Source: Nitratireductor aquimarinus
Lineage (GTDB): Bacteria > Pseudomonadota > Alphaproteobacteria > Rhizobiales > Rhizobiaceae
Length of the DNA: 64,000 bases
NCBI RefSeq assembly: GCF_017255295.1
Contig: NZ_JAFKDE010000013.1
Span: 1-64,000, forward strand
Direction: 5' to 3'
Positions within the stretch are counted from its first letter, which is position 1. The number at the start of each line of letters is the position of its first letter. Under the pieces are notes generated by a model. The model was not told the origin of the DNA. It made no database searches and saw only the letters and a list, made by a program, of their open reading frames with translations. This document shows positions 1-64,000 of the stretch, piece by piece. Made by a program: the position numbers and the translations under genes.

Positions 1-202
1 CGGGGTGAAGACGGCGCGCCAGGCGCGGGCGATTGGCGAGGTCGCGGACGGTGTTGTCGTCGGCAGCGCCATCGTTGCGACCATCGCACAGTGTTACGAC
101 GCCGATGGCAACAGGATCGCAGACCCCGCCGAGGCCGTTGCGACCCTCGTCAAAGGGCTTGCGGACGGCGTGCGGGAAGCGCGCCTTGCTGTTGCCCGAT
201 AG
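1..202 (+). CDS. trpA: Tryptophan synthase alpha subunit, C-terminal end (partial)
   Basis: Only the last 67 or so codons are present; the gene enters from the left edge and is read from base 2. TrpA cleaves indole-3-glycerol phosphate to indole and glyceraldehyde 3-phosphate in the cytoplasm, passing indole to TrpB. The visible part contains the end of the (beta/alpha)8 barrel with the phosphate-binding segment [11 protein letters not shown], diagnostic for TrpA. It ends in TAG at 200-202, 42 bases before accD. The order trpA-accD-folC is conserved in Rhizobiales, which supports the call. Confidence 0.93.
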
Positions 203-244
203 ACGGCGCATCCTCAGTATCCAGAAGAAAAGAAGGCAAATGGA

Positions 245-1195
245 ATGAACTGGATCACCAGCTATGTGAGGCCGAAGATCAACTCGATGCTCGGTCGTCG
301 GGAAATGCCGGAGAACCTCTGGATCAAGGATCCCGAGAGTGGCGAAATGGTCTTCCACAAGGATCTGGAAGACAATCTCTGGGTCATTCCCTCCTCCGGT
401 CATCACATGAAGATTTCCGCTCGCGAGCGGTTGAAGTCCTTCTTTGACGATGGCGAATACGCGGTTCTGGAAAATCCGAAGGTCGTGATCGACCCGCTGA
501 AATTCCGCGATGAGCGCCGCTACACCGACCGCCTGCGTGACGCCAAGGCCAAGACCAGCATGGAAGACGCCGTGCTGAGCGGTGTTGGCCGCGTGGAAGG
601 TCTGGAGCTGGTGGCAACCGTTCAGGACTTCGCCTTCATGGGCGGCTCGCTCGGCATGGCTGCCGGTGAAGCGATCGTACGCGCCTTCGAGACGGCTGTG
701 GAGCGCAAGCTTCCGCTGGTGCTTTATGCTGCTTCGGGTGGCGCGCGCATGCAGGAAGGCATTCTTTCGCTGATGCAGCTTCCGCGCACCACGGTTGCGC
801 TGGACCGGCTGAAGGAAGCGGGCCTGCCTTACATCGTCGTGCTGACCAACCCGACCACCGGCGGCGTGACGGCGTCCTACGCCATGCTGGGCGATGTTCA
901 CATCGCAGAGCCGGGCGCGCTGATCGGCTTTGCCGGCCCCCGCGTGATCGAGCAGACCATTCGCGAGAAGCTGCCGGAAGGCTTCCAGCGGGCTGAATAT
1001 CTGCGCGACCACGGCATGGTCGACATGGTGGTTTCGCGTCTGGAAATGCGTGAGACCATTGCGCGGCTCCTTAAAATTCTCCTGAAGGAGAAGGTCGAGG
1101 CCAAGCCGGAAATCGTCGAAGAGGTGGTGGTTGAAGAGGCCGAGGCCGTTTCGGACGCTGCGCCCGAGGCAGAAGCCGAACAGCCCAAGGCCTGA
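245..1195 (+). CDS. accD: Acetyl-CoA carboxylase carboxyltransferase subunit beta
   Basis: With AccA, this forms the carboxyltransferase that moves the carboxyl group from carboxybiotin to acetyl-CoA, giving malonyl-CoA for fatty acid synthesis. The 316-residue protein has the crotonase-like fold signatures GGARMQEG (165-172) and [11 protein letters not shown] (228-238). The N-terminal region that in E. coli carries a four-Cys zinc ribbon is present (residues 25-60), but the protein contains no cysteine at all, so the zinc site is lost. From about residue 280 a Glu/Ala-rich tail follows, of low complexity. It lies between trpA and folC in the same direction, and the ATG at 245 is preceded by an AAGAAAAGAAGG purine stretch. 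Confidence 0.97.
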
Positions 1196-1248
1196 GCCAG
1201 ACTGGCTGTCGCCGGCCGAGACCCCATCCTTCTTCGGACAGGACTGCA

Positions 1249-2592
1249 ATGACCACTCTTTCTGCCGAGCGGGAAATCGAGCGTCTGCTTTCGCTCCATC
1301 CCAAGGGCTTCGACCTGTCGCTCGAGCGCGTCACGCGCCTGCTCGAGCGGCTGGGCAACCCGCACCTCAACATGCCGCCCGTCATTCATGTGGCGGGCAC
1401 CAATGGCAAGGGCTCGGCAACGGCCTTTTCGCGCGCCGTGCTGGAGGCGTCGGGGCGAGTGGTTCACGTCCACACCTCGCCGCATCTGGTCAACTGGCAC
1501 GAGCGTTACCGGATCGGGGCAGAAGGCGGCGGCAGGCTTGTCGAAGACGCGGTTCTGGCCGATGCCGTGGCGCGTGTGGCGGAGGCCAATGGCGGCGAGG
1601 CGATCACCGTCTTTGAAATCCTTACGGCGGTGATGTTCGTGCTCTTTTCCGAGCATCCGGCGGATGTGGCCATTGTCGAAGTCGGTCTGGGCGGGCGTTT
1701 CGACGCCACCAATGTCATTCCCCGCCCTGCGGCCAGCCTCATCATGCCGATCTCGCTCGATCACGAGGCTTATCTGGGCGACCGGGTGGAGCTGATCGCG
1801 GCCGAGAAGGCCGGGATCATCAAACGCGGCTGTCCTGTCGTGGTCGGACAGCAGCCCTTCGACGCCGCGCGCGAAGTGCTCGTCGATACGGCTGAGCGGC
1901 TTACCTGTCCGCTGACCGTCTATGGCGAGGACTTCCTCGCTTTCGAAGAGAATGGCCGCATGATCTATCAGGACAATGACGGTCTGTTTGACATGTCATT
2001 GCCCCGGCTCACCGGACGGCATCAGATCGCCAACGCTGCCGCCGCCATCGCGGCGGTCAAGGCAGCGGGTTTCCCCGTCGATCTGCGCGCGGCGGAAACG
2101 GCCATGGAACGCGTTGTGTGGCCTGGCCGTTTGCAGCGGCTCGAGGCCGGCCCGCTGGCAGATCTGGCCCCCGAGGGCTCAGAAATCTGGATTGATGGCG
2201 GTCACAATCCCGGCGCGGGTGAGGCGATTGCCGAAGCGCTCGCGTCTGAAGAGGATCGCTCGCCGCGCCCGCTTTTCCTGATTGCCGGCATGATCAACAC
2301 CAAGGATCAGACGGCATATTTCCGCGCTTTCGAGGGCATGGCCCGCCATGTCTACACGGTTCCGGTGGCGGCAAGTGATGCCGGCGTGCCGAATGCCGAA
2401 CTGGCTGCCCGGGCGATGGAGGCGGGGCTTTCCGCCGAGCCGGTGCACTCGGTGGCCAATGCGCTGAAGCTCCTGCATGACACGCTTGATGCCGGTCGCG
2501 ACGGCACCGAGCCGCCGCCACGCATTCTCATTTGCGGTTCGCTCTACCTGATCGGTGAGGTTCTGGCCGAGAACGGCACGCCGCCGCGTTAG
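1249..2592 (+). CDS. folC: Bifunctional folylpolyglutamate synthase / dihydrofolate synthase
   Basis: This is an ATP-dependent ligase of the Mur ligase family. It adds glutamate to dihydropteroate and then to folates. At 447 residues it has the family length. The ATP-binding P-loop GTNGKGS lies at about residues 50-56, followed by the SPHLVNWHERYRI segment and, late in the protein, DGGHNPGAGEAIAEAL, the Mur-ligase C-terminal motif. It follows accD after 53 bases and is likely co-transcribed with it. The gene ends where a repeat-rich, gene-free stretch begins. Confidence 0.96.
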   Translation: MTTLSAEREIERLLSLHPKGFDLSLERVTRLLERLGNPHLNMPPVIHVAGTNGKGSATAFSRAVLEASGRVVHVHTSPHLVNWHERYRIGAEGGGRLVEDAVLADAVARVAEANGGEAITVFEILTAVMFVLFSEHPADVAIVEVGLGGRFDATNVIPRPAASLIMPISLDHEAYLGDRVELIAAEKAGIIKRGCPVVVGQQPFDAAREVLVDTAERLTCPLTVYGEDFLAFEENGRMIYQDNDGLFDMSLPRLTGRHQIANAAAAIAAVKAAGFPVDLRAAETAMERVVWPGRLQRLEAGPLADLAPEGSEIWIDGGHNPGAGEAIAEALASEEDRSPRPLFLIAGMINTKDQTAYFRAFEGMARHVYTVPVAASDAGVPNAELAARAMEAGLSAEPVHSVANALKLLHDTLDAGRDGTEPPPRILICGSLYLIGEVLAENGTPPR

Positions 2593-2670
2593 TCCGGTTG
2601 GGAGAAGCCCGACATCCACGCCCGGCTCCCCCTCCCCTCCGCTGTTCCTTCCCTCCGCTCCTCCCTTCCG

Positions 2671-3360
2671 CTCCTTCGTCATCCTCGGACTTGATCCGAG
2701 GATCCATGCCGGAACGTCTGGGACGAACCGCAGCCTTTGAAGATCGCGCATCGTTTTCTGCGCCTGTTCCGGTGGCAGCGCCGTGGCATGGATCCTATGG
2801 TCAAGCCATAGGATGACGAAGTGGGGGAGGCATTTGGCCAACCCCGCTCAAGGTGACGCCGGTGGGGTTTGAGCGTGTTCCCCCTATGACCGGGCAGCGT
2901 CCCCGGTAACGGCAAAGACGATGCCCCATCCCGCTCCTTCGTCATCCTCGGACTTGATCCGAGGATCCATGCCGGAGCGTTTGGGGTGAACCGCAGCCTC
3001 TGAAGATCGCGCATCGTTTTCTGCGGCTGTGCCGGTGGCAGCGGCATGGCATGGATCCTATGGTCAAGCCATAGGATGACGAAGTGGGGGATGGGTATCT
3101 GCCCGATCTGCTTAAGGTGGCCCGAGTGGGGTTTGAGCATGTCCCCCTATGACTGCCAGCAGGTGAAACCTGTAACGGCAAAGACGATGCCCCACCCCGC
3201 TCCTTCGTCATCCTCGGACTTGATCCGAGGATCCATGCCGGAACGTCTGGGACGAACCGCAGCCTCTGAAGATTGCGGATCGTTTTCCGCGCCGGTGCCG
3301 GGGCGTCGCAATGGCATGGATCCTATGGTCAAGCCATAGGATGACGAAGTGGGAGAGGGA
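2671..3360. repeat. Three direct copies of a ~265-bp unit, each with a 146-bp double-hairpin element
   Basis: The stretch 2593-3442 holds no gene. It carries three near-identical elements at 2675-2820, 2938-3083 and 3204-3348. Each starts TTCGTCATCCT and ends AGGATGACGAA, an inverted repeat that extends about 36 bases inward. Each arm is also a hairpin of its own (CCTCGGACTTGATCCGAGG on the left, CCTATGGTCAAGCCATAGG on the right). The intervening spacers also resemble each other, so a whole unit of 263-266 bp was duplicated. The GTCATCCTCGG...CCGAGGATCCATG motif is a well-known type of intergenic repeat in Rhizobiales genomes (recalled, not searched). Open frames across it are not genes. Confidence 0.9.
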
Positions 3361-3442
3361 TGACGAGGTGGGGTGGGCATCGCTCAAGCCTCACCGGAGA
3401 AAGGCACCGGGGCGCCACCCGGCCAGCCGAATGGAAAACCCC

Positions 3443-4213
3443 TTACACCATCCCCATCAGGCCGCGTCGGATGAGGTCCAGTGCGAGCAGGGTCAGGCCG
3501 ATCCTGAACCAGCGCCGGAACGTCTCTTCCGGCATTTTCTCCAGAAGACGGCTGCCATAGAGGGTTCCAAGATAGCCCGAGGCGATCATCAGGGCGATGA
3601 AGGGCAGCCAGTGCCAGAAGGCGAATCCCGCAACGGCAAACACGACGACCTTCAGTGCGTGCTGCACGGTCATGCCGGCGGCGTGGGTGGCGACCAGCGC
3701 CTTGCGGTCATCGGGAATGATCTGCGCGAAGAAGGCGGACAGGAGTGGTCCCGTCGCGCCGACAAACATGGTTGCGAGCGCCAGAACGGCGCTGCCGAAG
3801 GCAAGGCCGGCATGGCCGAGGCGGGCCGCACCGGGGATCTTTGTCCAGGTAACCGCGATGACGAACACGCCCAGAACGAGCTTCAGCAGCGCGTCGGGCA
3901 GCTGCACGACGAAATACGCCCCGACGGCGGCGCCGATCAGGCTGCCGAGAATGAATGGTGCGGCGATGGAAAAGCGGATATGCGCGCGCTGGCGCCAGGC
4001 GCGCCCGGTGTTGGAGCCGAGCTGGACGGCTCCATGCACGGGGATGAGTGCTGCGACCGGAATGAAGAGGCCGAGCAGCGCCAGCATGGCCACCCCGCCG
4101 CCGACGCCGAAAGCGGCTGTCAGCGCCGAAGTGAAGAAGCTGGCGATGATAAGGAGAAGCGCCGGGAGCGCTCCCAGCGTGTCAGGCAGAAATGTCTCCC
4201 AGCCGCCCAACAA
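3443..4213 (-). CDS. TSUP-family (TauE/SafE-like) membrane transporter
   Basis: A 256-residue, very hydrophobic protein with about eight membrane segments. It shows the TSUP family hallmark of glycine-rich half-repeats (AAFGVGGGVAMLALLG near residue 35, and FVGATGPLLSAFF in the second half). The family exports sulfite, sulfonates or organosulfur anions, or moves other small anions; the substrate here cannot be told. It is transcribed alone on the minus strand, with a dispersed repeat (4219-4300) between it and the upstream gene. The start codon is the only reasonable ATG before the first membrane segment. Confidence 0.85.
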   Translation of the reverse strand: MLGGWETFLPDTLGALPALLLIIASFFTSALTAAFGVGGGVAMLALLGLFIPVAALIPVHGAVQLGSNTGRAWRQRAHIRFSIAAPFILGSLIGAAVGAYFVVQLPDALLKLVLGVFVIAVTWTKIPGAARLGHAGLAFGSAVLALATMFVGATGPLLSAFFAQIIPDDRKALVATHAAGMTVQHALKVVVFAVAGFAFWHWLPFIALMIASGYLGTLYGSRLLEKMPEETFRRWFRIGLTLLALDLIRRGLMGMV

Positions 4214-4218
4214 CAGGT

Positions 4219-4300
4219 CCTAGATCACCGTGCGCCCATTCGGGCGCACAAAGGACAATCCATTTCCCTGATGGAGCATCGGAATGACCGATGCTCTAGA
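4219..4300 (-). repeat. Dispersed ~100-bp hairpin repeat, short copy A
   Basis: On the minus strand it reads TCTAGAGCATCGG, a short hairpin, then ATTGTCCTTTGTGCG and a second hairpin ending CGCACGGTGATCTA. It belongs to the family also seen at 8696, 9354, 15098, 19009 and 33768, but lacks the CCGAAAA...TTTTCGG inner hairpin. It fills the gap between two minus-strand genes and overlaps the last codons of the 4296-5270 gene. Confidence 0.8.
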
Positions 4301-5270
4301 GGAACTGCTTGCGGGTGAACTGGCCTGCCGGGCGATAACGCCACAGATAGGTGGGCAGGATGGCTGCAAGCGAATGCTTCTGGATGCCGAGCCCGTCGAG
4401 CGTGCGGCCGGCGGCTTTCGCCTCCTCGGAAACGACATTGTCGGACTTCAGAAGCTTCACTTGGTCGAGCGTCAGCATCGGCTTGGGCAGAAGGCCGAGA
4501 ATGCGGGCCTGAATGCGCGCCACGAACCAGGGCAGGGAAACGAACCAGCGTTTGCGGTAGGTGGCTTCCAGCATCTCTTCGAGGCATTCGCGGAACGAAA
4601 GAACTTCCGGGCCGCCCAGCTCATAGATCTGGCCACCTTCCAGGTCGCCGTCCACGGAGCGGGCATAGGCTTCGGCCACATCGCCCACATAGACAGGCTG
4701 GAACTTCGTCTCGCCACCGCCGATGAGCGGCAGGAAGGGCGAGAAACGCGCCAGATTGGCGAAGCGGTTGAAGAAGTCGTCTTCCGGACCGAACACGATG
4801 GACGGGCGAATGATCACCGCATCCTTCACGGTCTCCAGAACCGCCTGCTCGCCCAGCGCCTTAGTGCGGGCGTAGTCGGAGTCGGAATTCAGGTCGGCGC
4901 CGATGGCGGAGCCATGCGTCAGCTTCGCGCCGGCTGCACGGGCGGCTTCCGCGACGGCGCGCGCGCCGAAATTCTGCACGGCGTCGAAGGACTGACGGCC
5001 GGATTCATAGAGGATGCCGACCAGGTTGATCACATGGTCTGCCCCTTCAACGGCCCGGTCGATGGAGGCGCGGTTGCGCAGGTTTGCCTGCACGGCCTGC
5101 ACCTGTCCCACATTGCCAAGCGGCTGCAGGTGGATCGCCGAATTGGGGTTGCGGCAGGCAACGCGCACACGATGCCCGCGCTTGGTCAGCGCCTGCACCA
5201 GATGACGGCCGACAAAGCCTGAGCCGCCAAAAATGGTGATGAGCTTAGGGTTCTGGCTGATCGTTGCCAT
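4296..5270 (-). CDS. NDUFA9-like NAD(P)-binding protein (complex I associated, atypical SDR)
   Basis: A 324-residue Rossmann-fold protein with the dinucleotide motif GGSGFVGRH at about residues 15-23 and the YARTKALGEQAV segment holding the Tyr-x3-Lys pair. It matches the atypical short-chain dehydrogenase group that in mitochondria gives complex I subunit NDUFA9 (39 kDa), and is found in most alphaproteobacteria. In complex I the homologue binds NADPH and has a structural or assembly role; whether this bacterial protein associates with NDH-1 is an inference. It is transcribed divergently from gyrB. The final Arg/Lys-rich tail is usual for the group. Confidence 0.85.
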   Translation of the reverse strand: MATISQNPKLITIFGGSGFVGRHLVQALTKRGHRVRVACRNPNSAIHLQPLGNVGQVQAVQANLRNRASIDRAVEGADHVINLVGILYESGRQSFDAVQNFGARAVAEAARAAGAKLTHGSAIGADLNSDSDYARTKALGEQAVLETVKDAVIIRPSIVFGPEDDFFNRFANLARFSPFLPLIGGGETKFQPVYVGDVAEAYARSVDGDLEGGQIYELGGPEVLSFRECLEEMLEATYRKRWFVSLPWFVARIQARILGLLPKPMLTLDQVKLLKSDNVVSEEAKAAGRTLDGLGIQKHSLAAILPTYLWRYRPAGQFTRKQFL

Positions 5271-5398
5271 TTGCCTCGGTCTCCGATTTCTCAGGGGCTA
5301 CATAGTCGGTTTCGCGCCAAAGGCAAAGGGCGATGGGGCAACAAGATGAACATGTCGCGGCGCAAGCCGTCATCCCCAGCCCGAAATGGCCCGAAAAC

Positions 5399-5427
5399 TT
5401 GGAAAAAAGCCATGAAACGCCTATATC
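5399..5427 (+). promoter_or_regulatory. Predicted housekeeping promoter of gyrB
   Basis: CTTGGA (-35 core TTGGAA, 5399-5404), a 17-base spacer and CTATAT (-10 core TATATC, 5422-5427) match the rhizobial sigma-70 pattern CTTGAC-N17-CTATAT well. The gyrB start lies about 80 bases downstream. No experimental support. Confidence 0.55.
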
Positions 5428-5505
5428 TTGGTCAGTGAGCGCTGACTGATTCGCAGCGCGTTTTTCCCATGCCCTACAGGGGGTTCCCTCCGGGCTCCTG
5501 AGTGA

Positions 5506-7962
<2,457 letters not shown>

Positions 7963-7988
7963 CCGCTTTGCGAGAAGAACGCTTTTGA

Positions 7989-8022
7989 AACGGCGCGGAG
8001 AGATCCGCGCCGTTTTTCTTTT
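7989..8022 (+). terminator. Rho-independent terminator after gyrB
   Basis: A 10-bp perfect G+C-rich stem (AACGGCGCGG / CCGCGCCGTT) with a 6-base loop, followed by a T-rich run (TTTCTTTTG). It lies 27 bases after the gyrB stop. Confidence 0.9.
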
Positions 8023-8131
8023 GTGCTGCGAGGAAGCAGTCGCCGGCCCGGATCGCACTTGTCGACACGCGCGCTGTTTCGCGGGATGATCGGCCAGTCG
8101 GGGCCAGTCGGGGCCAGAATGGAGGCTGGCG

Positions 8132-8626
8132 ATGCGAGCCTTTTCCTTCAGGAACATCATCATCGCGGCGCTGGCGCTGTGTGCGGTGCTGTTCGCGGTG
8201 GGCTGGTTCACGCGTGAGGACCCTGCCGACGCGCCCTACCTTAAAATCCTCGGCGGCGGGTTCATGTTCAACTATCGCGAGGCCGAAATCTTCTACGGTT
8301 TCACGGCACAGGTGGTGCGCCCGCTCGCCAGCGGGTCGATCATCGAAGCGACGTTCGAGGATCCGGCGGGTGGTGCGCCGCTGGTGGTTTCCGAGCGCGT
8401 GAGCACGATGACGGATCGCTACGCATTGCGCACCCCGCCCGTTCGCGGCGTTGAGGCGAAGAAGGCCTATCGCGTCGATATCCGGGTCTATGATCGCACG
8501 AAGACCACCCTGCTCTGGCAGGAAGAGCACAGCTATGCGAGCCAGATTGCCGATACGGTTGTTCCGGAAAAGCCGCTCACGATCGGTCCGGGCTATCACA
8601 GGAACCCGGAGCTTGAACGGCGATAG
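8132..8626 (+). CDS. Conserved hypothetical protein with one N-terminal membrane segment
   Basis: 164 residues, function unknown. Residues 9-25 form one hydrophobic segment after a basic start (MRAFSFRN), so it is a membrane anchor or uncleaved signal; the rest should face the periplasm. The soluble part is rich in beta-strand-like alternation (VVRPLASGSIIEATFEDPAGG ...) without Cys. The start ATG is preceded by GGAGG at good spacing. Immediately upstream (8092-8117) the 10-base unit GGCCAGTCGG occurs about two and a half times. It follows the gyrB terminator, so it has its own transcript. No family was recognised. Confidence 0.7.
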   Translation: MRAFSFRNIIIAALALCAVLFAVGWFTREDPADAPYLKILGGGFMFNYREAEIFYGFTAQVVRPLASGSIIEATFEDPAGGAPLVVSERVSTMTDRYALRTPPVRGVEAKKAYRVDIRVYDRTKTTLLWQEEHSYASQIADTVVPEKPLTIGPGYHRNPELERR

Positions 8627-8695
8627 CGAAGTGGCCTTGGGTGCTGCCTGATTTTTTTTATGAACCTTTCTCCAGCGTGCAGCGACTGACGAATG

Positions 8696-8799
8696 CTGGA
8701 GCATCGGACCGAAAAGTGGAAACCGGTTTTCGGATAGTTCCGATGCTCCATCAAGAGCTTAGGTCGTCCTTGTGCGTCCGTATGGACGTACGGCGATCC
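8696..8799 (+). repeat. Dispersed ~100-bp hairpin repeat, copy B
   Basis: A full-length copy. GGAGCATCGG pairs with CCGATGCTCC, with the inner hairpin ACCGAAAAG...GGTTTTCGG, then GGTCGTCCTTGTGCGTCCG and the second hairpin before CGGCGATCC. It lies in the 217-base gap before the next gene. Confidence 0.85.
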
Positions 8800-8843
8800 G
8801 GGGCGCGAATGCTCCTTCTGAAAAACGCTACTGGAGAAACAAA

Positions 8844-9203
8844 ATGTCCTATTCGTTCAATGCACGTCGCTTCACCATGGTCGCCGCATCGTTTGCCATG
8901 ATCACTGCAACCGGTCTGCCGACGGCAGGCGTCGCCGGCCAGTTTGCACTGGCCCCGCAGATGGCTGGTCCCGCCATGAACTGCTCCATTCCCAATCATG
9001 TGGTCTGTACGATCAGCAGCGCCAAGGGGCTGAAGCTGGTGAAGATCACCGCCAACACGCCGCAGGGCAGCGTGAACCTGGTCAACAAGTCCTACAATGG
9101 CTGCCCCAAACAGGTGCAGGTTTCCTGGGACTCGGCCTACCAGATGGCCGGCAAGCAGATCGTGGAATGCAATGGCGGGGGCTTCCGGCTCAAGGCGCGT
9201 TGA
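8844..9203 (+). CDS. Small exported protein of unknown function
   Basis: 119 residues. The start at 8844 is chosen because CTGGAGAAAC lies just before it and a Sec signal peptide begins at once (MSYSFNARRFTMVAASFAMITATGL..., probable cleavage after GVAG near residue 32). A longer in-frame reading from 8772 would run into the repeat and hide the signal. The mature part of about 87 residues holds four Cys (MNCSIPNHVVC, NGCPK, VECNGG), which may form two disulfides in the periplasm. No known family was recognised. Confidence 0.7.
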   Translation: MSYSFNARRFTMVAASFAMITATGLPTAGVAGQFALAPQMAGPAMNCSIPNHVVCTISSAKGLKLVKITANTPQGSVNLVNKSYNGCPKQVQVSWDSAYQMAGKQIVECNGGGFRLKAR

Positions 9204-9286
9204 AGCGCCACCCTCTGATCACCAACACCCGGACGATGCCGCCGGGTACGGGTGGCGGGGCAGCCCGCACAGGTGGCATCAAGCGT

Positions 9287-9316
9287 GAGACCCGCAGGCT
9301 TTCGCCAGCGGGTCTC
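9287..9316. terminator. Hairpin between convergent genes, possible terminator
   Basis: GAGACCCGC (9287-9295) and GCGGGTCTC (9308-9316) form a perfect 9-bp stem with a 12-base loop, placed between the convergent 8844-9203 gene and lepA. No strong T-run follows on either strand, so it may work as a bidirectional or Rho-assisted end. Confidence 0.45.
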
Positions 9317-9353
9317 ATCGCATTTCTGGTGTCAGGCGTTTCCGCCTGACCCA

Positions 9354-9395
9354 GGTTCGTCCTTTGAGCGTCCTGATGGACGCACGGCGATCTAG
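9354..9395 (+). repeat. Dispersed hairpin repeat, 3' half only (copy C)
   Basis: Only the second part of the repeat is present (GTTCGTCCTTTGAGCGTCC, then GGACGCACGGCGATCTAG). Its terminal CTAG supplies the TAG stop codon of lepA, read on the other strand. Confidence 0.75.
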
Positions 9396-11200
9396 TCGCT
9401 CATCTTCAGCGCCTGAATGAAGGCTTCCTGCGGAATCTCCACCTTGCCGAACTGGCGCATGCGCTTCTTGCCCTCTTTCTGCTTCTCGAGCAGCTTGCGC
9501 TTGCGGGTCACGTCGCCGCCGTAACACTTCGCCGTCACGTCCTTGCGCATGGCCGAAATGGTTTCGCGCGCGACCACCTTGCCGCCAATGGCGGCCTGGA
9601 TCGGGATCTTGAACATGTGGCGGGGGATCAGCTCCTTGAGCTTCTCACACATGGCGCGGCCGCGCTTTTCGGCAGCCTGCCGGTGCACCAGCATGGAGAG
9701 CGCGTCGACCGGCTCTTCATTGACGAGAACCGACATCTTCACCAGATCGCCTTCGCGATATCCGATGATCTGGTAGTCGAAGCTGGCATAGCCCTTGGTG
9801 ATGGATTTGAGCCGGTCATAGAAGTCGAACACGACTTCGTTGAGCGGCAGCTCGTAGGTCACCATGGCGCGCTTGCCGACATAGGAAAGGTCGGTCTGGA
9901 TGCCGCGACGATCCTGGCAGAGTTTGAGGATCGGGCCGAGATAATCGTCCGGCGTCAGGATCGTCGCCTTGATCCACGGCTCCTCGATCGTGTCGATGCG
10001 CACAATGTCCGGCATGTCGGCGGGGTTGTGCAGCTCCACCTGGTCACCGGAGGTGAGGTTCATGCGGTAGACCACGGAAGGCGCGGTGGCGATCAGGTCG
10101 AGATTGAACTCGCGCTCAAGCCGCTCCTGAATGATCTCCAGATGCAGAAGGCCGAGGAAGCCGCAGCGGAAGCCGAAGCCGAGCGCCGCAGAGGTTTCCA
10201 TCTCGAACGAGAACGAAGCGTCGTTGAGGCGCAGCTTGCCCATGGCGGCGCGCAGGTCTTCGAAGTCTGCGGCATCGACCGGGAACAGGCCGCAGAACAC
10301 CACCGGCTGCGCCGGCTTGAAGCCCGGCAGGGGCGATGTGGTCTGGCGCTTGTCTTCGGTGATCGTATCACCGACGCGGGTGTCGGCCACTTCCTTGATC
10401 GAAGCCGTGATAAAGCCGATCTCGCCGGGGCCAAGTTCGTCCACCATCACCATCTTCGGGGTCATCACGCCAACCCGGTCCACCGGATATTTGGCGTCGG
10501 TGCCCATCATGCGGATGGTCTGGCCCTTCTTGAGCTTGCCGTCGATCACGCGCACCAGCACGATCACGCCGAGATAGGCGTCGTACCAGCTGTCGACCAG
10601 CAGCGCCTTGAGCGGGGCTTCCCGGTCGCCGCCTTCGGGGGCGGGGAGGCGGGTGACGATGGCTTCCAGAACATCGTCGATGCCCACGCCGGTCTTTGCC
10701 GAAATCGGGATCGCGTCGGAGGCGTCGAGGCCGATCACCTCTTCGATCTGCTCTTTCACGCGCTCGGTGTCGGCTGCGGGCAGATCCACTTTGTTGAGAA
10801 CGGTGACGATCTCATGATCGTTGTCGATGGCCTGATAGACATTGGCCAGCGTCTGCGCTTCGACGCCCTGGCTGGCGTCGACCACGAGAAGCGAACCCTC
10901 GCACGCCGAAAGCGAACGCGAGACTTCATAGGCGAAGTCCACGTGGCCGGGCGTGTCGATCAGGTTCAGCACATAGTGCTCGCCGTTTCGCGCATCATAT
11001 TCGAGGCGCACGGTCTGGGCCTTGATGGTGATGCCGCGTTCACGCTCGATGTCCATCGAGTCGAGGATCTGATCCTTCATCTCGCGATCGGCCAGCGAAC
11101 CCGTCATCTGGATCAGCCGGTCGGCAAGGGTCGACTTGCCATGGTCGATATGCGCGACGATGGAAAAGTTGCGGATATGGGAAAGTGGCGTGTTCGTCAT
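9392..11200 (-). CDS. lepA: Elongation factor 4 (ribosome back-translocase)
   Basis: A translational GTPase that can promote back-translocation on the ribosome. 602 residues from the ATG at 11200, the normal LepA length; a reading from 11236 adds 12 residues not expected in the family. GTPase motifs are clear: [14 protein letters not shown] (G1), DTPGHVDF (G3) and NKVDLP (G4), followed by domain II, the EF-G-like domains and the LepA-specific C-terminal domain ending KMSD. It is divergent from the MarR gene. There is no clear Shine-Dalgarno site in front of the chosen ATG. The stop codon lies inside a dispersed repeat. Confidence 0.96.
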
Positions 11201-11219
11201 GTCGCAGGCTCTAGCAGGC

Positions 11220-11300
11220 GGCCTCATTTTCGACAAGCATATTGCGATGGCAGATTGCAGCGTATGCAGCGGCAGAGTGCGCTTTTCGGAAAATGAGGCC
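11220..11300. repeat. 12-bp perfect inverted repeat between divergent lepA and marR-type genes
   Basis: GGCCTCATTTTC at 11220-11231 is matched by its exact reverse complement at 11289-11300, with 57 bases between. The arms sit symmetrically between two divergent start codons, which suggests paired protein-binding sites or a duplicated promoter segment. Confidence 0.6.
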
Positions 11301-11305
11301 TCTTA

Positions 11306-11334
11306 TTGTACCGACGGCGCGCCCACCATATATG
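11306..11334 (+). promoter_or_regulatory. Predicted promoter of the MarR gene, giving a leaderless mRNA
   Basis: TTGTAC (11306-11311), a 17-base spacer and TATATG (11329-11334). The ATG at 11341 begins 6 bases after the -10 box, so transcription should start on or beside the start codon. Confidence 0.5.
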
Positions 11335-11340
11335 CTCGGG

Positions 11341-11805
11341 ATGAGCGATCCAGACAGACACAAACTCGGCCTCCTGATCCATGACGTCGCGCGATTGATG
11401 CGCCGGCGCTTTCAGGAGAAGGGCAACGAGTACGGACTTTCATCCGCTCAGTGGGGACTTCTGTTCCGGTTGATGAAAGAAGACGGCGTGCCGCAGGCGC
11501 GGCTGGCCGAGTTTCTGGAAGTGGAGCCGATCAGCGTTTCGCGCATGGTCGACCGCATGGCCGAGAATGGCTGGGTGGTGCGGCGCGCGGGCAGAATGGA
11601 CCGGCGCGTGCGCATGATCCACATCACCCAGAAAGCGCGTGAAGCCTGCGACAGCATTCGGCAGATCAGCACGTCTGTCTATGACGAAGCGCTTCTTGAT
11701 ATGGCCGAGGACGAGCGCAGGGTTCTGGTTGGCGCGCTCAACAAGATGGCCGCCAATCTCTGCGCCACGGTGTCCGGGGGCAACGGGCAGACCGCCTGCC
11801 CGTAA
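11341..11805 (+). CDS. MarR-family transcriptional regulator
   Basis: 154 residues. The winged helix-turn-helix core runs through GLSSAQWGLLFRLMKEDGVPQARLAEFLEVEPISVSRMVDRMAENGWVVRRAGRMDRRVRMIHIT, with the DxR wing (MDRRVR) typical of MarR dimers. Such proteins usually repress divergent or adjacent genes and release DNA on binding small phenolic ligands. The start at 11341 fits the family N-terminus (MSDPDRHKLGLLIHDVARL). The in-frame extension to 11242 crosses the predicted promoter and is rejected. It is divergent from lepA. Regulatory target unknown. Confidence 0.88.
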   Translation: MSDPDRHKLGLLIHDVARLMRRRFQEKGNEYGLSSAQWGLLFRLMKEDGVPQARLAEFLEVEPISVSRMVDRMAENGWVVRRAGRMDRRVRMIHITQKAREACDSIRQISTSVYDEALLDMAEDERRVLVGALNKMAANLCATVSGGNGQTACP

Positions 11806-11814
11806 GCGTGTCTC

Positions 11815-12609
11815 TCACTCCGCAACCAGTTTGCGGTAGAGATGCCATGTCGCGTGGCCGAGGATCGGCATGACCACGGCAAGGCCTGCGAAGAGCGGCA
11901 GCGATCCCACAAACAGTGCGCCTGCAACGAGCAGGCCCCAGAGTGCGATGGGCACCGGATTGGTGCTCGCCGCCCGCACGGATGTGATGATGGCGGCCAC
12001 GGCGCCGCAATCGCGATCAAGCAGCATCGGAAACGCAATGGACGTGGTGATCAGCACCACCAGGGCGAAGATGAAGCCGATGGCATTGCCAAGCAGCAGA
12101 AGCATGAAGCCCGCATCTGTCGTGAACAGGGTTTCGAGGAAATGCGTCATCGATGTCGGCGGTTCGGGACCGAGCAGGCGCGTGTAAAGCCCCTGCGCGA
12201 CGAGAAGCCACGCTATGAACATCGCAAAGAGCATCGCGCCGACCGCCACAATGGACGGGATGGCCGGTGATCTGCGCACGTCGAATGCATGCCGCCAGGA
12301 TGTATCGAGCCCGGCTTCGCGCCGCCGGCTGATCTCATAGAGGCCGAGTGCCGCGAACGGGCCAAGCAGGGCAAAGCCCGAGACGAGCGGGAACAGGAGC
12401 GGCAGCGCATTTGCGCCCGACGCCCAGTAGATGAGAACCACACCGACCAGCGGATAGATGAGGCAGAGAAACGCATAGTGCGATGGCTTCTGCCAGAAGT
12501 CGTCGAGCCCGCGTCCAAGCGCGTCGATCACATCCGACGTGGTGATCTTTCGAACGGCCGGCAATGTGAGTGTCTTGTCGGTTCCGGCCATGACGTGAAA
12601 ACCAGTCAT
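11815..12609 (-). CDS. DUF2189-family integral membrane protein
   Basis: 264 residues from the ATG at 12609, which has GGAGGT at ideal spacing. A soluble start with the VRKITTSDVIDALGRGLDDFWQKPSHY motif is followed by about six membrane helices, in the pattern of DUF2189 (related to cytochrome-oxidase-linked membrane proteins of unknown role). The longer reading to 13455 runs antisense through the neighbouring antiporter and is not real. It is convergent with the MarR gene, with 9 bases between stops. Function is not known for the family. Confidence 0.8.
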   Translation of the reverse strand: MTGFHVMAGTDKTLTLPAVRKITTSDVIDALGRGLDDFWQKPSHYAFLCLIYPLVGVVLIYWASGANALPLLFPLVSGFALLGPFAALGLYEISRRREAGLDTSWRHAFDVRRSPAIPSIVAVGAMLFAMFIAWLLVAQGLYTRLLGPEPPTSMTHFLETLFTTDAGFMLLLLGNAIGFIFALVVLITTSIAFPMLLDRDCGAVAAIITSVRAASTNPVPIALWGLLVAGALFVGSLPLFAGLAVVMPILGHATWHLYRKLVAE

Positions 12610-12740
12610 TTTCTGACCTCCCGGATTGGCCGGGTTGCAGGCCGCAGCCCGGCGACAGCATGGCGGGGAGTATAGGCCCCGTGCTGCCTTACGGCGAGGC
12701 GCGGGCCGGTCACATCTTGCGGAGCGCGGGTTGAACGCGG

Positions 12741-13949
12741 TCAGTCGGTTTTCGGGAAGAACACCCGTTTGGCGAAGGGCGCGCTCGCGCCATGCAGCAC
12801 GACCGACAGAAGGATGGCGAAAACCGCGATGTCGGTGATGGCGCTGGCGGCGTCGAAACCTGACTGGTCGACGACGAGGATGAGGTAGAGCACGGAGGCA
12901 AGCCCGCGCGGGCCGAACCATCCGACAAAGAGGCGCGCGCGCAGGGTCGTGTCGGTTCCCAGCATGGCGAGTAGCACGGGAACCATGCGGATAACGGTGA
13001 GGCTGAGGGCTGCGTAGATGAGACCGGGCAGAAGCGGTGTCTCGAAGGCCTGCGGCAGCAGCGCCGCACCGAACAGGAGGAAGGTGAGATTGGTGAGGAT
13101 CGATCCTTCCGTCATGGCGAAATTGCTCATGCCGGCGACCGTGTGCGCGGGCAGGCGCCAGCCAAAGGCAAGGCCGGCCGAGAAGGCGGCGAGGAAGCCA
13201 TTGCCGCCGGTCAGCTCCGCTGCGAGATAGGCAAGGCCCGCGAGCGTGACCATGATCGGGGTGCGCCCTGCCGGGTTGGAAAGGCGTCGCAGCAGCGCGA
13301 ATTCGCTGGCGACCGCACCCAGATAGCCGACCGCCAGACCGACCAGCGGCCCGAACACCACCTGCTTGACGAAGAAGGTCGCATGCCCCGCCATGCCCTG
13401 GCCGCTGCCTGTGTCGGCCGCAAGGGCAAGTGCGATCAGAAGCAGCGGCAGGCACAGCCCGTCATTCAGCCCGCTCTCCACATCGAGCGCCTCGCGTTCC
13501 ACTTCCGGCAATCCGTCATTGCCGAAAACGGGCTGCGCCAGTGCTGCATCGGTGGGGGTCAGAACGATGGCCAGAACCAGCGCGCCGAACAGGCCGAGCG
13601 TGGGGAACAGCGCCATGCCGGCCAGCGTGCCGGCAAGGATGGTGAGCGGAATGCCGATGAACAGAAGCCGCGCAGACAGAAGCGCGGTGGCGGGCTCCGC
13701 CATGACGCCGGAAATTCGGATATTGGCCGCATCGCGAAACAGGATGATCGCCAGCGTTGCCGTGGCGAGGAACTCGACAATGGAATTGCCGAGCGCGGCG
13801 GTGAGGTTGCTGTCTGCCTCGAAGAAGCCGTAGCCCAGCGCGGTGAAAAGCATCGGGCCGGAAAGGACCGAGGCTTCGAGCCTGCGTGAGACCAGTGAAT
13901 AGGCGGTGAAGCAGAGGAACAGAAGCGCCAGCGCTGCGTGAAGCTCCAT
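12741..13949 (-). CDS. Monovalent cation/proton antiporter (CPA1/NhaP type)
   Basis: 402 residues with 12-13 membrane segments. It exchanges Na+ or K+ for protons across the inner membrane. Family hallmarks are present: LTPTDAALAQPVF in the core helix pair, VESGLNDGLCLPLLL (the Asn-Asp type ion site), and GWFGPRGLASVLYLIL near the C-terminus. There is no cytosolic TrkA-N or UspA domain, so it is the short form. Its ATG overlaps the stop of the upstream YiiX-like gene by one base (TGATG), so the two are translationally coupled. Ion preference cannot be read from the sequence. Confidence 0.87.
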   Translation of the reverse strand: MELHAALALLFLCFTAYSLVSRRLEASVLSGPMLFTALGYGFFEADSNLTAALGNSIVEFLATATLAIILFRDAANIRISGVMAEPATALLSARLLFIGIPLTILAGTLAGMALFPTLGLFGALVLAIVLTPTDAALAQPVFGNDGLPEVEREALDVESGLNDGLCLPLLLIALALAADTGSGQGMAGHATFFVKQVVFGPLVGLAVGYLGAVASEFALLRRLSNPAGRTPIMVTLAGLAYLAAELTGGNGFLAAFSAGLAFGWRLPAHTVAGMSNFAMTEGSILTNLTFLLFGAALLPQAFETPLLPGLIYAALSLTVIRMVPVLLAMLGTDTTLRARLFVGWFGPRGLASVLYLILVVDQSGFDAASAITDIAVFAILLSVVLHGASAPFAKRVFFPKTD

Positions 13950-14761
13950 CAGCTGTTTCCGTTCTCTTCAGCCGTCTGGTCGTCCTTGCGTTCGGCCCAG
14001 TTGAGCGTCTTGTAGTCGAAGCCGAAAGTGAGCGTCGGCTTGACGATGGCAAAGTAGGGCGAAAGGTCGAAATCGCGTGGCGTGAACAGGCTGTGGTGGC
14101 GGATGTGCAGGATCTCGCGCCGTGAATAGGCCGACTCCGCCGAGGCATGCCCCTTGGCTTTCACCGTTTCCGGCAGGATCGGGTAGCGCACGCCCTGAAA
14201 GGCCTGGGCGATGAGCGAGGAGCAGATGGCGCGGGTGGGATCGCCCGAGCCGAGCGCGATCATGCGTCGCCGCCAGCGCACCGGAACGGGTGGCGTGGGC
14301 ATGAAGTAGCGCAGCAGATCGAAGATGTTGCGCATGTCGTAGCGCAGCCCGAGCTTGCCGACCATGAAGTCAATGATGGCGTTCCGGTCATCCGGAGTGA
14401 GGCCGCTCGCCCGACAGATGCGGGTGTTGTAGGTCTTGTACTTTGAAAGCGGCGCCGCGATGCAGCCATCACCCAGAATGACCTCCACGAGGCGTGGCCG
14501 CTCGGAGCCGTCTTCCGGCTCGGGCAGCGCGTCGCCGACATAGAGCGCGGCATGGCTCCAGGTGGACTGGGTGAGATATTTGATCGCTGCCGAGATGCGC
14601 TGGTTACCCTCGATCAGAAGAATGTCACCGGGCTGCAGGGTGCGGTGCAGGGTTTCCGGGTCGGACGGGGTGTAGGGCTGATAGCCTGAGGATTCGCTCT
14701 GCAGTCGCCGCGCCAGAAACCGGCCGAGCCGGTCGAGCAGGGTGCTGGATTGTTCGCTCAT
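13949..14761 (-). CDS. YiiX/YebB-like permuted NlpC/P60 cysteine hydrolase
   Basis: 270 residues, no signal peptide visible. The order of the catalytic residues is permuted: His in STWSHAALYVG near residue 85, then Cys in RAICSSLIAQAFQ near 195, as in YiiX-type papain-like hydrolases or amidases. The substrate is unknown in most cases; lipids or peptidoglycan-type amides are suggested. GDILLIEGNQRISAAIKYLTQ is also typical. The start at 14761 has GGGAG upstream; a TTG at 14782 is less likely. It forms a two-gene unit with the antiporter. Confidence 0.82.
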   Translation of the reverse strand: MSEQSSTLLDRLGRFLARRLQSESSGYQPYTPSDPETLHRTLQPGDILLIEGNQRISAAIKYLTQSTWSHAALYVGDALPEPEDGSERPRLVEVILGDGCIAAPLSKYKTYNTRICRASGLTPDDRNAIIDFMVGKLGLRYDMRNIFDLLRYFMPTPPVPVRWRRRMIALGSGDPTRAICSSLIAQAFQGVRYPILPETVKAKGHASAESAYSRREILHIRHHSLFTPRDFDLSPYFAIVKPTLTFGFDYKTLNWAERKDDQTAEENGNS

Positions 14762-14832
14762 GCGCTCCCGTCCGCCAATCAAGCAGCATTATCCGGTTCG
14801 CTCATGGGGCGAACCATTCGACGTTGCAGACC

Positions 14833-15101
14833 CTAGGGTCAGGTCCCGTTAATATGGCCACAATGGTCGGCCTGATTTGTGCGGATACGCGAAGCAAGGC
14901 CGCAGGAAGACTTCACGTCTTTCAAGGGCTTGCGACAAAGTCGCCCGTGCAAATCAGGCCGATCCGAAGGACGATCGATTGACCGGCGACCTGCCGCGTC
15001 AAACCCCTTGACCGGGGAAAGACCCCGCTCTGCGGGCTTTTCCTAGCATCTCTTGGTCTATCGATCGCCATTGCGGCCATATTAATGGGTCCTGACCCTA
15101 G
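14833..15101. mobile_element. MITE-like element with ~34-bp terminal inverted repeats, flanked by CTAG
   Basis: GGTCAGGTCCCGTTAATATG on the left and the complement of GGTCAGGACCCATTAATATG on the right continue into GCC(A/G)CAATGG, making terminal inverted repeats of about 34 bp with few mismatches. CTAG stands on both sides (14833-14836 and 15098-15101), as expected for a 4-bp target duplication. The 250-base interior codes for nothing. It looks like a non-autonomous derivative of an IS; a CTAG target would fit IS5-like transposases, which is an inference. With the repeat that follows it fills the gene-free stretch 14762-15294. Confidence 0.75.
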
Positions 15102-15200
15102 AGCATCAAACCGAAAAGTGGAATCCGGTTCTCAGTTCTTCCCATGCTCCGTCAAATGTTTGGTCGTCCTTTCTCGCCGGAACAGATGCGTGGCGATCGG
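15098..15200 (+). repeat. Dispersed ~100-bp hairpin repeat, copy D
   Basis: Begins CTAGAGCATC, followed by ACCGAAAAGTGGAATCCGG, GGTCGTCC and GGCGATC. More diverged than copies B and F. Its first four bases are the right CTAG of the MITE-like element, so that element seems to have inserted into the edge of this repeat. Confidence 0.75.
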
Positions 15201-15259
15201 GTGGTGTTCTCGTGCAGGGCGGGCGTCGTGGTTTCCTCTTTCGACGGTGCAGCAACAAT

Positions 15260-15288
15260 TTGACTTTATTCAATCGTTTGATTAAATA
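15260..15288 (+). promoter_or_regulatory. Promoter with built-in palindromic operator of the TetR/efflux operon
   Basis: TTGACT (15260-15265), a 17-base spacer and TAAATA (15283-15288), then 6 bases to the ATG at 15295. The spacer and -10 box hold a palindrome, TATTCAATC (15267-15275) and GATTAAATA (15280-15288), with 8 of 9 arm pairs matching across 4 bases. This is where an autorepressor of the TetR family would bind. Confidence 0.6.
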
Positions 15289-15294
15289 CGATGC

Positions 15295-15999
15295 ATGAAA
15301 CAGGGCAATCATGATTTACCGGGCGCTGGTGCGCGTCTTTCTTCGGCAGAGCACACGCGGCTTTCGCTCATTCAGGCCGGGCTGAAGTTGTTTGGCGAGA
15401 AGGGCTATGACGGCACAACGACGCGGGAGATCGCGAGCGCGGCCGGGGCCAATATCGGGTCGATCTCCTACCATTTCGGCGGCAAGGAGGGGCTGCGCGC
15501 GGCCTGTGCGGATCACATCGTCGAGCTGGTCGGCGGCATCGCGGGCAGCGCTCTCGATGTGCCGTCCGAGGCGACGGGGCAGCTCGATCCGGCCGCAGCG
15601 CGCGCCATCCTGATGCGGGTTCTCGAAACCATGACGGGCTTCATCGCCGCGCGGCCCGAAGCGGGCCTGATCGTCAAATTCGTTCTTCGGGAACTGGCCC
15701 ATCCCACCGTTGCGCTCGACCGCATCTATGACGGTGTTTTCGCGCCGGTGCACACACGCCTCTGCCAGGTGTGGGAAGCGGCCACCGGTCGGCCGGCGGA
15801 GAGTGACGAGACCAAGCTCACCGTTTTCACGCTGATCGGGCAACTCGTCTATTTCCGCATCGCCAGCGAGGCGGTGCAGCGGCGCATGGGGTGGAGCGAT
15901 ATCGGCAGCCGCGAGGCTGCAGCCATCACAGCCATCGCCAGCAGCAATCTGGAAGCCATTCTGACCGCGCAGACGCGCGACAAGGACACAAAGTCATGA
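15295..15999 (+). CDS. TetR-family regulator of the CecR (YbiH) type
   Basis: 234 residues. The N-terminal helix-turn-helix reads GYDGTTTREIASAAGANIGSISYHFGGKEGL (about residues 37-67), and the C-terminal part resembles the CecR/YbiH ligand domain. In E. coli cecR heads a locus with ybhG, ybhF, ybhS and ybhR; here the same order (regulator, membrane fusion protein, ABC ATPase, ABC-2 permease) follows, so the regulator probably represses its own drug-efflux operon. No Shine-Dalgarno site precedes the ATG; a leaderless mRNA is predicted. Its TGA overlaps the next ATG by four bases. Confidence 0.87.
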   Translation: MKQGNHDLPGAGARLSSAEHTRLSLIQAGLKLFGEKGYDGTTTREIASAAGANIGSISYHFGGKEGLRAACADHIVELVGGIAGSALDVPSEATGQLDPAAARAILMRVLETMTGFIAARPEAGLIVKFVLRELAHPTVALDRIYDGVFAPVHTRLCQVWEAATGRPAESDETKLTVFTLIGQLVYFRIASEAVQRRMGWSDIGSREAAAITAIASSNLEAILTAQTRDKDTKS

Positions 16000-16949
16000 G
16001 CATGCTTTGCGCAATTCCTCTTCTGGCAGGTTTCCTGTCTGGCTGCAGTGGCGAGGCCCCGCTGGCCGTCGGCTATGTGGAAGGCGATTATGTGTTGCTT
16101 GCGCCCACCGAGGTTGGTCAGCTGAGCGCGGTGCCCGTGCGGCGCGGCGCAATCGTTGAGGCGGGCGCGACCGTCGCCATGATGGATGAGACGGATGCGC
16201 GGATCGCCGTGCGTCAGGCCGAGGCGGGGCTGGCCGAAGCGGAGGCGCATCTCGCCGACCTTCAGGAGGCGAAGCGCCCGGAAGAGATCGCCGTTCTGGA
16301 AGCTGCGCTTTCGTCCGCCAATGCCGAGGCGGCGGAAGCCGGGCGCGTGCTCTCGCGCACGCAGGACCTGTTTCGCCGGGGCATTGCCGCGCAGGCCGAG
16401 CTCGACAAGGCGAAGACGGCCAAGGAGCTGGCGGACACGCGCATAGGTCAGGCCGAGGCCAATCTGGCCGTTGCCCGCCTGCCGGCCCGCGCCGAGGCGA
16501 TCAAGGCCGCAGCCAAGCGCCGCGATCAGATGGAAGCGGCGCTGGAACAGGCGCAATGGCGTCTTTCCGAACGCGCCATCAAGGCCCCAGCCGGCGGCCG
16601 CATCGATGATGTGATCCGCAATGCCGGAGATGTGGCCGGCCCCTCCGCGCCGGTGGTTTCGCTGTTGCCGGATGGCGAGGTGAAGCTCAAGGTCTATGTG
16701 CCGGAAGCCGCGTTCTCCAGCGTTCAGCCGGACGCGTTGCTGGCGGTCAATTGCGATGGCTGCGCACCGGGGCTGACCGCACGCATTTCCTATATCTCGC
16801 CCGAGCCGGAGTTCACGCCGCCGGTGATCTATTCGCTCGAGACGCGGCAGAAACTCGTCTACCTCATTGAGGCGCGACCGGAGGGGGAGGCCCGCAGTCT
16901 TCAGCCGGGGCAGATCGTCGATGTGCGCCTTAAGGCAGACACGCAATGA
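15996..16949 (+). CDS. Membrane fusion protein (HlyD/YbhG type), probable lipoprotein
   Basis: 317 residues from the ATG at 15996, in ATGA overlap with the regulator gene. A lipoprotein signal MSMLCAIPLLAGFLSGC gives a lipobox LSGC with Cys at residue 17. A biotinyl-lipoyl-like half (GQLSAVPVRRGAIVEAGATVAMMD), a long alpha-helical hairpin rich in Ala/Glu (residues ~65-185), a second lipoyl half (RAIKAPAGGRIDDVI) and a beta-barrel domain follow. It should bridge the inner membrane ABC exporter to an outer membrane channel. No TolC gene is in the window. The longer in-frame start at 15891 lies within the regulator gene and is rejected. Confidence 0.87.
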   Translation: MSMLCAIPLLAGFLSGCSGEAPLAVGYVEGDYVLLAPTEVGQLSAVPVRRGAIVEAGATVAMMDETDARIAVRQAEAGLAEAEAHLADLQEAKRPEEIAVLEAALSSANAEAAEAGRVLSRTQDLFRRGIAAQAELDKAKTAKELADTRIGQAEANLAVARLPARAEAIKAAAKRRDQMEAALEQAQWRLSERAIKAPAGGRIDDVIRNAGDVAGPSAPVVSLLPDGEVKLKVYVPEAAFSSVQPDALLAVNCDGCAPGLTARISYISPEPEFTPPVIYSLETRQKLVYLIEARPEGEARSLQPGQIVDVRLKADTQ

Positions 16950-17863
16950 ACGCCATCGACGTCCACGGTCTCGTCAAGCGGTTCGGCGACAAGACCGTCG
17001 TGAACCAGGTGACCATGCAGGTCGCCAGAGGGGAAATCGTTGGCTTTCTCGGGCCGAACGGTTCGGGCAAGACAACGACGATCCGCATCATGTGCGGGCT
17101 TCTGACCCCGGATGAGGGAGAGGGCACGGTGCTCGGCTACGATCTGCGGAGCGAGGGGCTCAGGATCAAGCGCGAGGTCGGCTACATGACGCAGCGTTTC
17201 TCCTTCTATGAAGACCTCACCATTGCCGAGAACCTGGCCTTCGTCGCGCGGCTTTACGATCTGAAGCCGGTCGGTGCGCATGTGGATCGCACGCTGGAGG
17301 ATCTGGGCCTCACCTCGCGCCGTAACCAGCTTGCCGGAACGCTTTCCGGCGGCTGGAAGCAGCGGCTGGCGCTGGCAGCCTGCATCATGCATCAGCCAAA
17401 GCTCCTGCTTCTCGATGAGCCGACAGCGGGTGTCGACCCCAAGGCGCGCCGCGAGTTCTGGGACGAGATCCACCGGCTTGCCGCCGACGGTCTGACCGTT
17501 CTCGTCTCGACCCACTACATGGACGAGGCCGAGCGCTGCCACCGCATCTCCTACATCTCCTACGGCACGCTTCTGGCCACCGGAACGGTGGCGGACGTGG
17601 TGCGGGATGCGGGGCTTGTCACCTATCTGGTGGATGGGCCGAAACTCGAACAGCTCGCCGCCGAGCTGCGGCAGCGGCCGGGCGTCGAGCAGGTTGCGCC
17701 CTTCGGCGCGAGCCTGCACGTGGTGGGCTCGGACGAAGCTGCGCTCAAGGCTGCGCTGGCCGACCTTGAAGGGCGCGACGGCGTGACCGTTTCGCGCGGC
17801 GAGACCAGTCTTGAGGATGTCTTCATCCAGTTTATGGCCAATTCGACGGACAACATGCAATGA
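16946..17863 (+). CDS. ABC-2 exporter ATP-binding protein (YbhF-like)
   Basis: 305 residues with one nucleotide-binding domain: Walker A GPNGSGKTT near residue 37, signature LSGGWKQR near 135, Walker B LLLLDEPTAGVDP near 152, and the switch His in VLVSTHYMDE. The C-terminal ~80 residues form a small extra domain seen in DrrA/YbhF-type ATPases. E. coli YbhF has two ATPase domains; this one has a single domain, so two copies should pair with the permease dimer. It overlaps both neighbours by four bases (ATGA). Confidence 0.92.
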   Translation: MNAIDVHGLVKRFGDKTVVNQVTMQVARGEIVGFLGPNGSGKTTTIRIMCGLLTPDEGEGTVLGYDLRSEGLRIKREVGYMTQRFSFYEDLTIAENLAFVARLYDLKPVGAHVDRTLEDLGLTSRRNQLAGTLSGGWKQRLALAACIMHQPKLLLLDEPTAGVDPKARREFWDEIHRLAADGLTVLVSTHYMDEAERCHRISYISYGTLLATGTVADVVRDAGLVTYLVDGPKLEQLAAELRQRPGVEQVAPFGASLHVVGSDEAALKAALADLEGRDGVTVSRGETSLEDVFIQFMANSTDNMQ

Positions 17864-18993
17864 ACCGCATCTTCTCCCTTGGCCGTCTCATGGCGCTGCT
17901 CATCAAGGAGTTCATCCAGATGCGGCGCGACCGCATCACCTTCGGGATGATGCTCGGCGTTCCGCTCATGCAGCTCGTGCTGTTCGGCTATGCGATCAAC
18001 AGCGATCCGAAGGCCCTGCCGGCGGCGCTCGTTTCGCTGAGCCAGGATCACTACAGCCGGGCCATGGTCTCTGCGCTGGAGAATACGGACTATTACCGCT
18101 TCGACCATGTGGTGGGCAGCGCGGAAGAGGCCGAGCATCTGATGGCGAGCGGTGAGGTGGTGTTTGTCGTCACCATCCCGTCGGACTTTGCGCGCCGGGT
18201 GGACCGGGGGCAGCGTCCGCAAATCCTCATTGAGGCCGATGCCACCGATCCATCGGTTGCCTCCGGGGCCATTTCCACGTTGGGCACGGTCGCCGCCGAG
18301 GCGCTTCTGCGCGAGCGTGGCGTGCCCGCCTCCGAGGCAAAGCCCGCCGACCGGCTCGAGGTCATCGTTCACCGCCGCTACAATCCCGAAGGGCTCTCGC
18401 AGTACAACATCGTGCCCGGTCTTCTGGGCGTCATCCTGCAGATGACCATGGTGATGATGACCTCCATCGCGCTGACGCGCGAGCGCGAACGCGGCACGAT
18501 GGAAAACCTGCTCGCCATGCCCGCCAGCCCGCTGGAGATCATGCTGGGCAAGGTGCTGCCCTATCTCGTCGTGGGCGCCGTGCAGGTGGCCGTCATTCTG
18601 GGGGCGGCGAAGCTGCTGTTCGGCGTGCCCTTCGTGGGCAGCCTGTGGCTGCTTCTGGTGGCGGTGCTGATCTTCGTGCTGTCGCTGGTTCTGCTCGGTT
18701 ACACGATCTCCACCGTGGCGCGCACGCAGATGCAGGCCATGCAGCTTACCTTCTTCTTCTTCCTGCCATCGCTCCTTCTCTCCGGTTTCATGTTCCCGTT
18801 TCGCGGCATGCCGGAGTGGGCGCAGTGGCTTGGCGAGATCTTCCCGCTCACTCATTTTCTGCGCGTGATCCGCGCCGTGATGCTGAAGGGAGCTGACCTG
18901 CCGGCCATCGCTTTCGAGACGGGCATTCTGGTGCTGTTTATCTTCATCTATGCCGGGTTTGCTCTGCTGCGTTTCCGCCGGACGCTCGATTGA
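17860..18993 (+). CDS. ABC-2 type permease (YbhS/YbhR-like)
   Basis: 377 residues with six membrane segments: one near the N-terminus (GMMLGVPLMQLVLFGYAI), a large extracytoplasmic domain (residues ~50-175), then five helices. The PLTHFLRVIRAVMLKGADL motif is typical of ABC-2 exporters. E. coli has two permeases, YbhS and YbhR; only one is present here, so a homodimer is likely. It is the last gene of the regulator/MFP/ATPase/permease operon and is followed by a strong hairpin repeat (19009-19058). Confidence 0.92.
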   Translation: MNRIFSLGRLMALLIKEFIQMRRDRITFGMMLGVPLMQLVLFGYAINSDPKALPAALVSLSQDHYSRAMVSALENTDYYRFDHVVGSAEEAEHLMASGEVVFVVTIPSDFARRVDRGQRPQILIEADATDPSVASGAISTLGTVAAEALLRERGVPASEAKPADRLEVIVHRRYNPEGLSQYNIVPGLLGVILQMTMVMMTSIALTRERERGTMENLLAMPASPLEIMLGKVLPYLVVGAVQVAVILGAAKLLFGVPFVGSLWLLLVAVLIFVLSLVLLGYTISTVARTQMQAMQLTFFFFLPSLLLSGFMFPFRGMPEWAQWLGEIFPLTHFLRVIRAVMLKGADLPAIAFETGILVLFIFIYAGFALLRFRRTLD

Positions 18994-19008
18994 TCTGAGC
19001 TTTTGATC

Positions 19009-19058
19009 GAGCATCGGCTTCACCCGAAAAACGGTTCCCGTTTTTCGGTCCGATGCTC
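19009..19058. repeat. Compact hairpin form of the dispersed repeat (copy E), probable terminator
   Basis: GAGCATCGG (19009-19017) pairs with CCGATGCTC (19050-19058), enclosing CCGAAAAACGG-TTCC-CGTTTTTCGG. The nested stem is almost perfect. Placed 15 bases after the exporter permease stop, it probably ends that transcript. Confidence 0.75.
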
Positions 19059-19098
19059 TGTGCCAAGCGAATGGTTATGACTGAATAAGCCATGAGCG

Positions 19099-19141
19099 TT
19101 GACGCGGGCGCACTTGGTTCTTAAATTAGAATAATTCTAAA
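19099..19141 (+). promoter_or_regulatory. mbfA promoter with Irr-type iron control element
   Basis: TTGACG (19099-19104), a 17-base spacer and TAAATT (19122-19127) form a promoter. Over its -10 and +1 region lies the palindrome TTAGAATAATTCTAA (19126-19140), which matches the ICE box bound by Irr in rhizobia and Bradyrhizobium. Irr would block this promoter under iron limitation. Confidence 0.75.
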
Positions 19142-19159
19142 CAATGGATTGCCCGGACA

Positions 19160-20143
19160 ATGCTCTCTCGCTTCTTAGGTTCCTCCCGCCGCTCCTTCTC
19201 ATCGCTGACTGAACAGGAAATTCTCGCTCTCGCCATCTCGTCGGAAGAAGATGATGCGCGCATCTACCGCGCCTATGCGGACGGTCTGCGCGAGGACTTT
19301 CCGCATTCTGCCGCCGTGTTCGAAGAGATGGCGAAGGAAGAGGACGGACATCGCGCCGCGCTGATCGAGGCGCACCGCGCACGGTTCGGCGAGCGCATTC
19401 CGCTGATCCGTCGTGAGCATGTGCGCGGCTATTACGAGCGCAAACCCGACTGGCTGGTGCGTCCGCTGGGACTGGAGAAGGTGCGTGCGCAGGCCGAGCA
19501 GATGGAAGACCAGGCGCACCGCTTCTATGTTGAAGCGGCCAAGCGCACGGAGGATGCGGGCATCCGCAAGCTGCTTGGCGACCTTGCCGCTGCAGAAAAG
19601 GCGCATGAATCGCTGGCGCACCGGCTTTCGGAAAAACATCTGGGCGCAGACGAGCGCGCCGAGGAAGACCAGACAGAGCACAAACAGTTCGTTCTGACCT
19701 ATGTCCAGCCGGGCCTTGCCGGCCTGATGGACGGCTCCGTCTCCACGCTGGCGCCCATCTTCGCCGCCGCCTTCGCCACCGGCGACACCTGGCAGACCTT
19801 CCTGGTCGGTCTCGCCGCCTCCATCGGCGCAGGCATCTCCATGGGCTTCACCGAAGTGGCGTCGGACGATGGCGTGATCTCGGGTCGCGGCTCGCCGATC
19901 AAGCGCGGCATCACCACCGGCATCATGACCACGGTGGGCGGTCTCGGCCACGCGCTGCCCTATCTGATCCCGCATTTCTGGACCGCGACGATCATCGCCT
20001 TCATCATCGTGTTCGTCGAGCTTTGGGCAATCGCCTGGATCCAGAACCGCTACATGGAAACCCCGTGGAGCCGCGCCACCTTCCAGGTGGTGCTCGGTGG
20101 CGCGCTGGTGTTTGCCGCAGGCATGCTCATAGGCAACGCCTGA
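19160..20143 (+). CDS. mbfA: Membrane-bound ferritin-like iron exporter (Er-VIT1 fusion)
   Basis: 327 residues in two parts. The N-terminal erythrin-type ferritin-like domain (about 15-160) carries di-iron ligands in ExxH pairs (E61/H64, E116/H120 region, E146/H149). The C-terminal VIT1-type membrane domain (about 170-327) has five helices and begins VQPGLAGLMDGSVSTLAPIFAAAFA. In Bradyrhizobium and Agrobacterium, MbfA exports iron and protects against peroxide and acid, and is repressed by Irr; the box at 19126-19140 fits this. It is monocistronic, facing the minus-strand ABM gene. Confidence 0.93.
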   Translation: MLSRFLGSSRRSFSSLTEQEILALAISSEEDDARIYRAYADGLREDFPHSAAVFEEMAKEEDGHRAALIEAHRARFGERIPLIRREHVRGYYERKPDWLVRPLGLEKVRAQAEQMEDQAHRFYVEAAKRTEDAGIRKLLGDLAAAEKAHESLAHRLSEKHLGADERAEEDQTEHKQFVLTYVQPGLAGLMDGSVSTLAPIFAAAFATGDTWQTFLVGLAASIGAGISMGFTEVASDDGVISGRGSPIKRGITTGIMTTVGGLGHALPYLIPHFWTATIIAFIIVFVELWAIAWIQNRYMETPWSRATFQVVLGGALVFAAGMLIGNA

Positions 20144-20148
20144 CCGGG

Positions 20149-20511
20149 CTATCCCGACCGACGGGCCGCGTCATGCATGGCTCGGCTGTCGGCGGGTGCT
20201 TCGGCCCGCTCCGTCATTCCGTAATCGCGCAGGACATGGGCGATGCGTAACCGGTAGCCGGCGAATATGCCGTTCCGCCCGGTGCGCTGCGCCTGCCTGT
20301 GTTCCTCCGTGTTGCGCCAGGCTTTCACCGCTTCCTCATCGCGCCAGAACGAGAGCGAGAGCACCCGGTTCCCGTCATTGAGGCTCTGAAACCTCTCGAT
20401 GGAAATGAAGCCATCCACGCCGTCGAGCATCGGTCGCAGGTCTGCCGCGATGCCAAGATAGGCATCGCGCTTTCCTGCCGCCGGCTCCACTTCGAAGATC
20501 ACCGCGATCAT
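20149..20511 (-). CDS. Antibiotic biosynthesis monooxygenase (ABM) domain protein
   Basis: 120 residues from the ATG at 20511, which overlaps the stop of the upstream NIPSNAP gene as ATGA. It is a ferredoxin-like alpha+beta barrel with the pattern MIAVIFEVEP...GFISIERFQS...SFWRDEEAVKAWRNTEEHRQAQRTGR, typical of the ABM/dimeric alpha-beta barrel group. Members are cofactor-free monooxygenases or heme-degrading enzymes; the substrate cannot be told. It is the last of three small genes read in the same direction. Confidence 0.85.
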   Translation of the reverse strand: MIAVIFEVEPAAGKRDAYLGIAADLRPMLDGVDGFISIERFQSLNDGNRVLSLSFWRDEEAVKAWRNTEEHRQAQRTGRNGIFAGYRLRIAHVLRDYGMTERAEAPADSRAMHDAARRSG

Positions 20512-20840
20512 GGCTGCACCCATTTCGCATGGGGAGCGGAGGCAAGTTTCAGAAACATGCGGTCCTCCTTCAGGATGAAACGTTCGCGCTTTGCGAATTC
20601 ATAATTCGCGCGGCCTTCGGGGCTTGCGGCAAGCCGCGCCCGGTACTCTTCGTAAGCTGCGAGACTGTCCAGATTGTAAACGCCATAGGCGGTGGTCGTG
20701 GAGCCCTCATGTGGTGCGAAATAGCCGATCAGGTCCACGCCTGCGCGCGGGATCGCCTGACCCCAGTTGCGGGAATATTCCTCGAAGGCGTCTCGCTTGA
20801 AGGGATCGATCTCGTAGCGGATGAAGCAAGTGATGGTCAT
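20508..20840 (-). CDS. NIPSNAP family protein
   Basis: 110 residues with the NIPSNAP dimeric alpha-beta barrel: MTITCFIRYEIDPFKRDAFEEYSRNWGQAIPRAGVDLIGYFAPHEG, then YGVYNLDSLAAYEEYRARL. The biochemical role of bacterial NIPSNAP proteins is unknown. It is coupled to the downstream ABM gene (ATGA overlap), so both similar-fold proteins are probably made together. AGGAGA stands 11 bases before the ATG. Confidence 0.87.
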   Translation of the reverse strand: MTITCFIRYEIDPFKRDAFEEYSRNWGQAIPRAGVDLIGYFAPHEGSTTTAYGVYNLDSLAAYEEYRARLAASPEGRANYEFAKRERFILKEDRMFLKLASAPHAKWVQP

Positions 20841-20903
20841 GGGGGTGGTTGTCTCCTGCCGACATGCTTCGGTCGGTATCGAAGCATTTTCGGGCTTTCT
20901 GTG

Positions 20904-21131
20904 TCAGATGTCCCAGAAGGGTTTTGCGGATTCGCGCTGCACGTCGCGGCGGGTCAGGCCCACATCGCGCAACTGTTCGTCGGTTAGGTCTGTTAGCGTG
21001 CGCCTCTGCCGATAGCGTTCCGAGGCCAGCGCAAGGCGCGCTGCGAAACGTTGCAGCATGACGGTGATCGACAGGGGGCGGCGTGCGTCCCGCATCGAAG
21101 ATGGCGTCAATGGTTTTCCATAGGGGCGCAT
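20904..21131 (-). CDS. DUF1127 (YjiS-like) small protein
   Basis: 75 residues from the ATG at 21131, which has GGGAG six bases upstream; the longer frame to 21182 lacks such support. The C-terminus RTLTDLTDEQLRDVGLTRRDVQRESAKPFWDI is the DUF1127 motif (about 40 residues, Arg-rich). In alphaproteobacteria such proteins include RNA-binding regulators that act in RNA turnover and phosphate or carbon metabolism. It is the first gene of the minus-strand set with NIPSNAP and ABM, divergent from the HTH regulator at 21203. Confidence 0.85.
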   Translation of the reverse strand: MRPYGKPLTPSSMRDARRPLSITVMLQRFAARLALASERYRQRRTLTDLTDEQLRDVGLTRRDVQRESAKPFWDI

Positions 21132-21167
21132 CGCTTTCTCCCTGGTTCGACAAGGAGAGAATAGCGC

Positions 21168-21196
21168 TTGCTGCACACGCACACTTTGATTAGCAT
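21168..21196 (+). promoter_or_regulatory. Predicted promoter of the HTH regulator, leaderless
   Basis: TTGCTG (21168-21173), 17 bases, TAGCAT (21191-21196), then 6 bases to the ATG at 21203. The -35 is modest. There is no Shine-Dalgarno site between. Confidence 0.42.
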
Positions 21197-21202
21197 CGAA
21201 CT

Positions 21203-21886
21203 ATGAAAGCAGGAGCGGACCTCGCCCAGATTGCCAGCCTCGTCGGAGATCCGGCGCGCGCCAACATGCTGGCTGCGCTGATGGGCGGCACGGCTTTGAC
21301 GGCCAGCGAACTGGCGGTCGAGGCCGGTGTCACCCTGCCGACGGCGAGCGCCCATCTTTCCAGGCTGACCGAGGGCGGCCTTTTGCGCATGGCGCGGCAG
21401 GGCCGCCATCGCTATTACGCGCTGTCCGATCATCAGGTGGCGGGCATGCTGGAATCCATCATGGGGGTCGCGGCGGCGCTGGGGCCGCGAAAAGTGTTGC
21501 CCGGTCCGCGCGACACGGCCATGCGCGAAGCGCGCATCTGCTACGACCATCTGGCGGGCGAGGCGGGCGTCGCCATGTTCGATGCGTTCGCCGGACGTGG
21601 TTTTCTGACCATCGATGGAGACGATGTGAGCCTGACGGAAAAGGGCGCTGGCTTCTTCTGCGATTTCGGGCTCGACATTGAGGCGATGCGCAGGAAGCGG
21701 CGGCCGATGTGTCGCTCCTGTCTGGACTGGAGCGTGCGGCGTTCGCATCTGGCAGGCAGTCTCGGCGCGGGCATGCTCGACCGCTTCATCGCGCTGAACT
21801 GGGTGCGGCGGAAAAAGGACAGCCGCATCATCCGCTTCACACCACCGGGGCGCACGGGTTTCGACAAGCTGCTGCGGGAGGCCTGA
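21203..21886 (+). CDS. ArsR-like winged-helix transcriptional regulator
   Basis: 227 residues. An ArsR-type winged helix fills residues 5-85 (DPARANMLAALMGGTALTASELAVEAGVTLPTASAHLSRLTEGGLLRMARQGRHRYYALS). A longer C-terminal domain contains a CRSC pair (RRPMCRSCLDWSVRRSHLAGSLG), which could be a metal or redox site. It is divergent from DUF1127-NIPSNAP-ABM, with 71 bases between starts, so it is the obvious candidate to control them. The signal it senses is not known. Confidence 0.87.
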   Translation: MKAGADLAQIASLVGDPARANMLAALMGGTALTASELAVEAGVTLPTASAHLSRLTEGGLLRMARQGRHRYYALSDHQVAGMLESIMGVAAALGPRKVLPGPRDTAMREARICYDHLAGEAGVAMFDAFAGRGFLTIDGDDVSLTEKGAGFFCDFGLDIEAMRRKRRPMCRSCLDWSVRRSHLAGSLGAGMLDRFIALNWVRRKKDSRIIRFTPPGRTGFDKLLREA

Positions 21887-21982
21887 GCCAGCGCGAAACG
21901 CAGGCGTGGCCGTTTCCTTCCGCGCGGCTTTGCGCCATGGTCGCCCCTCACCAATGATTCCAACAAAGCTCTGCCGGGGACA

Positions 21983-23032
21983 ATGATGAACACCGAACTG
22001 CTGCGCAGGCTCTGCGAAACGCCGGGCGCGCCGGGCCATGAAACGCGCGTCCGCGCGCTCATCGAAAAAGAGATCGAGGGACTGTTCGACGATGTGCGAA
22101 CCGATCCGATGGGCTCGCTCCTGTGCGTGCGCAAGCCGCGCAAGAAGACCAAGGGCGATCCGCTCAAGATCATGCTTCTGTGCCACATGGACGAGATCGC
22201 CTTTCTTGTGACCCATGTGACCGAGAAGGGCTTCCTGCATCTCGATCCGGTTGGCGGCTTTGATCCGCGCAACCTGTTTTCCCGCCGTGTGCTGATCTGC
22301 ACCGAGAGCGGCGACTACAAGGGCGTGATGAACCCCGCCGGCAAGCCGATCCACATTCAGAGTGCGGAAGAGCGCAAGAAGGTGCCGGAGCCGGGCGATT
22401 TCATCGTCGACATGGGGCTTGGCGAAAAGGCGCGCGATCTGGTGCAGGTCGGCGACTTCGTGGTGATGGACGAGCCTTTCCTCGAAATGGGTGACAAGTT
22501 CGTCTCCAAGGCGCTCGACAACCGCGTCGCCTGCTGGCTTGGCATCGAGGTGATCCGCGCGCTGGAGGAAGCCGGCACGAAGCATGATTGCGAGATCCAT
22601 GTGGCCTTCACGGCGCAGGAAGAGGTTGGCCTGCGCGGCGCGCGCACGGCTGCCTATGCGGTCAAGCCGGACATCGGTCTCGGCATCGACACCACGCTTG
22701 CCTGCGACACGCCGGGCATTGGCGAGCATGAAGCGGTGACGAAGCAGGGGCAGGGCTTTGGCCTGCACGTGAAGGACTCGTCCTTCATTGCCGATCAGGC
22801 GCTGGTGCGTGAAGTCGAACAGCTCGCCAAGAAGAAGGCGATCCCCTACCAGCGCACCATTCTGGCCCGTGGCGGCCAGGATGGCGCGGCAGCCCAGCAG
22901 GCCGCCGCCGGTGCGCGCGCCGTGGGCATCGTGGTGGGCACGCGCTACATCCACACCGTGACCGAGATGATCGACCGCAACGACCTTCAGGCCGCACTCG
23001 ACATCATCGTTGCCTATCTGGGCGAAAACTGA
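21983..23032 (+). CDS. M42-family aminopeptidase/glutamyl peptidase (FrvX-like)
   Basis: 349 residues. A di-metal aminopeptidase of clan MH. Seen motifs are LLCHMDEIAFLVTH (first metal His and Asp), SKALDNRVACWL (bridging Asp), AFTAQEEVGLRGART (catalytic Glu pair), GLGIDTTLACDTPG (Asp), and YIHTVTEMIDRND (last His). These proteins usually form dodecameric tetrahedral peptidases in the cytoplasm. Two adjacent ATGs (21983, 21986) are possible; GGGGA is better spaced for the second. It stands alone, followed by a hairpin at 23042. Confidence 0.93.
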   Translation: MMNTELLRRLCETPGAPGHETRVRALIEKEIEGLFDDVRTDPMGSLLCVRKPRKKTKGDPLKIMLLCHMDEIAFLVTHVTEKGFLHLDPVGGFDPRNLFSRRVLICTESGDYKGVMNPAGKPIHIQSAEERKKVPEPGDFIVDMGLGEKARDLVQVGDFVVMDEPFLEMGDKFVSKALDNRVACWLGIEVIRALEEAGTKHDCEIHVAFTAQEEVGLRGARTAAYAVKPDIGLGIDTTLACDTPGIGEHEAVTKQGQGFGLHVKDSSFIADQALVREVEQLAKKKAIPYQRTILARGGQDGAAAQQAAAGARAVGIVVGTRYIHTVTEMIDRNDLQAALDIIVAYLGEN

Positions 23033-23385
23033 GACTGAAGCGCCGCCGCGCCGCGCAGAACTGTGGCGCGGCGGCCACACCGTAAAACTCGCTGAACGCG
23101 CAGCCGTTTTCTGCCTTCAAACGGGCACAAACCGGGGCGAAATCCGACCGGCATTCACAGAGCGTTCACCTTGTGAATGTAAAGCTTGAGACAGTTGTAA
23201 CAGGCGGTTTTGGAGGAGCCGCCACCGGTTGGACGAGACCCATGGCACTTTTTGTACGTTGTATTGCCGCCCTTCGTGAATTCATCGCGCCGCGCTACCA
23301 TCCGGAGCGCCACTATATGCGCGGACCCGGCCCTGCCTGCCAGAAGCGTGGCAGCGGTTCGGCCACGGCAGCCTGACGGCAGCGC
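23033..23385. other. Gene-free stretch with hairpin and palindrome
   Basis: Holds a perfect 11-bp stem (GCCGCCGCGCC 23042-23052, GGCGCGGCGGC 23065-23075) that probably ends the M42 transcript, and the palindrome TTCACCTTGTGAA at 23165-23177. A short plus-strand frame (23173-23376, possible start ATG at 23242, 44 residues) has no recognisable family and weak ribosome site; it is not called as a gene. Confidence 0.5.
23042..23075 (+). terminator. Hairpin after the M42 peptidase gene
   Basis: Perfect 11-bp G+C stem with a 12-base loop, 10 bases after the stop codon. It lacks a T-run, so intrinsic termination may be weak. Confidence 0.5.
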
Positions 23386-23745
23386 TCACTCACAATATCT
23401 GACGATCACCGGCTTTCCGGCTGCCGCGCCCAGTTCGTGGCATTCATCTGCCGTGCACAATTGCCAGCCGGAGCCTGTTGCGCCCGACGCCGCAAGGGCA
23501 AGTTCGCTCTGTGGCGGCAGGGTCGGGCGGTAGGTCCACCAGCCATTTTCAAAGCGCGCTTCGGGCGGCGGCTCCATGCCCGCGCCCGATCCCTGAACGC
23601 GCGCCTCGACAAGTTCGAGCCCGGCAGGGCCTGCCCGCCAGTCTTCTTCCCAGCGGATCTTCTCGACCGAATGCGTCCATGACAGGGTGAAAAGCGCCGC
23701 CCCGAGGGTCAGCGCCTTTCCGCCTGCCAGAACGCATATGCTCAT
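23386..23745 (-). CDS. DUF1850 domain protein, partner of TAXI-TRAP transporters
   Basis: 119 residues, with an N-terminal hydrophobic stretch (SICVLAGGKALTLGAALFTLSW) and then HSVEKIRWEEDWRAGPAGLELVEARVQGSGAGMEPPPEAR, the DUF1850 signature. Members are nearly always next to fused TRAP permeases with a TAXI binding protein, as here. The ATG overlaps the stop of the TRAP permease gene by four bases. It is probably periplasmic and membrane-anchored. The exact role is unknown. Confidence 0.87.
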   Translation of the reverse strand: MSICVLAGGKALTLGAALFTLSWTHSVEKIRWEEDWRAGPAGLELVEARVQGSGAGMEPPPEARFENGWWTYRPTLPPQSELALAASGATGSGWQLCTADECHELGAAAGKPVIVRYCE

Positions 23746-25859
23746 TCGCCGGCCCGCTTTTCCTGAGGCGCGTGCGCCATGCGGGTGCGATACCAGTGCT
23801 GACCGAGGAACAGGGCCGCAAGCGCGAAGCCGAGTTCATCGGTAACAGGAAGAGCCGCGATCAGGGTGAAGGCCGCGACCGCTGCAAGGACGCGCTCCCA
23901 GATGGCGAGTTTCGAGCGCAGGAAGCCGATCACCGCAGCCCCCCACAGCGCAATGGCCAGCAGCGCCTTGAAGACGATGTAGGCGACCGCCGGATAATAG
24001 CCCCAGGCCTCGGCCAGCGGTCCGCCATCCTGAAGCATCAGCGCCGGTGTGTAGACCGCCATGAAGGGTATCACGAAGCCGGCGGCGGCCACCTTGATCG
24101 CTTCCATGGAAATCTTGAGGCCGTTTTCCTTGGCAATGGGGCCGGCGGCGAAACAGGCAAGCGCAACAGGTGGCGTCAGATCGGCCAGAATGCCGAAATA
24201 GAACACGAACATGTGGCTGACGATCAGCGGCACGCCGAGCGCCAGAAGCGCCGGGCCGGCAATCGACGAGGTGATGATGTAGTTGGGGATGGTCGGAATG
24301 CCCATGCCCAGAATGATGCAGGTGATCATGGTGAGCACGAGCGAGAGGAACAGGCTCTTCTCACCCACCGAGACGATGAACTGGCCGAACGTGTTGGCGA
24401 CGCCGGTCAGGGTCATGGTTCCGATGATGATGCCGACCACGGCACAGGCCACGCCCACCGGCAGCGCCGTCTTCGCGCCCTCGGCAAGCGAGTCGCGGCA
24501 GACGGCCAGCGTCTTGCGCCCGCCATCGACGAACAGGTTCGCGACGATCAGCACAAGGGCGGCGATCAGGATCGCCGTTATGCCGTAGCTGAAGAAGCTT
24601 GCCGCAACGAGGCCGAGACCGACCCAGAAGATGACCCGCAGCACCTGGCCGGGAAGACCGAGCGCCACCGAGCCGCCGAGGATCAGCAGAACCGTCAGCG
24701 ACAGCCCGATCGTGCCGGCGAAGAGCGGCGTATAGCCGGAGAAGAGGAGGTAGACGAGCACGGCCAGCGGCAGGATGAGATACCAGCCCTTGCGCAGCGC
24801 CTTGCGGGGAGAAGGCAGCTCCGAGCGCGGCAGGCCATGCAGGCCATATTTGCCGGCTTCCAGGTGCACCATCCAGAAGGCGGAGGCGAAGTAGAGCACG
24901 GCGGGAATGATCGCCGCCTTGACCACTTCGTAATATTCGATCCCCAGTGTCTCGGCCATGATGAAGGCCACGGCGCCCATCACCGGCGGCATGATCTGCC
25001 CGCCCATGGAGGCGGTGGATTCGACACCGCCGGCAAAGGCCGCGCGGTAGCCGAAGCGCTTCATCAGCGGGATGGTGAACTGGCCGGTGGTCACCACATT
25101 GGCGACGCCCGAGCCGGAGATTGTGCCCATCAGGCCGGACGAGATGACCGACACCTTGGCCGCGCCGCCGCGCGCATGGCCCACGAGGCCGAGCGACACA
25201 TCGGTGAAGAGCTTGATCATGCCGGCGCGTTCGAGGAACGAGCCGAACAGGATGAACAGGAAGATGTAGGTGGCCGACACGTAGATCGGGATGCCGTAAA
25301 TGCCTTCCGTGCCATAGGCCATGTGGTCGATGACCTGGCTGAAATCATAGCCGCGATGGTTCAGCGGTGAGGGCAGGTATTGCCCGAACAGGCAGTAGGC
25401 GAGAAACGCGCCGGAGATGATCGGCAGAGCCGGGCCCATCAGCACATAGGCGGCGGCAAACACGGTGACGAGCGCAATGACGCCGAACACGATGTCGATG
25501 GGTAACGGATCGCCGGCCCGCAGGAGCAGCGGCTTGTATTCGACATACTGATAGAGCGCCACGGCCACGCCGGCGAGCGCCAGTCCCCAGGCCAGCGCCT
25601 TGATGGCCGGCGCGCTGCCGCGGGCCTGCACGACCAGCGGAAAGACCAGAAGCGTCAGAAAGCCCACATGGAACGCGCGCACCACCTGGCTCGGCAGGTT
25701 CAGCACATGGGCGGCGGTGGCGATCTGGTAGAGCGAGAAGATCACCGCGATCCAGAAAAGAAACCGCCCGATGCGGTCGGTGCCGAATTCGCCATGGGCG
25801 TGATCGTGCAGTTCTGCCTGGTCCGCGCCTGTCGTCTGGCCGGTTTCACTCTTGCTCAT
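23742..25859 (-). CDS. TRAP transporter permease, fused small and large subunits (TAXI type)
   Basis: 705 residues. The start at 25859 is chosen because GGAG lies seven bases upstream; the reading to 25976 adds a Pro/Ala-rich stretch without homology. After a short His/Glu-rich cytoplasmic start, about four helices (DctQ-like, residues 30-170) are followed by a DctM-like part with 12 or more helices, including GLMGTISGSGVANVVTTGQFTIPLMKRFGYRAAFAGGVESTASMGGQIMPPVMGA, the strongest TRAP signature. It imports solutes with a sodium gradient together with the TAXI protein at 26054. Confidence 0.95.
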   Translation of the reverse strand: MSKSETGQTTGADQAELHDHAHGEFGTDRIGRFLFWIAVIFSLYQIATAAHVLNLPSQVVRAFHVGFLTLLVFPLVVQARGSAPAIKALAWGLALAGVAVALYQYVEYKPLLLRAGDPLPIDIVFGVIALVTVFAAAYVLMGPALPIISGAFLAYCLFGQYLPSPLNHRGYDFSQVIDHMAYGTEGIYGIPIYVSATYIFLFILFGSFLERAGMIKLFTDVSLGLVGHARGGAAKVSVISSGLMGTISGSGVANVVTTGQFTIPLMKRFGYRAAFAGGVESTASMGGQIMPPVMGAVAFIMAETLGIEYYEVVKAAIIPAVLYFASAFWMVHLEAGKYGLHGLPRSELPSPRKALRKGWYLILPLAVLVYLLFSGYTPLFAGTIGLSLTVLLILGGSVALGLPGQVLRVIFWVGLGLVAASFFSYGITAILIAALVLIVANLFVDGGRKTLAVCRDSLAEGAKTALPVGVACAVVGIIIGTMTLTGVANTFGQFIVSVGEKSLFLSLVLTMITCIILGMGIPTIPNYIITSSIAGPALLALGVPLIVSHMFVFYFGILADLTPPVALACFAAGPIAKENGLKISMEAIKVAAAGFVIPFMAVYTPALMLQDGGPLAEAWGYYPAVAYIVFKALLAIALWGAAVIGFLRSKLAIWERVLAAVAAFTLIAALPVTDELGFALAALFLGQHWYRTRMAHAPQEKRAGE

Positions 25860-25978
25860 TGGGCGCTCCGCTTCCCCATGCTCTTGTTCGGGCCTTGCCG
25901 ATTGTCCGCTCGTTGTCCGCTTGGGCGCCGCAGGGGGCGCCACAGGGGGTACCGCAGCGGCGCGAGGGCTCGGCATTC

Positions 25979-26038
25979 GGGCCTTCCTGTCACTCCCCGC
26001 GCCGGAGCGTGACAGGAAGGCCCCGTCGCTGGACGGGG
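25979..26038. other. Two strong hairpins between TAXI binding protein and permease genes
   Basis: GGGCCTTCCTGTCAC (25979-25993) and its complement (26009-26023) form a 15-bp stem; CCCCGTC/GACGGGG (26021-26038) forms a second. With no T-run, the likely role is to protect the 3' end of the abundant binding-protein mRNA or to let only part of transcription go on to the permease. Confidence 0.6.
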
Positions 26039-26053
26039 CCTCGCCTCACTAGC

Positions 26054-27010
26054 CTAGAGCAGGCCCTTTTCCTTGTAGTAGCGCTCTGCGCCTGGGTGCA
26101 GCGGCAGCGGCAGGCCCTTGGGGCCATTCTCGGCGGAGATCGCCTTGGCGGCGGCATGAGCGGCCACCATGTCGTCGAGGTTCTCGAAGAGCTGCTTGGT
26201 CATCTCGTAAGCAACCTCGTCGGAGACATCCGAATGCGATACGAGAATGTTGGTGATGGCCAGCGTCGGCACATCCTCGCTCTGGCCCTCATAGGTGCCG
26301 GCGGGAATGGTTGCCGCGATGAACGGCGCGCCCAGCGTTTCGGCAACGCTGTTGGGCACCGATACGAGGGTCACCGGCAGCGACAGCGCCAGATCCTTGA
26401 TGGAGGCAACGCCCAGACCGGCCGACTGCAGCGTGGCGTCGAGCTGGCGGTTCTTGATCAGCTCGACGGATTCGCCGAACGGCAGATACTCGGTCTTGCC
26501 GAGATCGTCATAGCTCATGTCCATCGCGCCGAAGATGCGCTGGGCGTTGAGCTCGGTGCCGGACTTCGGTGCGCCGACGGAAAGGCCCTTGCCCTTCAGG
26601 TCGCCGAATTCCTTGATGCCGGATTCCTGCGAAGCAACGATCTGGATGTAGTTGGGGTAGATCGCGGCGATGGCGCGCAGCTTGTCGAGCTTCTGGTTGA
26701 AGCCGGCTTCCGCGTCGCCTTCCCAGGCCGACTTCACGGAATCGCCGAGCGCGAAGGCGATCTCGCCACGGCCCTGCTGCAGCAGGTTCAGATTTTCGAC
26801 CGAAGCCTTGGTCGACTGCACCTGAGTGCGCACGCCGTCGATCTTTTCGCCGTAGATCTTGGAAAGCTGGGAGCCGAGCGGATAGTAGACGCCCGAAGTG
26901 CCGCCGGTCAGCACGTTGATGAATTCCTGGGCCATGGCGCCTGCGGGCGCGAGGCCCAGCGAAAGCGCAACCGCGCCGGCTGCGAGATACTTCCTGCTTG
27001 CTGATAACAT
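26054..27010 (-). CDS. TAXI-family TRAP transporter solute-binding protein
   Basis: 318 residues from the ATG at 27010, with GGAGGAGA upstream; longer frames have no support. A Sec signal peptide (MLSASRKYLAAGAVALSLGLAPAGAMA, cut near residue 27) is followed by QEFINVLTGGTSGVYYPLGSQLSKIY, the TAXI hallmark. TAXI proteins catch substrates such as glutamate or dicarboxylates in the periplasm; here the ligand is not known. It is the first gene of the TAXI-TRAP-DUF1850 operon, separated from the permease by hairpins. Confidence 0.95.
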   Translation of the reverse strand: MLSASRKYLAAGAVALSLGLAPAGAMAQEFINVLTGGTSGVYYPLGSQLSKIYGEKIDGVRTQVQSTKASVENLNLLQQGRGEIAFALGDSVKSAWEGDAEAGFNQKLDKLRAIAAIYPNYIQIVASQESGIKEFGDLKGKGLSVGAPKSGTELNAQRIFGAMDMSYDDLGKTEYLPFGESVELIKNRQLDATLQSAGLGVASIKDLALSLPVTLVSVPNSVAETLGAPFIAATIPAGTYEGQSEDVPTLAITNILVSHSDVSDEVAYEMTKQLFENLDDMVAAHAAAKAISAENGPKGLPLPLHPGAERYYKEKGLL

Positions 27011-27196
27011 CTTGTCTCCTCCGCTGTTTAACAGTTCGGCAGGCATGGCGGCCTGCGCCATGCGTGACTGTAGACAACCGCACGCCCTTGCCAACCGGAA
27101 AGCGGCAGGCAAAGGGAAAAACGGCCTGTCAAAGCCGATAATCGGAGGGAAAAAGCGGCGCAAGCCCCAAGCCGCCGCAATAACGGCCTGAGGTCT

Positions 27197-27210
27197 TATA
27201 CCAAAGTATA
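27197..27210. promoter_or_regulatory. Palindrome TATAC-N4-GTATA upstream of the TAXI operon
   Basis: TATAC (27197-27201) and GTATA (27206-27210) are exact inverted arms. The site lies 187 bases before the TAXI gene start and just downstream of dut, next to a hairpin GGCAGCC/GGCTGCC (27221-27239) that may end dut transcription. The stretch 27011-27245 holds nothing else clear. Confidence 0.4.
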
Positions 27211-27245
27211 GTGTCGTTGCGGCAGCCCCAGCGGCTGCCCCATAG

Positions 27246-27731
27246 TCAGGCGACGCCGGTGGAGCCGAAACCGCCTGCGCCACGGGCGGTGCCGCCCACG
27301 TGGGTGCGTTCTTCAAGCCGCGCCTGGCTGACCGGCGCAATCACCAGCTGGGCGATGCGCAGGCCACGGGTGATGGCGAAATCATCCTCGCCATGGTTGA
27401 TCAGCAGCACCTGAACCTCGCCGCGATAGTCGGCGTCGATGGTGCCGGGCGCGTTCAGGCAGGTGATGCCGTGCTTCAGGGCAAGGCCGGAGCGCGGGCG
27501 CACCTGTCCTTCGAAACCCTCGGGCAGTTCCAGAACGAAGCCGGTGGGCACCAGCGCGCGGCGGCCGGGCAGGAGAACGATGCGGCGGTCTTCGGGCACT
27601 GCGGCGCGCAGATCCATTCCCGCAGCGGCCTCGCTCTCATAGGCGGGCAGCGGCAGCCCTTCGCTGTGCGGCAGACGAACGATGCCGACGGTGGGGCCAA
27701 TGACGGGCATGGAGGAAACGGTGTTGGACAT
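27246..27731 (-). CDS. dut: Deoxyuridine 5'-triphosphate nucleotidohydrolase
   Basis: 161 residues from the ATG at 27731. dUTPase converts dUTP to dUMP and pyrophosphate, keeping uracil out of DNA and feeding dTMP synthesis. All five family motifs are seen: [10 protein letters not shown] (1), [12 protein letters not shown] (2), [17 protein letters not shown] (3), RIAQLVI (4) and [10 protein letters not shown] (5, the flexible C-terminal arm). Length fits the trimeric form. AGGA lies about ten bases before the ATG. It is divergent from prfC. Confidence 0.96.
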
Positions 27732-27934
27732 GGTGCTTATCCTGTGCGCTGCAATCCGGGGGACGACGATCACGACTCATTCCGTCTGGCCCGTTTCGCC
27801 GGCGAATTCAACAGCTGGCCGTCAGCCAGAGCGATCTCTTCACCGCTATGTGGCTTTTGCGCGCGTCCACTTTCCGTTCGACAGGCGCAGCGCCGCTTGT
27901 TAAAAGCCCCGGGCTTCAGGAAAACCAGATACAG

Positions 27935-29524
27935 ATGACCGACAAAATCGCCGATGCGGTGGCCCGCCGCCGCACCTTCGCAATCATTTCGCACCCGGAC
28001 GCCGGTAAGACCACGCTCACCGAGAAGCTGCTTCTGTTCGGCGGCGCGATCCAGCTCGCCGGTGAGGTGAAAGCGAAGAAGAACCGCGTCCAGACCCGTT
28101 CGGACTGGATGAACATCGAGCGCGAGCGCGGCATTTCCGTCGTCACATCGGTGATGACGTTCGAGTATGGCGACCACGTTTTCAACCTGCTCGACACGCC
28201 AGGCCACGAAGACTTCGCCGACGACACCTATCGCACGCTGACAGCGGTCGACAGCGCCATCATGGTCATCGACGCGGCCAAGGGCATCGAGCCGCGCACG
28301 CTGAAGCTGTTCGAAGTGTGCCGCCTGCGCGACATCCCGATCGTCACCTTCGTCAACAAGCTCGACCGCGAAAGCCGCGATCCGTTCGAAATCCTTGACG
28401 AGATCGAGCAGAAGCTGGCGCTGGACACTGCACCCGTCACCTGGCCCATCGGCCGGGGCAAGAGCTTTGTCGGCACCTACAATCTCGCCAACGACACGAT
28501 GCGCCGCTCGGATGACGATGTGGAGCCGATTGCCGTCGATGGGCCCGATTCCGACGCCGTTGCCGGTCTCCTGCCAGAAAACGAGCGCGACATGCTGGTC
28601 GAGGAGATGATGCTGGGCAAGGAAGCCTGCCGTCCCTTCGACATGCAGGCGTTCCGCGAAGGGCACCTCACACCGGTCTATTTCGGCTCGGCGCTGCGCA
28701 ATTTCGGCGTGCGCGACCTGATCGAGGCGCTTGGTGCATTCGGTCCCGAACCGCGCGCACAGGAAGCGGATGCGCGCAAGGTCGAGGCGAATGAGGAGAA
28801 AATGACCTCCTTCGTCTTCAAGATTCAGGCCAACATGGACCCCAACCACCGCGACCGCATCGCGTTTGTGCGCGTGTGCTCGGGCAGGCTGCAGCGCGGC
28901 ATGAAGGCCAAGCTGGTGCGCACCGGCAAGCCGATCAGCCTGTCAGCGCCGCAGTTCTTCTTCGCCAAGAGCCGCATCACCGCTGACGAGGCGTTCGCCG
29001 GCGACGTGGTGGGCATTCCCAACCACGGCACGCTGCGCATCGGCGACACGCTGACCGAGGGCGAGGAGCTTCTGTTCCGCGGCGTGCCCAATTTCGCGCC
29101 GGAAATCCTGCGCCGCGTGCGCCTTGGCGACGCCATGAAGGCCAAGAAGCTGAAGGAAGCCCTGCAGCAGATGGCCGAAGAGGGCGTCGTGCAGCTCTTC
29201 ACGCCCGAAGATGGCTCGCCCGCCATTGTCGGCGTGGTCGGCGCGCTTCAGCTCGACGTTCTGAAAGAGCGTCTGAAGATCGAGTATTCGCTGCCGGTGG
29301 ATTTCGAGATGGCGCGCTTCAGCGTTTGCCGCTGGATCACCTCCGACGAGGCGGGCGAAGTGGACCGTTTCATTGCCAGCCATCGCGGCGACATTGCGCG
29401 TGATCTCGACGACGATCCGGTTTTCCTCGCGCCGCATGAATTCGGTCTGAACTACGAAGCCGACCGCTGGAAGGCCGTGCGCTTCACCGCCGTGAAGGAT
29501 TACCAGACCCGAAAGGCCGCCTGA
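27935..29524 (+). CDS. prfC: Peptide chain release factor 3
   Basis: 529 residues from the ATG at 27935, the same length as E. coli RF3; the frame open from 27848 adds 29 unrelated residues. RF3 is the GTPase that recycles RF1 and RF2 after peptide release. Motifs are HPDAGKTTLTEKLLLFGGAIQLAGEVK (G1), RGISVVTSVMTF (G2), DTPGHEDFADDTYRTLTAVD (G3) and NKLDRE (G4). Only a weak AGG is found upstream of the ATG. A hairpin at 29546 follows. Confidence 0.96.
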   Translation: MTDKIADAVARRRTFAIISHPDAGKTTLTEKLLLFGGAIQLAGEVKAKKNRVQTRSDWMNIERERGISVVTSVMTFEYGDHVFNLLDTPGHEDFADDTYRTLTAVDSAIMVIDAAKGIEPRTLKLFEVCRLRDIPIVTFVNKLDRESRDPFEILDEIEQKLALDTAPVTWPIGRGKSFVGTYNLANDTMRRSDDDVEPIAVDGPDSDAVAGLLPENERDMLVEEMMLGKEACRPFDMQAFREGHLTPVYFGSALRNFGVRDLIEALGAFGPEPRAQEADARKVEANEEKMTSFVFKIQANMDPNHRDRIAFVRVCSGRLQRGMKAKLVRTGKPISLSAPQFFFAKSRITADEAFAGDVVGIPNHGTLRIGDTLTEGEELLFRGVPNFAPEILRRVRLGDAMKAKKLKEALQQMAEEGVVQLFTPEDGSPAIVGVVGALQLDVLKERLKIEYSLPVDFEMARFSVCRWITSDEAGEVDRFIASHRGDIARDLDDDPVFLAPHEFGLNYEADRWKAVRFTAVKDYQTRKAA

Positions 29525-29545
29525 GCGAAGGAATTCGCCGGGCAA

Positions 29546-29584
29546 CACGAGTGGGGGATGTAAATTTCCCGCTCGTGCTCATTT
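29546..29584 (+). terminator. Hairpin terminator after prfC
   Basis: CACGAGTGGG (29546-29555) pairs with CCCGCTCGTG (29568-29577), with one mismatch, and a short ATTTT run follows. Confidence 0.6.
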
Positions 29585-29628
29585 TGGGAATGAAATTCCA
29601 AGCAACTGCGTCAATTTACACCTAGATG

Positions 29629-29642
29629 AGGTTCATCAACCT
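29629..29642. promoter_or_regulatory. Inverted repeat AGGTT-N4-AACCT upstream of the peroxiredoxin gene
   Basis: A 5-4-5 palindrome, 70 bases before the peroxiredoxin ATG, in an A/T-richer leader. A regulator site is possible; no clear promoter boxes were found beside it. Confidence 0.35.
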
Positions 29643-29711
29643 GTGTTTGGGTTGCTATCCTGCTGCGGCAGGAACACCCAACGCTTTATCTCACCTCAGG
29701 AGGAGAGAACG

Positions 29712-30371
29712 ATGAGCCTTCGCATCAATGACGCGGCGCCGGATTTCAGCGCCGAGACCACCCACGGCACAATCAATTTCCATGACTGGGTCGGCGACGG
29801 CTGGGCCGTGCTCTTCAGCCACCCCAAGGATTTCACGCCCGTCTGCACGACCGAGCTCGGCACGATGGCTGGCCTCGAGGATGAGTTCAAGAAGCGCAAC
29901 ACCAAGATCATCGGCATCTCCGTCGATCCGGTCGAGGACCATGTGCGCTGGAAGGAAGACATCAAGAAGGCCACTGGCCAGGCCGTCGAATATCCGATGA
30001 TCGGTGACAGCGACCTGAAGGTCGCCAAGCTCTATGGCATGCTGCCGGCCGATGCGGGCGACAGCTCCGACGGTCGTACGGCTGCGGACAACCAGACCGT
30101 TCGCTCGGTCTACGTTGTCGGCCCCGACAAGAAGATCAAGCTGGTGCTGACCTACCCGATGACGACGGGCCGCAATTTTGCGGAGATCCTGCGCGCCATC
30201 GATTCCATCCAGCTCACCGCCAGGCATCAGGTGGCGACGCCCGCCAACTGGCAGAATGGCGAGGACGTGATCATCACGCCGGCCGTTTCCAACGAAGAAG
30301 CCGAGAAGCGTTTTGGTTCGTTCGAGACGATCCTGCCCTATCTGCGCAAGACCAAGCAGCCGACCGGCTGA
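29712..30371 (+). CDS. 1-Cys peroxiredoxin (Prx6/AhpC-TSA family)
   Basis: 219 residues. It reduces hydrogen and organic peroxides. The active-site motif PKDFTPVCTTE puts the peroxidatic Cys at residue 45 with Thr at 42; no other cysteine exists in the protein, so it is of the 1-Cys kind and needs an outside thiol for reduction. The long C-terminal arm (ITPAVSNEEAEKRFGSFETILPYLRKTKQP) is that of Prx6-type enzymes. The ATG follows GGAGGAG at close spacing. The gene is its own transcription unit, closed by a strong terminator. Confidence 0.95.
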   Translation: MSLRINDAAPDFSAETTHGTINFHDWVGDGWAVLFSHPKDFTPVCTTELGTMAGLEDEFKKRNTKIIGISVDPVEDHVRWKEDIKKATGQAVEYPMIGDSDLKVAKLYGMLPADAGDSSDGRTAADNQTVRSVYVVGPDKKIKLVLTYPMTTGRNFAEILRAIDSIQLTARHQVATPANWQNGEDVIITPAVSNEEAEKRFGSFETILPYLRKTKQPTG

Positions 30372-30403
30372 TCCCTTCGCAGGACAGGTATCAAGAATAT
30401 CGG

Positions 30404-30440
30404 CCCCGGAAGCGCTGTTGCTTCCGGGGTTTTTCTTTTT
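30404..30440 (+). terminator. Strong Rho-independent terminator after the peroxiredoxin gene
   Basis: Ten-bp perfect stem CCCCGGAAGC / GCTTCCGGGG with a 6-base loop followed by TTTTTCTTTTT. Confidence 0.93.
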
Positions 30441-30542
30441 CGGCAAGTATCTGCTTCGGTAAATATCTGCGGCCATTGTCTTTAATTCGACACGCTGCCA
30501 CGGTGTGATGATCTGGTTTGATAATGATTCAGGAGTTTCATC

Positions 30543-30893
30543 ATGCGCCGTTCCATTCTTGCGCTCGTTTCCACGCTTGCACTGGGTTCGTCCGCCATTG
30601 CCGCGACGCTGGAGATCGATCTGCCCGATGTGGAGAGCGTGGAAACCACCGCAGTGACCTATGCCTGCCCGGACGGCGACATCGACGCTACCTATTACAA
30701 CGCTGACGGCAATTCGCTCGCCGTCGTCACCATCGATGGCAACCCCGTCGTGATGAGCAATGTGCTCGCGGCTTCCGGCGCAAAATACGCAGGCGGCCCC
30801 TACATCTGGTGGACCAAGGGCGACAATGCGGACCTCTATGACCTGATGAAGGGCGAGGACGCAGACCCGGTTTCCTGCACCGCCAAGGACTGA
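30543..30893 (+). CDS. MliC-like C-type lysozyme inhibitor, exported
   Basis: 116 residues with a Sec signal peptide (MRRSILALVSTLALGSSAIAA, cut near residue 21). The mature domain VTYACPDGDIDATYYNADGNSLAVV...GAKYAGGPYIWWTKGDNADLYDLMKGEDADPVSC fits the eight-stranded MliC fold, with two Cys expected to form its disulfide. MliC proteins guard peptidoglycan from C-type lysozymes in the periplasm or outer membrane. There is no lipobox here, so it should be soluble. AGGAG lies before the ATG. It is monocistronic. Confidence 0.83.
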   Translation: MRRSILALVSTLALGSSAIAATLEIDLPDVESVETTAVTYACPDGDIDATYYNADGNSLAVVTIDGNPVVMSNVLAASGAKYAGGPYIWWTKGDNADLYDLMKGEDADPVSCTAKD

Positions 30894-30917
30894 TCCCGGT
30901 CTCTCTCCATAAAGCTA

Positions 30918-30968
30918 AACCATTCGGTTGACCATTGGGCTGGCGACTGATATCTAAACCATATGGTT
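30918..30968 (+). promoter_or_regulatory. Promoter with two palindromic operators for the ArsR/SRPBCC operon
   Basis: TTGACC (30928-30933), 17 bases, TATCTA (30951-30956), 6 bases, ATG (30963). AACCATTCGGTT (30918-30929) touches the -35 box, and the perfect palindrome AACCATATGGTT (30957-30968) covers the start of transcription and the start codon. The two sites are 39 bases apart, about four helical turns, suited to cooperative binding of an ArsR-type dimer. Confidence 0.68.
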
Positions 30969-31319
30969 GAATATCAGTCGCCCCATCTGGATGCCGTTTT
31001 CCATGCCCTGTCGGACCCGACCCGGCGGGCCATGCTGCACAGGCTTTCAGCCGGAAAGCACAGCGTGTCGCAACTGGCGGAGCCGTTCGACATGTCGCTT
31101 GCCGGCGCATCCAAACATGTGAAGGTGCTGGAGGCAGCCGGCCTTGTGAGCCGGCATGTCGAAGGGCGCACCCATTATTGCCGGCTGGAGGCTGCGCGCC
31201 TCGCCGAAGCACAGGCCTGGTTCCGCTACTATGAGCGCTTCTGGAGCGACCGGCTCGATGCGCTTCAGAACATTCTGGAAGCCGAGGATCGGCAGAAACC
31301 GCCAGCAGAAAAGGGCTGA
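30963..31319 (+). CDS. ArsR-family transcriptional regulator (SRPBCC-linked)
   Basis: 118 residues. The winged helix DAVFHALSDPTRRAMLHRLSAGKHSVSQLAEPFDMSLAGASKHVKVLEAAGLVSRHVEGRTHYCRL belongs to the non-metal ArsR subgroup that is usually followed by SRPBCC/AHSA1 genes, as here. There is no CxC metal site in the recognition region. The MVEY start is usual for this group and lies inside the second operator, so a leaderless mRNA under autoregulation is inferred. The next gene starts 38 bases later. Confidence 0.92.
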   Translation: MVEYQSPHLDAVFHALSDPTRRAMLHRLSAGKHSVSQLAEPFDMSLAGASKHVKVLEAAGLVSRHVEGRTHYCRLEAARLAEAQAWFRYYERFWSDRLDALQNILEAEDRQKPPAEKG

Positions 31320-31357
31320 GCGCGCGCCGACGCTGTTTCCTCAGTGGGAGAGAGACG

Positions 31358-31906
31358 ATGAAGCATGCCGATATGGATGCCTATGGCGTTGTCGAAGCGC
31401 CTAATGTGGTGCGTTTCGAACGCCTTTTGCCAGGGCCGGCCGAGCGCATCTGGGCCTATCTGACCGAGGCCGACAAGCGCTGCCAGTGGCTTGCCGGCGG
31501 CGCGATGGAAGAGCGCGTCGGCGGGGCCGCGCAACTCGTGTTCCGTCACGCCGATTTCACCGACGAAACGCCGTCGGACCAATATCGCGAGATAAACGAG
31601 AACGGCTTCGTGTCTGTAGGCCGGATACTCGAATGGGATCCGCCGCGCGTCCTCGCCATGACCTGGCCGGGTGAGGGTGAAGGTAGCGAAGTGCGTTTCG
31701 AGCTGTTCCCGGAAGGCGACAGGGTTCTTCTGGTGGTCGCGCATAGCCGCCTTGCCGGTCGTGGCGAGATGGTCAACGTGTCCGGCGGCTGGCATGCGCA
31801 TCTGGCGGTGCTGGACGCGGTTCTTTCGGGCAGGCCCGTGCCGCCCTTCTGGGCGCGCATCTCCGCGCTGGAAGCCGAATACGAACAGCGTTTCTCGCAG
31901 ACATAA
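31358..31906 (+). CDS. SRPBCC (AHSA1-like) domain protein
   Basis: 182 residues. A START/Bet v1-like hydrophobic pocket protein: VRFERLLPGPAERIWAYLTEADKRCQWLAGGAMEERVGG at the N-terminus, GRILEWDPPRVLAMTWPGEGEGSEVRFELFPEGDRVLLVVAHSRL in the middle, and a C-terminal helix with GGWHAHLAVLDAVLSG. Members bind lipids or aromatic compounds; the ligand is unknown. It has GGGAGAGA before its ATG and is the second gene of the ArsR operon. Confidence 0.88.
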   Translation: MKHADMDAYGVVEAPNVVRFERLLPGPAERIWAYLTEADKRCQWLAGGAMEERVGGAAQLVFRHADFTDETPSDQYREINENGFVSVGRILEWDPPRVLAMTWPGEGEGSEVRFELFPEGDRVLLVVAHSRLAGRGEMVNVSGGWHAHLAVLDAVLSGRPVPPFWARISALEAEYEQRFSQT

Positions 31907-31945
31907 ATCACTGTTCGTCCAACGACGAGAGAAGGAAGAAACGTC

Positions 31946-32791
31946 ATGAACATTGCCGTCATGCCGGATGTTTCCGGTCGCCCCCATGAATGCGCACTGT
32001 CCCGGTCGATGAGTGCGGATCCCGACACGCTCTATCGCGCGTGGACCGAGCAGCTCGACCGCTGGTTTGCGTCCCGCGCCTCGGTGCATATGGAGCCGCG
32101 CGTCGGGTCTCCCTTCTTCTTTGAAACAGTGCATGGTTTTGATGAGGATAAGCCCGCCGAACGCAGGCCCTGTTACGGGCGTTTCCTCAGGCTTGAGCCG
32201 GGCAGGCTGATCGAGATGAGCTGGGTCACCGGATCAAGCGGCACCGAAGGGGCGGAGACCATCGTGACGATGGAGTTCTCGAAGCGCAGCCGCGGCAGCC
32301 GCCTGAAGCTCGTGCATAAAGGGTTTCCCAGTCAGGAGAGCGCGGCGAAACACGAAGCGCTCTGGCTGCTGATCCTCGATCACCTCGACCGGTGCATGGA
32401 AGGCGTTGGCCCCGGTGAGGCTGCGCCAAGGCCGCATCTGGCCGGCGGGCGCAACATCGCCATGAAGGTGCCAGTGCATCAATATGAAGAGACCGTCCGG
32501 TTCTACCGCGATGTGCTTGGCATGGAGCAGATCGAAGAGCTTCTCCCGGCCATCGGCTTCCGCTTCGGGGCCAACCAGCTTTGGCTCGACCAGACGCCCG
32601 GCATGAGCCAGGCCGAGCTCTGGCTGGAGATCGTCACCGACGACACGAAGGCGGTTGCGGAGCTGATGGCGGCGGAGGGCATCGCCCGCTGCGACGCTAT
32701 CGAACCACTGGGCGAAAACTTCGACGGTTTCTGGATATCGAGCCCGGCCCAGATCATCCATCTGGTCGATCACAAATCCGGCGCGTGGTGA
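31946..32791 (+). CDS. SRPBCC-VOC (glyoxalase-like) fusion protein
   Basis: 281 residues in two halves. Residues 1-150 are an SRPBCC domain (ALSRSMSADPDTLYRAWTEQLDRWFA ... HEALWLLILDHLDRCMEG). Residues 165-281 are a VOC/glyoxalase-like domain (NIAMKVPVHQYEETVRFYRDVLGMEQIE ... AQIIHLVDHKSG). Metal ligands of true glyoxalases are not evident, so the VOC part may bind a ligand only. It follows the ArsR and first SRPBCC genes in one operon (39-base gap, AGAGAAGGAAG ribosome site). The fusion hints that both folds work on the same small molecule. Confidence 0.83.
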   Translation: MNIAVMPDVSGRPHECALSRSMSADPDTLYRAWTEQLDRWFASRASVHMEPRVGSPFFFETVHGFDEDKPAERRPCYGRFLRLEPGRLIEMSWVTGSSGTEGAETIVTMEFSKRSRGSRLKLVHKGFPSQESAAKHEALWLLILDHLDRCMEGVGPGEAAPRPHLAGGRNIAMKVPVHQYEETVRFYRDVLGMEQIEELLPAIGFRFGANQLWLDQTPGMSQAELWLEIVTDDTKAVAELMAAEGIARCDAIEPLGENFDGFWISSPAQIIHLVDHKSGAW

Positions 32792-32827
32792 GGCGGCGCG
32801 TATTGCGCCGCCTCATTGCGGGTTTCT

Positions 32828-33745
32828 TCAGGATTTCGCGCCTTCGCGGATGAAAGTGCCGGCATTCAGCTCGTTGAAGGCCTGCATGAGTTCCTGGCGC
32901 GTGTTCATCACGATGGGTCCGTGCCAGGCTACCGGCTCCTGGATAGGCTTGCCCGACACAAGAAGGAAGCGGATGCCGCGTTCGCCGGCCTGAACGACAA
33001 CTTCATCGCCCGTGTCGAACACCACAAGCGTGCGGTCGCCGCTCATGTCGCGCAGATGCACTTCCTCGCCGGCGACTTCCTTCTCCACCAGAACACCGAA
33101 CGGGCGCGACGCATCGCGGAACGTGCCGGAGCCTTCGAAGATATAGGCAAACGCGCTGCGATAGGTGTCGACCGGCAGCACCTTGCGTTTGCCCGGCGGC
33201 ACCCAGACATCGAGATATTGCGGATCGGCGGCAATGCCGTCGACCGGTCCGCGCTTGCCCCAGAACTCGCCGACCACCACACGCACCCGCGTGCCGTCAT
33301 CGTCGATCACTTCGGGAATTTCACCGGCTTTCACATCCTGATAGCGCGGCGTGGTCATCTTCTCGCTCGAAGGCAGGTTGGCCCAGAGCTGGAAGCCATG
33401 CATGCGCCCGGTCTTGTCGCCATGCGGCATTTCCTGATGGAGAATGCCGCTGCCCGCCGTCATCCACTGCACGTCTCCCGCGCCGAGCGAACCGGCATTG
33501 CCCAGACTGTCGGCGTGATCCACGCTGCCGGCCAGCACATAGGTGATGGTCTCGATGCCGCGATGCGGATGCCAGGGGAAGCCGGCCTGGTAGTCTTCCG
33601 GCCGCTCATTGCGGAAATCGTCGAGAAGCAGGAAGGGATCGGCCAGCTTCGGATCGGTGAAACCGAAAGCGCGGTCCAGCCGAACGCCTGCGCCCTCAAT
33701 GGTGGGCTGCGCCTGCGAAATCTGCCTCACGGGACGAATGGACAT
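32828..33745 (-). CDS. Pirin family protein (bicupin)
   Basis: 305 residues from the ATG at 33745; the longer frame runs into a repeat. The N-terminal cupin has the pirin metal ligands H59, H61 (PWHPHRGIETITYVLAG), H103 and E105 (GILHQEMP). The C-terminal cupin follows after residue 175. Some bacterial pirins oxidise quercetin; others regulate enzymes. It is convergent with the SRPBCC-VOC gene. GAGACGATC stands before the ATG. Confidence 0.94.
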   Translation of the reverse strand: MSIRPVRQISQAQPTIEGAGVRLDRAFGFTDPKLADPFLLLDDFRNERPEDYQAGFPWHPHRGIETITYVLAGSVDHADSLGNAGSLGAGDVQWMTAGSGILHQEMPHGDKTGRMHGFQLWANLPSSEKMTTPRYQDVKAGEIPEVIDDDGTRVRVVVGEFWGKRGPVDGIAADPQYLDVWVPPGKRKVLPVDTYRSAFAYIFEGSGTFRDASRPFGVLVEKEVAGEEVHLRDMSGDRTLVVFDTGDEVVVQAGERGIRFLLVSGKPIQEPVAWHGPIVMNTRQELMQAFNELNAGTFIREGAKS

Positions 33746-33767
33746 GATCGTCTCTCCATCTGTTGCC

Positions 33768-33871
33768 AGAGCTTTGGACCGAAAAACGGAATCCGGTTTT
33801 CGGGCCATTCCAATGCCCTGTCAGTAACCTGGATCGTCCTTTGTGCGTCCGGATTGACGCACGGCGATCTT
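33768..33871 (+). repeat. Dispersed ~100-bp hairpin repeat, copy F
   Basis: Full-length copy: GGACCGAAAAACGGAATCCGG with its inner hairpin TTTTCGG, then ATCGTCCTTTGTGCGTCCGG and GACGCACGGCGATCTT. It lies just upstream of the pirin gene start. Confidence 0.85.
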
Positions 33872-33990
33872 GCGCCAAACATAGAGAGTGCAGCCCCGCA
33901 TGGCACCGGCGCTCACGGAAACGGGCTGTCTACAGATTGTGAACAGTCTTTCGGGAATGATGCTTCCGGCGGGAATGAGGCTTCCGGATT

Positions 33991-34515
33991 TCACCCGCGC
34001 CAGTAGATGATTGCCGGCCGTTCGTTGAAGTCCGTGCGCGCGCGTTCCGCAAAGCCGAGGCGCGCTGCGAGCTTCTGCGAAGGCGTGTTTTCCTCATCAA
34101 TGATGCAGGTGGTCTCCATGTCCGGCTGCGCGCTGGCGCACCATTTGAACACGGCTTCCATCGCTTCGCGCGCATAGCCCTTGCCGTGCGCTTCCGGCAG
34201 GAAGACCCAGCCGGCCTCCATCGTTCCCTCGATCGAGGGCGAGAGTTCGCGCCGGCATTCCTGCACGCCCGCATCGCCGAGAAACGCGCCGGTGGACTTC
34301 TCGATGACGGCGAAATAGCCAAAACCCATCAGGTCCCACATGCCCCGGTGCATGGCCATGCGCCGCCATGCTTCTTCGCGCGACAGGGGGCGGCCCGTGG
34401 TGAAGCGTGTCGCCTCGGGCAGCGACCAGAGGCGCGCGAAAGCATCGAGATCGCTGAAGTTGTGCGCCCGCAGCGTGAGGCGTTCTGTTTCCAGAACCGG
34501 TGTCGTTGATGTCAT
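33991..34515 (-). CDS. GNAT-family N-acetyltransferase (RimJ-like)
   Basis: 174 residues from the ATG at 34515, which overlaps the coaBC stop as ATGA. LETERLTLRAHNFSDLDAFARLW is the start of the RimJ/RimL-like GNAT group, and EAHGKGYAREAMEAVFKW holds the acetyl-CoA pyrophosphate-binding motif (Q/RxxGxG/A form). NTPSQKLAARLGFAE is the usual end of the fold. The acceptor is unknown. It is coupled to coaBC, but no functional link is evident. Confidence 0.88.
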   Translation of the reverse strand: MTSTTPVLETERLTLRAHNFSDLDAFARLWSLPEATRFTTGRPLSREEAWRRMAMHRGMWDLMGFGYFAVIEKSTGAFLGDAGVQECRRELSPSIEGTMEAGWVFLPEAHGKGYAREAMEAVFKWCASAQPDMETTCIIDEENTPSQKLAARLGFAERARTDFNERPAIIYWRG

Positions 34516-35756
34516 TGAGTGGGTCCGAGACGGTCTGCGATGAGTTGCGCCAGTCGCTCCGCAACCTCTTCCTTGCTCATTTCGGGCCACTCGTCATGCC
34601 CTTCATGGCCGACGATGACGACGCTGTTGCGGGCGCCGCCCATCACGCCGCCGGGGCCGACGCCGCTGTCATGCGAGACATCATTGGCAACGATGAAGTC
34701 AGCGCCCTTCTTGTTGAGCTTGGTGCGGGCGTTCTTGAAGAGGTCCTGCGTTTCGGCGGCAAAGCCGATCACGAGCGCGGGGCGTTTCTTGTGATGTCCG
34801 ATGCCGGCCAGAATGTCCGGGTTTTCGGTAAGCTCCAGAGTGGGCGCGCCCTCGCCGGGCTTCTTCTTGATCTTTTCCGAGATTTCGACGGCGGGCCGCC
34901 AGTCGGCAACAGCGGCAACGAACACGCCCGCATCCGCCGGCAGCGAAGCCTCCACGGCCTCGCGCATCTGGCGGGCCGTTTCCACATGGGTGGTCGTCAC
35001 GCCGTGCGGGTCGGGAATGGAGACCGGTCCGGAAACGAGGTGCACCGATGCGCCCAGCCGGGCGAGCGCGGCGGCAATGGTGTGCCCCTGCTTGCCCGAA
35101 GAGCGGTTGGCGATGTAGCGCACCGGATCGATGATTTCGTGCGTCGGGCCGGAGGTGACGATCACCTTGCGCCCGGCGAGCGGCTTTTCGTGATTGCCGA
35201 TCAGCGCTTCAACCGCAGCAACGATCTCCATCGGCTCGGCCATGCGGCCCTCGCCGGCTTCCCCGCTTTCAGCCATCTCGCCCCGGTTGGGGCCGACGAA
35301 GCTGACGCCGTCCTCTCGCAGTGTCGCCAGGTTGCGCTGCGTGGCCGGATGCTCCCACATGCGCGGGTTCATGGCGGGCGCCATGAGAACCGGCTTGTCG
35401 GTTGCGATGAGAACCGTGGACGCGAGGTCGTTGGCATGGCCATTGGCAAGCTTCGCCATCAGGTCGGCCGTGCCCGGCGCAACGACCAGAAGGTCAGCCT
35501 CACGCGACAGGCGGATGTGCCCGACATCATGCTCGTCCTGCCGGTCGAACAGCTCGGTGAACACATGGTCTGCGGAAAGCGCGCCGACGGAGAGCGGCGT
35601 GATGAATTCCTGTGCGGCTTTCGTCATCACACAGCGCACGCTCGCCCCGCGTTCGCGCAGGCGGCGGATCAGGTCGAGGCATTTATAGGCTGCGATGCCG
35701 CCCCCGATGATAAGCAGGATACGGGCTTTGGTAAGCGTCTGCTGCGGGGCTGTCAT
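34512..35756 (-). CDS. coaBC: Phosphopantothenoylcysteine synthetase/decarboxylase
   Basis: 414 residues, bifunctional. It joins Cys to 4'-phosphopantothenate (CoaB) and decarboxylates the product (CoaC) in coenzyme A synthesis. The N-terminal flavoprotein half shows ILLIIGGGIAAYKCLDLIRRL, HIRLSREADLLVVAPGTADLMAKLANGHANDL with the active-site His, and PAMNPRMWEHPATQRN. The substrate-clamp segment reads EMAESGEAGEGRM, without the Cys of E. coli CoaC. The C-terminal half has VTSGPTHEIIDPVRYIANRSSGKQG and the Lys-rich EKIKKKPGEG loop. It is followed by the GNAT gene. Confidence 0.96.
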   Translation of the reverse strand: MTAPQQTLTKARILLIIGGGIAAYKCLDLIRRLRERGASVRCVMTKAAQEFITPLSVGALSADHVFTELFDRQDEHDVGHIRLSREADLLVVAPGTADLMAKLANGHANDLASTVLIATDKPVLMAPAMNPRMWEHPATQRNLATLREDGVSFVGPNRGEMAESGEAGEGRMAEPMEIVAAVEALIGNHEKPLAGRKVIVTSGPTHEIIDPVRYIANRSSGKQGHTIAAALARLGASVHLVSGPVSIPDPHGVTTTHVETARQMREAVEASLPADAGVFVAAVADWRPAVEISEKIKKKPGEGAPTLELTENPDILAGIGHHKKRPALVIGFAAETQDLFKNARTKLNKKGADFIVANDVSHDSGVGPGGVMGGARNSVVIVGHEGHDEWPEMSKEEVAERLAQLIADRLGPTQ

Positions 35757-35770
35757 GGATGAAGGCTCTC

Positions 35771-36196
35771 TCAGGACGGCTTTATTGCGGGCTCTATATC
35801 CGTATGGACGAAATCCGAACCTTTGAAAAGGAGTGGCAGGTTAGCGGTTCTGGCCAGCGCGTAAGCAAAGCAGTCGCCGATGTTCAGCGCTGCCGGGTGG
35901 CCGGTCGCCTGACCGTAAATCGCATAGGCCTTACGGGCGATGGTCAGCTGCCGCTCATCGAAATCGATGGTTTCGGGGGAAAGCGCGCCAAGAAGCGTGT
36001 TGAGCCGTTCGGTGCCATCGATCAGCGATATGTGCTTGGCGACATACTGCGCTTCAAACGTCGTGGTGCTGCTGATGAGGATCTGCTCTGCGTCCTGAAG
36101 CGCCTGGCGGAACGTGTCCGCGTCGGGATCGTCGTTCAGAACGGCGATAAGGGCCGACGTATCGACCACGAATTTGGGCTCACAACGTACGGCCAT
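35771..36196 (-). CDS. vapC: VapC-type PIN-domain toxin (FitB-like)
   Basis: 141 residues from the ATG at 36196. A PIN-fold ribonuclease with the acidic residues D12 (FVVDTSALIAV), E48, D108 (NIGDCFAYALA) and D128 (FKGSDF) that bind Mg2+/Mn2+. Such toxins cut initiator tRNA or rRNA loops. Its start lies 17 bases inside the antitoxin gene, so the pair is translated together. The longer frame up to 36415 runs over the antitoxin gene and is rejected. All four acidic residues are intact, so it is probably active. Confidence 0.92.
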   Translation of the reverse strand: MAVRCEPKFVVDTSALIAVLNDDPDADTFRQALQDAEQILISSTTTFEAQYVAKHISLIDGTERLNTLLGALSPETIDFDERQLTIARKAYAIYGQATGHPAALNIGDCFAYALARTANLPLLFKGSDFVHTDIEPAIKPS

Positions 36197-36437
36197 TCCA
36201 GATCTCGTCGCTGATTGCCTTGAGGTCGAATTCTCCAATCGGGCGCATGGAGACCGTGTTGAGCGTTTCTGCGCGCCGCGCCTTGCTCTGATGCTGGGCC
36301 GGGTCGTCTGCCAGCTGCACGCTGCGGGCCAGAATGCGTCTGACCTCTTCTTCCATCGAGACGTCATTTTCGGCTGCGCGTCTGCGTAGCGCGCGCCGAA
36401 CTTTCTCATCGACATTTCGTATCGTTAGTGTCGCCAT
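36180..36437 (-). CDS. vapB: VapB/FitA-type ribbon-helix-helix antitoxin
   Basis: 85 residues from the ATG at 36437. The N-terminus MATLTIRNVDEKVRRALRRRAAENDVSMEEEVRRIL is a FitA-like ribbon-helix-helix DNA-binding domain, and the C-terminal SKARRAETLNTVSMRPIGEFDLKAISDEIW should wrap the VapC toxin. It should repress its own promoter with VapC; the 8-bp inverted repeat at 36462-36483 is a fitting operator. Confidence 0.92.
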   Translation of the reverse strand: MATLTIRNVDEKVRRALRRRAAENDVSMEEEVRRILARSVQLADDPAQHQSKARRAETLNTVSMRPIGEFDLKAISDEIWNGRTL

Positions 36438-36461
36438 CGATAAGTCCAAAAAATGAGCCGG

Positions 36462-36483
36462 CAAATCTGAATGCACAGATTTG
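36462..36483. promoter_or_regulatory. Candidate VapBC operator
   Basis: CAAATCTG (36462-36469) and CAGATTTG (36476-36483) are perfect 8-bp inverted arms, 6 bases apart, 25 bases upstream of the vapB start on the minus strand. Confidence 0.6.
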
Positions 36484-36860
36484 AAAAACGCAGACTTGAA
36501 AGCAATGACTGCATTTTTGTCTTTGACTGCGTTTGCCGGGTTTTTGACAGCATTGCTGTCATTCTTGCCGGTTTGCGCCCCGCGCGGTCTCGATTGCCTG
36601 GAAGGTGCCCCCTTCGCTCGTGCAGCGTATTATGATTCTCTTACTCTATAGATTGTGGGGATGTCATTGCCGGCAATGCATTATTCACACTTCTTCGCAC
36701 GCGGAAACGCGAGGCGAATCTGTGGCTTAGGTGATGTTTGCTAGCAATGCTGTCATTGCAGGCGCAATGCGTCGTTGCAGGATTAGCCAGCTATCCTGCG
36801 CTGCAATGTTCCGAATGTGAGGAAGGATGGCGCAAATGCGCCATCAGCATGGATCGGGGA
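36484..36860. other. Gene-free stretch with recurrent GCAATG/CATTGC motifs
   Basis: No open frame of worth. The 6-mer GCAATG or its complement CATTGC recurs many times, for example GCAATGACTGC (~36515), ACAGCATTGCTGTCATTC (~36549), GTCATTGCCGGCAATGC (~36663) and GCAATGCTGTCATTGC (~36745). ATTGCCGGCAAT is a perfect 12-bp palindrome. It lies downstream of ubiB and upstream of vapB, both on the minus strand. Function unknown. Confidence 0.5.
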
Positions 36861-38435
36861 TCAGGAAATCTGCCAGGCGATGACCGCGAGGGCTGCGGCG
36901 ATTACCCAGAGCGCAACGCGCCCACCACGGGAATGGCGCGCCTCGGCCTTGCCGATGGCTTCCGCCGTTTCCGGATCGAAGCGCAGGCCCTTCTGCGCCA
37001 TCGTGTCGATTTCGCGTGAGAGCCGCTCCGTGCGTGCGGCGAGATCCGGCGCCTGACGAACGAGCGAGACGAGAGCGCCGACGCCTTCGCGGGCGTCGTT
37101 CAGCATGCCGCGCGGCCCGAGATTGCCGGCAATCCAGTCGGAAACGACCGGTTCGGCCGCTTTCCACATGTTGAAATGCGGATCGAGCGTGCGCGCAACG
37201 CCTTCCACCACGACCATGGTCTTCTGCAGGAGCAGCAGTTCGGGCCGTGTCTGCATGTCGAACAGCTCGGTCACTTCAAAGAGAAGCGTCAGAAGCCGCG
37301 CCATGGAGATGGTTTCGGCCGACTGGCCGTGGATCGGTTCGCCAATGGCGCGCAGCGCCTGTGCGAAGGCCGCCACATCGTGGTGCCCCGGCACATATCC
37401 TGCCTCGAAATGCACTTCCGCCACCCTGCGGAAATCGCGGGTGATGAAACCGTACAGGATCTCGGCGAGGAAGTGCCGTTCCTTGCGGCCGATACGCCCC
37501 GTAATGCCGAAATCCACCGCGACGATGGTTCCATCGTCTTCAACGAACAGGTTTCCCGGATGCATGTCGGCGTGAAAGAAGCCGTCGCGCAGCGTGTGGC
37601 GCAGGAAGGACTGAATGAGCGTCTGCGCCAGCGCTTCGAGATCGTGACCCGCGTCGCGCAGGGCCTCGATGTTCGACATCTTGGTGCCGTCGACCCATTC
37701 CAGCGTCACCACATCGCGGCCGGTGCGCTGCCAGTCGACATTGGGCACCCGGAAGCCGGGATCGTTCAGCGTGTTCTCGTGGATCTCGGAAATGGCCGCC
37801 GCCTCAAGGCGCAGATCCATCTCGATCCTGGTCACCTGCGCCAGCGTTTCGGCCACTTTGACCGGCTTCAGGCGACGGGTGGACGGGATGAAGCGTTCCT
37901 GCAGATGGGCTGCGAGGAAATAGCTTTCCAGATCGTTCTGGAAGCGCCGGCGCACGCCGGGGCGGATCACCTTCACCGCAACGCGCTTGAGGCCCGTGTC
38001 GGTGGCGACGCGCGCCTCATGCACCTGCGCGATCGAGGCCGCTGCCACCGGGCCGTCGAACTCCGCGTAAAGCGCCTCGACCGGCTGGCCGAGCGAGCCT
38101 TCGATGGCCGCGCGCGCCTGCGCCTCGGGAAACGTGTTCATGCGATCCTGAAGGCTGGCGAGATCATGCGCCATCTCATGGCCCACAACATCCGGCCGCG
38201 TCGCCAGAAACTGCCCGAGTTTCACATAGGACGGCCCGAGCCGGTTCACGGCCTGGGCAAGGCGTTCGGGCCGGTCGCGCCGCTTGGAGCGACGCCGCGA
38301 CAAGACTTTGGCCACCTTCCAGCCGAACAGCGGCATGCCTTCCAGCTGGTCGCCGGGCATGGCCGCCACAACGCCCTCACGAACAAGAATCCAGCCCGCG
38401 CGGGCCAGCCGAAGATATGCGCCGACAGTGCTCAT
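36861..38435 (-). CDS. ubiB: UbiB, ABC1/ADCK-type protein for ubiquinone synthesis
   Basis: 524 residues. An atypical kinase-like ATPase needed for ubiquinone synthesis, at the inner membrane. Seen are the KxGQ motif in PSYVKLGQFLATRPDVVG (about 70-87), AAASIAQVHEA in place of a Gly-rich loop, FFHADMHPGNLFVEDDGTIVAVDFGITGRI with catalytic Asp residues, and a C-terminal hydrophobic helix pair (VALWVIAAALAVIAWQIS). It is the gene after ubiE in one operon (10-base gap), a conserved alphaproteobacterial pair. Confidence 0.96.
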   Translation of the reverse strand: MSTVGAYLRLARAGWILVREGVVAAMPGDQLEGMPLFGWKVAKVLSRRRSKRRDRPERLAQAVNRLGPSYVKLGQFLATRPDVVGHEMAHDLASLQDRMNTFPEAQARAAIEGSLGQPVEALYAEFDGPVAAASIAQVHEARVATDTGLKRVAVKVIRPGVRRRFQNDLESYFLAAHLQERFIPSTRRLKPVKVAETLAQVTRIEMDLRLEAAAISEIHENTLNDPGFRVPNVDWQRTGRDVVTLEWVDGTKMSNIEALRDAGHDLEALAQTLIQSFLRHTLRDGFFHADMHPGNLFVEDDGTIVAVDFGITGRIGRKERHFLAEILYGFITRDFRRVAEVHFEAGYVPGHHDVAAFAQALRAIGEPIHGQSAETISMARLLTLLFEVTELFDMQTRPELLLLQKTMVVVEGVARTLDPHFNMWKAAEPVVSDWIAGNLGPRGMLNDAREGVGALVSLVRQAPDLAARTERLSREIDTMAQKGLRFDPETAEAIGKAEARHSRGGRVALWVIAAALAVIAWQIS

Positions 38436-38445
38436 TTTTACGCCG

Positions 38446-39222
38446 TCAAATCTTCCAGCCGGAGTGCAGGGTGGCGATGCCGCCGGAGTAATTGCGCCAG
38501 GTCACGCGGGAGAAGCCCGCATTGGTGATCATCGCGCCGAAATTCTGCTGGTTGGGGAATTTGCGGATGGATTCGATGAGATAGCGATAGGGCTCGCCAT
38601 CGCCGGTTACGGCCTGGCCGATACGCGGAATGGCGTGGAACGACCAGTTCTCATAGACCTTGTCGAGGATCGGCATGTCCACCTCGGAAAATTCGAGGCA
38701 GAGAAAGCGTCCGCCGGGCCGGAGCACGCGGAAGGCTTCGGAAAGCGCGCGGTCGATATGCGGCACGTTGCGAATGCCGAAGGCAATCGTGTAGGCGTCG
38801 AAACTGTTGTCCTCGAAGGGCAGCTCCTCGGCGTTCGCCTCAACGAAAGTCAGATTGTCGGCGATGCCCTTCTTTTCGGCGCGCTCACGGCCGACTTCGA
38901 GCATCGAGCCATTGATGTCCAGAACGGTGACGTCAGCCATCCGGCGCGAGGCCTCGACGATGCGGAACGCGATGTCGCCCGTGCCGCCGGCCACGTCCAG
39001 TGCGCGATAGCCCGGTCGCTTGGAAGGCGCGAGCCAGGAGATCATGGCGTCTTTCCAGACCCGGTGCAGACCCGCCGACATAAGGTCGTTCATCACGTCA
39101 TACCGTTTGGCGACGCGGTGGAATACCGTGTTGACCAGGCCCTGCTTTTCGGTTTCGTCTACCGTGCGAAAACCATAGGCCGTCTCCATGCCGCCTTCGG
39201 CGGTGGTGCGCTGATCGGACAT
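38446..39222 (-). CDS. ubiE: Demethylmenaquinone/2-methoxy-polyprenyl-benzoquinol C-methyltransferase
   Basis: 258 residues from the ATG at 39222. SAM-dependent C-methylation step of ubiquinone (and menaquinone) synthesis. Motifs include [33 protein letters not shown] (SAM site), [26 protein letters not shown] and LEFSEV; the C-terminal [15 protein letters not shown] is diagnostic of UbiE. The frame to 39960 runs antisense through add and is rejected. It lies upstream of ubiB and is divergent from add. Confidence 0.97.
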
Positions 39223-39330
39223 CTTCACCCTTTCGAAATCGCCGGGACCATAGCCCATTGCCGTTCGCGGCGCTATTGTCAAAACCGCGATGAACAGCCG
39301 CGCCAGCGGACTGGTTAAAATGGAGCACAC

Positions 39331-40311
39331 ATGGTCGCAAAAGCCGAGCTTCACTGCCATATCGAGGGCGCCGCTTCCCCCGATCTCGTCCTTGCCCAGG
39401 CGCGCAAATACGGCGTCGATACGTCGAATTTCCTGCGCGACGGGGCCTATCACTGGTATGATTTCACCAGCTTTCTCGCCGCTTATGACGAGGCCGCCAG
39501 CCTGTTTCGAACCGAAGATGACTATGCGCTTCTCGCCGAGGATTATCTGACCAGCCTGGCGAAAGACGGCGCGATCTATTCGGAGATATTCATCTCGCCC
39601 GATCATGCAGAACGCGCCGGGCTTTCGCGCATGGCCTACACCAATGCGCTTGGCGAGGGCATAGAGCGTGCGCGCGCCGCAACCGGCATAGAGGGGCGCA
39701 TCATCGTGACCGGCGTGCGCCATTTCGGGGCAGTGTCGGTGGAAGATGCAGCGCGCTTCGCGGTTGCCTGCGAGCATCCGCTTGTCACCGGTTTCGGCAT
39801 GGCGGGCGAAGAGCGTTTCGGCAATGTGCGCGACTATGAGGCCGCCTTCGACATTGCACGCGAGGCGGGGCTCGGCATCACGGTCCATGCAGGCGAGCTG
39901 GCCGGCTGGGAGAGCGTCGAGGCGGCGCTGAACCATCTGCGCCCCACACGCATCGGTCATGGCGTGCGCGCCATCGAGAACCCGGATCTGGTGCGCCGTC
40001 TGGTGGATGAGGGGGTGGTGCTGGAGGTCTGCCCGGTTTCAAACATCGTGCTGAAGGTCTTTCCCGACTACGCCAGCCATCCTCTGCCGCAATTGATGGC
40101 CGCCGGCTGTCGCGTGACGCTCAACTCCGATGACCCGCCACATTTCCACACGTCGCTCGCGCATGAATATGCGGTGGCGAAGGCGCATTTCGGGCTCGAT
40201 GACACGGCGCTTCGCGGCATCACGCAAACGGCCATCGAAGCCGCGTTTGTCGATGAGGCCACCCGCACGCGCCTGCTTGCAGCGCTGGGCCATAAAACTG
40301 TGGCTCAGTGA
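39331..40311 (+). CDS. add: Adenosine deaminase
   Basis: 326 residues. It hydrolyses adenosine and deoxyadenosine to inosine forms and ammonia. The zinc TIM barrel residues are present: HCHIEGA near residue 8, [10 protein letters not shown] (His and catalytic Glu region) near 188, RIGHGVRA and [12 protein letters not shown] (Asp pair). GGAG lies before the ATG. It begins the salvage region: its product feeds the purine nucleoside phosphorylase encoded on the other strand at 43012. The upp start follows after 70 bases in the same direction. Confidence 0.96.
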
Positions 40312-40381
40312 GCCTTATGGTATCCTGCGCGGCCACGTGCCGTTAATATCGACAGGATTTCAAGCATTCGGGGAACAGCAC

Positions 40382-41011
40382 ATGCAGGGCGTGACCGTCG
40401 TCGACCATCCGCTTGTCCAGCACAAGCTCACCATCATGCGCGACAAGGAGACTTCGACCGCCAGCTTCAGGCGTCTGCTGCGCGAAATTTCGCTGCTGCT
40501 CTGCTATGAGGTCACGCGCGATCTGGAGCTGACGACACGGCGCATCGAAACGCCGCTTCAGCCGATCGACTCGCCCACGCTCGAAGGCAAGAAGCTCGTC
40601 TTCGCCTCGGTTCTGCGCGCCGGCAACGGCCTGCTGGACGGCATGCTGGATCTCGTTCCCGCCGCACGCGTGGCGCATGTGGGCATGTATCGCGACCACG
40701 AAACGCTTGAGGCGGTCGAGTATTTCTTCAAGGCTCCGAGCAATCTGGGCGACCGCCTGGTGATTGTCGTTGACCCGATGCTGGCCACGGCCAACTCCGC
40801 CATCGCCGCCGTCGACAAGCTCAAGGAGCGCGGCGCGACCAATCTGCGCTTCCTCTGCCTTCTGGCGGCGCCCGAAGGCGTCGAGAACTTCCGCAAGTCG
40901 CATCCTGACGTGCCGGTCTACACCGCGTCCATCGATGAATGCCTGAACGAGAAGGGCTACATCGTGCCGGGTCTGGGCGATGCCGGCGACCGGATGTACG
41001 GAACGAAATAA
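40382..41011 (+). CDS. upp: Uracil phosphoribosyltransferase
   Basis: 209 residues from the ATG at 40382. It makes UMP from uracil and PRPP. The PRPP loop [24 protein letters not shown] (VDPMLATG type) and the uracil-binding end [20 protein letters not shown] are clear. The frame open from 40130 overlaps add and is not used. It is probably co-transcribed with add. A stem-loop follows at 41028. Confidence 0.97.
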
Positions 41012-41027
41012 CGCTCGTTTAACCAAG

Positions 41028-41047
41028 CGGCGCGGTTGTCCGCGCCG
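41028..41047 (+). terminator. Short G+C hairpin after upp
   Basis: CGGCGCGG / CCGCGCCG, 8-bp perfect stem with TTGT loop. It is followed by TTAAAAAAA rather than a T-run, so it is only a weak intrinsic terminator on this strand. Confidence 0.45.
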
Positions 41048-41108
41048 TTAAAAAAATGGTTGCCGTTGCGGCATAGGGTCTTCCCGATTGAAGGGGTGGA
41101 AGGCGCAT

Positions 41109-41675
41109 ATGGTTCGCAAGGTGGTCATGCTCGGTATCGTTATCGGAGCTGCGGGGGCAATCCCCGCGCTTTACCAGAGCAATCCGGATTTCTATCGGAG
41201 CCTTCTTGGCAGCGCGCTTGAAGAGACGCCTGTGGAGGAGGTTCAGCAGGTCGCGATGGTTCGCGCGCCCGCGCCGGAGCGCGGCAAGACCTCCGTGCTT
41301 CTCGGCAAGCGGGTCAGCATCGCGGCCGACAGGTCCGGCCATTTCGTCGGACGCTTCAAGCTCAATGGCCGTCACACGAAGGCCATGATCGATACGGGCG
41401 CGACCTATGTGGCGATCAACAGGAGCACCGCGCGCCGGATCGGCCTGAATCTCACCGCGAGCGATTTCAAATATGAAGTCAGCACGGCCAATGGCAAGGC
41501 CAGCGCTGCTGCCGCCGTTATCGAAAACCTTCAGATCGGCCGCATCTATATCGAGAATGTCGAAGCGCTGGTGCTTGAGGATCGTGCGCTCGACAGTGTC
41601 CTCATCGGCATGAGCTTCCTAGAGCGTCTCGCGCGCTACAGGGTTGAAGATCGCGCGCTGATTCTGGAGCAGTAG
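41109..41675 (+). CDS. Retropepsin-like aspartic protease, TIGR02281 (clan AA) family
   Basis: 188 residues from the ATG at 41109, after GGAAGGCG. An N-terminal membrane anchor (VVMLGIVIGAAGAIPAL) and linker are followed by one retropepsin domain from about residue 75: GHFVGRFKLNGRHTKAMIDTGATYVAINRSTARRIGL holds the catalytic DTGA, and VLIGMSFLERLARYRVEDRALILEQ the end of the fold. It should dimerise to form an active site in the periplasm. The family is widespread in alphaproteobacteria; substrates are not known. It is convergent with deoA. Confidence 0.88.
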   Translation: MVRKVVMLGIVIGAAGAIPALYQSNPDFYRSLLGSALEETPVEEVQQVAMVRAPAPERGKTSVLLGKRVSIAADRSGHFVGRFKLNGRHTKAMIDTGATYVAINRSTARRIGLNLTASDFKYEVSTANGKASAAAAVIENLQIGRIYIENVEALVLEDRALDSVLIGMSFLERLARYRVEDRALILEQ

Positions 41676-41683
41676 GGCAGTTT

Positions 41684-43003
41684 TCAGGCTTCCGCTGTCA
41701 CCCGGCGCAGGATGGTTTTCTTCGTGCGCGGTTTCGCATCCACGACCGAATAGGCTTTCAGAACCGCCCTGCGCGCCCGTTCCGCGTCGTCGTCGGATGC
41801 GGCATGCACCATGCAGACCGGCTCTCCGCGCTTCAACTCCGCGCCCACGGGCAGAAGCTCCGTCAGGCCGACCGAGTGGTCGATGGCGTCTTCGGGCGTG
41901 CGTCGTCCGCCGCCCAGTTCGATCACGCAGATGCCCACGGCGCGTGAGTCGATTGCGCCGACAAAACCGTCCTCTTCCGCGAGCACGGGCTTGATCACCT
42001 TCGCCTTCGGCAGGTGCCTGTCGGCAGCCTCGACAAAGTCCGCCGGCCCGCCGAGCGTGTATACCATCTTGCCGAACAGTTCCGCTGCCCGTCCGCTTTC
42101 CAGCGCGTCATGCGCCCAATCGAAGGCCTCGCGCGTGGTGGCTGCCACGCCGGAGGAAAGAAGCATCTCGCCGGCGAGCGCCAGCGTCACGTCGAGAAGC
42201 CGCCGGTCCTGCTTCCTGCCCGTCAGAAAATCGACGGCGTTGGCCACTTCCACCGCATTGCCGGCAGCGGAGGCAAGCGGCTGGTTCATGTCGGTCACAA
42301 GCGCGGTGGCCGGAAGCCCGGCCTCGCCCGCGACACGCACCAGATTGTCAGCCAGTTTGCGCGCCGCACGGGCGTCATCCATGAACGCGCCATTGCCCGA
42401 TTTCACATCCAGCACCAGCGACGAAAGGCCGGCTGCCAGTTTCTTGGAAAGGATCGACGCTGTGATGAGCGGGATCGATTCCACCGTGCCGGTCACATCG
42501 CGCACGGCATAGAAGCGTTTGTCGGCGGGAGCGAGATCGGCGGTCTGGCCGATGATCGCGCAACCCACATCGCGCACGGTTCTGGCGAACAGCTTTTCAT
42601 CCGGTTGGCTCGTATAGCCGGGAATGGAATCCATCTTGTCGAGCGTGCCGCCCGTATGGCCAAGCCCGCGTCCGGAGATCATCGGCACAAAAGCACCGCA
42701 GGCCGCCACGATGGGGGCGAGCATCAGCGAGACATTGTCTCCCACCCCGCCGGTGGAGTGTTTGTCGGTCACCGGGCCGGGCAGGTCCGACCAGTCGAGA
42801 ACACTGCCGGAATCGCGCATGGCGATGGTCAGCGCAGCGCCTTCCTCAGCCGTCATGCCGTTCAGGAAAATTGCCATGGCCAGCGCCGCGATCTGCCCTT
42901 CGCTCCACGTGCCATGGGTAAGCCCGTGAGCGAAATCTGCGATCTCTTCACCGGTGAGCGCCTGACGGTCGCGCTTCCTGCGGATGATCTCCTGCGGCAG
43001 CAT
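41684..43003 (-). CDS. deoA: Thymidine phosphorylase
   Basis: 439 residues from the ATG at 43003 (GAGG upstream). It splits thymidine and deoxyuridine into base and deoxyribose 1-phosphate. The signature [50 protein letters not shown] is complete, and the C-terminal PYNP domain follows from about residue 340. It is the last gene of the operon running from the nucleoside ABC ATPase through cdd and the purine phosphorylase. The frame to 43288 overlaps the phosphorylase gene and is not used. Confidence 0.96.
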
Positions 43004-43011
43004 GGGTAACC

Positions 43012-43818
43012 TCAGCCTGTTGGCAGGCCGTCGGCGCAGAGCTGGCCGAGAACCGTTGCGAGACGCTGGCCGCCAATGGGAGCCATGTCCTTGGTTTCCT
43101 GATGCGACAGCTCGCCCGCGCTCATGCCCGCACCCAGATTGGTGATGACCGAGCAGGCCGCGACCCGAAGGCCGAAATAGCGCGCGAGGATCACTTCCGG
43201 CACGGTCGACATGCCCACCGCGTCCGCACCCAGCGTGCGCGCCATGCGAATTTCCGCCGGCGTTTCGAAGGACGGGCCGGAGAACCACATGTAGACGCCC
43301 TTGTGCAGCGCGACGCCGCTCTTTTCAGCGGCGGCTGCGAGGCTGGCGCGCAGGCCCGCATCATAAGCCTCGCTCATGCCGACGAAGCGCCGGTCGCTGC
43401 CCTCGCCGATCAGCGGGTTCATGCCGGAGAAATTGATGTGGTCCTCGATCAGCATCACCGAGCCGGGTGGCATGTCCTGCCTCAGCGATCCCGCCGCATT
43501 GGTCAGGATCATCTGGGTGATGCCGATGCCCCACAGGGTTTCCAGCGCCGGGCGCATGGCCGCCGCATCGCCATGTTCATAATAGTGCGCGCGGCCGGCA
43601 AGCATCAGCACGGGCGTGCCTGAAAGCCGTCCGGCGACAATCTCGCCCGCATGGCCGGTCACGCCGCTTTGCGGAAAGCCGGGTAATTCGGAATAGGAAA
43701 TCCGCACCGGGTTCTCGACGTCGTTCACAAGACCGCCAAGCCCGGAGCCAAGCACCAGCGCAAGCTGCGGGGCGAGGCCGTTCAGCCGTTCGGTGAGAAG
43801 GTCCACCGCTTCTTTCAT
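43012..43818 (-). CDS. Purine-nucleoside phosphorylase (trimeric type)
   Basis: 268 residues. It cleaves inosine, guanosine and their deoxy forms with phosphate. Seen are VLGSGLGGL (phosphate site), [96 protein letters not shown], with the Glu and Asn residues that choose 6-oxopurines. It overlaps cdd by four bases (ATGA) and precedes deoA by eight. Called punA or xapA-like in various genomes. Confidence 0.95.
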
Positions 43819-44210
43819 TTGCCATCCTCGAAGCTGAAGCCGCGCGGGAACACGGCCGAGAAGGGAACCGTTTCAAGCACCCCGTTGGTGTCGCAGAGAT
43901 GCAGGCAGGCATCGTCGGTGACGAACTCCGCCAGCCGCTGGCGGCAACCGCCGCAGGGCATTATCTTCGGCATCTTCTCCGCCACCACGGCGATCTCCGT
44001 CACGCGCCCGCCGCCCGCCATGACGAGATGGCCAAGCGCGGTGGTCTCTGCGCACCAGCCTTCCGGGTAAGACGCGTTCTCGATGTTGCAGCCTGCGTGG
44101 ATTGCGCCGGCCTCGGTCTTCACCGCAGCCCCCACGGGAAAGCGCGAATAGGGGGCGTAGGCGTTCTGCATCGCCGCGCTGGCGGCTGCAAACAGGTCTT
44201 CGGCGCTCAT
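43815..44210 (-). CDS. cdd: Cytidine deaminase
   Basis: 131 residues from the ATG at 44210. It converts cytidine and deoxycytidine to uridine forms. It is the short tetrameric type, with zinc ligands C53 (WCAETTA, with catalytic E55), C86 and C89 (MPCGGCRQRL), and CNIENASYPEG for sugar binding. Its start overlaps the end of the permease gene by one base, and its end overlaps the phosphorylase start. All steps needed to use imported pyrimidine and purine nucleosides are thus in one operon. Confidence 0.96.
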   Translation of the reverse strand: MSAEDLFAAASAAMQNAYAPYSRFPVGAAVKTEAGAIHAGCNIENASYPEGWCAETTALGHLVMAGGGRVTEIAVVAEKMPKIMPCGGCRQRLAEFVTDDACLHLCDTNGVLETVPFSAVFPRGFSFEDGK

Positions 44211-45181
44211 CACCGCTCCTTCACATAGGGCACGCCGCCGGCGCGCGGGGGAATGGCCTTGCCGATGAAGCCGGCCAGAAGCACCACGGTCAGAATGTAG
44301 GGCAGGGCCTGCATGAACTGCACCGGCACCTGACCGATGAGGGGCAGGGGCGTGCCCTGAATGCGGATCGCGAAGGCGTCGAGAAAGCCGAACAGAAGGC
44401 AGGCGAACATCACCGGCACAGGCTTCCACTTGGCGAAGATCAGCGCGGCGAGCGCGATAAAGCCGCGTCCTGCCGTCATGTCTTTCACGAAGCCGGCATT
44501 CTGCGCCATGGAGAGATAGGCGCCGGCCATGCCGGTGAGAATGCCGGTGCAGATCACGGCCCGGTAGCGCAGCCACGAAACGGAGATGCCCGCCGTGTCG
44601 ACCGCAGCCGGGTTTTCGCCCACCGCGCGCAGCCGGAGGCCGAAGCGGGTGCGGAACAAAACCCACCAGGTGAAGGGCACCAGAAGAAAGGCCGCATAGG
44701 TCAGAAGCGAGTGGCCGGAAATCAGCTCGGAATAGACGTCGCCGAGGATCGGGACGTCGCGTACGGCTTCGGCAAAGGGTAACTCGATCGCGCCGAAACG
44801 CGCCTCGCCCGGCAGCGATGGCGTGCGCCCGCCCTGCCGGAACCAGGCCTGCCCCAGAATGATTGTGGAGCCGGCGGCGATGAAGTTGATGGCGACGCCC
44901 GAAACGATCTGGTTGCCGCGATGGGTGATGGAGGCAAAGCCATGCACCAGCGCGAGGAAGATGGAAATGAGCATCGCCGCGCCGAGACCGGCCCAGGCGG
45001 ATCCGGTGACGGCGGCGGCCGCGCCGGCCGCGAATGCGCCTGCCAGCATCTTGCCTTCAAGGCCGATGTCGAAGACGCCCGAGCGCTCCGAATAAAGCCC
45101 GGCAAGTGCGGCCAGCAGAAGCGGTACCGAAAGCCGCACGGTGGAATCGAGAACGAGGATCAGGGCGTGAAAGAAGTCCAT
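44210..45181 (-). CDS. Nucleoside-type ABC importer permease (second permease, NupQ/BmpD-like)
   Basis: 323 residues from the ATG at 45181; the longer frame to 45289 lies within the preceding gene. Eight to nine membrane segments in the branched-chain amino acid/ribose permease fold, with GLYSERSGVFDIGLEGKMLAGAFAAGAA and RFGLRLRAVGENPAAVDTAGISVSWLRYRAVICTGILTGMAGAYLS, typical of permeases working with BMP-family binding proteins. Linked genes cdd, phosphorylase and deoA point to nucleosides as substrate. It follows the other permease by one base. Confidence 0.92.
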   Translation of the reverse strand: MDFFHALILVLDSTVRLSVPLLLAALAGLYSERSGVFDIGLEGKMLAGAFAAGAAAAVTGSAWAGLGAAMLISIFLALVHGFASITHRGNQIVSGVAINFIAAGSTIILGQAWFRQGGRTPSLPGEARFGAIELPFAEAVRDVPILGDVYSELISGHSLLTYAAFLLVPFTWWVLFRTRFGLRLRAVGENPAAVDTAGISVSWLRYRAVICTGILTGMAGAYLSMAQNAGFVKDMTAGRGFIALAALIFAKWKPVPVMFACLLFGFLDAFAIRIQGTPLPLIGQVPVQFMQALPYILTVVLLAGFIGKAIPPRAGGVPYVKER

Positions 45182-45182
45182 G

Positions 45183-46322
45183 TCAGCTACCCTCTCCCTG
45201 CTGCGCCTCAAGGCCCGTCGAACGCGAGCCAAGGCTTGCGAAAAGGGCCTGAATGGACGGTCTGAACATATGCTCCAGCGCACCGGCAAACAGGATCACG
45301 AGGCCCTGGATGATGACGATCATGTCGCGTGAGATGTTGGGCATCTCGAAGGCGAGTTCCGCACCGCCCTGATAGAGCATGCCGAACAGGATCGCCGCCG
45401 GCACGATGCCGGCCGGATGCGACCGGCCCATCAACGCCACCGCGATGCCGACGAAACCGGCCCCGGTAACGAAGTCGATCTGCAGCCGGTTCTGGTCGCC
45501 CATCACCGGGTTGAGCGCCATCATGCCGGCAAGCGCGCCGGAGATGAGCATGGTGATGATGATGATTTTCGTTTCGCTCACACCGGCATAGCGGGCCGCC
45601 TTGGGGCTGTAGCCGCGCATGCGGATCTCGTAGCCGAGCCGCGTGCGCCAGATCAGCACCCAGACGAAGAACGCCGCCGCCAGCGCCAGCAGGAACGACA
45701 GGTTGAAGGGCGCGGAGCGGATGGTGAAGCCCATGGCCTCGAGCATCCAGTTGAGCTTGGGCAGCTGCCCGCCTTCAAGGAAGTTGCGGGTCTGCGGGGC
45801 CTGCGCGCCGGCCGGCTTCAGCACGTTCACCAGCAGATAGACCATCAGGCTGGCGGCGATGAAGTTGAACATGATCGTCGTGATGACGATGTGCGAGCCG
45901 CGCTTTGCCTGGAAATAGGCGGGAATGAAGGCCCACGCCGCGCCGAACAGCGCCGCGCCGACAATGGCCAGCGGAAACACGAGCCACCAGGGCAGAATAC
46001 TGTCGAAGGCGAGGCAGACAACGGCCACGCCGAGCCCGCCCACATAGGCCTGTCCCTCGCCGCCGATGTTGAACAGGCTGCAATGAAAGGCCACCGCCAC
46101 CGCAAGGCCGGTGAAGATGAAGCTCGTCGCGTAATAGAGCGTGTAGGCGATGTTCTGGCCGCGTCCGAGCGCGCCATCCACCAGGATGACCGCAGCACGG
46201 ATCGGGTTTTCGCCAACCAGCATCACCACCAGGCCGGCCACCAGAAAGGCCACGGCGAGGTTGATCAGCGGGATCAGCCCGTAATCGGCCCAGGCGGGCA
46301 GTTTCGCATAGGGCGCGCTCAT
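45183..46322 (-). CDS. Nucleoside-type ABC importer permease (first permease, NupP/BmpC-like)
   Basis: 379 residues with about ten membrane segments: FNIGGEGQAYVGGLGVAV, GSHIVITTIMFNFIAASLMVYLL, RGYSPKAARYAGVSETKIIIITMLISGALAGMMALNPVMGDQNRL and GAGFVGIAVALMGRSHPAGIVPAAILFGMLYQGG are the family's conserved segments. Its ATGA start overlaps the stop of the inserted GIY-YIG gene. In the ancestral order it would have overlapped the ATPase gene in the same way. It forms a heterodimer with the 44210-45181 permease. Confidence 0.93.
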   Translation of the reverse strand: MSAPYAKLPAWADYGLIPLINLAVAFLVAGLVVMLVGENPIRAAVILVDGALGRGQNIAYTLYYATSFIFTGLAVAVAFHCSLFNIGGEGQAYVGGLGVAVVCLAFDSILPWWLVFPLAIVGAALFGAAWAFIPAYFQAKRGSHIVITTIMFNFIAASLMVYLLVNVLKPAGAQAPQTRNFLEGGQLPKLNWMLEAMGFTIRSAPFNLSFLLALAAAFFVWVLIWRTRLGYEIRMRGYSPKAARYAGVSETKIIIITMLISGALAGMMALNPVMGDQNRLQIDFVTGAGFVGIAVALMGRSHPAGIVPAAILFGMLYQGGAELAFEMPNISRDMIVIIQGLVILFAGALEHMFRPSIQALFASLGSRSTGLEAQQGEGS

Positions 46323-47268
46323 TCCGCCGCCTCCTTCGAGATCTCGTTTGAAGTTGTACGAGAGTCAAGCCAGGCACCCAGAGGCATACCTGTGGTGGAA
46401 TGTTTCCATTCCTTAGGCCCGCTGGACTGTCTATTCAGAATTACAGCAGCAGCCGCACTTGAGCTGTTAAAGAGCGTGTCCTCTTGAAATTTGAGGAACT
46501 CACCTTTGTCAGTTCGTTTTAAAACACCCTGATCTATAAGCGATTTTCTAAGGGGAGCGTAATTGTTCGTTTGATATCGTTCATCTGATATAGCGCTTGA
46601 TCCAGAAAGGACGATGAACTCGTTATCTCTTATCACTGCATGTGCTTTGACGCCGGATTTATGCTTTATAATTAGAATATCTTCTGAGTCGTCAAAACTG
46701 TTGGCTTTTTGCTTGATTTTCTCGCTTATCGCGCCTCTAAAAATGTTGATGTCTAGAACTGGCAGTATCAGTTTAACCTGATCAAGGAAGTTTTCCATGT
46801 CGGCTTGATCTGCTTCACCGAGGCCACCAGCCAGTTCATTTGGCGAGATCTGATTGTCCAGATGAGCACGCTTTCCGTCACTCGCTAGTTGGATCATCTT
46901 CGATTCAAGAGCAAGAAAGTGCCCAGCGGTGAAATTTGAGTCTGATGTCGTGATAATTGCGACTGTATCCGTCCAGTCTTTGTTTTTCAGTTGGGTGCGC
47001 AGGCGGTCGGAAAGTGTTGATGCCTGTCCGACATAAGCGCGCACTCCCATCGGGTGACTGAGATCCTCACCTTGCAGGATATAGCAGCCAGGTCTTTGGG
47101 CTTCTTCGCGGTCGAATAGCTCAGCAATTCTGATGTTCTTTGCGAGAATTACTGACCCTGTCCAGTTGGGTATGCTCGCAACGATCAGCCCGTTCGCCGA
47201 CCCGTCAACTAGGAACAATCTTATGGATTGTCCCCGTTTTGCGCGCGCGCTCATTCCGCCGCCTCCTT
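46313..47268. repeat. 24-bp perfect direct repeats bounding an inserted gene in the nucleoside operon
   Basis: The copies lie at 46313-46336 and 47245-47268, 932 bases apart. On the minus strand each reads AAGGAGG, CGGCGGA, ATGA, GCGCGC without gaps: a Shine-Dalgarno site, spacer, stop/start overlap and first codons. All 24 bases are identical. Between them lies only the GIY-YIG nuclease gene. Confidence 0.93.
46319..47254 (-). CDS. GIY-YIG nuclease with C-terminal DUF4357-like domain, inserted in operon
   Basis: 311 residues. The GIY-YIG domain spans about 54-135: G56-C57-Y58 and Y74-V75-G76 form the two strands, with R84 (STLSDRLRTQL), metal-binding E117 (ALESKMIQLA) and N134 in the expected places, so the nuclease should be active. 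The C-terminal part (about 200-300; FIVLSGSSAISDERY ... FQEDTLFNSSSAAAAVILNRQSSGPKEWK) looks like DUF4357, which is often found in DNA-modification contexts. Base use differs strongly from its neighbours: 46621-46680 is 35% G+C and 46501-46560 is 42%. The first codons (MSA) copy the downstream permease and the last codons (KEAAE) copy the upstream ATPase. It is horizontally acquired. Confidence 0.88.
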   Translation of the reverse strand: MSARAKRGQSIRLFLVDGSANGLIVASIPNWTGSVILAKNIRIAELFDREEAQRPGCYILQGEDLSHPMGVRAYVGQASTLSDRLRTQLKNKDWTDTVAIITTSDSNFTAGHFLALESKMIQLASDGKRAHLDNQISPNELAGGLGEADQADMENFLDQVKLILPVLDINIFRGAISEKIKQKANSFDDSEDILIIKHKSGVKAHAVIRDNEFIVLSGSSAISDERYQTNNYAPLRKSLIDQGVLKRTDKGEFLKFQEDTLFNSSSAAAAVILNRQSSGPKEWKHSTTGMPLGAWLDSRTTSNEISKEAAE

Positions 47269-48783
47269 TTCCTCGACGCCGGCCATGAGCAGGCCAAGTT
47301 CGCTTTCGCTTGCTTCGGGTCCGCGCTCGCCGACGACACGGCCGGCGAACATCACCAGAATGCGGTCGGACAGCGAGCGGATTTCATCCAGCTCCACAGA
47401 GACCAGAAGAACGGCCTTGCCCTGGTCGCGCATGTCGATCAGCCGTTTGTGGATGAACTCGATCGCGCCCACATCCACGCCGCGCGTCGGCTGGCCGACG
47501 ATCAGCACTTTCGGGTCCTGTTCGATCTCGCGGGCCAGCACGATCTTCTGCTGGTTGCCGCCGGAGAAATTGGCCGTCTTCAGCCGGCAGTCCGGCGGGC
47601 GGATATCGTATTTCTCGATCTTCTCGCGCGCATCGGCGCGGATCGCCTCAATGTTGAGGAAAGGGCCGTTCAGATATTTTGCCTGCCGGTGATAGCCCAG
47701 CATGGCGTTTTCGTTCTCCTCGAAAGGCAGCACGAGACCGACATGGTGGCGGTCTTCCGGCACATGGGCCATGCCGCGTTCGCGCAGGTCGGCGGGGTCG
47801 GCCGCACCCGTCAGGTCCACTGGTTCGCCATCCAGCGTCACCGTTCCCGAAACCGCCTTCTGCACGCCGGTGATGGCGTCGAGAAGCTGCGACTGGCCGT
47901 TGCCGGCCACGCCCGCAATGCCGACGATCTCGCCCGCGCGCACATCCAGCGACAGGTTGTCGACCATGGTGACGCCGCGCGAATCCTTGACCGTCAGTCC
48001 CTTGACCGAAAGAAGAACGTCACCCGGCGTCGCCTCGCCCTTTTCCACCTGCAGCAGAACGCGCCGGCCCACCATGAGCTCGGCCAGTTCTTCCACATTG
48101 GTCTCGGAGGTCTTGCGAGTGGCCACCATCGTGCCCTGGCGCATGACCGACACATTGTCGGTGATGGCCATGATCTCGCGCAGCTTGTGCGTGATGAGGA
48201 TGATGGTCTTTCCCTCATCCTTTAGCTGCTCCAGAATGCGGAACAGATGGTCCGCCTCGGCAGGCGTCAGAACGCCGGTCGGCTCGTCGAGGATCAGAAT
48301 GTCAGCGCCGCGATAAAGCGCCTTCAGGATCTCCACGCGCTGCTGCAGGCCCACCGGCAGATCTTCAATGATCGCATCGGGGTCCACTTCCAGCCCGTAG
48401 TCGCGCTCCAGCCGCTCCAGCTCCGAACGGGCCTTGGCGATGGAGGTGTTGAGCAGCGCTTCGCCCTCGGCCCCCAGAATGACGTTTTCCAGAACGGAGA
48501 AATTCTCCACAAGCATGAAGTGCTGATGCACCATGCCGATGCCCAGCGCGATGGCGTCGCTCGGCGTGTTGATGGTCGCCTTCCTGCCGGCGACATCAAT
48601 GCGCCCCCTGTCGGCCTGGTAGAAGCCGTAGAGGATCGACATCAGTGTCGATTTGCCGGCCCCATTCTCGCCAATGATGCCATGGATCGTTCCGGCGGTG
48701 ATCTTCAGATCGATGTTGCGGTTTGCGTGAACCGCCCCAAAGCTCTTGCTGATGCCCTTGAGCTCGATTGCCGTGTCAGCCAT
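47251..48783 (-). CDS. Nucleoside-type ABC importer ATP-binding protein (duplicated ATPase)
   Basis: 510 residues with two ABC domains, as in sugar and nucleoside importers. The N-terminal one has GIIGENGAGKSTLMSILYG, LPVGLQQRVEILKALYRGADILILDEPTGVLTP; the C-terminal one has GIAGVAGNGQSQLLDAITG and FSGGNQQKIVLAREIEQDPKVLIVGQPTRGVDVG. The second P-loop is degenerate (AGNGQS), as is normal in this family. It heads the operon and ends EEKEAAE, with its TGA overlapping the start of the GIY-YIG gene. No BMP-type binding protein gene is in the window. Confidence 0.95.
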   Translation of the reverse strand: MADTAIELKGISKSFGAVHANRNIDLKITAGTIHGIIGENGAGKSTLMSILYGFYQADRGRIDVAGRKATINTPSDAIALGIGMVHQHFMLVENFSVLENVILGAEGEALLNTSIAKARSELERLERDYGLEVDPDAIIEDLPVGLQQRVEILKALYRGADILILDEPTGVLTPAEADHLFRILEQLKDEGKTIILITHKLREIMAITDNVSVMRQGTMVATRKTSETNVEELAELMVGRRVLLQVEKGEATPGDVLLSVKGLTVKDSRGVTMVDNLSLDVRAGEIVGIAGVAGNGQSQLLDAITGVQKAVSGTVTLDGEPVDLTGAADPADLRERGMAHVPEDRHHVGLVLPFEENENAMLGYHRQAKYLNGPFLNIEAIRADAREKIEKYDIRPPDCRLKTANFSGGNQQKIVLAREIEQDPKVLIVGQPTRGVDVGAIEFIHKRLIDMRDQGKAVLLVSVELDEIRSLSDRILVMFAGRVVGERGPEASESELGLLMAGVEEKEAAE

Positions 48784-48965
48784 CGGCGACCCACTTCCCC
48801 GTTTTTATCAATTGGTCAAATGCAGTATCACGGCGTTCCGCCACCTGCCAACCGCGCGCTGCGCGGCAGCAACGAAACGTCCCTTGGGGCACTCTCGACA
48901 AATCGGGCCTTGCTTGTCAATTTCCCGGCGCGAGAATGCACCGAAACCGCAGAAAGAAGCGTGCC

Positions 48966-49169
48966 ATGACGGAAGACCGGATCACCCAGCTCGAAATCCT
49001 GGCCGCCGAGCAGGAAAAGACCATCGAAGAGCTTTCGACGGAACTCACCCGCCAGTGGCGCGAGATGGAGGCGCTGAAGAAAAAACTCCAGCGCCTGTCC
49101 GAGCGTTTCATGGAACTGGAAGAGCAGACGGCGGGCGACGTGCCGGTGACGAAGCCGCCGCACTGGTGA
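48966..49169 (+). CDS. slyX: SlyX family protein
   Basis: 67 residues, nearly all one coiled coil: ITQLEILAAEQEKTIEELSTELTRQWREMEALKKKLQRLSERFMELEEQ, ending in the typical VTKPPHW. SlyX proteins are small and of unknown function. The ATG at 48966 is preferred over upstream in-frame starts that have no homology. It is divergent from the nucleoside ABC operon. Nine G residues in a row (49170-49178) follow the stop codon. A decayed second copy lies at 50826-50972. Confidence 0.92.
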   Translation: MTEDRITQLEILAAEQEKTIEELSTELTRQWREMEALKKKLQRLSERFMELEEQTAGDVPVTKPPHW

Positions 49170-49215
49170 GGGGGGGGGTAACCCTTGCCATTTTCACGGG
49201 CTGTTCCATGCGGGT

Positions 49216-49827
49216 TTACGCTTCCGGTGTCACCAGCGCCTCGAAAGCCCGGCGCATCTCGGTGCGGGCGGCGTGTTCGGATATTTGCCCGTCGAGCAGC
49301 GCGCGCGCCAGTTCTTCCACGGCCCCGAACAGCGCGATCATCCGGGCCTGCGCGGGCATGTCGCCTGCCGGAAAGCAGGGGGCGAGAAGCCGTGTCAGCA
49401 TATCGCAGAAAGCGGTGCGGATTTCCGTGCCGATCATGCCGTGCTCGGGGTAGGAGCGCAGGGCGGCGATGGTCGCTTCGTAAACCCGCCCGTGCCGTGT
49501 GATGCAGGCGATATAGCTGTCGGCGAACATGTTTGCAGCATCGCGGGGCGTGGGCGGGCGGTGGGCCATGCCGGCTTCGAGATCGGCAAAGAGCCGCTGA
49601 TCATAGCGCCGATAGAGCGCGAGCAGCAGCCCCATGCGCGTGCCGAACTGGCTATAGGTGACAGGTTTGGTGACGCCTGCGGCCTCGGCCAGCGTCTGGA
49701 GCGTCAGCGCATCGGAACCCCTGGTGTCCAGAATGTCCGCCGCAAGGTCGAGAAGGAGGTTGCGGCGGTCTTCGCGTTTGAGGCGCTTGCGCGGGGTGGC
49801 GCTATCCTGATTTTGCTGGCCTGACAT
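49216..49827 (-). CDS. TetR-family transcriptional regulator
   Basis: 203 residues from the ATG at 49827. The helix-turn-helix is ILDTRGSDALTLQTLAEAAGVTKPVTYSQFGTRMGLLLALYRRYDQ (about residues 30-75), and the rest is a ligand-binding helical domain with FAD/SYIACITRHGRVYEATIAAL. The -10-like TATAAG lies seven bases before this ATG; AAGG there could also act as ribosome site, so a leaderless start is less sure than at the other regulators. It lies directly after the CMD-family gene in the same direction, and may control it. Confidence 0.9.
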   Translation of the reverse strand: MSGQQNQDSATPRKRLKREDRRNLLLDLAADILDTRGSDALTLQTLAEAAGVTKPVTYSQFGTRMGLLLALYRRYDQRLFADLEAGMAHRPPTPRDAANMFADSYIACITRHGRVYEATIAALRSYPEHGMIGTEIRTAFCDMLTRLLAPCFPAGDMPAQARMIALFGAVEELARALLDGQISEHAARTEMRRAFEALVTPEA

Positions 49828-49898
49828 GGCTTGCCTTATAGACAATCGCGATCATGCGGGCCAGCGGGCGGCGCGGTGACCGCCCGCTGGTCTGCATG

Positions 49899-50447
49899 TC
49901 AGTCGCGGTTCTGGAGCGGCACTTTCGGGAAGTCGATTTTCGGCTGCACGATGTTGTTGACCCAGTTGCTGAAGCTGTTCATCGCTGTCCACGCGCAGAT
50001 CTGAATCAGCTTTTTCTCCGAAATGCCGGCCTGCGCGGCGCGTTCGAAATCATGCGTTTCCAGATTGCCGCGCTGTGCAATCAGGCGGAGCGCCAGGTCG
50101 ATGACCGCCTGTTCGCAGGCGTCATCCGCCTCGCCGCGCTGTGCGGCGACGCATTCCTCGGCGCTCATGCCGGCTTTCTTGCCCGAGAAAGTGTGTCCGC
50201 TGACGCAGTAATGGCAGCCATTGCTGTTGGCCACGGCGAGCGAGATCATCTCGCGCTCGCGGACGGACAGATGGCTGGCTGCCTCCACGGCTTCCTGAAA
50301 GGCCAGATAGCCATTGAGCGTCGCGCCATCGATGCCGAGCGCGCCGAAGAAGTTCGGCACCATGCCGTACTGGGCTTTGAAGCCTTCGAGGGTCGGGGTG
50401 GCGGCTTCATCGGCCGTTTCGATGGTGACCGGGGTCATTTTCAGCAT
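49899..50447 (-). CDS. Carboxymuconolactone decarboxylase/AhpD-like peroxidase-related protein
   Basis: 182 residues from the ATG at 50447, which has GGAGA at good spacing; an ATG 12 bases upstream is possible. The AhpD core SVREREMISLAVANSNGCHYCVSGHTFSGKKAG has the redox CxxC (C78, C81) and H85. AhpD-like proteins reduce peroxides or serve as thiol adaptors. The long C-terminal helix ending WVNNIVQPKIDFPKVPLQNRD is typical of the uncharacterised peroxidase-related group. Its 5' leader contains a 16-base tandem repeat (50458-50505). Confidence 0.92.
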   Translation of the reverse strand: MLKMTPVTIETADEAATPTLEGFKAQYGMVPNFFGALGIDGATLNGYLAFQEAVEAASHLSVREREMISLAVANSNGCHYCVSGHTFSGKKAGMSAEECVAAQRGEADDACEQAVIDLALRLIAQRGNLETHDFERAAQAGISEKKLIQICAWTAMNSFSNWVNNIVQPKIDFPKVPLQNRD

Positions 50448-50457
50448 GGGGTTCTCC

Positions 50458-50505
50458 ATGGGGGATTTGGGAATGGGGGGATTTGGGAATGGGGAGGAAT
50501 TGGGT
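50458..50505. repeat. Short tandem repeat in the leader of the CMD-family gene
   Basis: A 15-16-base unit, TGGGGGATTTGGGAA, occurs about three times, the last copy diverged. It is directly upstream of the start codon at 50447 (minus strand), so copy number could alter spacing to a promoter. Confidence 0.7.
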
Positions 50506-51166
50506 TGAAGTTCAACGCGCGGGCGCTTGAACCTGCGTTGGGTTCGTATGTGTAAGACCGGAAGAGAGACGGTGCGTGTAAGCCTGGCCGTCAATCCGCG
50601 ATCTATCCCATCGCGGGAGGGCAATGGGTGCAGCGGGGGCGGGCGGGTGCTGTGGCCCGCGTGTGCCGGTCAGCGGCTTGGTTTACGAACTGCATGATCC
50701 TGTCCACGGTTTGCGGCGTGCCGCGTGTTGTGCAGTCGCTATATACTTATGGTAACTTAATTTGCAAGAGCCCTGTAGGGATGGCGAAGTCCGCATGGCG
50801 GCTGCCCTGAGAGACGGCAACGAGAGGCCCGTCGAAGAGCCTTCGGCGGGACACGCCAGCCAGTGGCGCGTGATGGAGGCGCCTTAGATGGGCTCGAACG
50901 CTTTGAACGCCTCTGGGAACAATTCATGGAACTGGATGAGAAAACGGCCGGCGACGCGCCGCCACAATGATGAGGGCTTTTCGCTTTTACGCGGTAGCCA
51001 CAAAGGTGGCGGTCAGTCCGGGCGCCCTGTGCAGCCCGGATTCCAGGGAAGGGCGTTCGGCGGTGCTCAGGCCGGGGCCATCCGCTCGCAAGCCCGTCGA
51101 GGACCTGCATGAATGGCGCAGGGAGGTTATCGGGCGTTTCCTGGTATTATGGCCGGTTCACGGCTT
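50506..51166. other. Gene-poor stretch with slyX relic
   Basis: Apart from the slyX-like remnant at 50826-50972, there is no convincing coding sequence. Several plus-strand frames of 60-75 codons lack ribosome sites and family resemblance. Base composition falls from G+C-rich to A+T-rich toward the right. Confidence 0.5.
50826..50972 (+). pseudogene. Degenerate slyX copy
   Basis: The stretch reads GTCGAAGAGCCTTCGG, GCCAGTGGCGCGTGATGGAG, TTCATGGAACTGGATGAGAA, GGCCGGCGACG, lining up in order with slyX bases 49019-49142. After GTG ATG GAG GCG CCT the frame meets TAG (50885-50887), and the start region is lost. It is a second, broken copy or a xenologous remnant 1.8 kb from the intact gene. Confidence 0.8.
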
Positions 51167-51346
51167 CTATTTATAAGTAAAGAATTTCATTTTCTCTTGA
51201 AGGTGGGATAAGTGCGTTATCACAAGGGCGTTTGACACGCCTAGAACGATGGGCAGAATGCACTTATCCTGCAGCGCTTCGTAGATTATAAAATTTGCAA
51301 CGGCAATTGTAATCAATGCGAAGGCAAACTGAATCGCTTTTATCAT
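51167..51346 (-). CDS. Small membrane protein of unknown function
   Basis: 59 residues from the ATG at 51346 (AAGAGAG before it). Two hydrophobic segments, IQFAFALITIAVANFIIYEAL and ILPIVLGVSNALVITHL, suggest a hairpin in the membrane with a short loop QDKC. The coding sequence is A+T-rich, unlike its surroundings, pointing to foreign origin. No family was recognised, and the gene may be an orphan. Confidence 0.5.
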   Translation of the reverse strand: MIKAIQFAFALITIAVANFIIYEALQDKCILPIVLGVSNALVITHLSHLQEKMKFFTYK

Positions 51347-51705
51347 AATTTTCTCTCTTGAATAAAAACTATATTGCCATTCGTCGGCGATCCCGTTGAT
51401 TTGCATAGAAGAAGGCGTCGCCAGATGGCGAAGGCTGTATCAAATGCAGCTCCGGCGGCGTCTGAGGCGCAGGAGTAGGTTGCGTTTGTGGTTGTGGCGT
51501 TATGAGGTTTCGGATGCCAAAGGTAAGAAGCTAAGCATATTTTTCATAATAGATTTGAAAAATTCTAATTTTTACTAGGTAATTAGCAGCGCTCTTTAAA
51601 ATAATGCGAATTTCCATTTGGTCAACTTGGTATTTCGAATAAATAGATTACGTTATGTTCTGTATTTGATTTTGAGGAAACCTGCTTCATCTCAAAAGAC
51701 AGGCA
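51347..51705. other. A+T-rich stretch without genes
   Basis: No convincing frame on either strand. It is clearly richer in A+T than most of the window, notably 51520-51680. With the small membrane gene it may be the remains of an acquired segment. Nothing else was seen. Confidence 0.5.
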
Positions 51706-51740
51706 TTAAAAAACCCCGCCGGAGCGATCCGGCGGGGTCT
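51706..51740 (-). terminator. Rho-independent terminator of rpsA
   Basis: Read on the minus strand: CCCCGCCGG, ATCGCT loop, CCGGCGGGG, then TTTTTTAATG. Nine-bp perfect stem, 30 bases after the rpsA stop. Confidence 0.92.
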
Positions 51741-51767
51741 TTGTTTTCAGGCCTGATCGGCTGACGA

Positions 51768-53471
51768 TTACTCGTCGCCGCCCTGCTTCTTCAGGGCTGC
51801 GCCCAGAATGTCGCCGAGCGAAGCGCCGGAGTCGGTGGAACCGAACTGTGCGACAGCTTCCTTCTCTTCGGCGATTTCCAGCGCCTTGATCGAGACGTTG
51901 ATGCGACGGGTCTTCTTGTCGAAGACGGTGACGCGGGCGTCCACCTTCTGGCCGACGGAGAAGCGCTCGGGGCGCTGCTCTGCACGGTCACGCGACAGGT
52001 CGGAGCGCTTGATGAAGCTCTCGACGTCGTGATCGACCAGCAGAACCTCGAGGCCGCCGTCTTTCACGCCGGTCACTTCACAGGTCACAACCGCGCCCTT
52101 GCGCAGTTCGCCGGAAGCAGCGGCTTCGCCGATGGAGTCATGACCAAGCTGCTTGATGCCGAGAGAGATGCGCTCCTTGTCGACGTCCACGTCGAGAACC
52201 TGCGCCTTCACCACGTCGCCGCGGTTGTACTCTTCGATCACCTGCTCGCCCGGACGGTTCCAGTCGAGATCGGAAAGGTGGACCATGCCGTCCACGTCGC
52301 CGTCCAGGCCGATGAACAGACCGAACTCGGTCTTGTTCTTGACCTCGCCCTCGACAACGGAGCCGACGGTGTGGTTGCGGGCGAATGCCTCCCACGGGTT
52401 CTCGAGCGTCTGCTTGAGGCCCAGCGAGATGCGGCGCTTCACCGGATCCACTTCCAGCACGACAACTTCGACTTCCTGCGTGGTGGAAAGGATCTTGCCC
52501 GGATGAACGTTCTTTTTCGTCCAGGACATTTCCGAAACGTGGATCAGGCCTTCGATGCCCGGCTCCAGCTCCACAAACGCACCGTAGTCGGTGATGTTGG
52601 TGACGCGACCCAGAACCTTCTTGCCAAGCGGGTACTTGCCGCCGATGCCGTCCCACGGATCGGCTTCGAGCTGCTTCATGCCCAGCGAGATGCGGTGGGT
52701 TTCCTGGTTGATGCGGATGATCTGCACCTTGACCGTCTGACCGATGTTGAGGATCTCGGTCGGATGGTTGACACGACGCCATGCCATGTCGGTGACGTGC
52801 AGCAGGCCGTCGATGCCGCCCAGGTCAACGAACGCACCGTAGTCGGTGATGTTCTTGACCACGCCTTCGACCACCTGACCCTCTTCGAGGTTCTGGACGA
52901 TCTCGGAGCGCTGCTCGGCGCGGCTCTCTTCGAGAACCGTGCGGCGGGACACGACGATGTTGCCGCGGCGCTTGTCCATCTTGAGGATTTCGAAGGGCTG
53001 CGGGGTGTGCATCAGCGGGGTGACGTCGCGGATCGGACGAATGTCGACCTGCGAACGCGGCAGGAAGGCCACGGCGCCGTCCAGATCGACGGTGAAGCCG
53101 CCCTTGACCTGGTTGAAGATGAAGCCCTCGACGCGCTCGCCGGCGTTGAACTTCGCTTCCAGCTTGACCCAGCTTTCCTCGCGGCGTGCTTTCTCGCGGC
53201 TCAGCATTGCCTCGCCAAGCGCGTTCTCGATGCGCTCGACATAGACTTCAACTTCGTCGCCGACCTTGAGGTCCGATTCCTTGCCCTTCGTGCCGAATTC
53301 CTTCAGCGGGACACGGCCCTCGACCTTGAGGCCGACATCGACGATCGCCATGTCTTTTTCGATGGCGGTGACGATGCCCTTTACGACGGAGCCTTCAGCG
53401 GCGTCGCGTTCGTTGAAGGATTCTTCGAGAAGGCTCGCGAAATCATCGCGAGACGGATTGAATTCTGACAT
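51768..53471 (-). CDS. rpsA: 30S ribosomal protein S1
   Basis: 567 residues from the ATG at 53471. S1 binds mRNA and brings it to the 30S subunit. Six S1 (OB-fold) domains run along the chain, with repeats such as VEGVVKNITDYGAFVDLGGIDGLLHVTDMAWRRVNHP, VLGRVTNITDYGAFVELEPGIEGLIHVSEMSWTKKNVHPGK and VVEGEVKNKTEFGLFIGLDGDVDGMVHLSDLDW. Frames extending to 53651 cross the intergenic leader and are rejected. The cmk-rpsA pairing is conserved in alphaproteobacteria; the leader of about 150 bases (53472-53619) may hold its own promoter. Confidence 0.97.
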   Translation of the reverse strand: MSEFNPSRDDFASLLEESFNERDAAEGSVVKGIVTAIEKDMAIVDVGLKVEGRVPLKEFGTKGKESDLKVGDEVEVYVERIENALGEAMLSREKARREESWVKLEAKFNAGERVEGFIFNQVKGGFTVDLDGAVAFLPRSQVDIRPIRDVTPLMHTPQPFEILKMDKRRGNIVVSRRTVLEESRAEQRSEIVQNLEEGQVVEGVVKNITDYGAFVDLGGIDGLLHVTDMAWRRVNHPTEILNIGQTVKVQIIRINQETHRISLGMKQLEADPWDGIGGKYPLGKKVLGRVTNITDYGAFVELEPGIEGLIHVSEMSWTKKNVHPGKILSTTQEVEVVVLEVDPVKRRISLGLKQTLENPWEAFARNHTVGSVVEGEVKNKTEFGLFIGLDGDVDGMVHLSDLDWNRPGEQVIEEYNRGDVVKAQVLDVDVDKERISLGIKQLGHDSIGEAAASGELRKGAVVTCEVTGVKDGGLEVLLVDHDVESFIKRSDLSRDRAEQRPERFSVGQKVDARVTVFDKKTRRINVSIKALEIAEEKEAVAQFGSTDSGASLGDILGAALKKQGGDE

Positions 53472-53619
53472 TGATGCTCCTGAAACGCCCTGTTTTTCAA
53501 AACGGGGCAAAGCGCCGGTGGTTCGTGTTGCGTTTGTCCAGCCACGCATCCGAGCGGATCGCTCTATGGCCGCCTGAGCGGCAGATCCGGCGCAAAGAAT
53601 GCGTGGCAGACGATTTTTC

Positions 53620-54279
53620 TCAGTCTTCTTTTCGAGCCGCCAGCCTGGCATCCACCAGTTTGCAGGCAGCCTGAAACGCCGTCTCTATATCCATTTCGCT
53701 CGTATCGAGCAAGTGCGCATCGTTCGCGGGCCTCAGCGGACTGTCCTCGCGACCCATGTCGCGGGCGTCCCGCCGCTCGATATCGGCCAGGATCCGGGCA
53801 TAGTCGGCAGTGCCACCGCCGGCCTCGATTTCACGCCAGCGTCGGGTGGCGCGCACCTCGGGGCTCGCGATCACATAGAGCTTCACATCGGCTTCAGGGC
53901 ACACCACCGTGCCGATGTCGCGGCCGTCGAGCACCGCGCCGGGCGGGGTTGCGGCGAAGGCGCGCTGCTTGTCCACCAGCGCCGTGCGCACCGGCGTCAT
54001 CACAGCCACTTTCGAAGCGGCCTCGCCAATGCCGTGGGCGGAAAGCACTGCCCGGTCGAGCGCGCCCAGATCGAGCGCGCGCGCCGCGCGTTCGGCAATC
54101 GCAATATCGTCCAGCGGTTCGCCCGCGTCGATCAGCGCCTTGGCCACACCGCGATAGGTGAGGCCGGTGTCGAGATGGTGCAGGCCATACTGGCTGGCCA
54201 GCCGGCGTGCGAGCGTGCCCTTGCCGGAAGCGGCAGGGCCGTCAATGGCGATGGTGAACTTGTCTGGCATTCCCGTCAT
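53620..54279 (-). CDS. cmk: Cytidylate kinase
   Basis: 219 residues. It phosphorylates CMP and dCMP with ATP. The P-loop is [21 protein letters not shown], followed by [12 protein letters not shown] (NMP-binding), [32 protein letters not shown] and [30 protein letters not shown]. The ATG at 54279 overlaps the SDR stop (ATGA); a second Met three codons on is also possible. It lies between the SDR gene and rpsA. Confidence 0.96.
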
Positions 54280-54980
54280 ACCGAGCGCGTTATGCCTCCG
54301 TCGATGCGTATGTTCTGGCCGGTGATGTATCCCGACTTCTCGCCGGCCAGGAAGGCGATGAGTTCGGCAACTTCCTCTGCGGAGCCGTAGCGGCCCATGG
54401 GGATGCGCGCGCGGCGCTCTTCCTTTTCGGGCAGCGAGTCGATGAAACCCGGCAGCACGTTGTTCATGCGCAGATTGTCTTCGGCATATTTGTCGCAAAA
54501 GAGCTTGGTGAAGGCCGCCAGCCCGGCCCGGAACACGCCCGATGTGGGGAATGCGGCTTCCGGCTCGAACGTGGCGTAGGTGGAGATGTTGACGATCGAG
54601 CCCGATTTCTGCGCCTGCATGATCGGGGTGACGAGCCGTGTCGCGCGCACCACGTTGAGCAGGTAGAAATCCATGCCCGTGTGCCAGTCCCCGTCCGAAA
54701 GCGCCAGCACGTCGCCCTTGGGGCCGTGGCCAGCGCCATTCACCAGCGCATCGATGCGGCCGAAGCGCTCCATCGTCGCGTCGGTGAAGCGCTTGAGGTC
54801 ATCCGTGGAAAGGTTGGAGCCGGTGAAGCCCAGCCCGCCCAGTTCCCTGCCCAGCGCCTCGCCCTTGCCGGAGGACGACATGACGGCGACCTGATAGCCG
54901 TTTTCGGCCAGCTTGCGGGTTGCAGCAGCGCCCATGCCGCTGCCGCCGCCGACAATCATGGCTGTTTTCCCGGTGCTCAT
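54276..54980 (-). CDS. SDR-family oxidoreductase with non-canonical active site
   Basis: 234 residues. The Rossmann cofactor motif GGGSGMG (11-17), the NGAGHG segment near 81, and the C-terminal [14 protein letters not shown] are those of short-chain dehydrogenases. Catalytic S133 is kept, but where Tyr and Lys of YxxxK should stand there are S147 and R151 ([14 protein letters not shown]). It is therefore doubtful that it works as a normal dehydrogenase. It is coupled to cmk by an ATGA overlap and follows aroA by 29 bases, in a place where most relatives have aroA next to cmk. Confidence 0.88.
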
Positions 54981-55009
54981 GCCGTTTCCTCCCGTGCAGG
55001 TTTTTCGTG

Positions 55010-56401
<1,392 letters not shown>

Positions 56402-56525
56402 TCACAGCTGGCTCTAGCATGATGGCGATAGCTGGTCATCCCCCGGTTGACGGATGGCCCCTGACGGGGTTGTAAAGAGAGTGCGCCTTCGCAGGAGAGG
56501 CATAATCCAGGGTTCGCATTAAGCT

Positions 56526-56554
56526 TTGACAGGTGCTCGACTTGCCGTTATGGG
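56526..56554 (+). promoter_or_regulatory. Possible promoter of the FYDLN-protein gene
   Basis: A consensus -35 TTGACA (56526-56531), 17 bases, and a weak -10 TATGGG (56549-56554), about 95 bases before the start codon. The stretch 56348-56649 between the divergent aroA and this gene holds nothing else clear. Confidence 0.4.
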
Positions 56555-56649
56555 GACCAAAATTTTCAAGTAGGCAGGAAGCGCTTCCGGTGCCGGCCGC
56601 GATGGAGCCGTCGCAGGCTGGGCCGACCGCAAGACGATGAGGCAGCAAG

Positions 56650-57054
56650 GTGGCTAAACCGGAACTCGGAACAAAACGCATCTGCCCGGAGACGGGCCGT
56701 AAATTCTACGATCTGAACAAGGATCCGATCGTGTCGCCCTATACGGGGCAGACCTATCCGCGCAGCTTCTTTGAAGCTGTCTCCGACACTTCCGTGGAAG
56801 AAGAAGAGGAAGTGGAAGAGAAGGAAGTGGATGGCGAGGGCGAAGGCCCCGAAGTGGTTTCGCTCGAGGACGCCGATGATGAGGCGACCTCCAGCAAGAA
56901 GTCGGAAATCCCGGATCTCGACGACGATGACGACGACGATGATGTCGATCTCGGCGACGATGATGACGACACGTTCCTCGACGAGGACGATGATGACGAC
57001 GACGACGATATGAAAGACATTATCGGCGTTGGCGACGACGAAGACGAAAGCTGA
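56650..57054 (+). CDS. FYDLN-acid domain protein (TIGR02300 family)
   Basis: 134 residues, starting with GTG at 56650 (GAGG upstream). The conserved head is MAKPELGTKRICPETGRKFYDLNKDPIVSPYTGQ; the remainder is very acidic, with several runs of five to eight Asp and many Glu. The family is restricted to alphaproteobacteria and its role is unknown; the head resembles a half zinc ribbon with one CPETG motif. It is divergent from aroA, and the tRNA-Ala gene lies 174 bases downstream, an arrangement frequent in Rhizobiales. Confidence 0.9.
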   Translation: MAKPELGTKRICPETGRKFYDLNKDPIVSPYTGQTYPRSFFEAVSDTSVEEEEEVEEKEVDGEGEGPEVVSLEDADDEATSSKKSEIPDLDDDDDDDDVDLGDDDDDTFLDEDDDDDDDDMKDIIGVGDDEDES

Positions 57055-57228
57055 TTTTTCAGCACCTGCGGGAAGAAAAACCCCAGCCAGCGTTAAAATC
57101 GACGCACAGGCGAAAAACGGGGCTTGATCTTCCCGCCGGGCGGGTTTAGAAGCCGCCCACACGGTTGGCCCAGCGGGCCGGCCGGACCTCTTCGCCGGAG
57201 ACGGCGACCGGCCAAATCGCCGGAGTGT

Positions 57229-57304
<76 letters not shown>

Positions 57305-57730
57305 AATTTTCTCTGATCTCAGACACACAGAACCGGTCAAGTCGAAGTTGCTTCTTCTTCCGCGGCTTTTGCACAGTCAATCCGGTTGCGTGTTGCGACA
57401 TATGGCCTTGAGCGATGTGGACGCACAGGCCGTCACAGCCGTCCGTCGGGCTGCATGAAATGTCGCAGGCAGAGGCCCGGCCCCAGCGTGAAATCAAGCC
57501 CGGACGCCTTGCTCCCCAAACGCATCTTTTGCCCTCTGCCCGAAAGCCGTCGAGCCTCTCGCAGTGTTCCGCTCAGCGGTAATGCATCCCATCGGTGTTT
57601 GCTGCGAATTTCTTGCAACCTTAGGAAATCCTCCCCGAAAGCGTTTGACGTATACGGAAATTCGTTGCCAAATGCCGCGTCTCTCATCCGTTCGTCGGAT
57701 GATATGAAAGCAAAATGGGAGTGAGGGAAA
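57305..57730. other. Gene-free stretch between tRNA-Ala and the peptide-binding protein
   Basis: No supported gene. Short frames here have no ribosome site or family resemblance. The Opp operon promoter should lie in the right half; no clear -35/-10 pair was found. Confidence 0.4.
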
Positions 57731-59317
57731 ATGTTGAAATCCCTGGTACGGCCGCTGCTCGCGGGTACGATTCTGGTCTCGACGGCGATGGCAGCGTCCG
57801 CCGTGACCTATGTACGCGGCAATGACGGCGATCCGGAAACGCTGGACCAGCACAAGACGTCGCTTGTTGCCGAAGCCCACCTGATGCGCGATCTCTATGA
57901 AGGCCTGGTCGTCTATGACGCCAACGCCAAGATCATTCCGGGTGTGGCCGAGGAGTGGAGCGTGTCCGATGATGGCACCGTCTACACCTTCAACCTGCGC
58001 GACGATGCAAAATGGTCGAATGGCGACCCGGTGGTGGCTGAGGATTTCGTGTTCTCGCTGCGCCGTATCATGATGCCCGACACGGGCGCGAAATACGCCA
58101 ACATCCTCTATCCGATCAAGAACGCCGAGGCGATCAACAAGGGTGAGATGGAAGCCGATCAGATGGGCGTGAAAGCCGTCGATGATCGCACGCTTGAGAT
58201 TACGCTCGAGCAGCCGACCCCGTTCTTCCTGGAGCTTCTCACGCACCAGACCGGCCTGCCGGTGAACCCGAAGGCCGTCGAGGCGCATGGCACGGATTTC
58301 GTGCAGCCCGAAAACATCGTCACCAACGGCGCCTACAAGCTCGTTTCCTTCACGCCGGGCGACAAGATCGTCATGGAGAAGAACGAGAACTTCCATGACG
58401 CCGACAATGTCCAGATCGACACGATCGAGTACATTCCGTTCGAAGACCGCGCGACCTGCGTGCGCCGCTTCGAGGCCGGCGAGGTTCAAAGCTGCTCCGA
58501 TCTTCCGACCGAGCAGATCAAGTCCATGAAGGAGCGTCTGGGCGATCAGGTTCGCATTTCGCCCTATCTCGGCACCTACTATTACTCGCTCAACATGAAG
58601 CGCGATGTCATGTCGGACCCGAAGGTGCGGCAGGCGCTTGCCATGGTCATCGACCGCGAGTTCCTGGGCGACGAGATCTGGGCCGGCGCGATGCTGCCCG
58701 CCTATTCGCTGGTTCCGCCCGGCATCGGCAATTATGAAGGCGGCGGTTCGCCGGCCGAGTGGGCCGACATGTCCCTGCTCGATCGCGAAGACAAGGCCAT
58801 CGAGCTGATGACGGAAGCCGGCTACGGTCCGGACAATCCGGTCACGGTCGAGCTTGCCTACAACAACTCCGAGAACCACAAGAACACGGCAACTGCGATT
58901 GCCGACATGTGGAAGCCGCTCGGCGTCAATGTCGAATTCAATGTCCGCGACCTGTCCGCTCACTATGCGAACCTGCGCGACCAGAAGGATTTCGACGTGG
59001 CGCGCGCCGGCTGGATCGGCGACTACTCCGACCCGCAGAACTTCCTGTTCCTGGTCGAGAGCGACAACACCGGCTTCAACTACGCCCAGTATGAGAACCC
59101 GGACTATGACGCACTGATGGACAAGGCCGCTGCCGAGACCGATCTGGTCAAGCGCGCCGAGATCCTGCGCGAGGCAGAAGCGACGTTCATGGCAGACATG
59201 CCCTACATCCCGCTTCTGTTCTACTCGTCCCTGTCTCTGGTGTCGCCCAAGCTCAATGGCTGGGAAGACAACATCCAGAACGTCCATGGGACGCGCTTCA
59301 TGAGCATCAGCGAGTAA
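57731..59317 (+). CDS. Peptide ABC transporter substrate-binding protein (OppA-like)
   Basis: 528 residues. A Sec signal peptide (MLKSLVRPLLAGTILVSTAMAASA, cut near residue 24) leads a cluster C, SBP family 5 fold: GNDGDPETLDQHKTSLVAEAHLMRDLYEGLV, WSNGDPVVAEDFVFSLRRIM and DPKVRQALAMVIDREFL. It binds oligopeptides (possibly with murein peptides) in the periplasm. GAGGG precedes the ATG. It is the first gene of a four-gene importer operon, with a stable hairpin after its stop. Confidence 0.95.
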   Translation: MLKSLVRPLLAGTILVSTAMAASAVTYVRGNDGDPETLDQHKTSLVAEAHLMRDLYEGLVVYDANAKIIPGVAEEWSVSDDGTVYTFNLRDDAKWSNGDPVVAEDFVFSLRRIMMPDTGAKYANILYPIKNAEAINKGEMEADQMGVKAVDDRTLEITLEQPTPFFLELLTHQTGLPVNPKAVEAHGTDFVQPENIVTNGAYKLVSFTPGDKIVMEKNENFHDADNVQIDTIEYIPFEDRATCVRRFEAGEVQSCSDLPTEQIKSMKERLGDQVRISPYLGTYYYSLNMKRDVMSDPKVRQALAMVIDREFLGDEIWAGAMLPAYSLVPPGIGNYEGGGSPAEWADMSLLDREDKAIELMTEAGYGPDNPVTVELAYNNSENHKNTATAIADMWKPLGVNVEFNVRDLSAHYANLRDQKDFDVARAGWIGDYSDPQNFLFLVESDNTGFNYAQYENPDYDALMDKAAAETDLVKRAEILREAEATFMADMPYIPLLFYSSLSLVSPKLNGWEDNIQNVHGTRFMSISE

Positions 59318-59335
59318 CAACAGCGTTCGATCTTT

Positions 59336-59363
59336 CCGCCCGGCCCCTTCGTGGGCCGGGCGG
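59336..59363 (+). other. Hairpin between oppA-like and oppB-like genes
   Basis: CCGCCCGGCCC (59336-59346) and GGGCCGGGCGG (59353-59363) form a perfect 11-bp stem with 6-base loop, followed by TTTCG. It may shield the binding-protein mRNA and lower read-through to the permeases. Confidence 0.7.
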
Positions 59364-59391
59364 TTTCGAACACATATGAGAGTTGGTAGCG

Positions 59392-60309
59392 ATGCTCGGT
59401 TATGCCGTGCGCCGTCTTCTTGGCGCTATTCCGACCCTGTTCCTCATTGTCACCTTCGCCTTCTTCCTCATGCGGGTGGCGCCGGGCGGTCCCTTCGACC
59501 GCGAGCGCACGCTGGAGGCCAAGGTCCTGGAAAACCTCAACCGCGTTTTCCACCTCGATAAGCCGCTTTGGGAACAGTATTTCTATTATCTCGGCAACCT
59601 CGCCCGTGGCGATCTGGGTCCGAGTTTCATCTATCGTGATTTCTCCGTTCAGCAGTTGATCGGCAATGGTCTGCCCGTGTCCATCCAGCTCGGTGGCATG
59701 GCCCTGCTTGTTGCGCTGCTGATCGGTAGCGTGCTCGGCAGTATTGCCGCGCTGCGCCAGAATTCCTGGGTCGACTATTCGGTCATTGCGGTCGCCACTT
59801 TCGGCATCACCGTGCCGAACTTCGTCGTCGCCCCGCTTCTGTCGCTGATTTTCGGCGTCTGGCTCAGCCTGTTGCCGGCCGGCGGCTGGAGCAGTCCTGA
59901 ATCCATGGTGCTGCCCGTCATCACGCTCGCCCTGCCGCAGGTGGCCATCATCGCCCGCCTGATACGCGGCTCCATGATCGAGGCGTTGCGTTCCGACCAT
60001 GTGCGCACGGCGCGGGCCTATGGCCTGCCGACCCGCATGATCGTGGTCGTGCATGCGTTGCGGGCGGCCTGTCTGCCGGTGATTTCCTATCTCGGGCCTG
60101 CGGCTGCCGCGCTGCTGACAGGGTCCGTGGTGGTGGAAACCATCTTCGGCCTGCCGGGCATCGGCCGTTACTTTGTCCAGGGCGCCCTGAACCGCGATTA
60201 CACGCTGGTCATGGGCACCGTCATCATCATCGCCGTCTTCGTGGTGGTCTTCAACCTGATCGTCGACCTCCTCTATGCGGCGCTGGATCCGAGAGTGCGT
60301 TATGACTGA
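59392..60309 (+). CDS. oppB: Peptide ABC transporter permease OppB-like
   Basis: 305 residues from the ATG at 59392 (a TTG nine bases earlier is less likely). Six membrane segments with the N-terminal MLGYAVRRLLGAIPTLFLIVTFAFFLMRVAPGGPFD typical of OppB/DppB, and the EAA loop DHVRTARAYGLPTRMIVVVHALRAACLPVISYLG which contacts the ATPase. It overlaps oppC by eight bases. Confidence 0.94.
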   Translation: MLGYAVRRLLGAIPTLFLIVTFAFFLMRVAPGGPFDRERTLEAKVLENLNRVFHLDKPLWEQYFYYLGNLARGDLGPSFIYRDFSVQQLIGNGLPVSIQLGGMALLVALLIGSVLGSIAALRQNSWVDYSVIAVATFGITVPNFVVAPLLSLIFGVWLSLLPAGGWSSPESMVLPVITLALPQVAIIARLIRGSMIEALRSDHVRTARAYGLPTRMIVVVHALRAACLPVISYLGPAAAALLTGSVVVETIFGLPGIGRYFVQGALNRDYTLVMGTVIIIAVFVVVFNLIVDLLYAALDPRVRYD

Positions 60310-61444
60310 CATCGCCACCGGCCCAATGCCGCCAGAGGGCGAGCTGCCGACCACCAAGAGCCGTTCGGCCTGGGAGACGGCTTTCATGCGGCTGCGCAAG
60401 AACCGCGCAGCCATGGCCAGCCTGTTCGTTCTGATCCTGTTCGTTTTCGCGGGCATCTTCGGGCCGATGCTGGCGCCGCATCCCTATGCGCGCGTCTATT
60501 CGGACTTCGTGAAGGTGCCAGCGAGCCTCGAGCCCTATCCGCGTCAGGCAGAAATCGTGCCGCTGGCCGAGTCCGCCCTGTCGCGGGCGCGGCTTGAAAC
60601 CAGTTCCATCGAGCTTGATGGCGACAGGGTGCGGATCGAAGCAACATCCAGCCGCGAGATCGATCCGCGCGTGACGCGCTATCTCGACCGCTCGGATCTG
60701 TTCTCGAACGCCCGTGTGGTCGAGCAGGCCGGCGACAACAAGTCGATCATCATGGAGGCAGACGTCCAGCGTCTGCGTTTCATATTCGGCACGGATGCAA
60801 ACGGGCGCGACCTGTTTGCACGCGTGCTGATCTCGATCCGCATTTCGTTGATGATCGGCGCGCTCGCCACGGGCGTGGCGCTGTTGATCGGCGTGATCTA
60901 CGGAGCCACCGCCGGCTTCCTGGGCGGGCGCATCGACAACGTGATGATGCGCATCGTCGACATACTGTACTCGCTGCCCTTCACCTTCTTCGCCATCCTT
61001 CTGGTGGTGTTCTTCGGGCGAAACGTGGTCCTGATGTTCATTGCCGTCGGCGCGGTCGAGTGGCTGGACATGGCGCGTATCGTGCGTGGCCAGACCATCG
61101 CGCTGAGAAGGCGTGAGTTCGTGCAGGCGGCCGAGGCGCTGGGTGTCGGCTCAAGCGGCATCCTGAAGCGGCACATCATCCCCAACACGCTCGGCCCGGT
61201 GATCATCTACATGACGCTGCTGGTGCCCAAGGTCATTCTTCTGGAGAGCTTCCTCTCCTTCCTCGGCCTGGGCGTGCAGGAGCCGCTGACCAGTCTGGGC
61301 GTGCTGATCTCCGAGGGCGCGCGCAACATGCGCGGGGCGGCCTACATGCTGCTCTATCCGTCGCTGGCGCTGACCGCGCTCCTGTTTGCGCTCAACTTCC
61401 TGGGCGATGGCCTGCGCGATGCGCTCGATCCGAAGGACCGCTGA
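60302..61444 (+). CDS. oppC: Peptide ABC transporter permease OppC-like, with long periplasmic insert
   Basis: 380 residues from the ATG at 60302. After the first helix (MASLFVLILFVFAGIFGPMLAPHPYA) a periplasmic stretch of about 120 residues (to about residue 165) precedes the second helix; this is roughly twice the length in E. coli OppC (recalled). The sequence FIFGTDANGRDLFARVLISIRISLMIGALATGVALLIGV and the EAA loop EFVQAAEALGVGSSGILKRHIIPNTLGPVIIYMT are standard. It precedes the ATPase gene by one base. Confidence 0.93.
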   Translation: MTDIATGPMPPEGELPTTKSRSAWETAFMRLRKNRAAMASLFVLILFVFAGIFGPMLAPHPYARVYSDFVKVPASLEPYPRQAEIVPLAESALSRARLETSSIELDGDRVRIEATSSREIDPRVTRYLDRSDLFSNARVVEQAGDNKSIIMEADVQRLRFIFGTDANGRDLFARVLISIRISLMIGALATGVALLIGVIYGATAGFLGGRIDNVMMRIVDILYSLPFTFFAILLVVFFGRNVVLMFIAVGAVEWLDMARIVRGQTIALRRREFVQAAEALGVGSSGILKRHIIPNTLGPVIIYMTLLVPKVILLESFLSFLGLGVQEPLTSLGVLISEGARNMRGAAYMLLYPSLALTALLFALNFLGDGLRDALDPKDR

Positions 61445-61445
61445 C

Positions 61446-63086
61446 ATGAAGCAGCAGAACGAGGAACGCATCTTCGACATCCGCGACATTCGCGTCACCT
61501 TCGACACGCCCGATGGCGCAGTCGAGGCGGTGCGTGGTGTGGACATGCATGTGAACGCCGGCGAAACGGTCGCCGTCGTGGGCGAATCGGGGTCCGGCAA
61601 GAGCCAGATCATGATGGCGTCGATGGGGCTTCTGGCGTCCAACGGCTCCGTCTCCGGTTCCGTCAGCTATCGCGGGCAGGAACTCATCGGCCTGCCGCGC
61701 GCGAAGCTCAACAAGATCCGCGGCGCGAAGGTCACCATGATCTTCCAGGAGCCAATGACCTCGCTTGATCCGCTCTACACGATCGAGCGGCAGATCTGTG
61801 AGCCGATCCGGGTTCATGGCGGGCTTTCGGCCGGGGCGGCGCGCAAGCGCGCGCTGGAGCTTCTCAAGCTCGTCCACATTCCCGATCCCGAGCGACGGAT
61901 GAAATCCTATCCGCACGAAATGTCCGGTGGCCAGCGTCAGCGCGTGATGATCGCCATGGCGCTCGCCAACGATCCGGACCTGTTGATCGCCGACGAACCG
62001 ACGACGGCGCTCGACGTGACCATTCAGGCCGAGATCCTCGGCCTGCTGGCCGAACTGCAGAAAAAGCTCGGCATGGCCATTCTCTTCATCACGCATGATC
62101 TCGGCATCGTCGAAGCTTTTGCCGACCGGGTCTATGTGATGCAGAAGGGGCTCGTGGTGGAGACTGGCGAGACTGCCGATATTTTCGAGCGGCCGCAGGA
62201 GGACTACACCAGAATGCTGCTGGCGGCGGAGCCGGAAGGGCACAAGCCTCCGGTCGGCAACGACCAGCCCATCCTGCTCGATGCGAAGGATGTCTGCGTG
62301 ACCTTCGTCGTGAAGGGCGGCTTCCTGTCCGGTCCGGGCTACGAGGTGAAGGCCGTGCAGAATGTCGGGCTGACGCTGCGCGCCGGCCAGACCATCGGCA
62401 TTGTCGGCGAATCGGGGTCGGGCAAGTCCACGCTCGGCCGCGCGCTCCTGCAGCTTCTGCCGTCCGAGGGGCGGGTGGTCTATCAGGGCACGTCCATTCA
62501 GGGGTTTGACCGGGCGGCCATGCGGCCCTTCCGGCGCAATCTGCAAATGGTGTTCCAGGACCCCTATGGCTCGCTCAGCCCGCGCATGACGGTGGGCGAG
62601 ATCATCACCGAGGGGCTGCTCGTTCATGAGCCGCAACTGTCCGCGCGCGAGCGCGACAAACGGGCCATTCAGGCGCTGGAGGAAGTCGGGCTCGACCCGT
62701 CCATGCGCAACCGCTTCCCGCACGAGTTTTCGGGCGGTCAGCGCCAGCGCATCGCCATCGCCCGCGCGGTGATCCTCAAGCCCACCGTGATCGTGCTGGA
62801 CGAACCGACCTCGGCGCTTGACCGTTCGGTGCAGAAGCAGATCATCACCCTGCTCAGGCGCATCCAGGAAAGCCACAACCTGTCCTTCATCTTCATCAGC
62901 CACGACCTGTCTGTGGTGAAGGCGCTGTCCGACTACGCCATCGTGATGCGTTCGGGCCAGGTCGTGGAAGAGGGGCTCACCAGCGACGTCTTCGATAATC
63001 CACAGAGCGATTACACGAAGGACCTGATGGAAGCAGCGTTCAATCTCAGGGAAGTCTTGCATCGCCAGGCAGCAGCCCGCGCATAG
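61446..63086 (+). CDS. Peptide ABC transporter ATPase, fused OppD-OppF
   Basis: 546 residues from the ATG at 61446, with two complete ABC domains. First: VGESGSGKSQIMMASMGLL, SGGQRQRVMIAMALANDPDLLIADEPTTALD. Second: VGESGSGKSTLGRALLQLL, FSGGQRQRIAIARAVILKPTVIVLDEPTSALD. Each ends with an oligopeptide-type tail; the Fe-S Cys cluster of OppD (CxxxxCP) is not seen between the domains. One chain thus powers the OppB-OppC pair. It is the last gene of the operon. Confidence 0.95.
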   Translation: MKQQNEERIFDIRDIRVTFDTPDGAVEAVRGVDMHVNAGETVAVVGESGSGKSQIMMASMGLLASNGSVSGSVSYRGQELIGLPRAKLNKIRGAKVTMIFQEPMTSLDPLYTIERQICEPIRVHGGLSAGAARKRALELLKLVHIPDPERRMKSYPHEMSGGQRQRVMIAMALANDPDLLIADEPTTALDVTIQAEILGLLAELQKKLGMAILFITHDLGIVEAFADRVYVMQKGLVVETGETADIFERPQEDYTRMLLAAEPEGHKPPVGNDQPILLDAKDVCVTFVVKGGFLSGPGYEVKAVQNVGLTLRAGQTIGIVGESGSGKSTLGRALLQLLPSEGRVVYQGTSIQGFDRAAMRPFRRNLQMVFQDPYGSLSPRMTVGEIITEGLLVHEPQLSARERDKRAIQALEEVGLDPSMRNRFPHEFSGGQRQRIAIARAVILKPTVIVLDEPTSALDRSVQKQIITLLRRIQESHNLSFIFISHDLSVVKALSDYAIVMRSGQVVEEGLTSDVFDNPQSDYTKDLMEAAFNLREVLHRQAAARA

Positions 63087-63095
63087 TATAAAACA

Positions 63096-63130
63096 GGGCT
63101 GTCCGCAGGATCGCGGGCAGCCCGTCATCG
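63096..63130 (+). terminator. Hairpin terminator after the Opp operon
   Basis: GGGCTGTCCGC (63096-63106) and GCGGGCAGCCC (63113-63123) form an 11-bp stem with one mismatch, just after the ATPase stop; a TTTT follows nine bases later. Confidence 0.6.
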
Positions 63131-63161
63131 GTTTTCACTCCCCTCAATTACAGCCGCAAAT

Positions 63162-63191
63162 ATAAAGTTTCCGATTTTTCGGGAACTTTAT
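63162..63191. promoter_or_regulatory. Inverted repeat ATAAAGTTTCC / GGGAACTTTAT
   Basis: Arms at 63162-63172 and 63181-63191 match at 10 of 11 positions with an 8-base loop. It could be an operator, or part of a terminator for the minus strand. Confidence 0.45.
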
Positions 63192-63219
63192 CTCCCGCCG
63201 TCGCTTCTGCTAATGGAAA

Positions 63220-63241
63220 CAATCGATTGCACAATCGATTG
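63220..63241. promoter_or_regulatory. Twin palindromes CAATCGATTG, LacI-type operator candidate
   Basis: Two identical 10-bp perfect palindromes at 63220-63229 and 63232-63241, two bases apart. The central CG pair in AATCGATT is the mark of LacI/GalR-family sites. The second palindrome runs into TTGACT, a fair -35 box (63239-63244), although a matching -10 box is not clear. Confidence 0.6.
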
Positions 63242-63634
63242 ACTCTGCCGTGCGTCTGTTTCACGCTGGCCGGGTCGAACGACGACTGGGAGCAAGGAGG
63301 CGCGCTTGAGCGCACCCCAAATGATCGGCGCGAACAATGATGAGGCCATGCCCCTGCGGTGTGGCCATCTGCGTTCGTTCTGCTGGCAGCAGGCGTATAT
63401 CGTCGCTGTCATCATGAGCGCCGCATCTTTCCCCCTGCTTCTCGGGCGCAGCAAAAAGCGCCGTCGTAGATTCCCGGCAAAAGCGCGTTTGCGCGGAATT
63501 GCGACCGTACCGGGCTGGTTTCCAGCCAGTTGACGCCGTTCGCCTGAATACGATTTGCCTTTAGCCGACAACGGCTTCTGGCGCGGATTCCCTTTTTGCC
63601 TAAACCAAGTACGTCAAAGACAGAGGAGAACAGA

Positions 63635-64000
63635 ATGCGTTCCATCAAGACCCGCTTAAAGGCAGGCCTCGCCGGCGTCGCGATCTTTGCGGCCGGTGTA
63701 ACCGCTGCCCAGGCGGACACCTGGAAATACGCTTTCGAAGAAGCGATGACCGACGTTCAGGGCGTCTACGCCCAGAAGTTCAAGGAAGAGATCGAGGCCA
63801 ATTCGGACCACGAAGTCCAGCTCTTCCCGTTCGGCACGCTTGGCGAGTCTGCCGACATCATGGAGCAGGCACAGGCCGGCATCCTGCAGTTCGTTGACCA
63901 GTCCCCGGGCTTCACCGGCGCGCTGATCCCCGAAGCGCAGGTCTTCTTCGTGCCTTACCTGCTTCCGGCAAAGTCCGAAGAACTGGGCGACTTCTTCCGC
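63635..64000 (+). CDS. DctP-family TRAP transporter solute-binding protein, N-terminal part
   Basis: The gene runs off the right edge; 122 codons are visible. GAGGAGAA lies before the ATG. A Sec signal peptide (MRSIKTRLKAGLAGVAIFAAGVTAAQA, cut near residue 27) is followed by DTWKYAFEEAMTDVQGVYAQKFKEEIEANS and VQLFPFGTLGESADIMEQAQAGILQFVDQSPGF, the DctP domain opening. Such proteins bind C4-dicarboxylates, sugar acids or similar anions in the periplasm. It is a different TRAP class from the TAXI protein at 26054. Permease genes should follow outside the window. Confidence 0.93.
   Translation, partial: MRSIKTRLKAGLAGVAIFAAGVTAAQADTWKYAFEEAMTDVQGVYAQKFKEEIEANSDHEVQLFPFGTLGESADIMEQAQAGILQFVDQSPGFTGALIPEAQVFFVPYLLPAKSEELGDFFR

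Follow-up and report, generated by a model that had tools for sequence, protein, structure and literature searches.

The 64,000-nucleotide stretch of the Nitratireductor aquimarinus genome analyzed here (the window) carries on its minus strand an ABC transporter operon, nucleoside-type by reading, in which the gene order is ATPase, nuclease, permease and both junctions are 4-nt ATGA overlaps. The open reading frames and Pfam identify the outer two as the host genes of the operon: the ATPase gene (47251..48783; ABC_tran, in two stretches) ends in EKEAAE and a stop, and the permease gene (45183..46322; BPD_transp_2) begins with MSAPYAK. Between them lies an inserted gene of 311 aa (46319..47254) whose product, judged from Pfam, PADLOC and invariant residues, is a nuclease of the PDC-S14 kind with a GIY-YIG type N-domain and a DUF4357 C-domain. 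It starts MSA and ends KEAAE plus stop, has a GC content of 0.478 vs. 0.624 and 0.641 for its neighbors, and measures 932 bp from its own start codon to that of the permease. Each junction is formed by one copy of a 24-nt translational coupler, AAGGAGGCGGCGGAATGAGCGCGC, which reads on the minus strand AAGGAGG-CGGCGGA-ATGA-GCGCGC, that is, a ribosome site, a 7-nt spacer, the overlap and six further bases. In the upstream copy (47245..47268) the ATGA joins the ATPase stop to the nuclease start, and in the downstream copy (46313..46336) it joins the nuclease stop to the permease start. The two are identical at 24 of 24 positions (100%), and the next direct repeat reported in the 2 kb around them spans 16 nt with 88% identity. 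The original prediction, made from the letters alone, thus holds for the architecture: a low-G+C nuclease gene sits exactly at an ATGA junction between identical 24-bp sequences, and the duplicated coupler gives it both start and stop while the ends of ATPase and permease are kept.

The sequence GGAGGCGGCGGAATGAGC occurs in the whole 4.57-Mb assembly only as the two coupler copies, and a looser coupler pattern finds five matches in total (none for the reversed control), so a common-word artefact as the source of the repeat can be discarded. The insert is a single gene, with no transposase or integrase in it, and none of the six inverted repeats found marks its ends. No terminator-like site was found on the coding strand between 46000 and 47600. 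A promoter-like match does lie on the coding strand inside the nuclease gene, at 46695-46668 (two on both strands vs. 0.8 expected), and counts against the explanation that we favor below.

The catalytic region of the nuclease spans residues 56-134 (46853..47089, minus strand), and its motif residues Y58, Y74, G76, R84, E117 and N134 are intact, as had been predicted, and do not vary across 38 aligned sequences, the window protein included. We take a catalytic GIY...YIG region with Arg, Glu and Asn to define the GIY-YIG superfamily, and the window nuclease has these. The Pfam GIY-YIG model gave no match in the window protein itself and matched 12 of the 38 family members at E ≤ 1 (best 4.6e-05); the RAMA model matched 23 of the 38 at the same threshold (best 6e-05). 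At the other end, residues 236-291 (46382..46549, minus strand) form a DUF4357 domain (Pfam E 6.7e-17), a domain noted in GIY-YIG proteins in a passage of PMC4619093. PADLOC assigns the protein to PDC-S14 over residues 6-302, i.e., most of its length (2.2e-92), and likewise the related L021 protein discussed below (1.2e-107). An AlphaFold model (pLDDT 90.8) returned nothing in Foldseek at E ≤ 0.001; a weak match was to 2lwf (probability 0.63, 59 columns, E 0.4), presumably a GIY-YIG-like structure. Two matches to solved structures by sequence (E 0.14 and 0.31) were not accepted as real. On the strength of these profiles, the window nuclease is probably a phage-defence gene, which fits the fallback offered originally, a defence gene carried in. 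In the open-access literature, a scope outside which most subscription papers lie, no paper on the operon placement of this nuclease family was found.

The permease could be located in all 10 genomes of the genus that were compared, and in seven of them the ATPase/permease joint is uninterrupted in the predicted form (EKEAAE plus stop, ATGA, MS(A/T)PYAK; KKEAAE in G136). At these seven empty loci, 10-13 kb each, the coupler is present in one copy per locus; two copies in relatives lacking the nuclease, which the original prediction named as the finding that would speak against insertion, were seen at none of them. In one genome with an empty joint, G151 (loci L019/L020; 86% complete), the permease appears as two split matches. 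The remaining three genomes carry three different inserts at the joint, with repeats of 24, 21, and 13 bp. In 150-bp bins along ATPase and permease, the window species is 78-95% identical to nine relatives, apart from places with a shifted or split gene, namely two bins in the ATPase of G156 (26, 79) and five in the permease of G151 (19-38). Identity next to the joint, at 84-91%, shows no local anomaly, so that arrival of the insert together with long flanking tracts from a distant donor is rejected; donors within the genus are possible. The insert is the sole feature that marks the window species at this joint.

The two other occupied joints of the genus belong to sister species. In G152 the occupant is a different member of the nuclease family, which shares 39-41% identity with that of the window and is bounded by the 21-bp repeat; between the window and L021, nucleases are 40.6% identical and flanks 96-97%. 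In G153 (L022) the joint is filled by a BglII endonuclease (PF09195, 5.1e-41) and an MT-A70 methylase (PF05063, 3.1e-28), the latter a type II methyltransferase by PADLOC, and the insert ends share 13 identical bases, with two mismatches among the six preceding bases. Among 297 genomes searched in the family, 24 have a nuclease of this kind, which lies at this joint in seven (G000, G060, G104, G141, G217, G200, and G285); beyond that sample, G152 and Devosia submarina (L085) have it there too. In G200 the nuclease is preceded by 31 or 55 nt of spacer, depending on the choice of start. In G285 (L309) the nuclease lies between the ATPase gene and a VOC-type gene that is followed by the permease gene, as two layers at one joint. 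A first search of genome contigs with the single window protein found no relative, and among viral contigs none of nine homologue loci has the transporter genes within 8-9 kb.

Occupancy of the joint was read for the 30 best junction loci and for 20 further stretches chosen by hand, in several cases on account of a gap in their coordinates. The 30 comprise 25 empty joints (gaps of -3 to +3) and five occupied ones. Other occupants elsewhere are an isochorismatase-type hydrolase (by Pfam), a VOC-type protein, both together, or a possibly secreted protein (all but the isochorismatase by reading). Defence inserts have at least eight identical bases before the overlap in five of 10 cases (eight measured together, plus L308 and L309 measured separately), and other inserts in none of 13 (maximum 3), in a comparison in which start codons were set by rule and the permease start looks wrong for L006, L154, and L157; with likelier starts these three have at most one identical base. 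Since L008, L006, and L308 have no real repeat at the same joint, and L309 only nine bases with the overlap counted, the duplication is either not universal or decays. Isochorismatase- and/or VOC-type genes without a coupler repeat were seen at the joint in other genera of the family (L140-L145, L124, L126, L150, L157, L158, and L154, the last with both). Lacking the repeat, these metabolic inserts are excluded from the claim; they are possibly old operon members that have been lost elsewhere.

A quick tree of 85 nucleases, built apart from L308 and L309, indicates that the joint was entered more than once. Placing the nucleases of the joint on it takes three changes of site among the grouped rows; well-supported branches force at least two of these, and AU tests reject a single clade both for all seven joint nucleases (p-AU 4.4e-05) and for the six without the window protein (p-AU 5.5e-05), which sits on a very long branch and whose placement is unsure. 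One ancestral insertion for all joint nucleases is rejected by these tests on the quick tree. Five members (L085, L006, L008, L159, and L089) form a clade (SH-aLRT 100) at the same joint across genera. The L021 nuclease groups (99) with L036, L038, and L005, all at other places: L036 and L038 between an aminotransferase and a homoserine dehydrogenase gene (by reading), and L005 at neither place. Within one genus, the nucleases of L089 (G060) and L159 (G217) are 76.7% identical between flanks that are 97-98% identical, and the joint of a third genome, G270, is empty, which suggests turnover at the joint within that genus. The joint is a recurrent insertion site: more than one nuclease lineage has invaded it separately, and so has a restriction-modification pair.

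The prediction that homologues would likewise lie at ATGA overlaps with flanking repeats stands for some of them and fails for most. We examined 85 non-redundant loci (80 named nuclease loci are the best 80 of at least 454), and an ATGA-type overlap on both sides is present in 28 and missing in 57. At least 10 identical bases precede the overlap in seven of the 28, namely the window, L021, L089, and L159 (transporter), L102 (ABC exporter pair), L092 (hydrolase/glycosyltransferase), and L100 (hsdM/hsdS), the site names being assigned by reading. Such runs on the left occur in 7/28 own coupler pairs vs. 25/756 mismatched pairs, and permutations of the 28 loci, which are not independent given that the transporter and glycosyltransferase joints are each present more than once, reached the observed mean run in 0 of 5000 cases and gave 0.0008 for identity. 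The upstream coupler matches GGAGGCNGCNGARTGA in 11 of the 28 loci (L038 lies outside this set) vs. none of 46 background couplers, one of which ends in EAAE plus stop; the background came from 200 kb of each of two genomes and from the window, after a codon-composition filter that also removes the couplers adjoining the window nuclease.

Relatives of other joints were compared as well. The two exporter genes flanking L102 lie side by side in 24 of 30 related loci (gaps of -22 to +11), and GAGGCNGCNGARTGA is native to the empty joint in 12 of the 24, five of these having the full GGAGGC. Judged by the empty relatives, the target at the transporter joint already had the motif before insertion, and so did the exporter joint in half of the relatives that could be read. 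Relatives of the L092 joint, 53-63% identical apart from L088 (84, likewise occupied) and L224 (identical in sequence to L092), often have an AAE-stop ending; a 4-nt overlap is found only in L229, and most are not ATGA-coupled. For the homoserine dehydrogenase joint, the only informative empty site among 30 loci is L311 (gap -13, GGAGGCCGCGCAGTGA); 23 have no match to the upstream gene, two have gaps of 7 and 52, and four have gaps of 409-909 and no nuclease. The nucleases of L067, L068, L074, L092, L100, and L102, all of one clade whose other members differ in this respect, have QEA-type C-terminal residues at different sites. Since these endings recur, some cassettes may carry their own 3' coupler, which is what a model of insertion by short homology needs.

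Several further loci were noted in passing. In L009 and in L101/L107 the nuclease lies immediately 5' of an hsdM-like gene, and L009 has part of the hsdM-like start a second time, upstream of the nuclease, as if a longer stretch had been duplicated. In the closely related L055, L061, L063, L073, L075, L079, and L081, the nuclease overlaps by ATGA an hsdR-like gene (by reading) of 1075-1077 aa. Locus L310 (G266; 3048-4001) has EAAE codons at the nuclease end and just before its start and no coupled downstream gene, and is perhaps a broken operon. In the window genome, a prophage-like region by reading (contig C5, 3135-10882; L161) has several genes ending in EAAE plus stop, three of them in ATGA overlaps, and the coupler may accordingly be favored in phage operons of these bacteria.

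We consider it likely, with a probability of roughly two-thirds, that a compact PDC-S14-like GIY-YIG/DUF4357 nuclease gene was inserted exactly at the coupler of the ABC operon, with the coupler duplicated and the neighbors left translatable. Seen directly are empty sites with a single copy, precise boundaries, the separate invasions of this joint, and, in some other operons, homologues that lie between matching couplers. The insertion event would have duplicated the ribosome site and ATGA, plausibly by recombination at short homology, for which the coupler itself may have served. The upstream copy would then supply the nuclease start and leave the ATPase end intact, and the downstream copy would supply the nuclease stop and return a ribosome site to the permease, the repeat keeping ribosome site, spacing, and start/stop for all three genes. 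The nuclease gene, which probably lacks a promoter of its own, could be expressed by reinitiation and would defend against phage. Insertions elsewhere may have been purged for breaking the downstream gene. The short homology of the coupler would make such insertions frequent; selection alone could have retained only these out of many.

The original prediction also raised homing by the nuclease. In such a process the enzyme would cut the ATPase or permease gene of an empty allele, or DNA close by, and its gene would be copied in from an occupied allele by double-strand-break repair, and the GIY-YIG type of the enzyme, the five-member clade at one joint across genera, and the patchiness within the genus of G060, G217, and the empty G270 all speak for it. 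There are also precedents among the T4 free-standing endonucleases (seg, mob), several of which have no promoter and one of which, mobE, has a start/stop overlap suggesting coupled translation, according to part of PMC2988022. We nevertheless regard homing as an unlikely source of the insertions: the window and L021 nucleases fall outside the five-member clade, and homing spreads an insertion that already exists, which on its own does not produce a coupler duplication. Moreover, because an intact 24-mer remains at both ends in the window and the BglII/methylase pair occupies the same joint in a sister species, the insertion process does not appear special to the window nuclease, and this part of the prediction is not supported as stated. 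Homing could later spread an established allele to empty relatives.

Two further explanations dispense with repeated insertion or with duplication. A single ancient insertion, followed by vertical descent, fast divergence, and many losses, has in its favor the distant pair L006-L085 of the five-member clade, where nuclease (55.6) and permease (56.8) give values of a similar order. Nucleases as different as those of the window and L021 between nearly identical flanks, the rejection of a single clade, and the grouping of L021 with nucleases at other places make this highly improbable; it is largely refuted for the joint as a whole and possible for the five-member clade. Alternatively, a ribosome site with ATGA and EAAE plus stop could be a favored coupler, toward which the ends of an arbitrarily placed insert evolved or were selected. 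Such couplers do turn up again, both in the same genome, among prophage-like genes, and in relatives, at the exporter joint, and since EAAE plus stop is found in those prophage-like genes and in one of the background couplers, part of the likeness may be convergent. As the full account, convergence seems quite improbable to us, given that the 24-nt identity runs six bases past the ATGA and includes every third codon position, that the motif is rare in the genome and missing from the background couplers, and that the 13 other inserts at the same joint have no such match. A bolder version of the coupler reading, which we offer tentatively and think doubtful, is that a class of "coupler cassettes" without a transposase uses the motif GGAGGCNGCNGARTGAG as its attachment site. 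These would be single defence genes with a 3' ribosome-site/ATGA coupler that enter joints bearing the same motif, with translation restored on both sides and possibly with help from the nuclease cutting at or near couplers. No excision, circle, or transfer of the insert was observed.

Insertion at a duplicated coupler has parallels in known systems. According to PMC3031569, which cites Nobusato et al. (2000), restriction-modification genes can insert with a long, variable target duplication. As in those cases, a compact defence gene here is bounded on either side by a variable direct repeat of the target, of which empty relatives have one copy, and one insert at the joint (L022, BglII and MT-A70) is itself a restriction-modification pair; unlike them, the window has a nuclease standing alone as its insert, what was duplicated is a translational coupler, and one joint has been entered repeatedly. 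With the T4 seg/mob GIY-YIG and HNH homing endonucleases the window gene shares its type and its position between host genes, and the five-member clade, for which vertical inheritance is possible, resembles homing endonuclease genes in that diverged hosts have related copies at one site; the bacterial operon, the DUF4357 domain, the flanking coupler duplication, and the unrelated genes at the same site set the window apart from them. The PDC-S14 label, whose profiles the window and L021 proteins match, says nothing on genomic placement. Type I operons of the order hsdM-nuclease-hsdS (names by reading) contain the same nuclease family with ATGA overlaps on both sides, L100 having nearly the same coupler twice, but those nucleases lie among restriction genes and that of the window in a transporter operon. 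What looks new is the coupler as duplicated target, the way in which different defence genes have repeatedly used one transporter joint, and the recurrence of the pattern at some other operon joints.

A passage in PMC4176335 asks how restriction-modification systems turn over fast when few of them ride mobile elements. For compact defence genes, insertion at the couplers of operons would offer one answer, requiring no transposase, perhaps no promoter, and little cost to the neighbors. It would also mean that housekeeping operons can harbor defence hotspots, which surveys of defence islands may overlook, and the repeated coupler offers a recognizable scar by which more such inserts could be found. 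Several separate invasions of one joint in related bacteria hint that small defence genes may spread without a transposon, via operon couplers.
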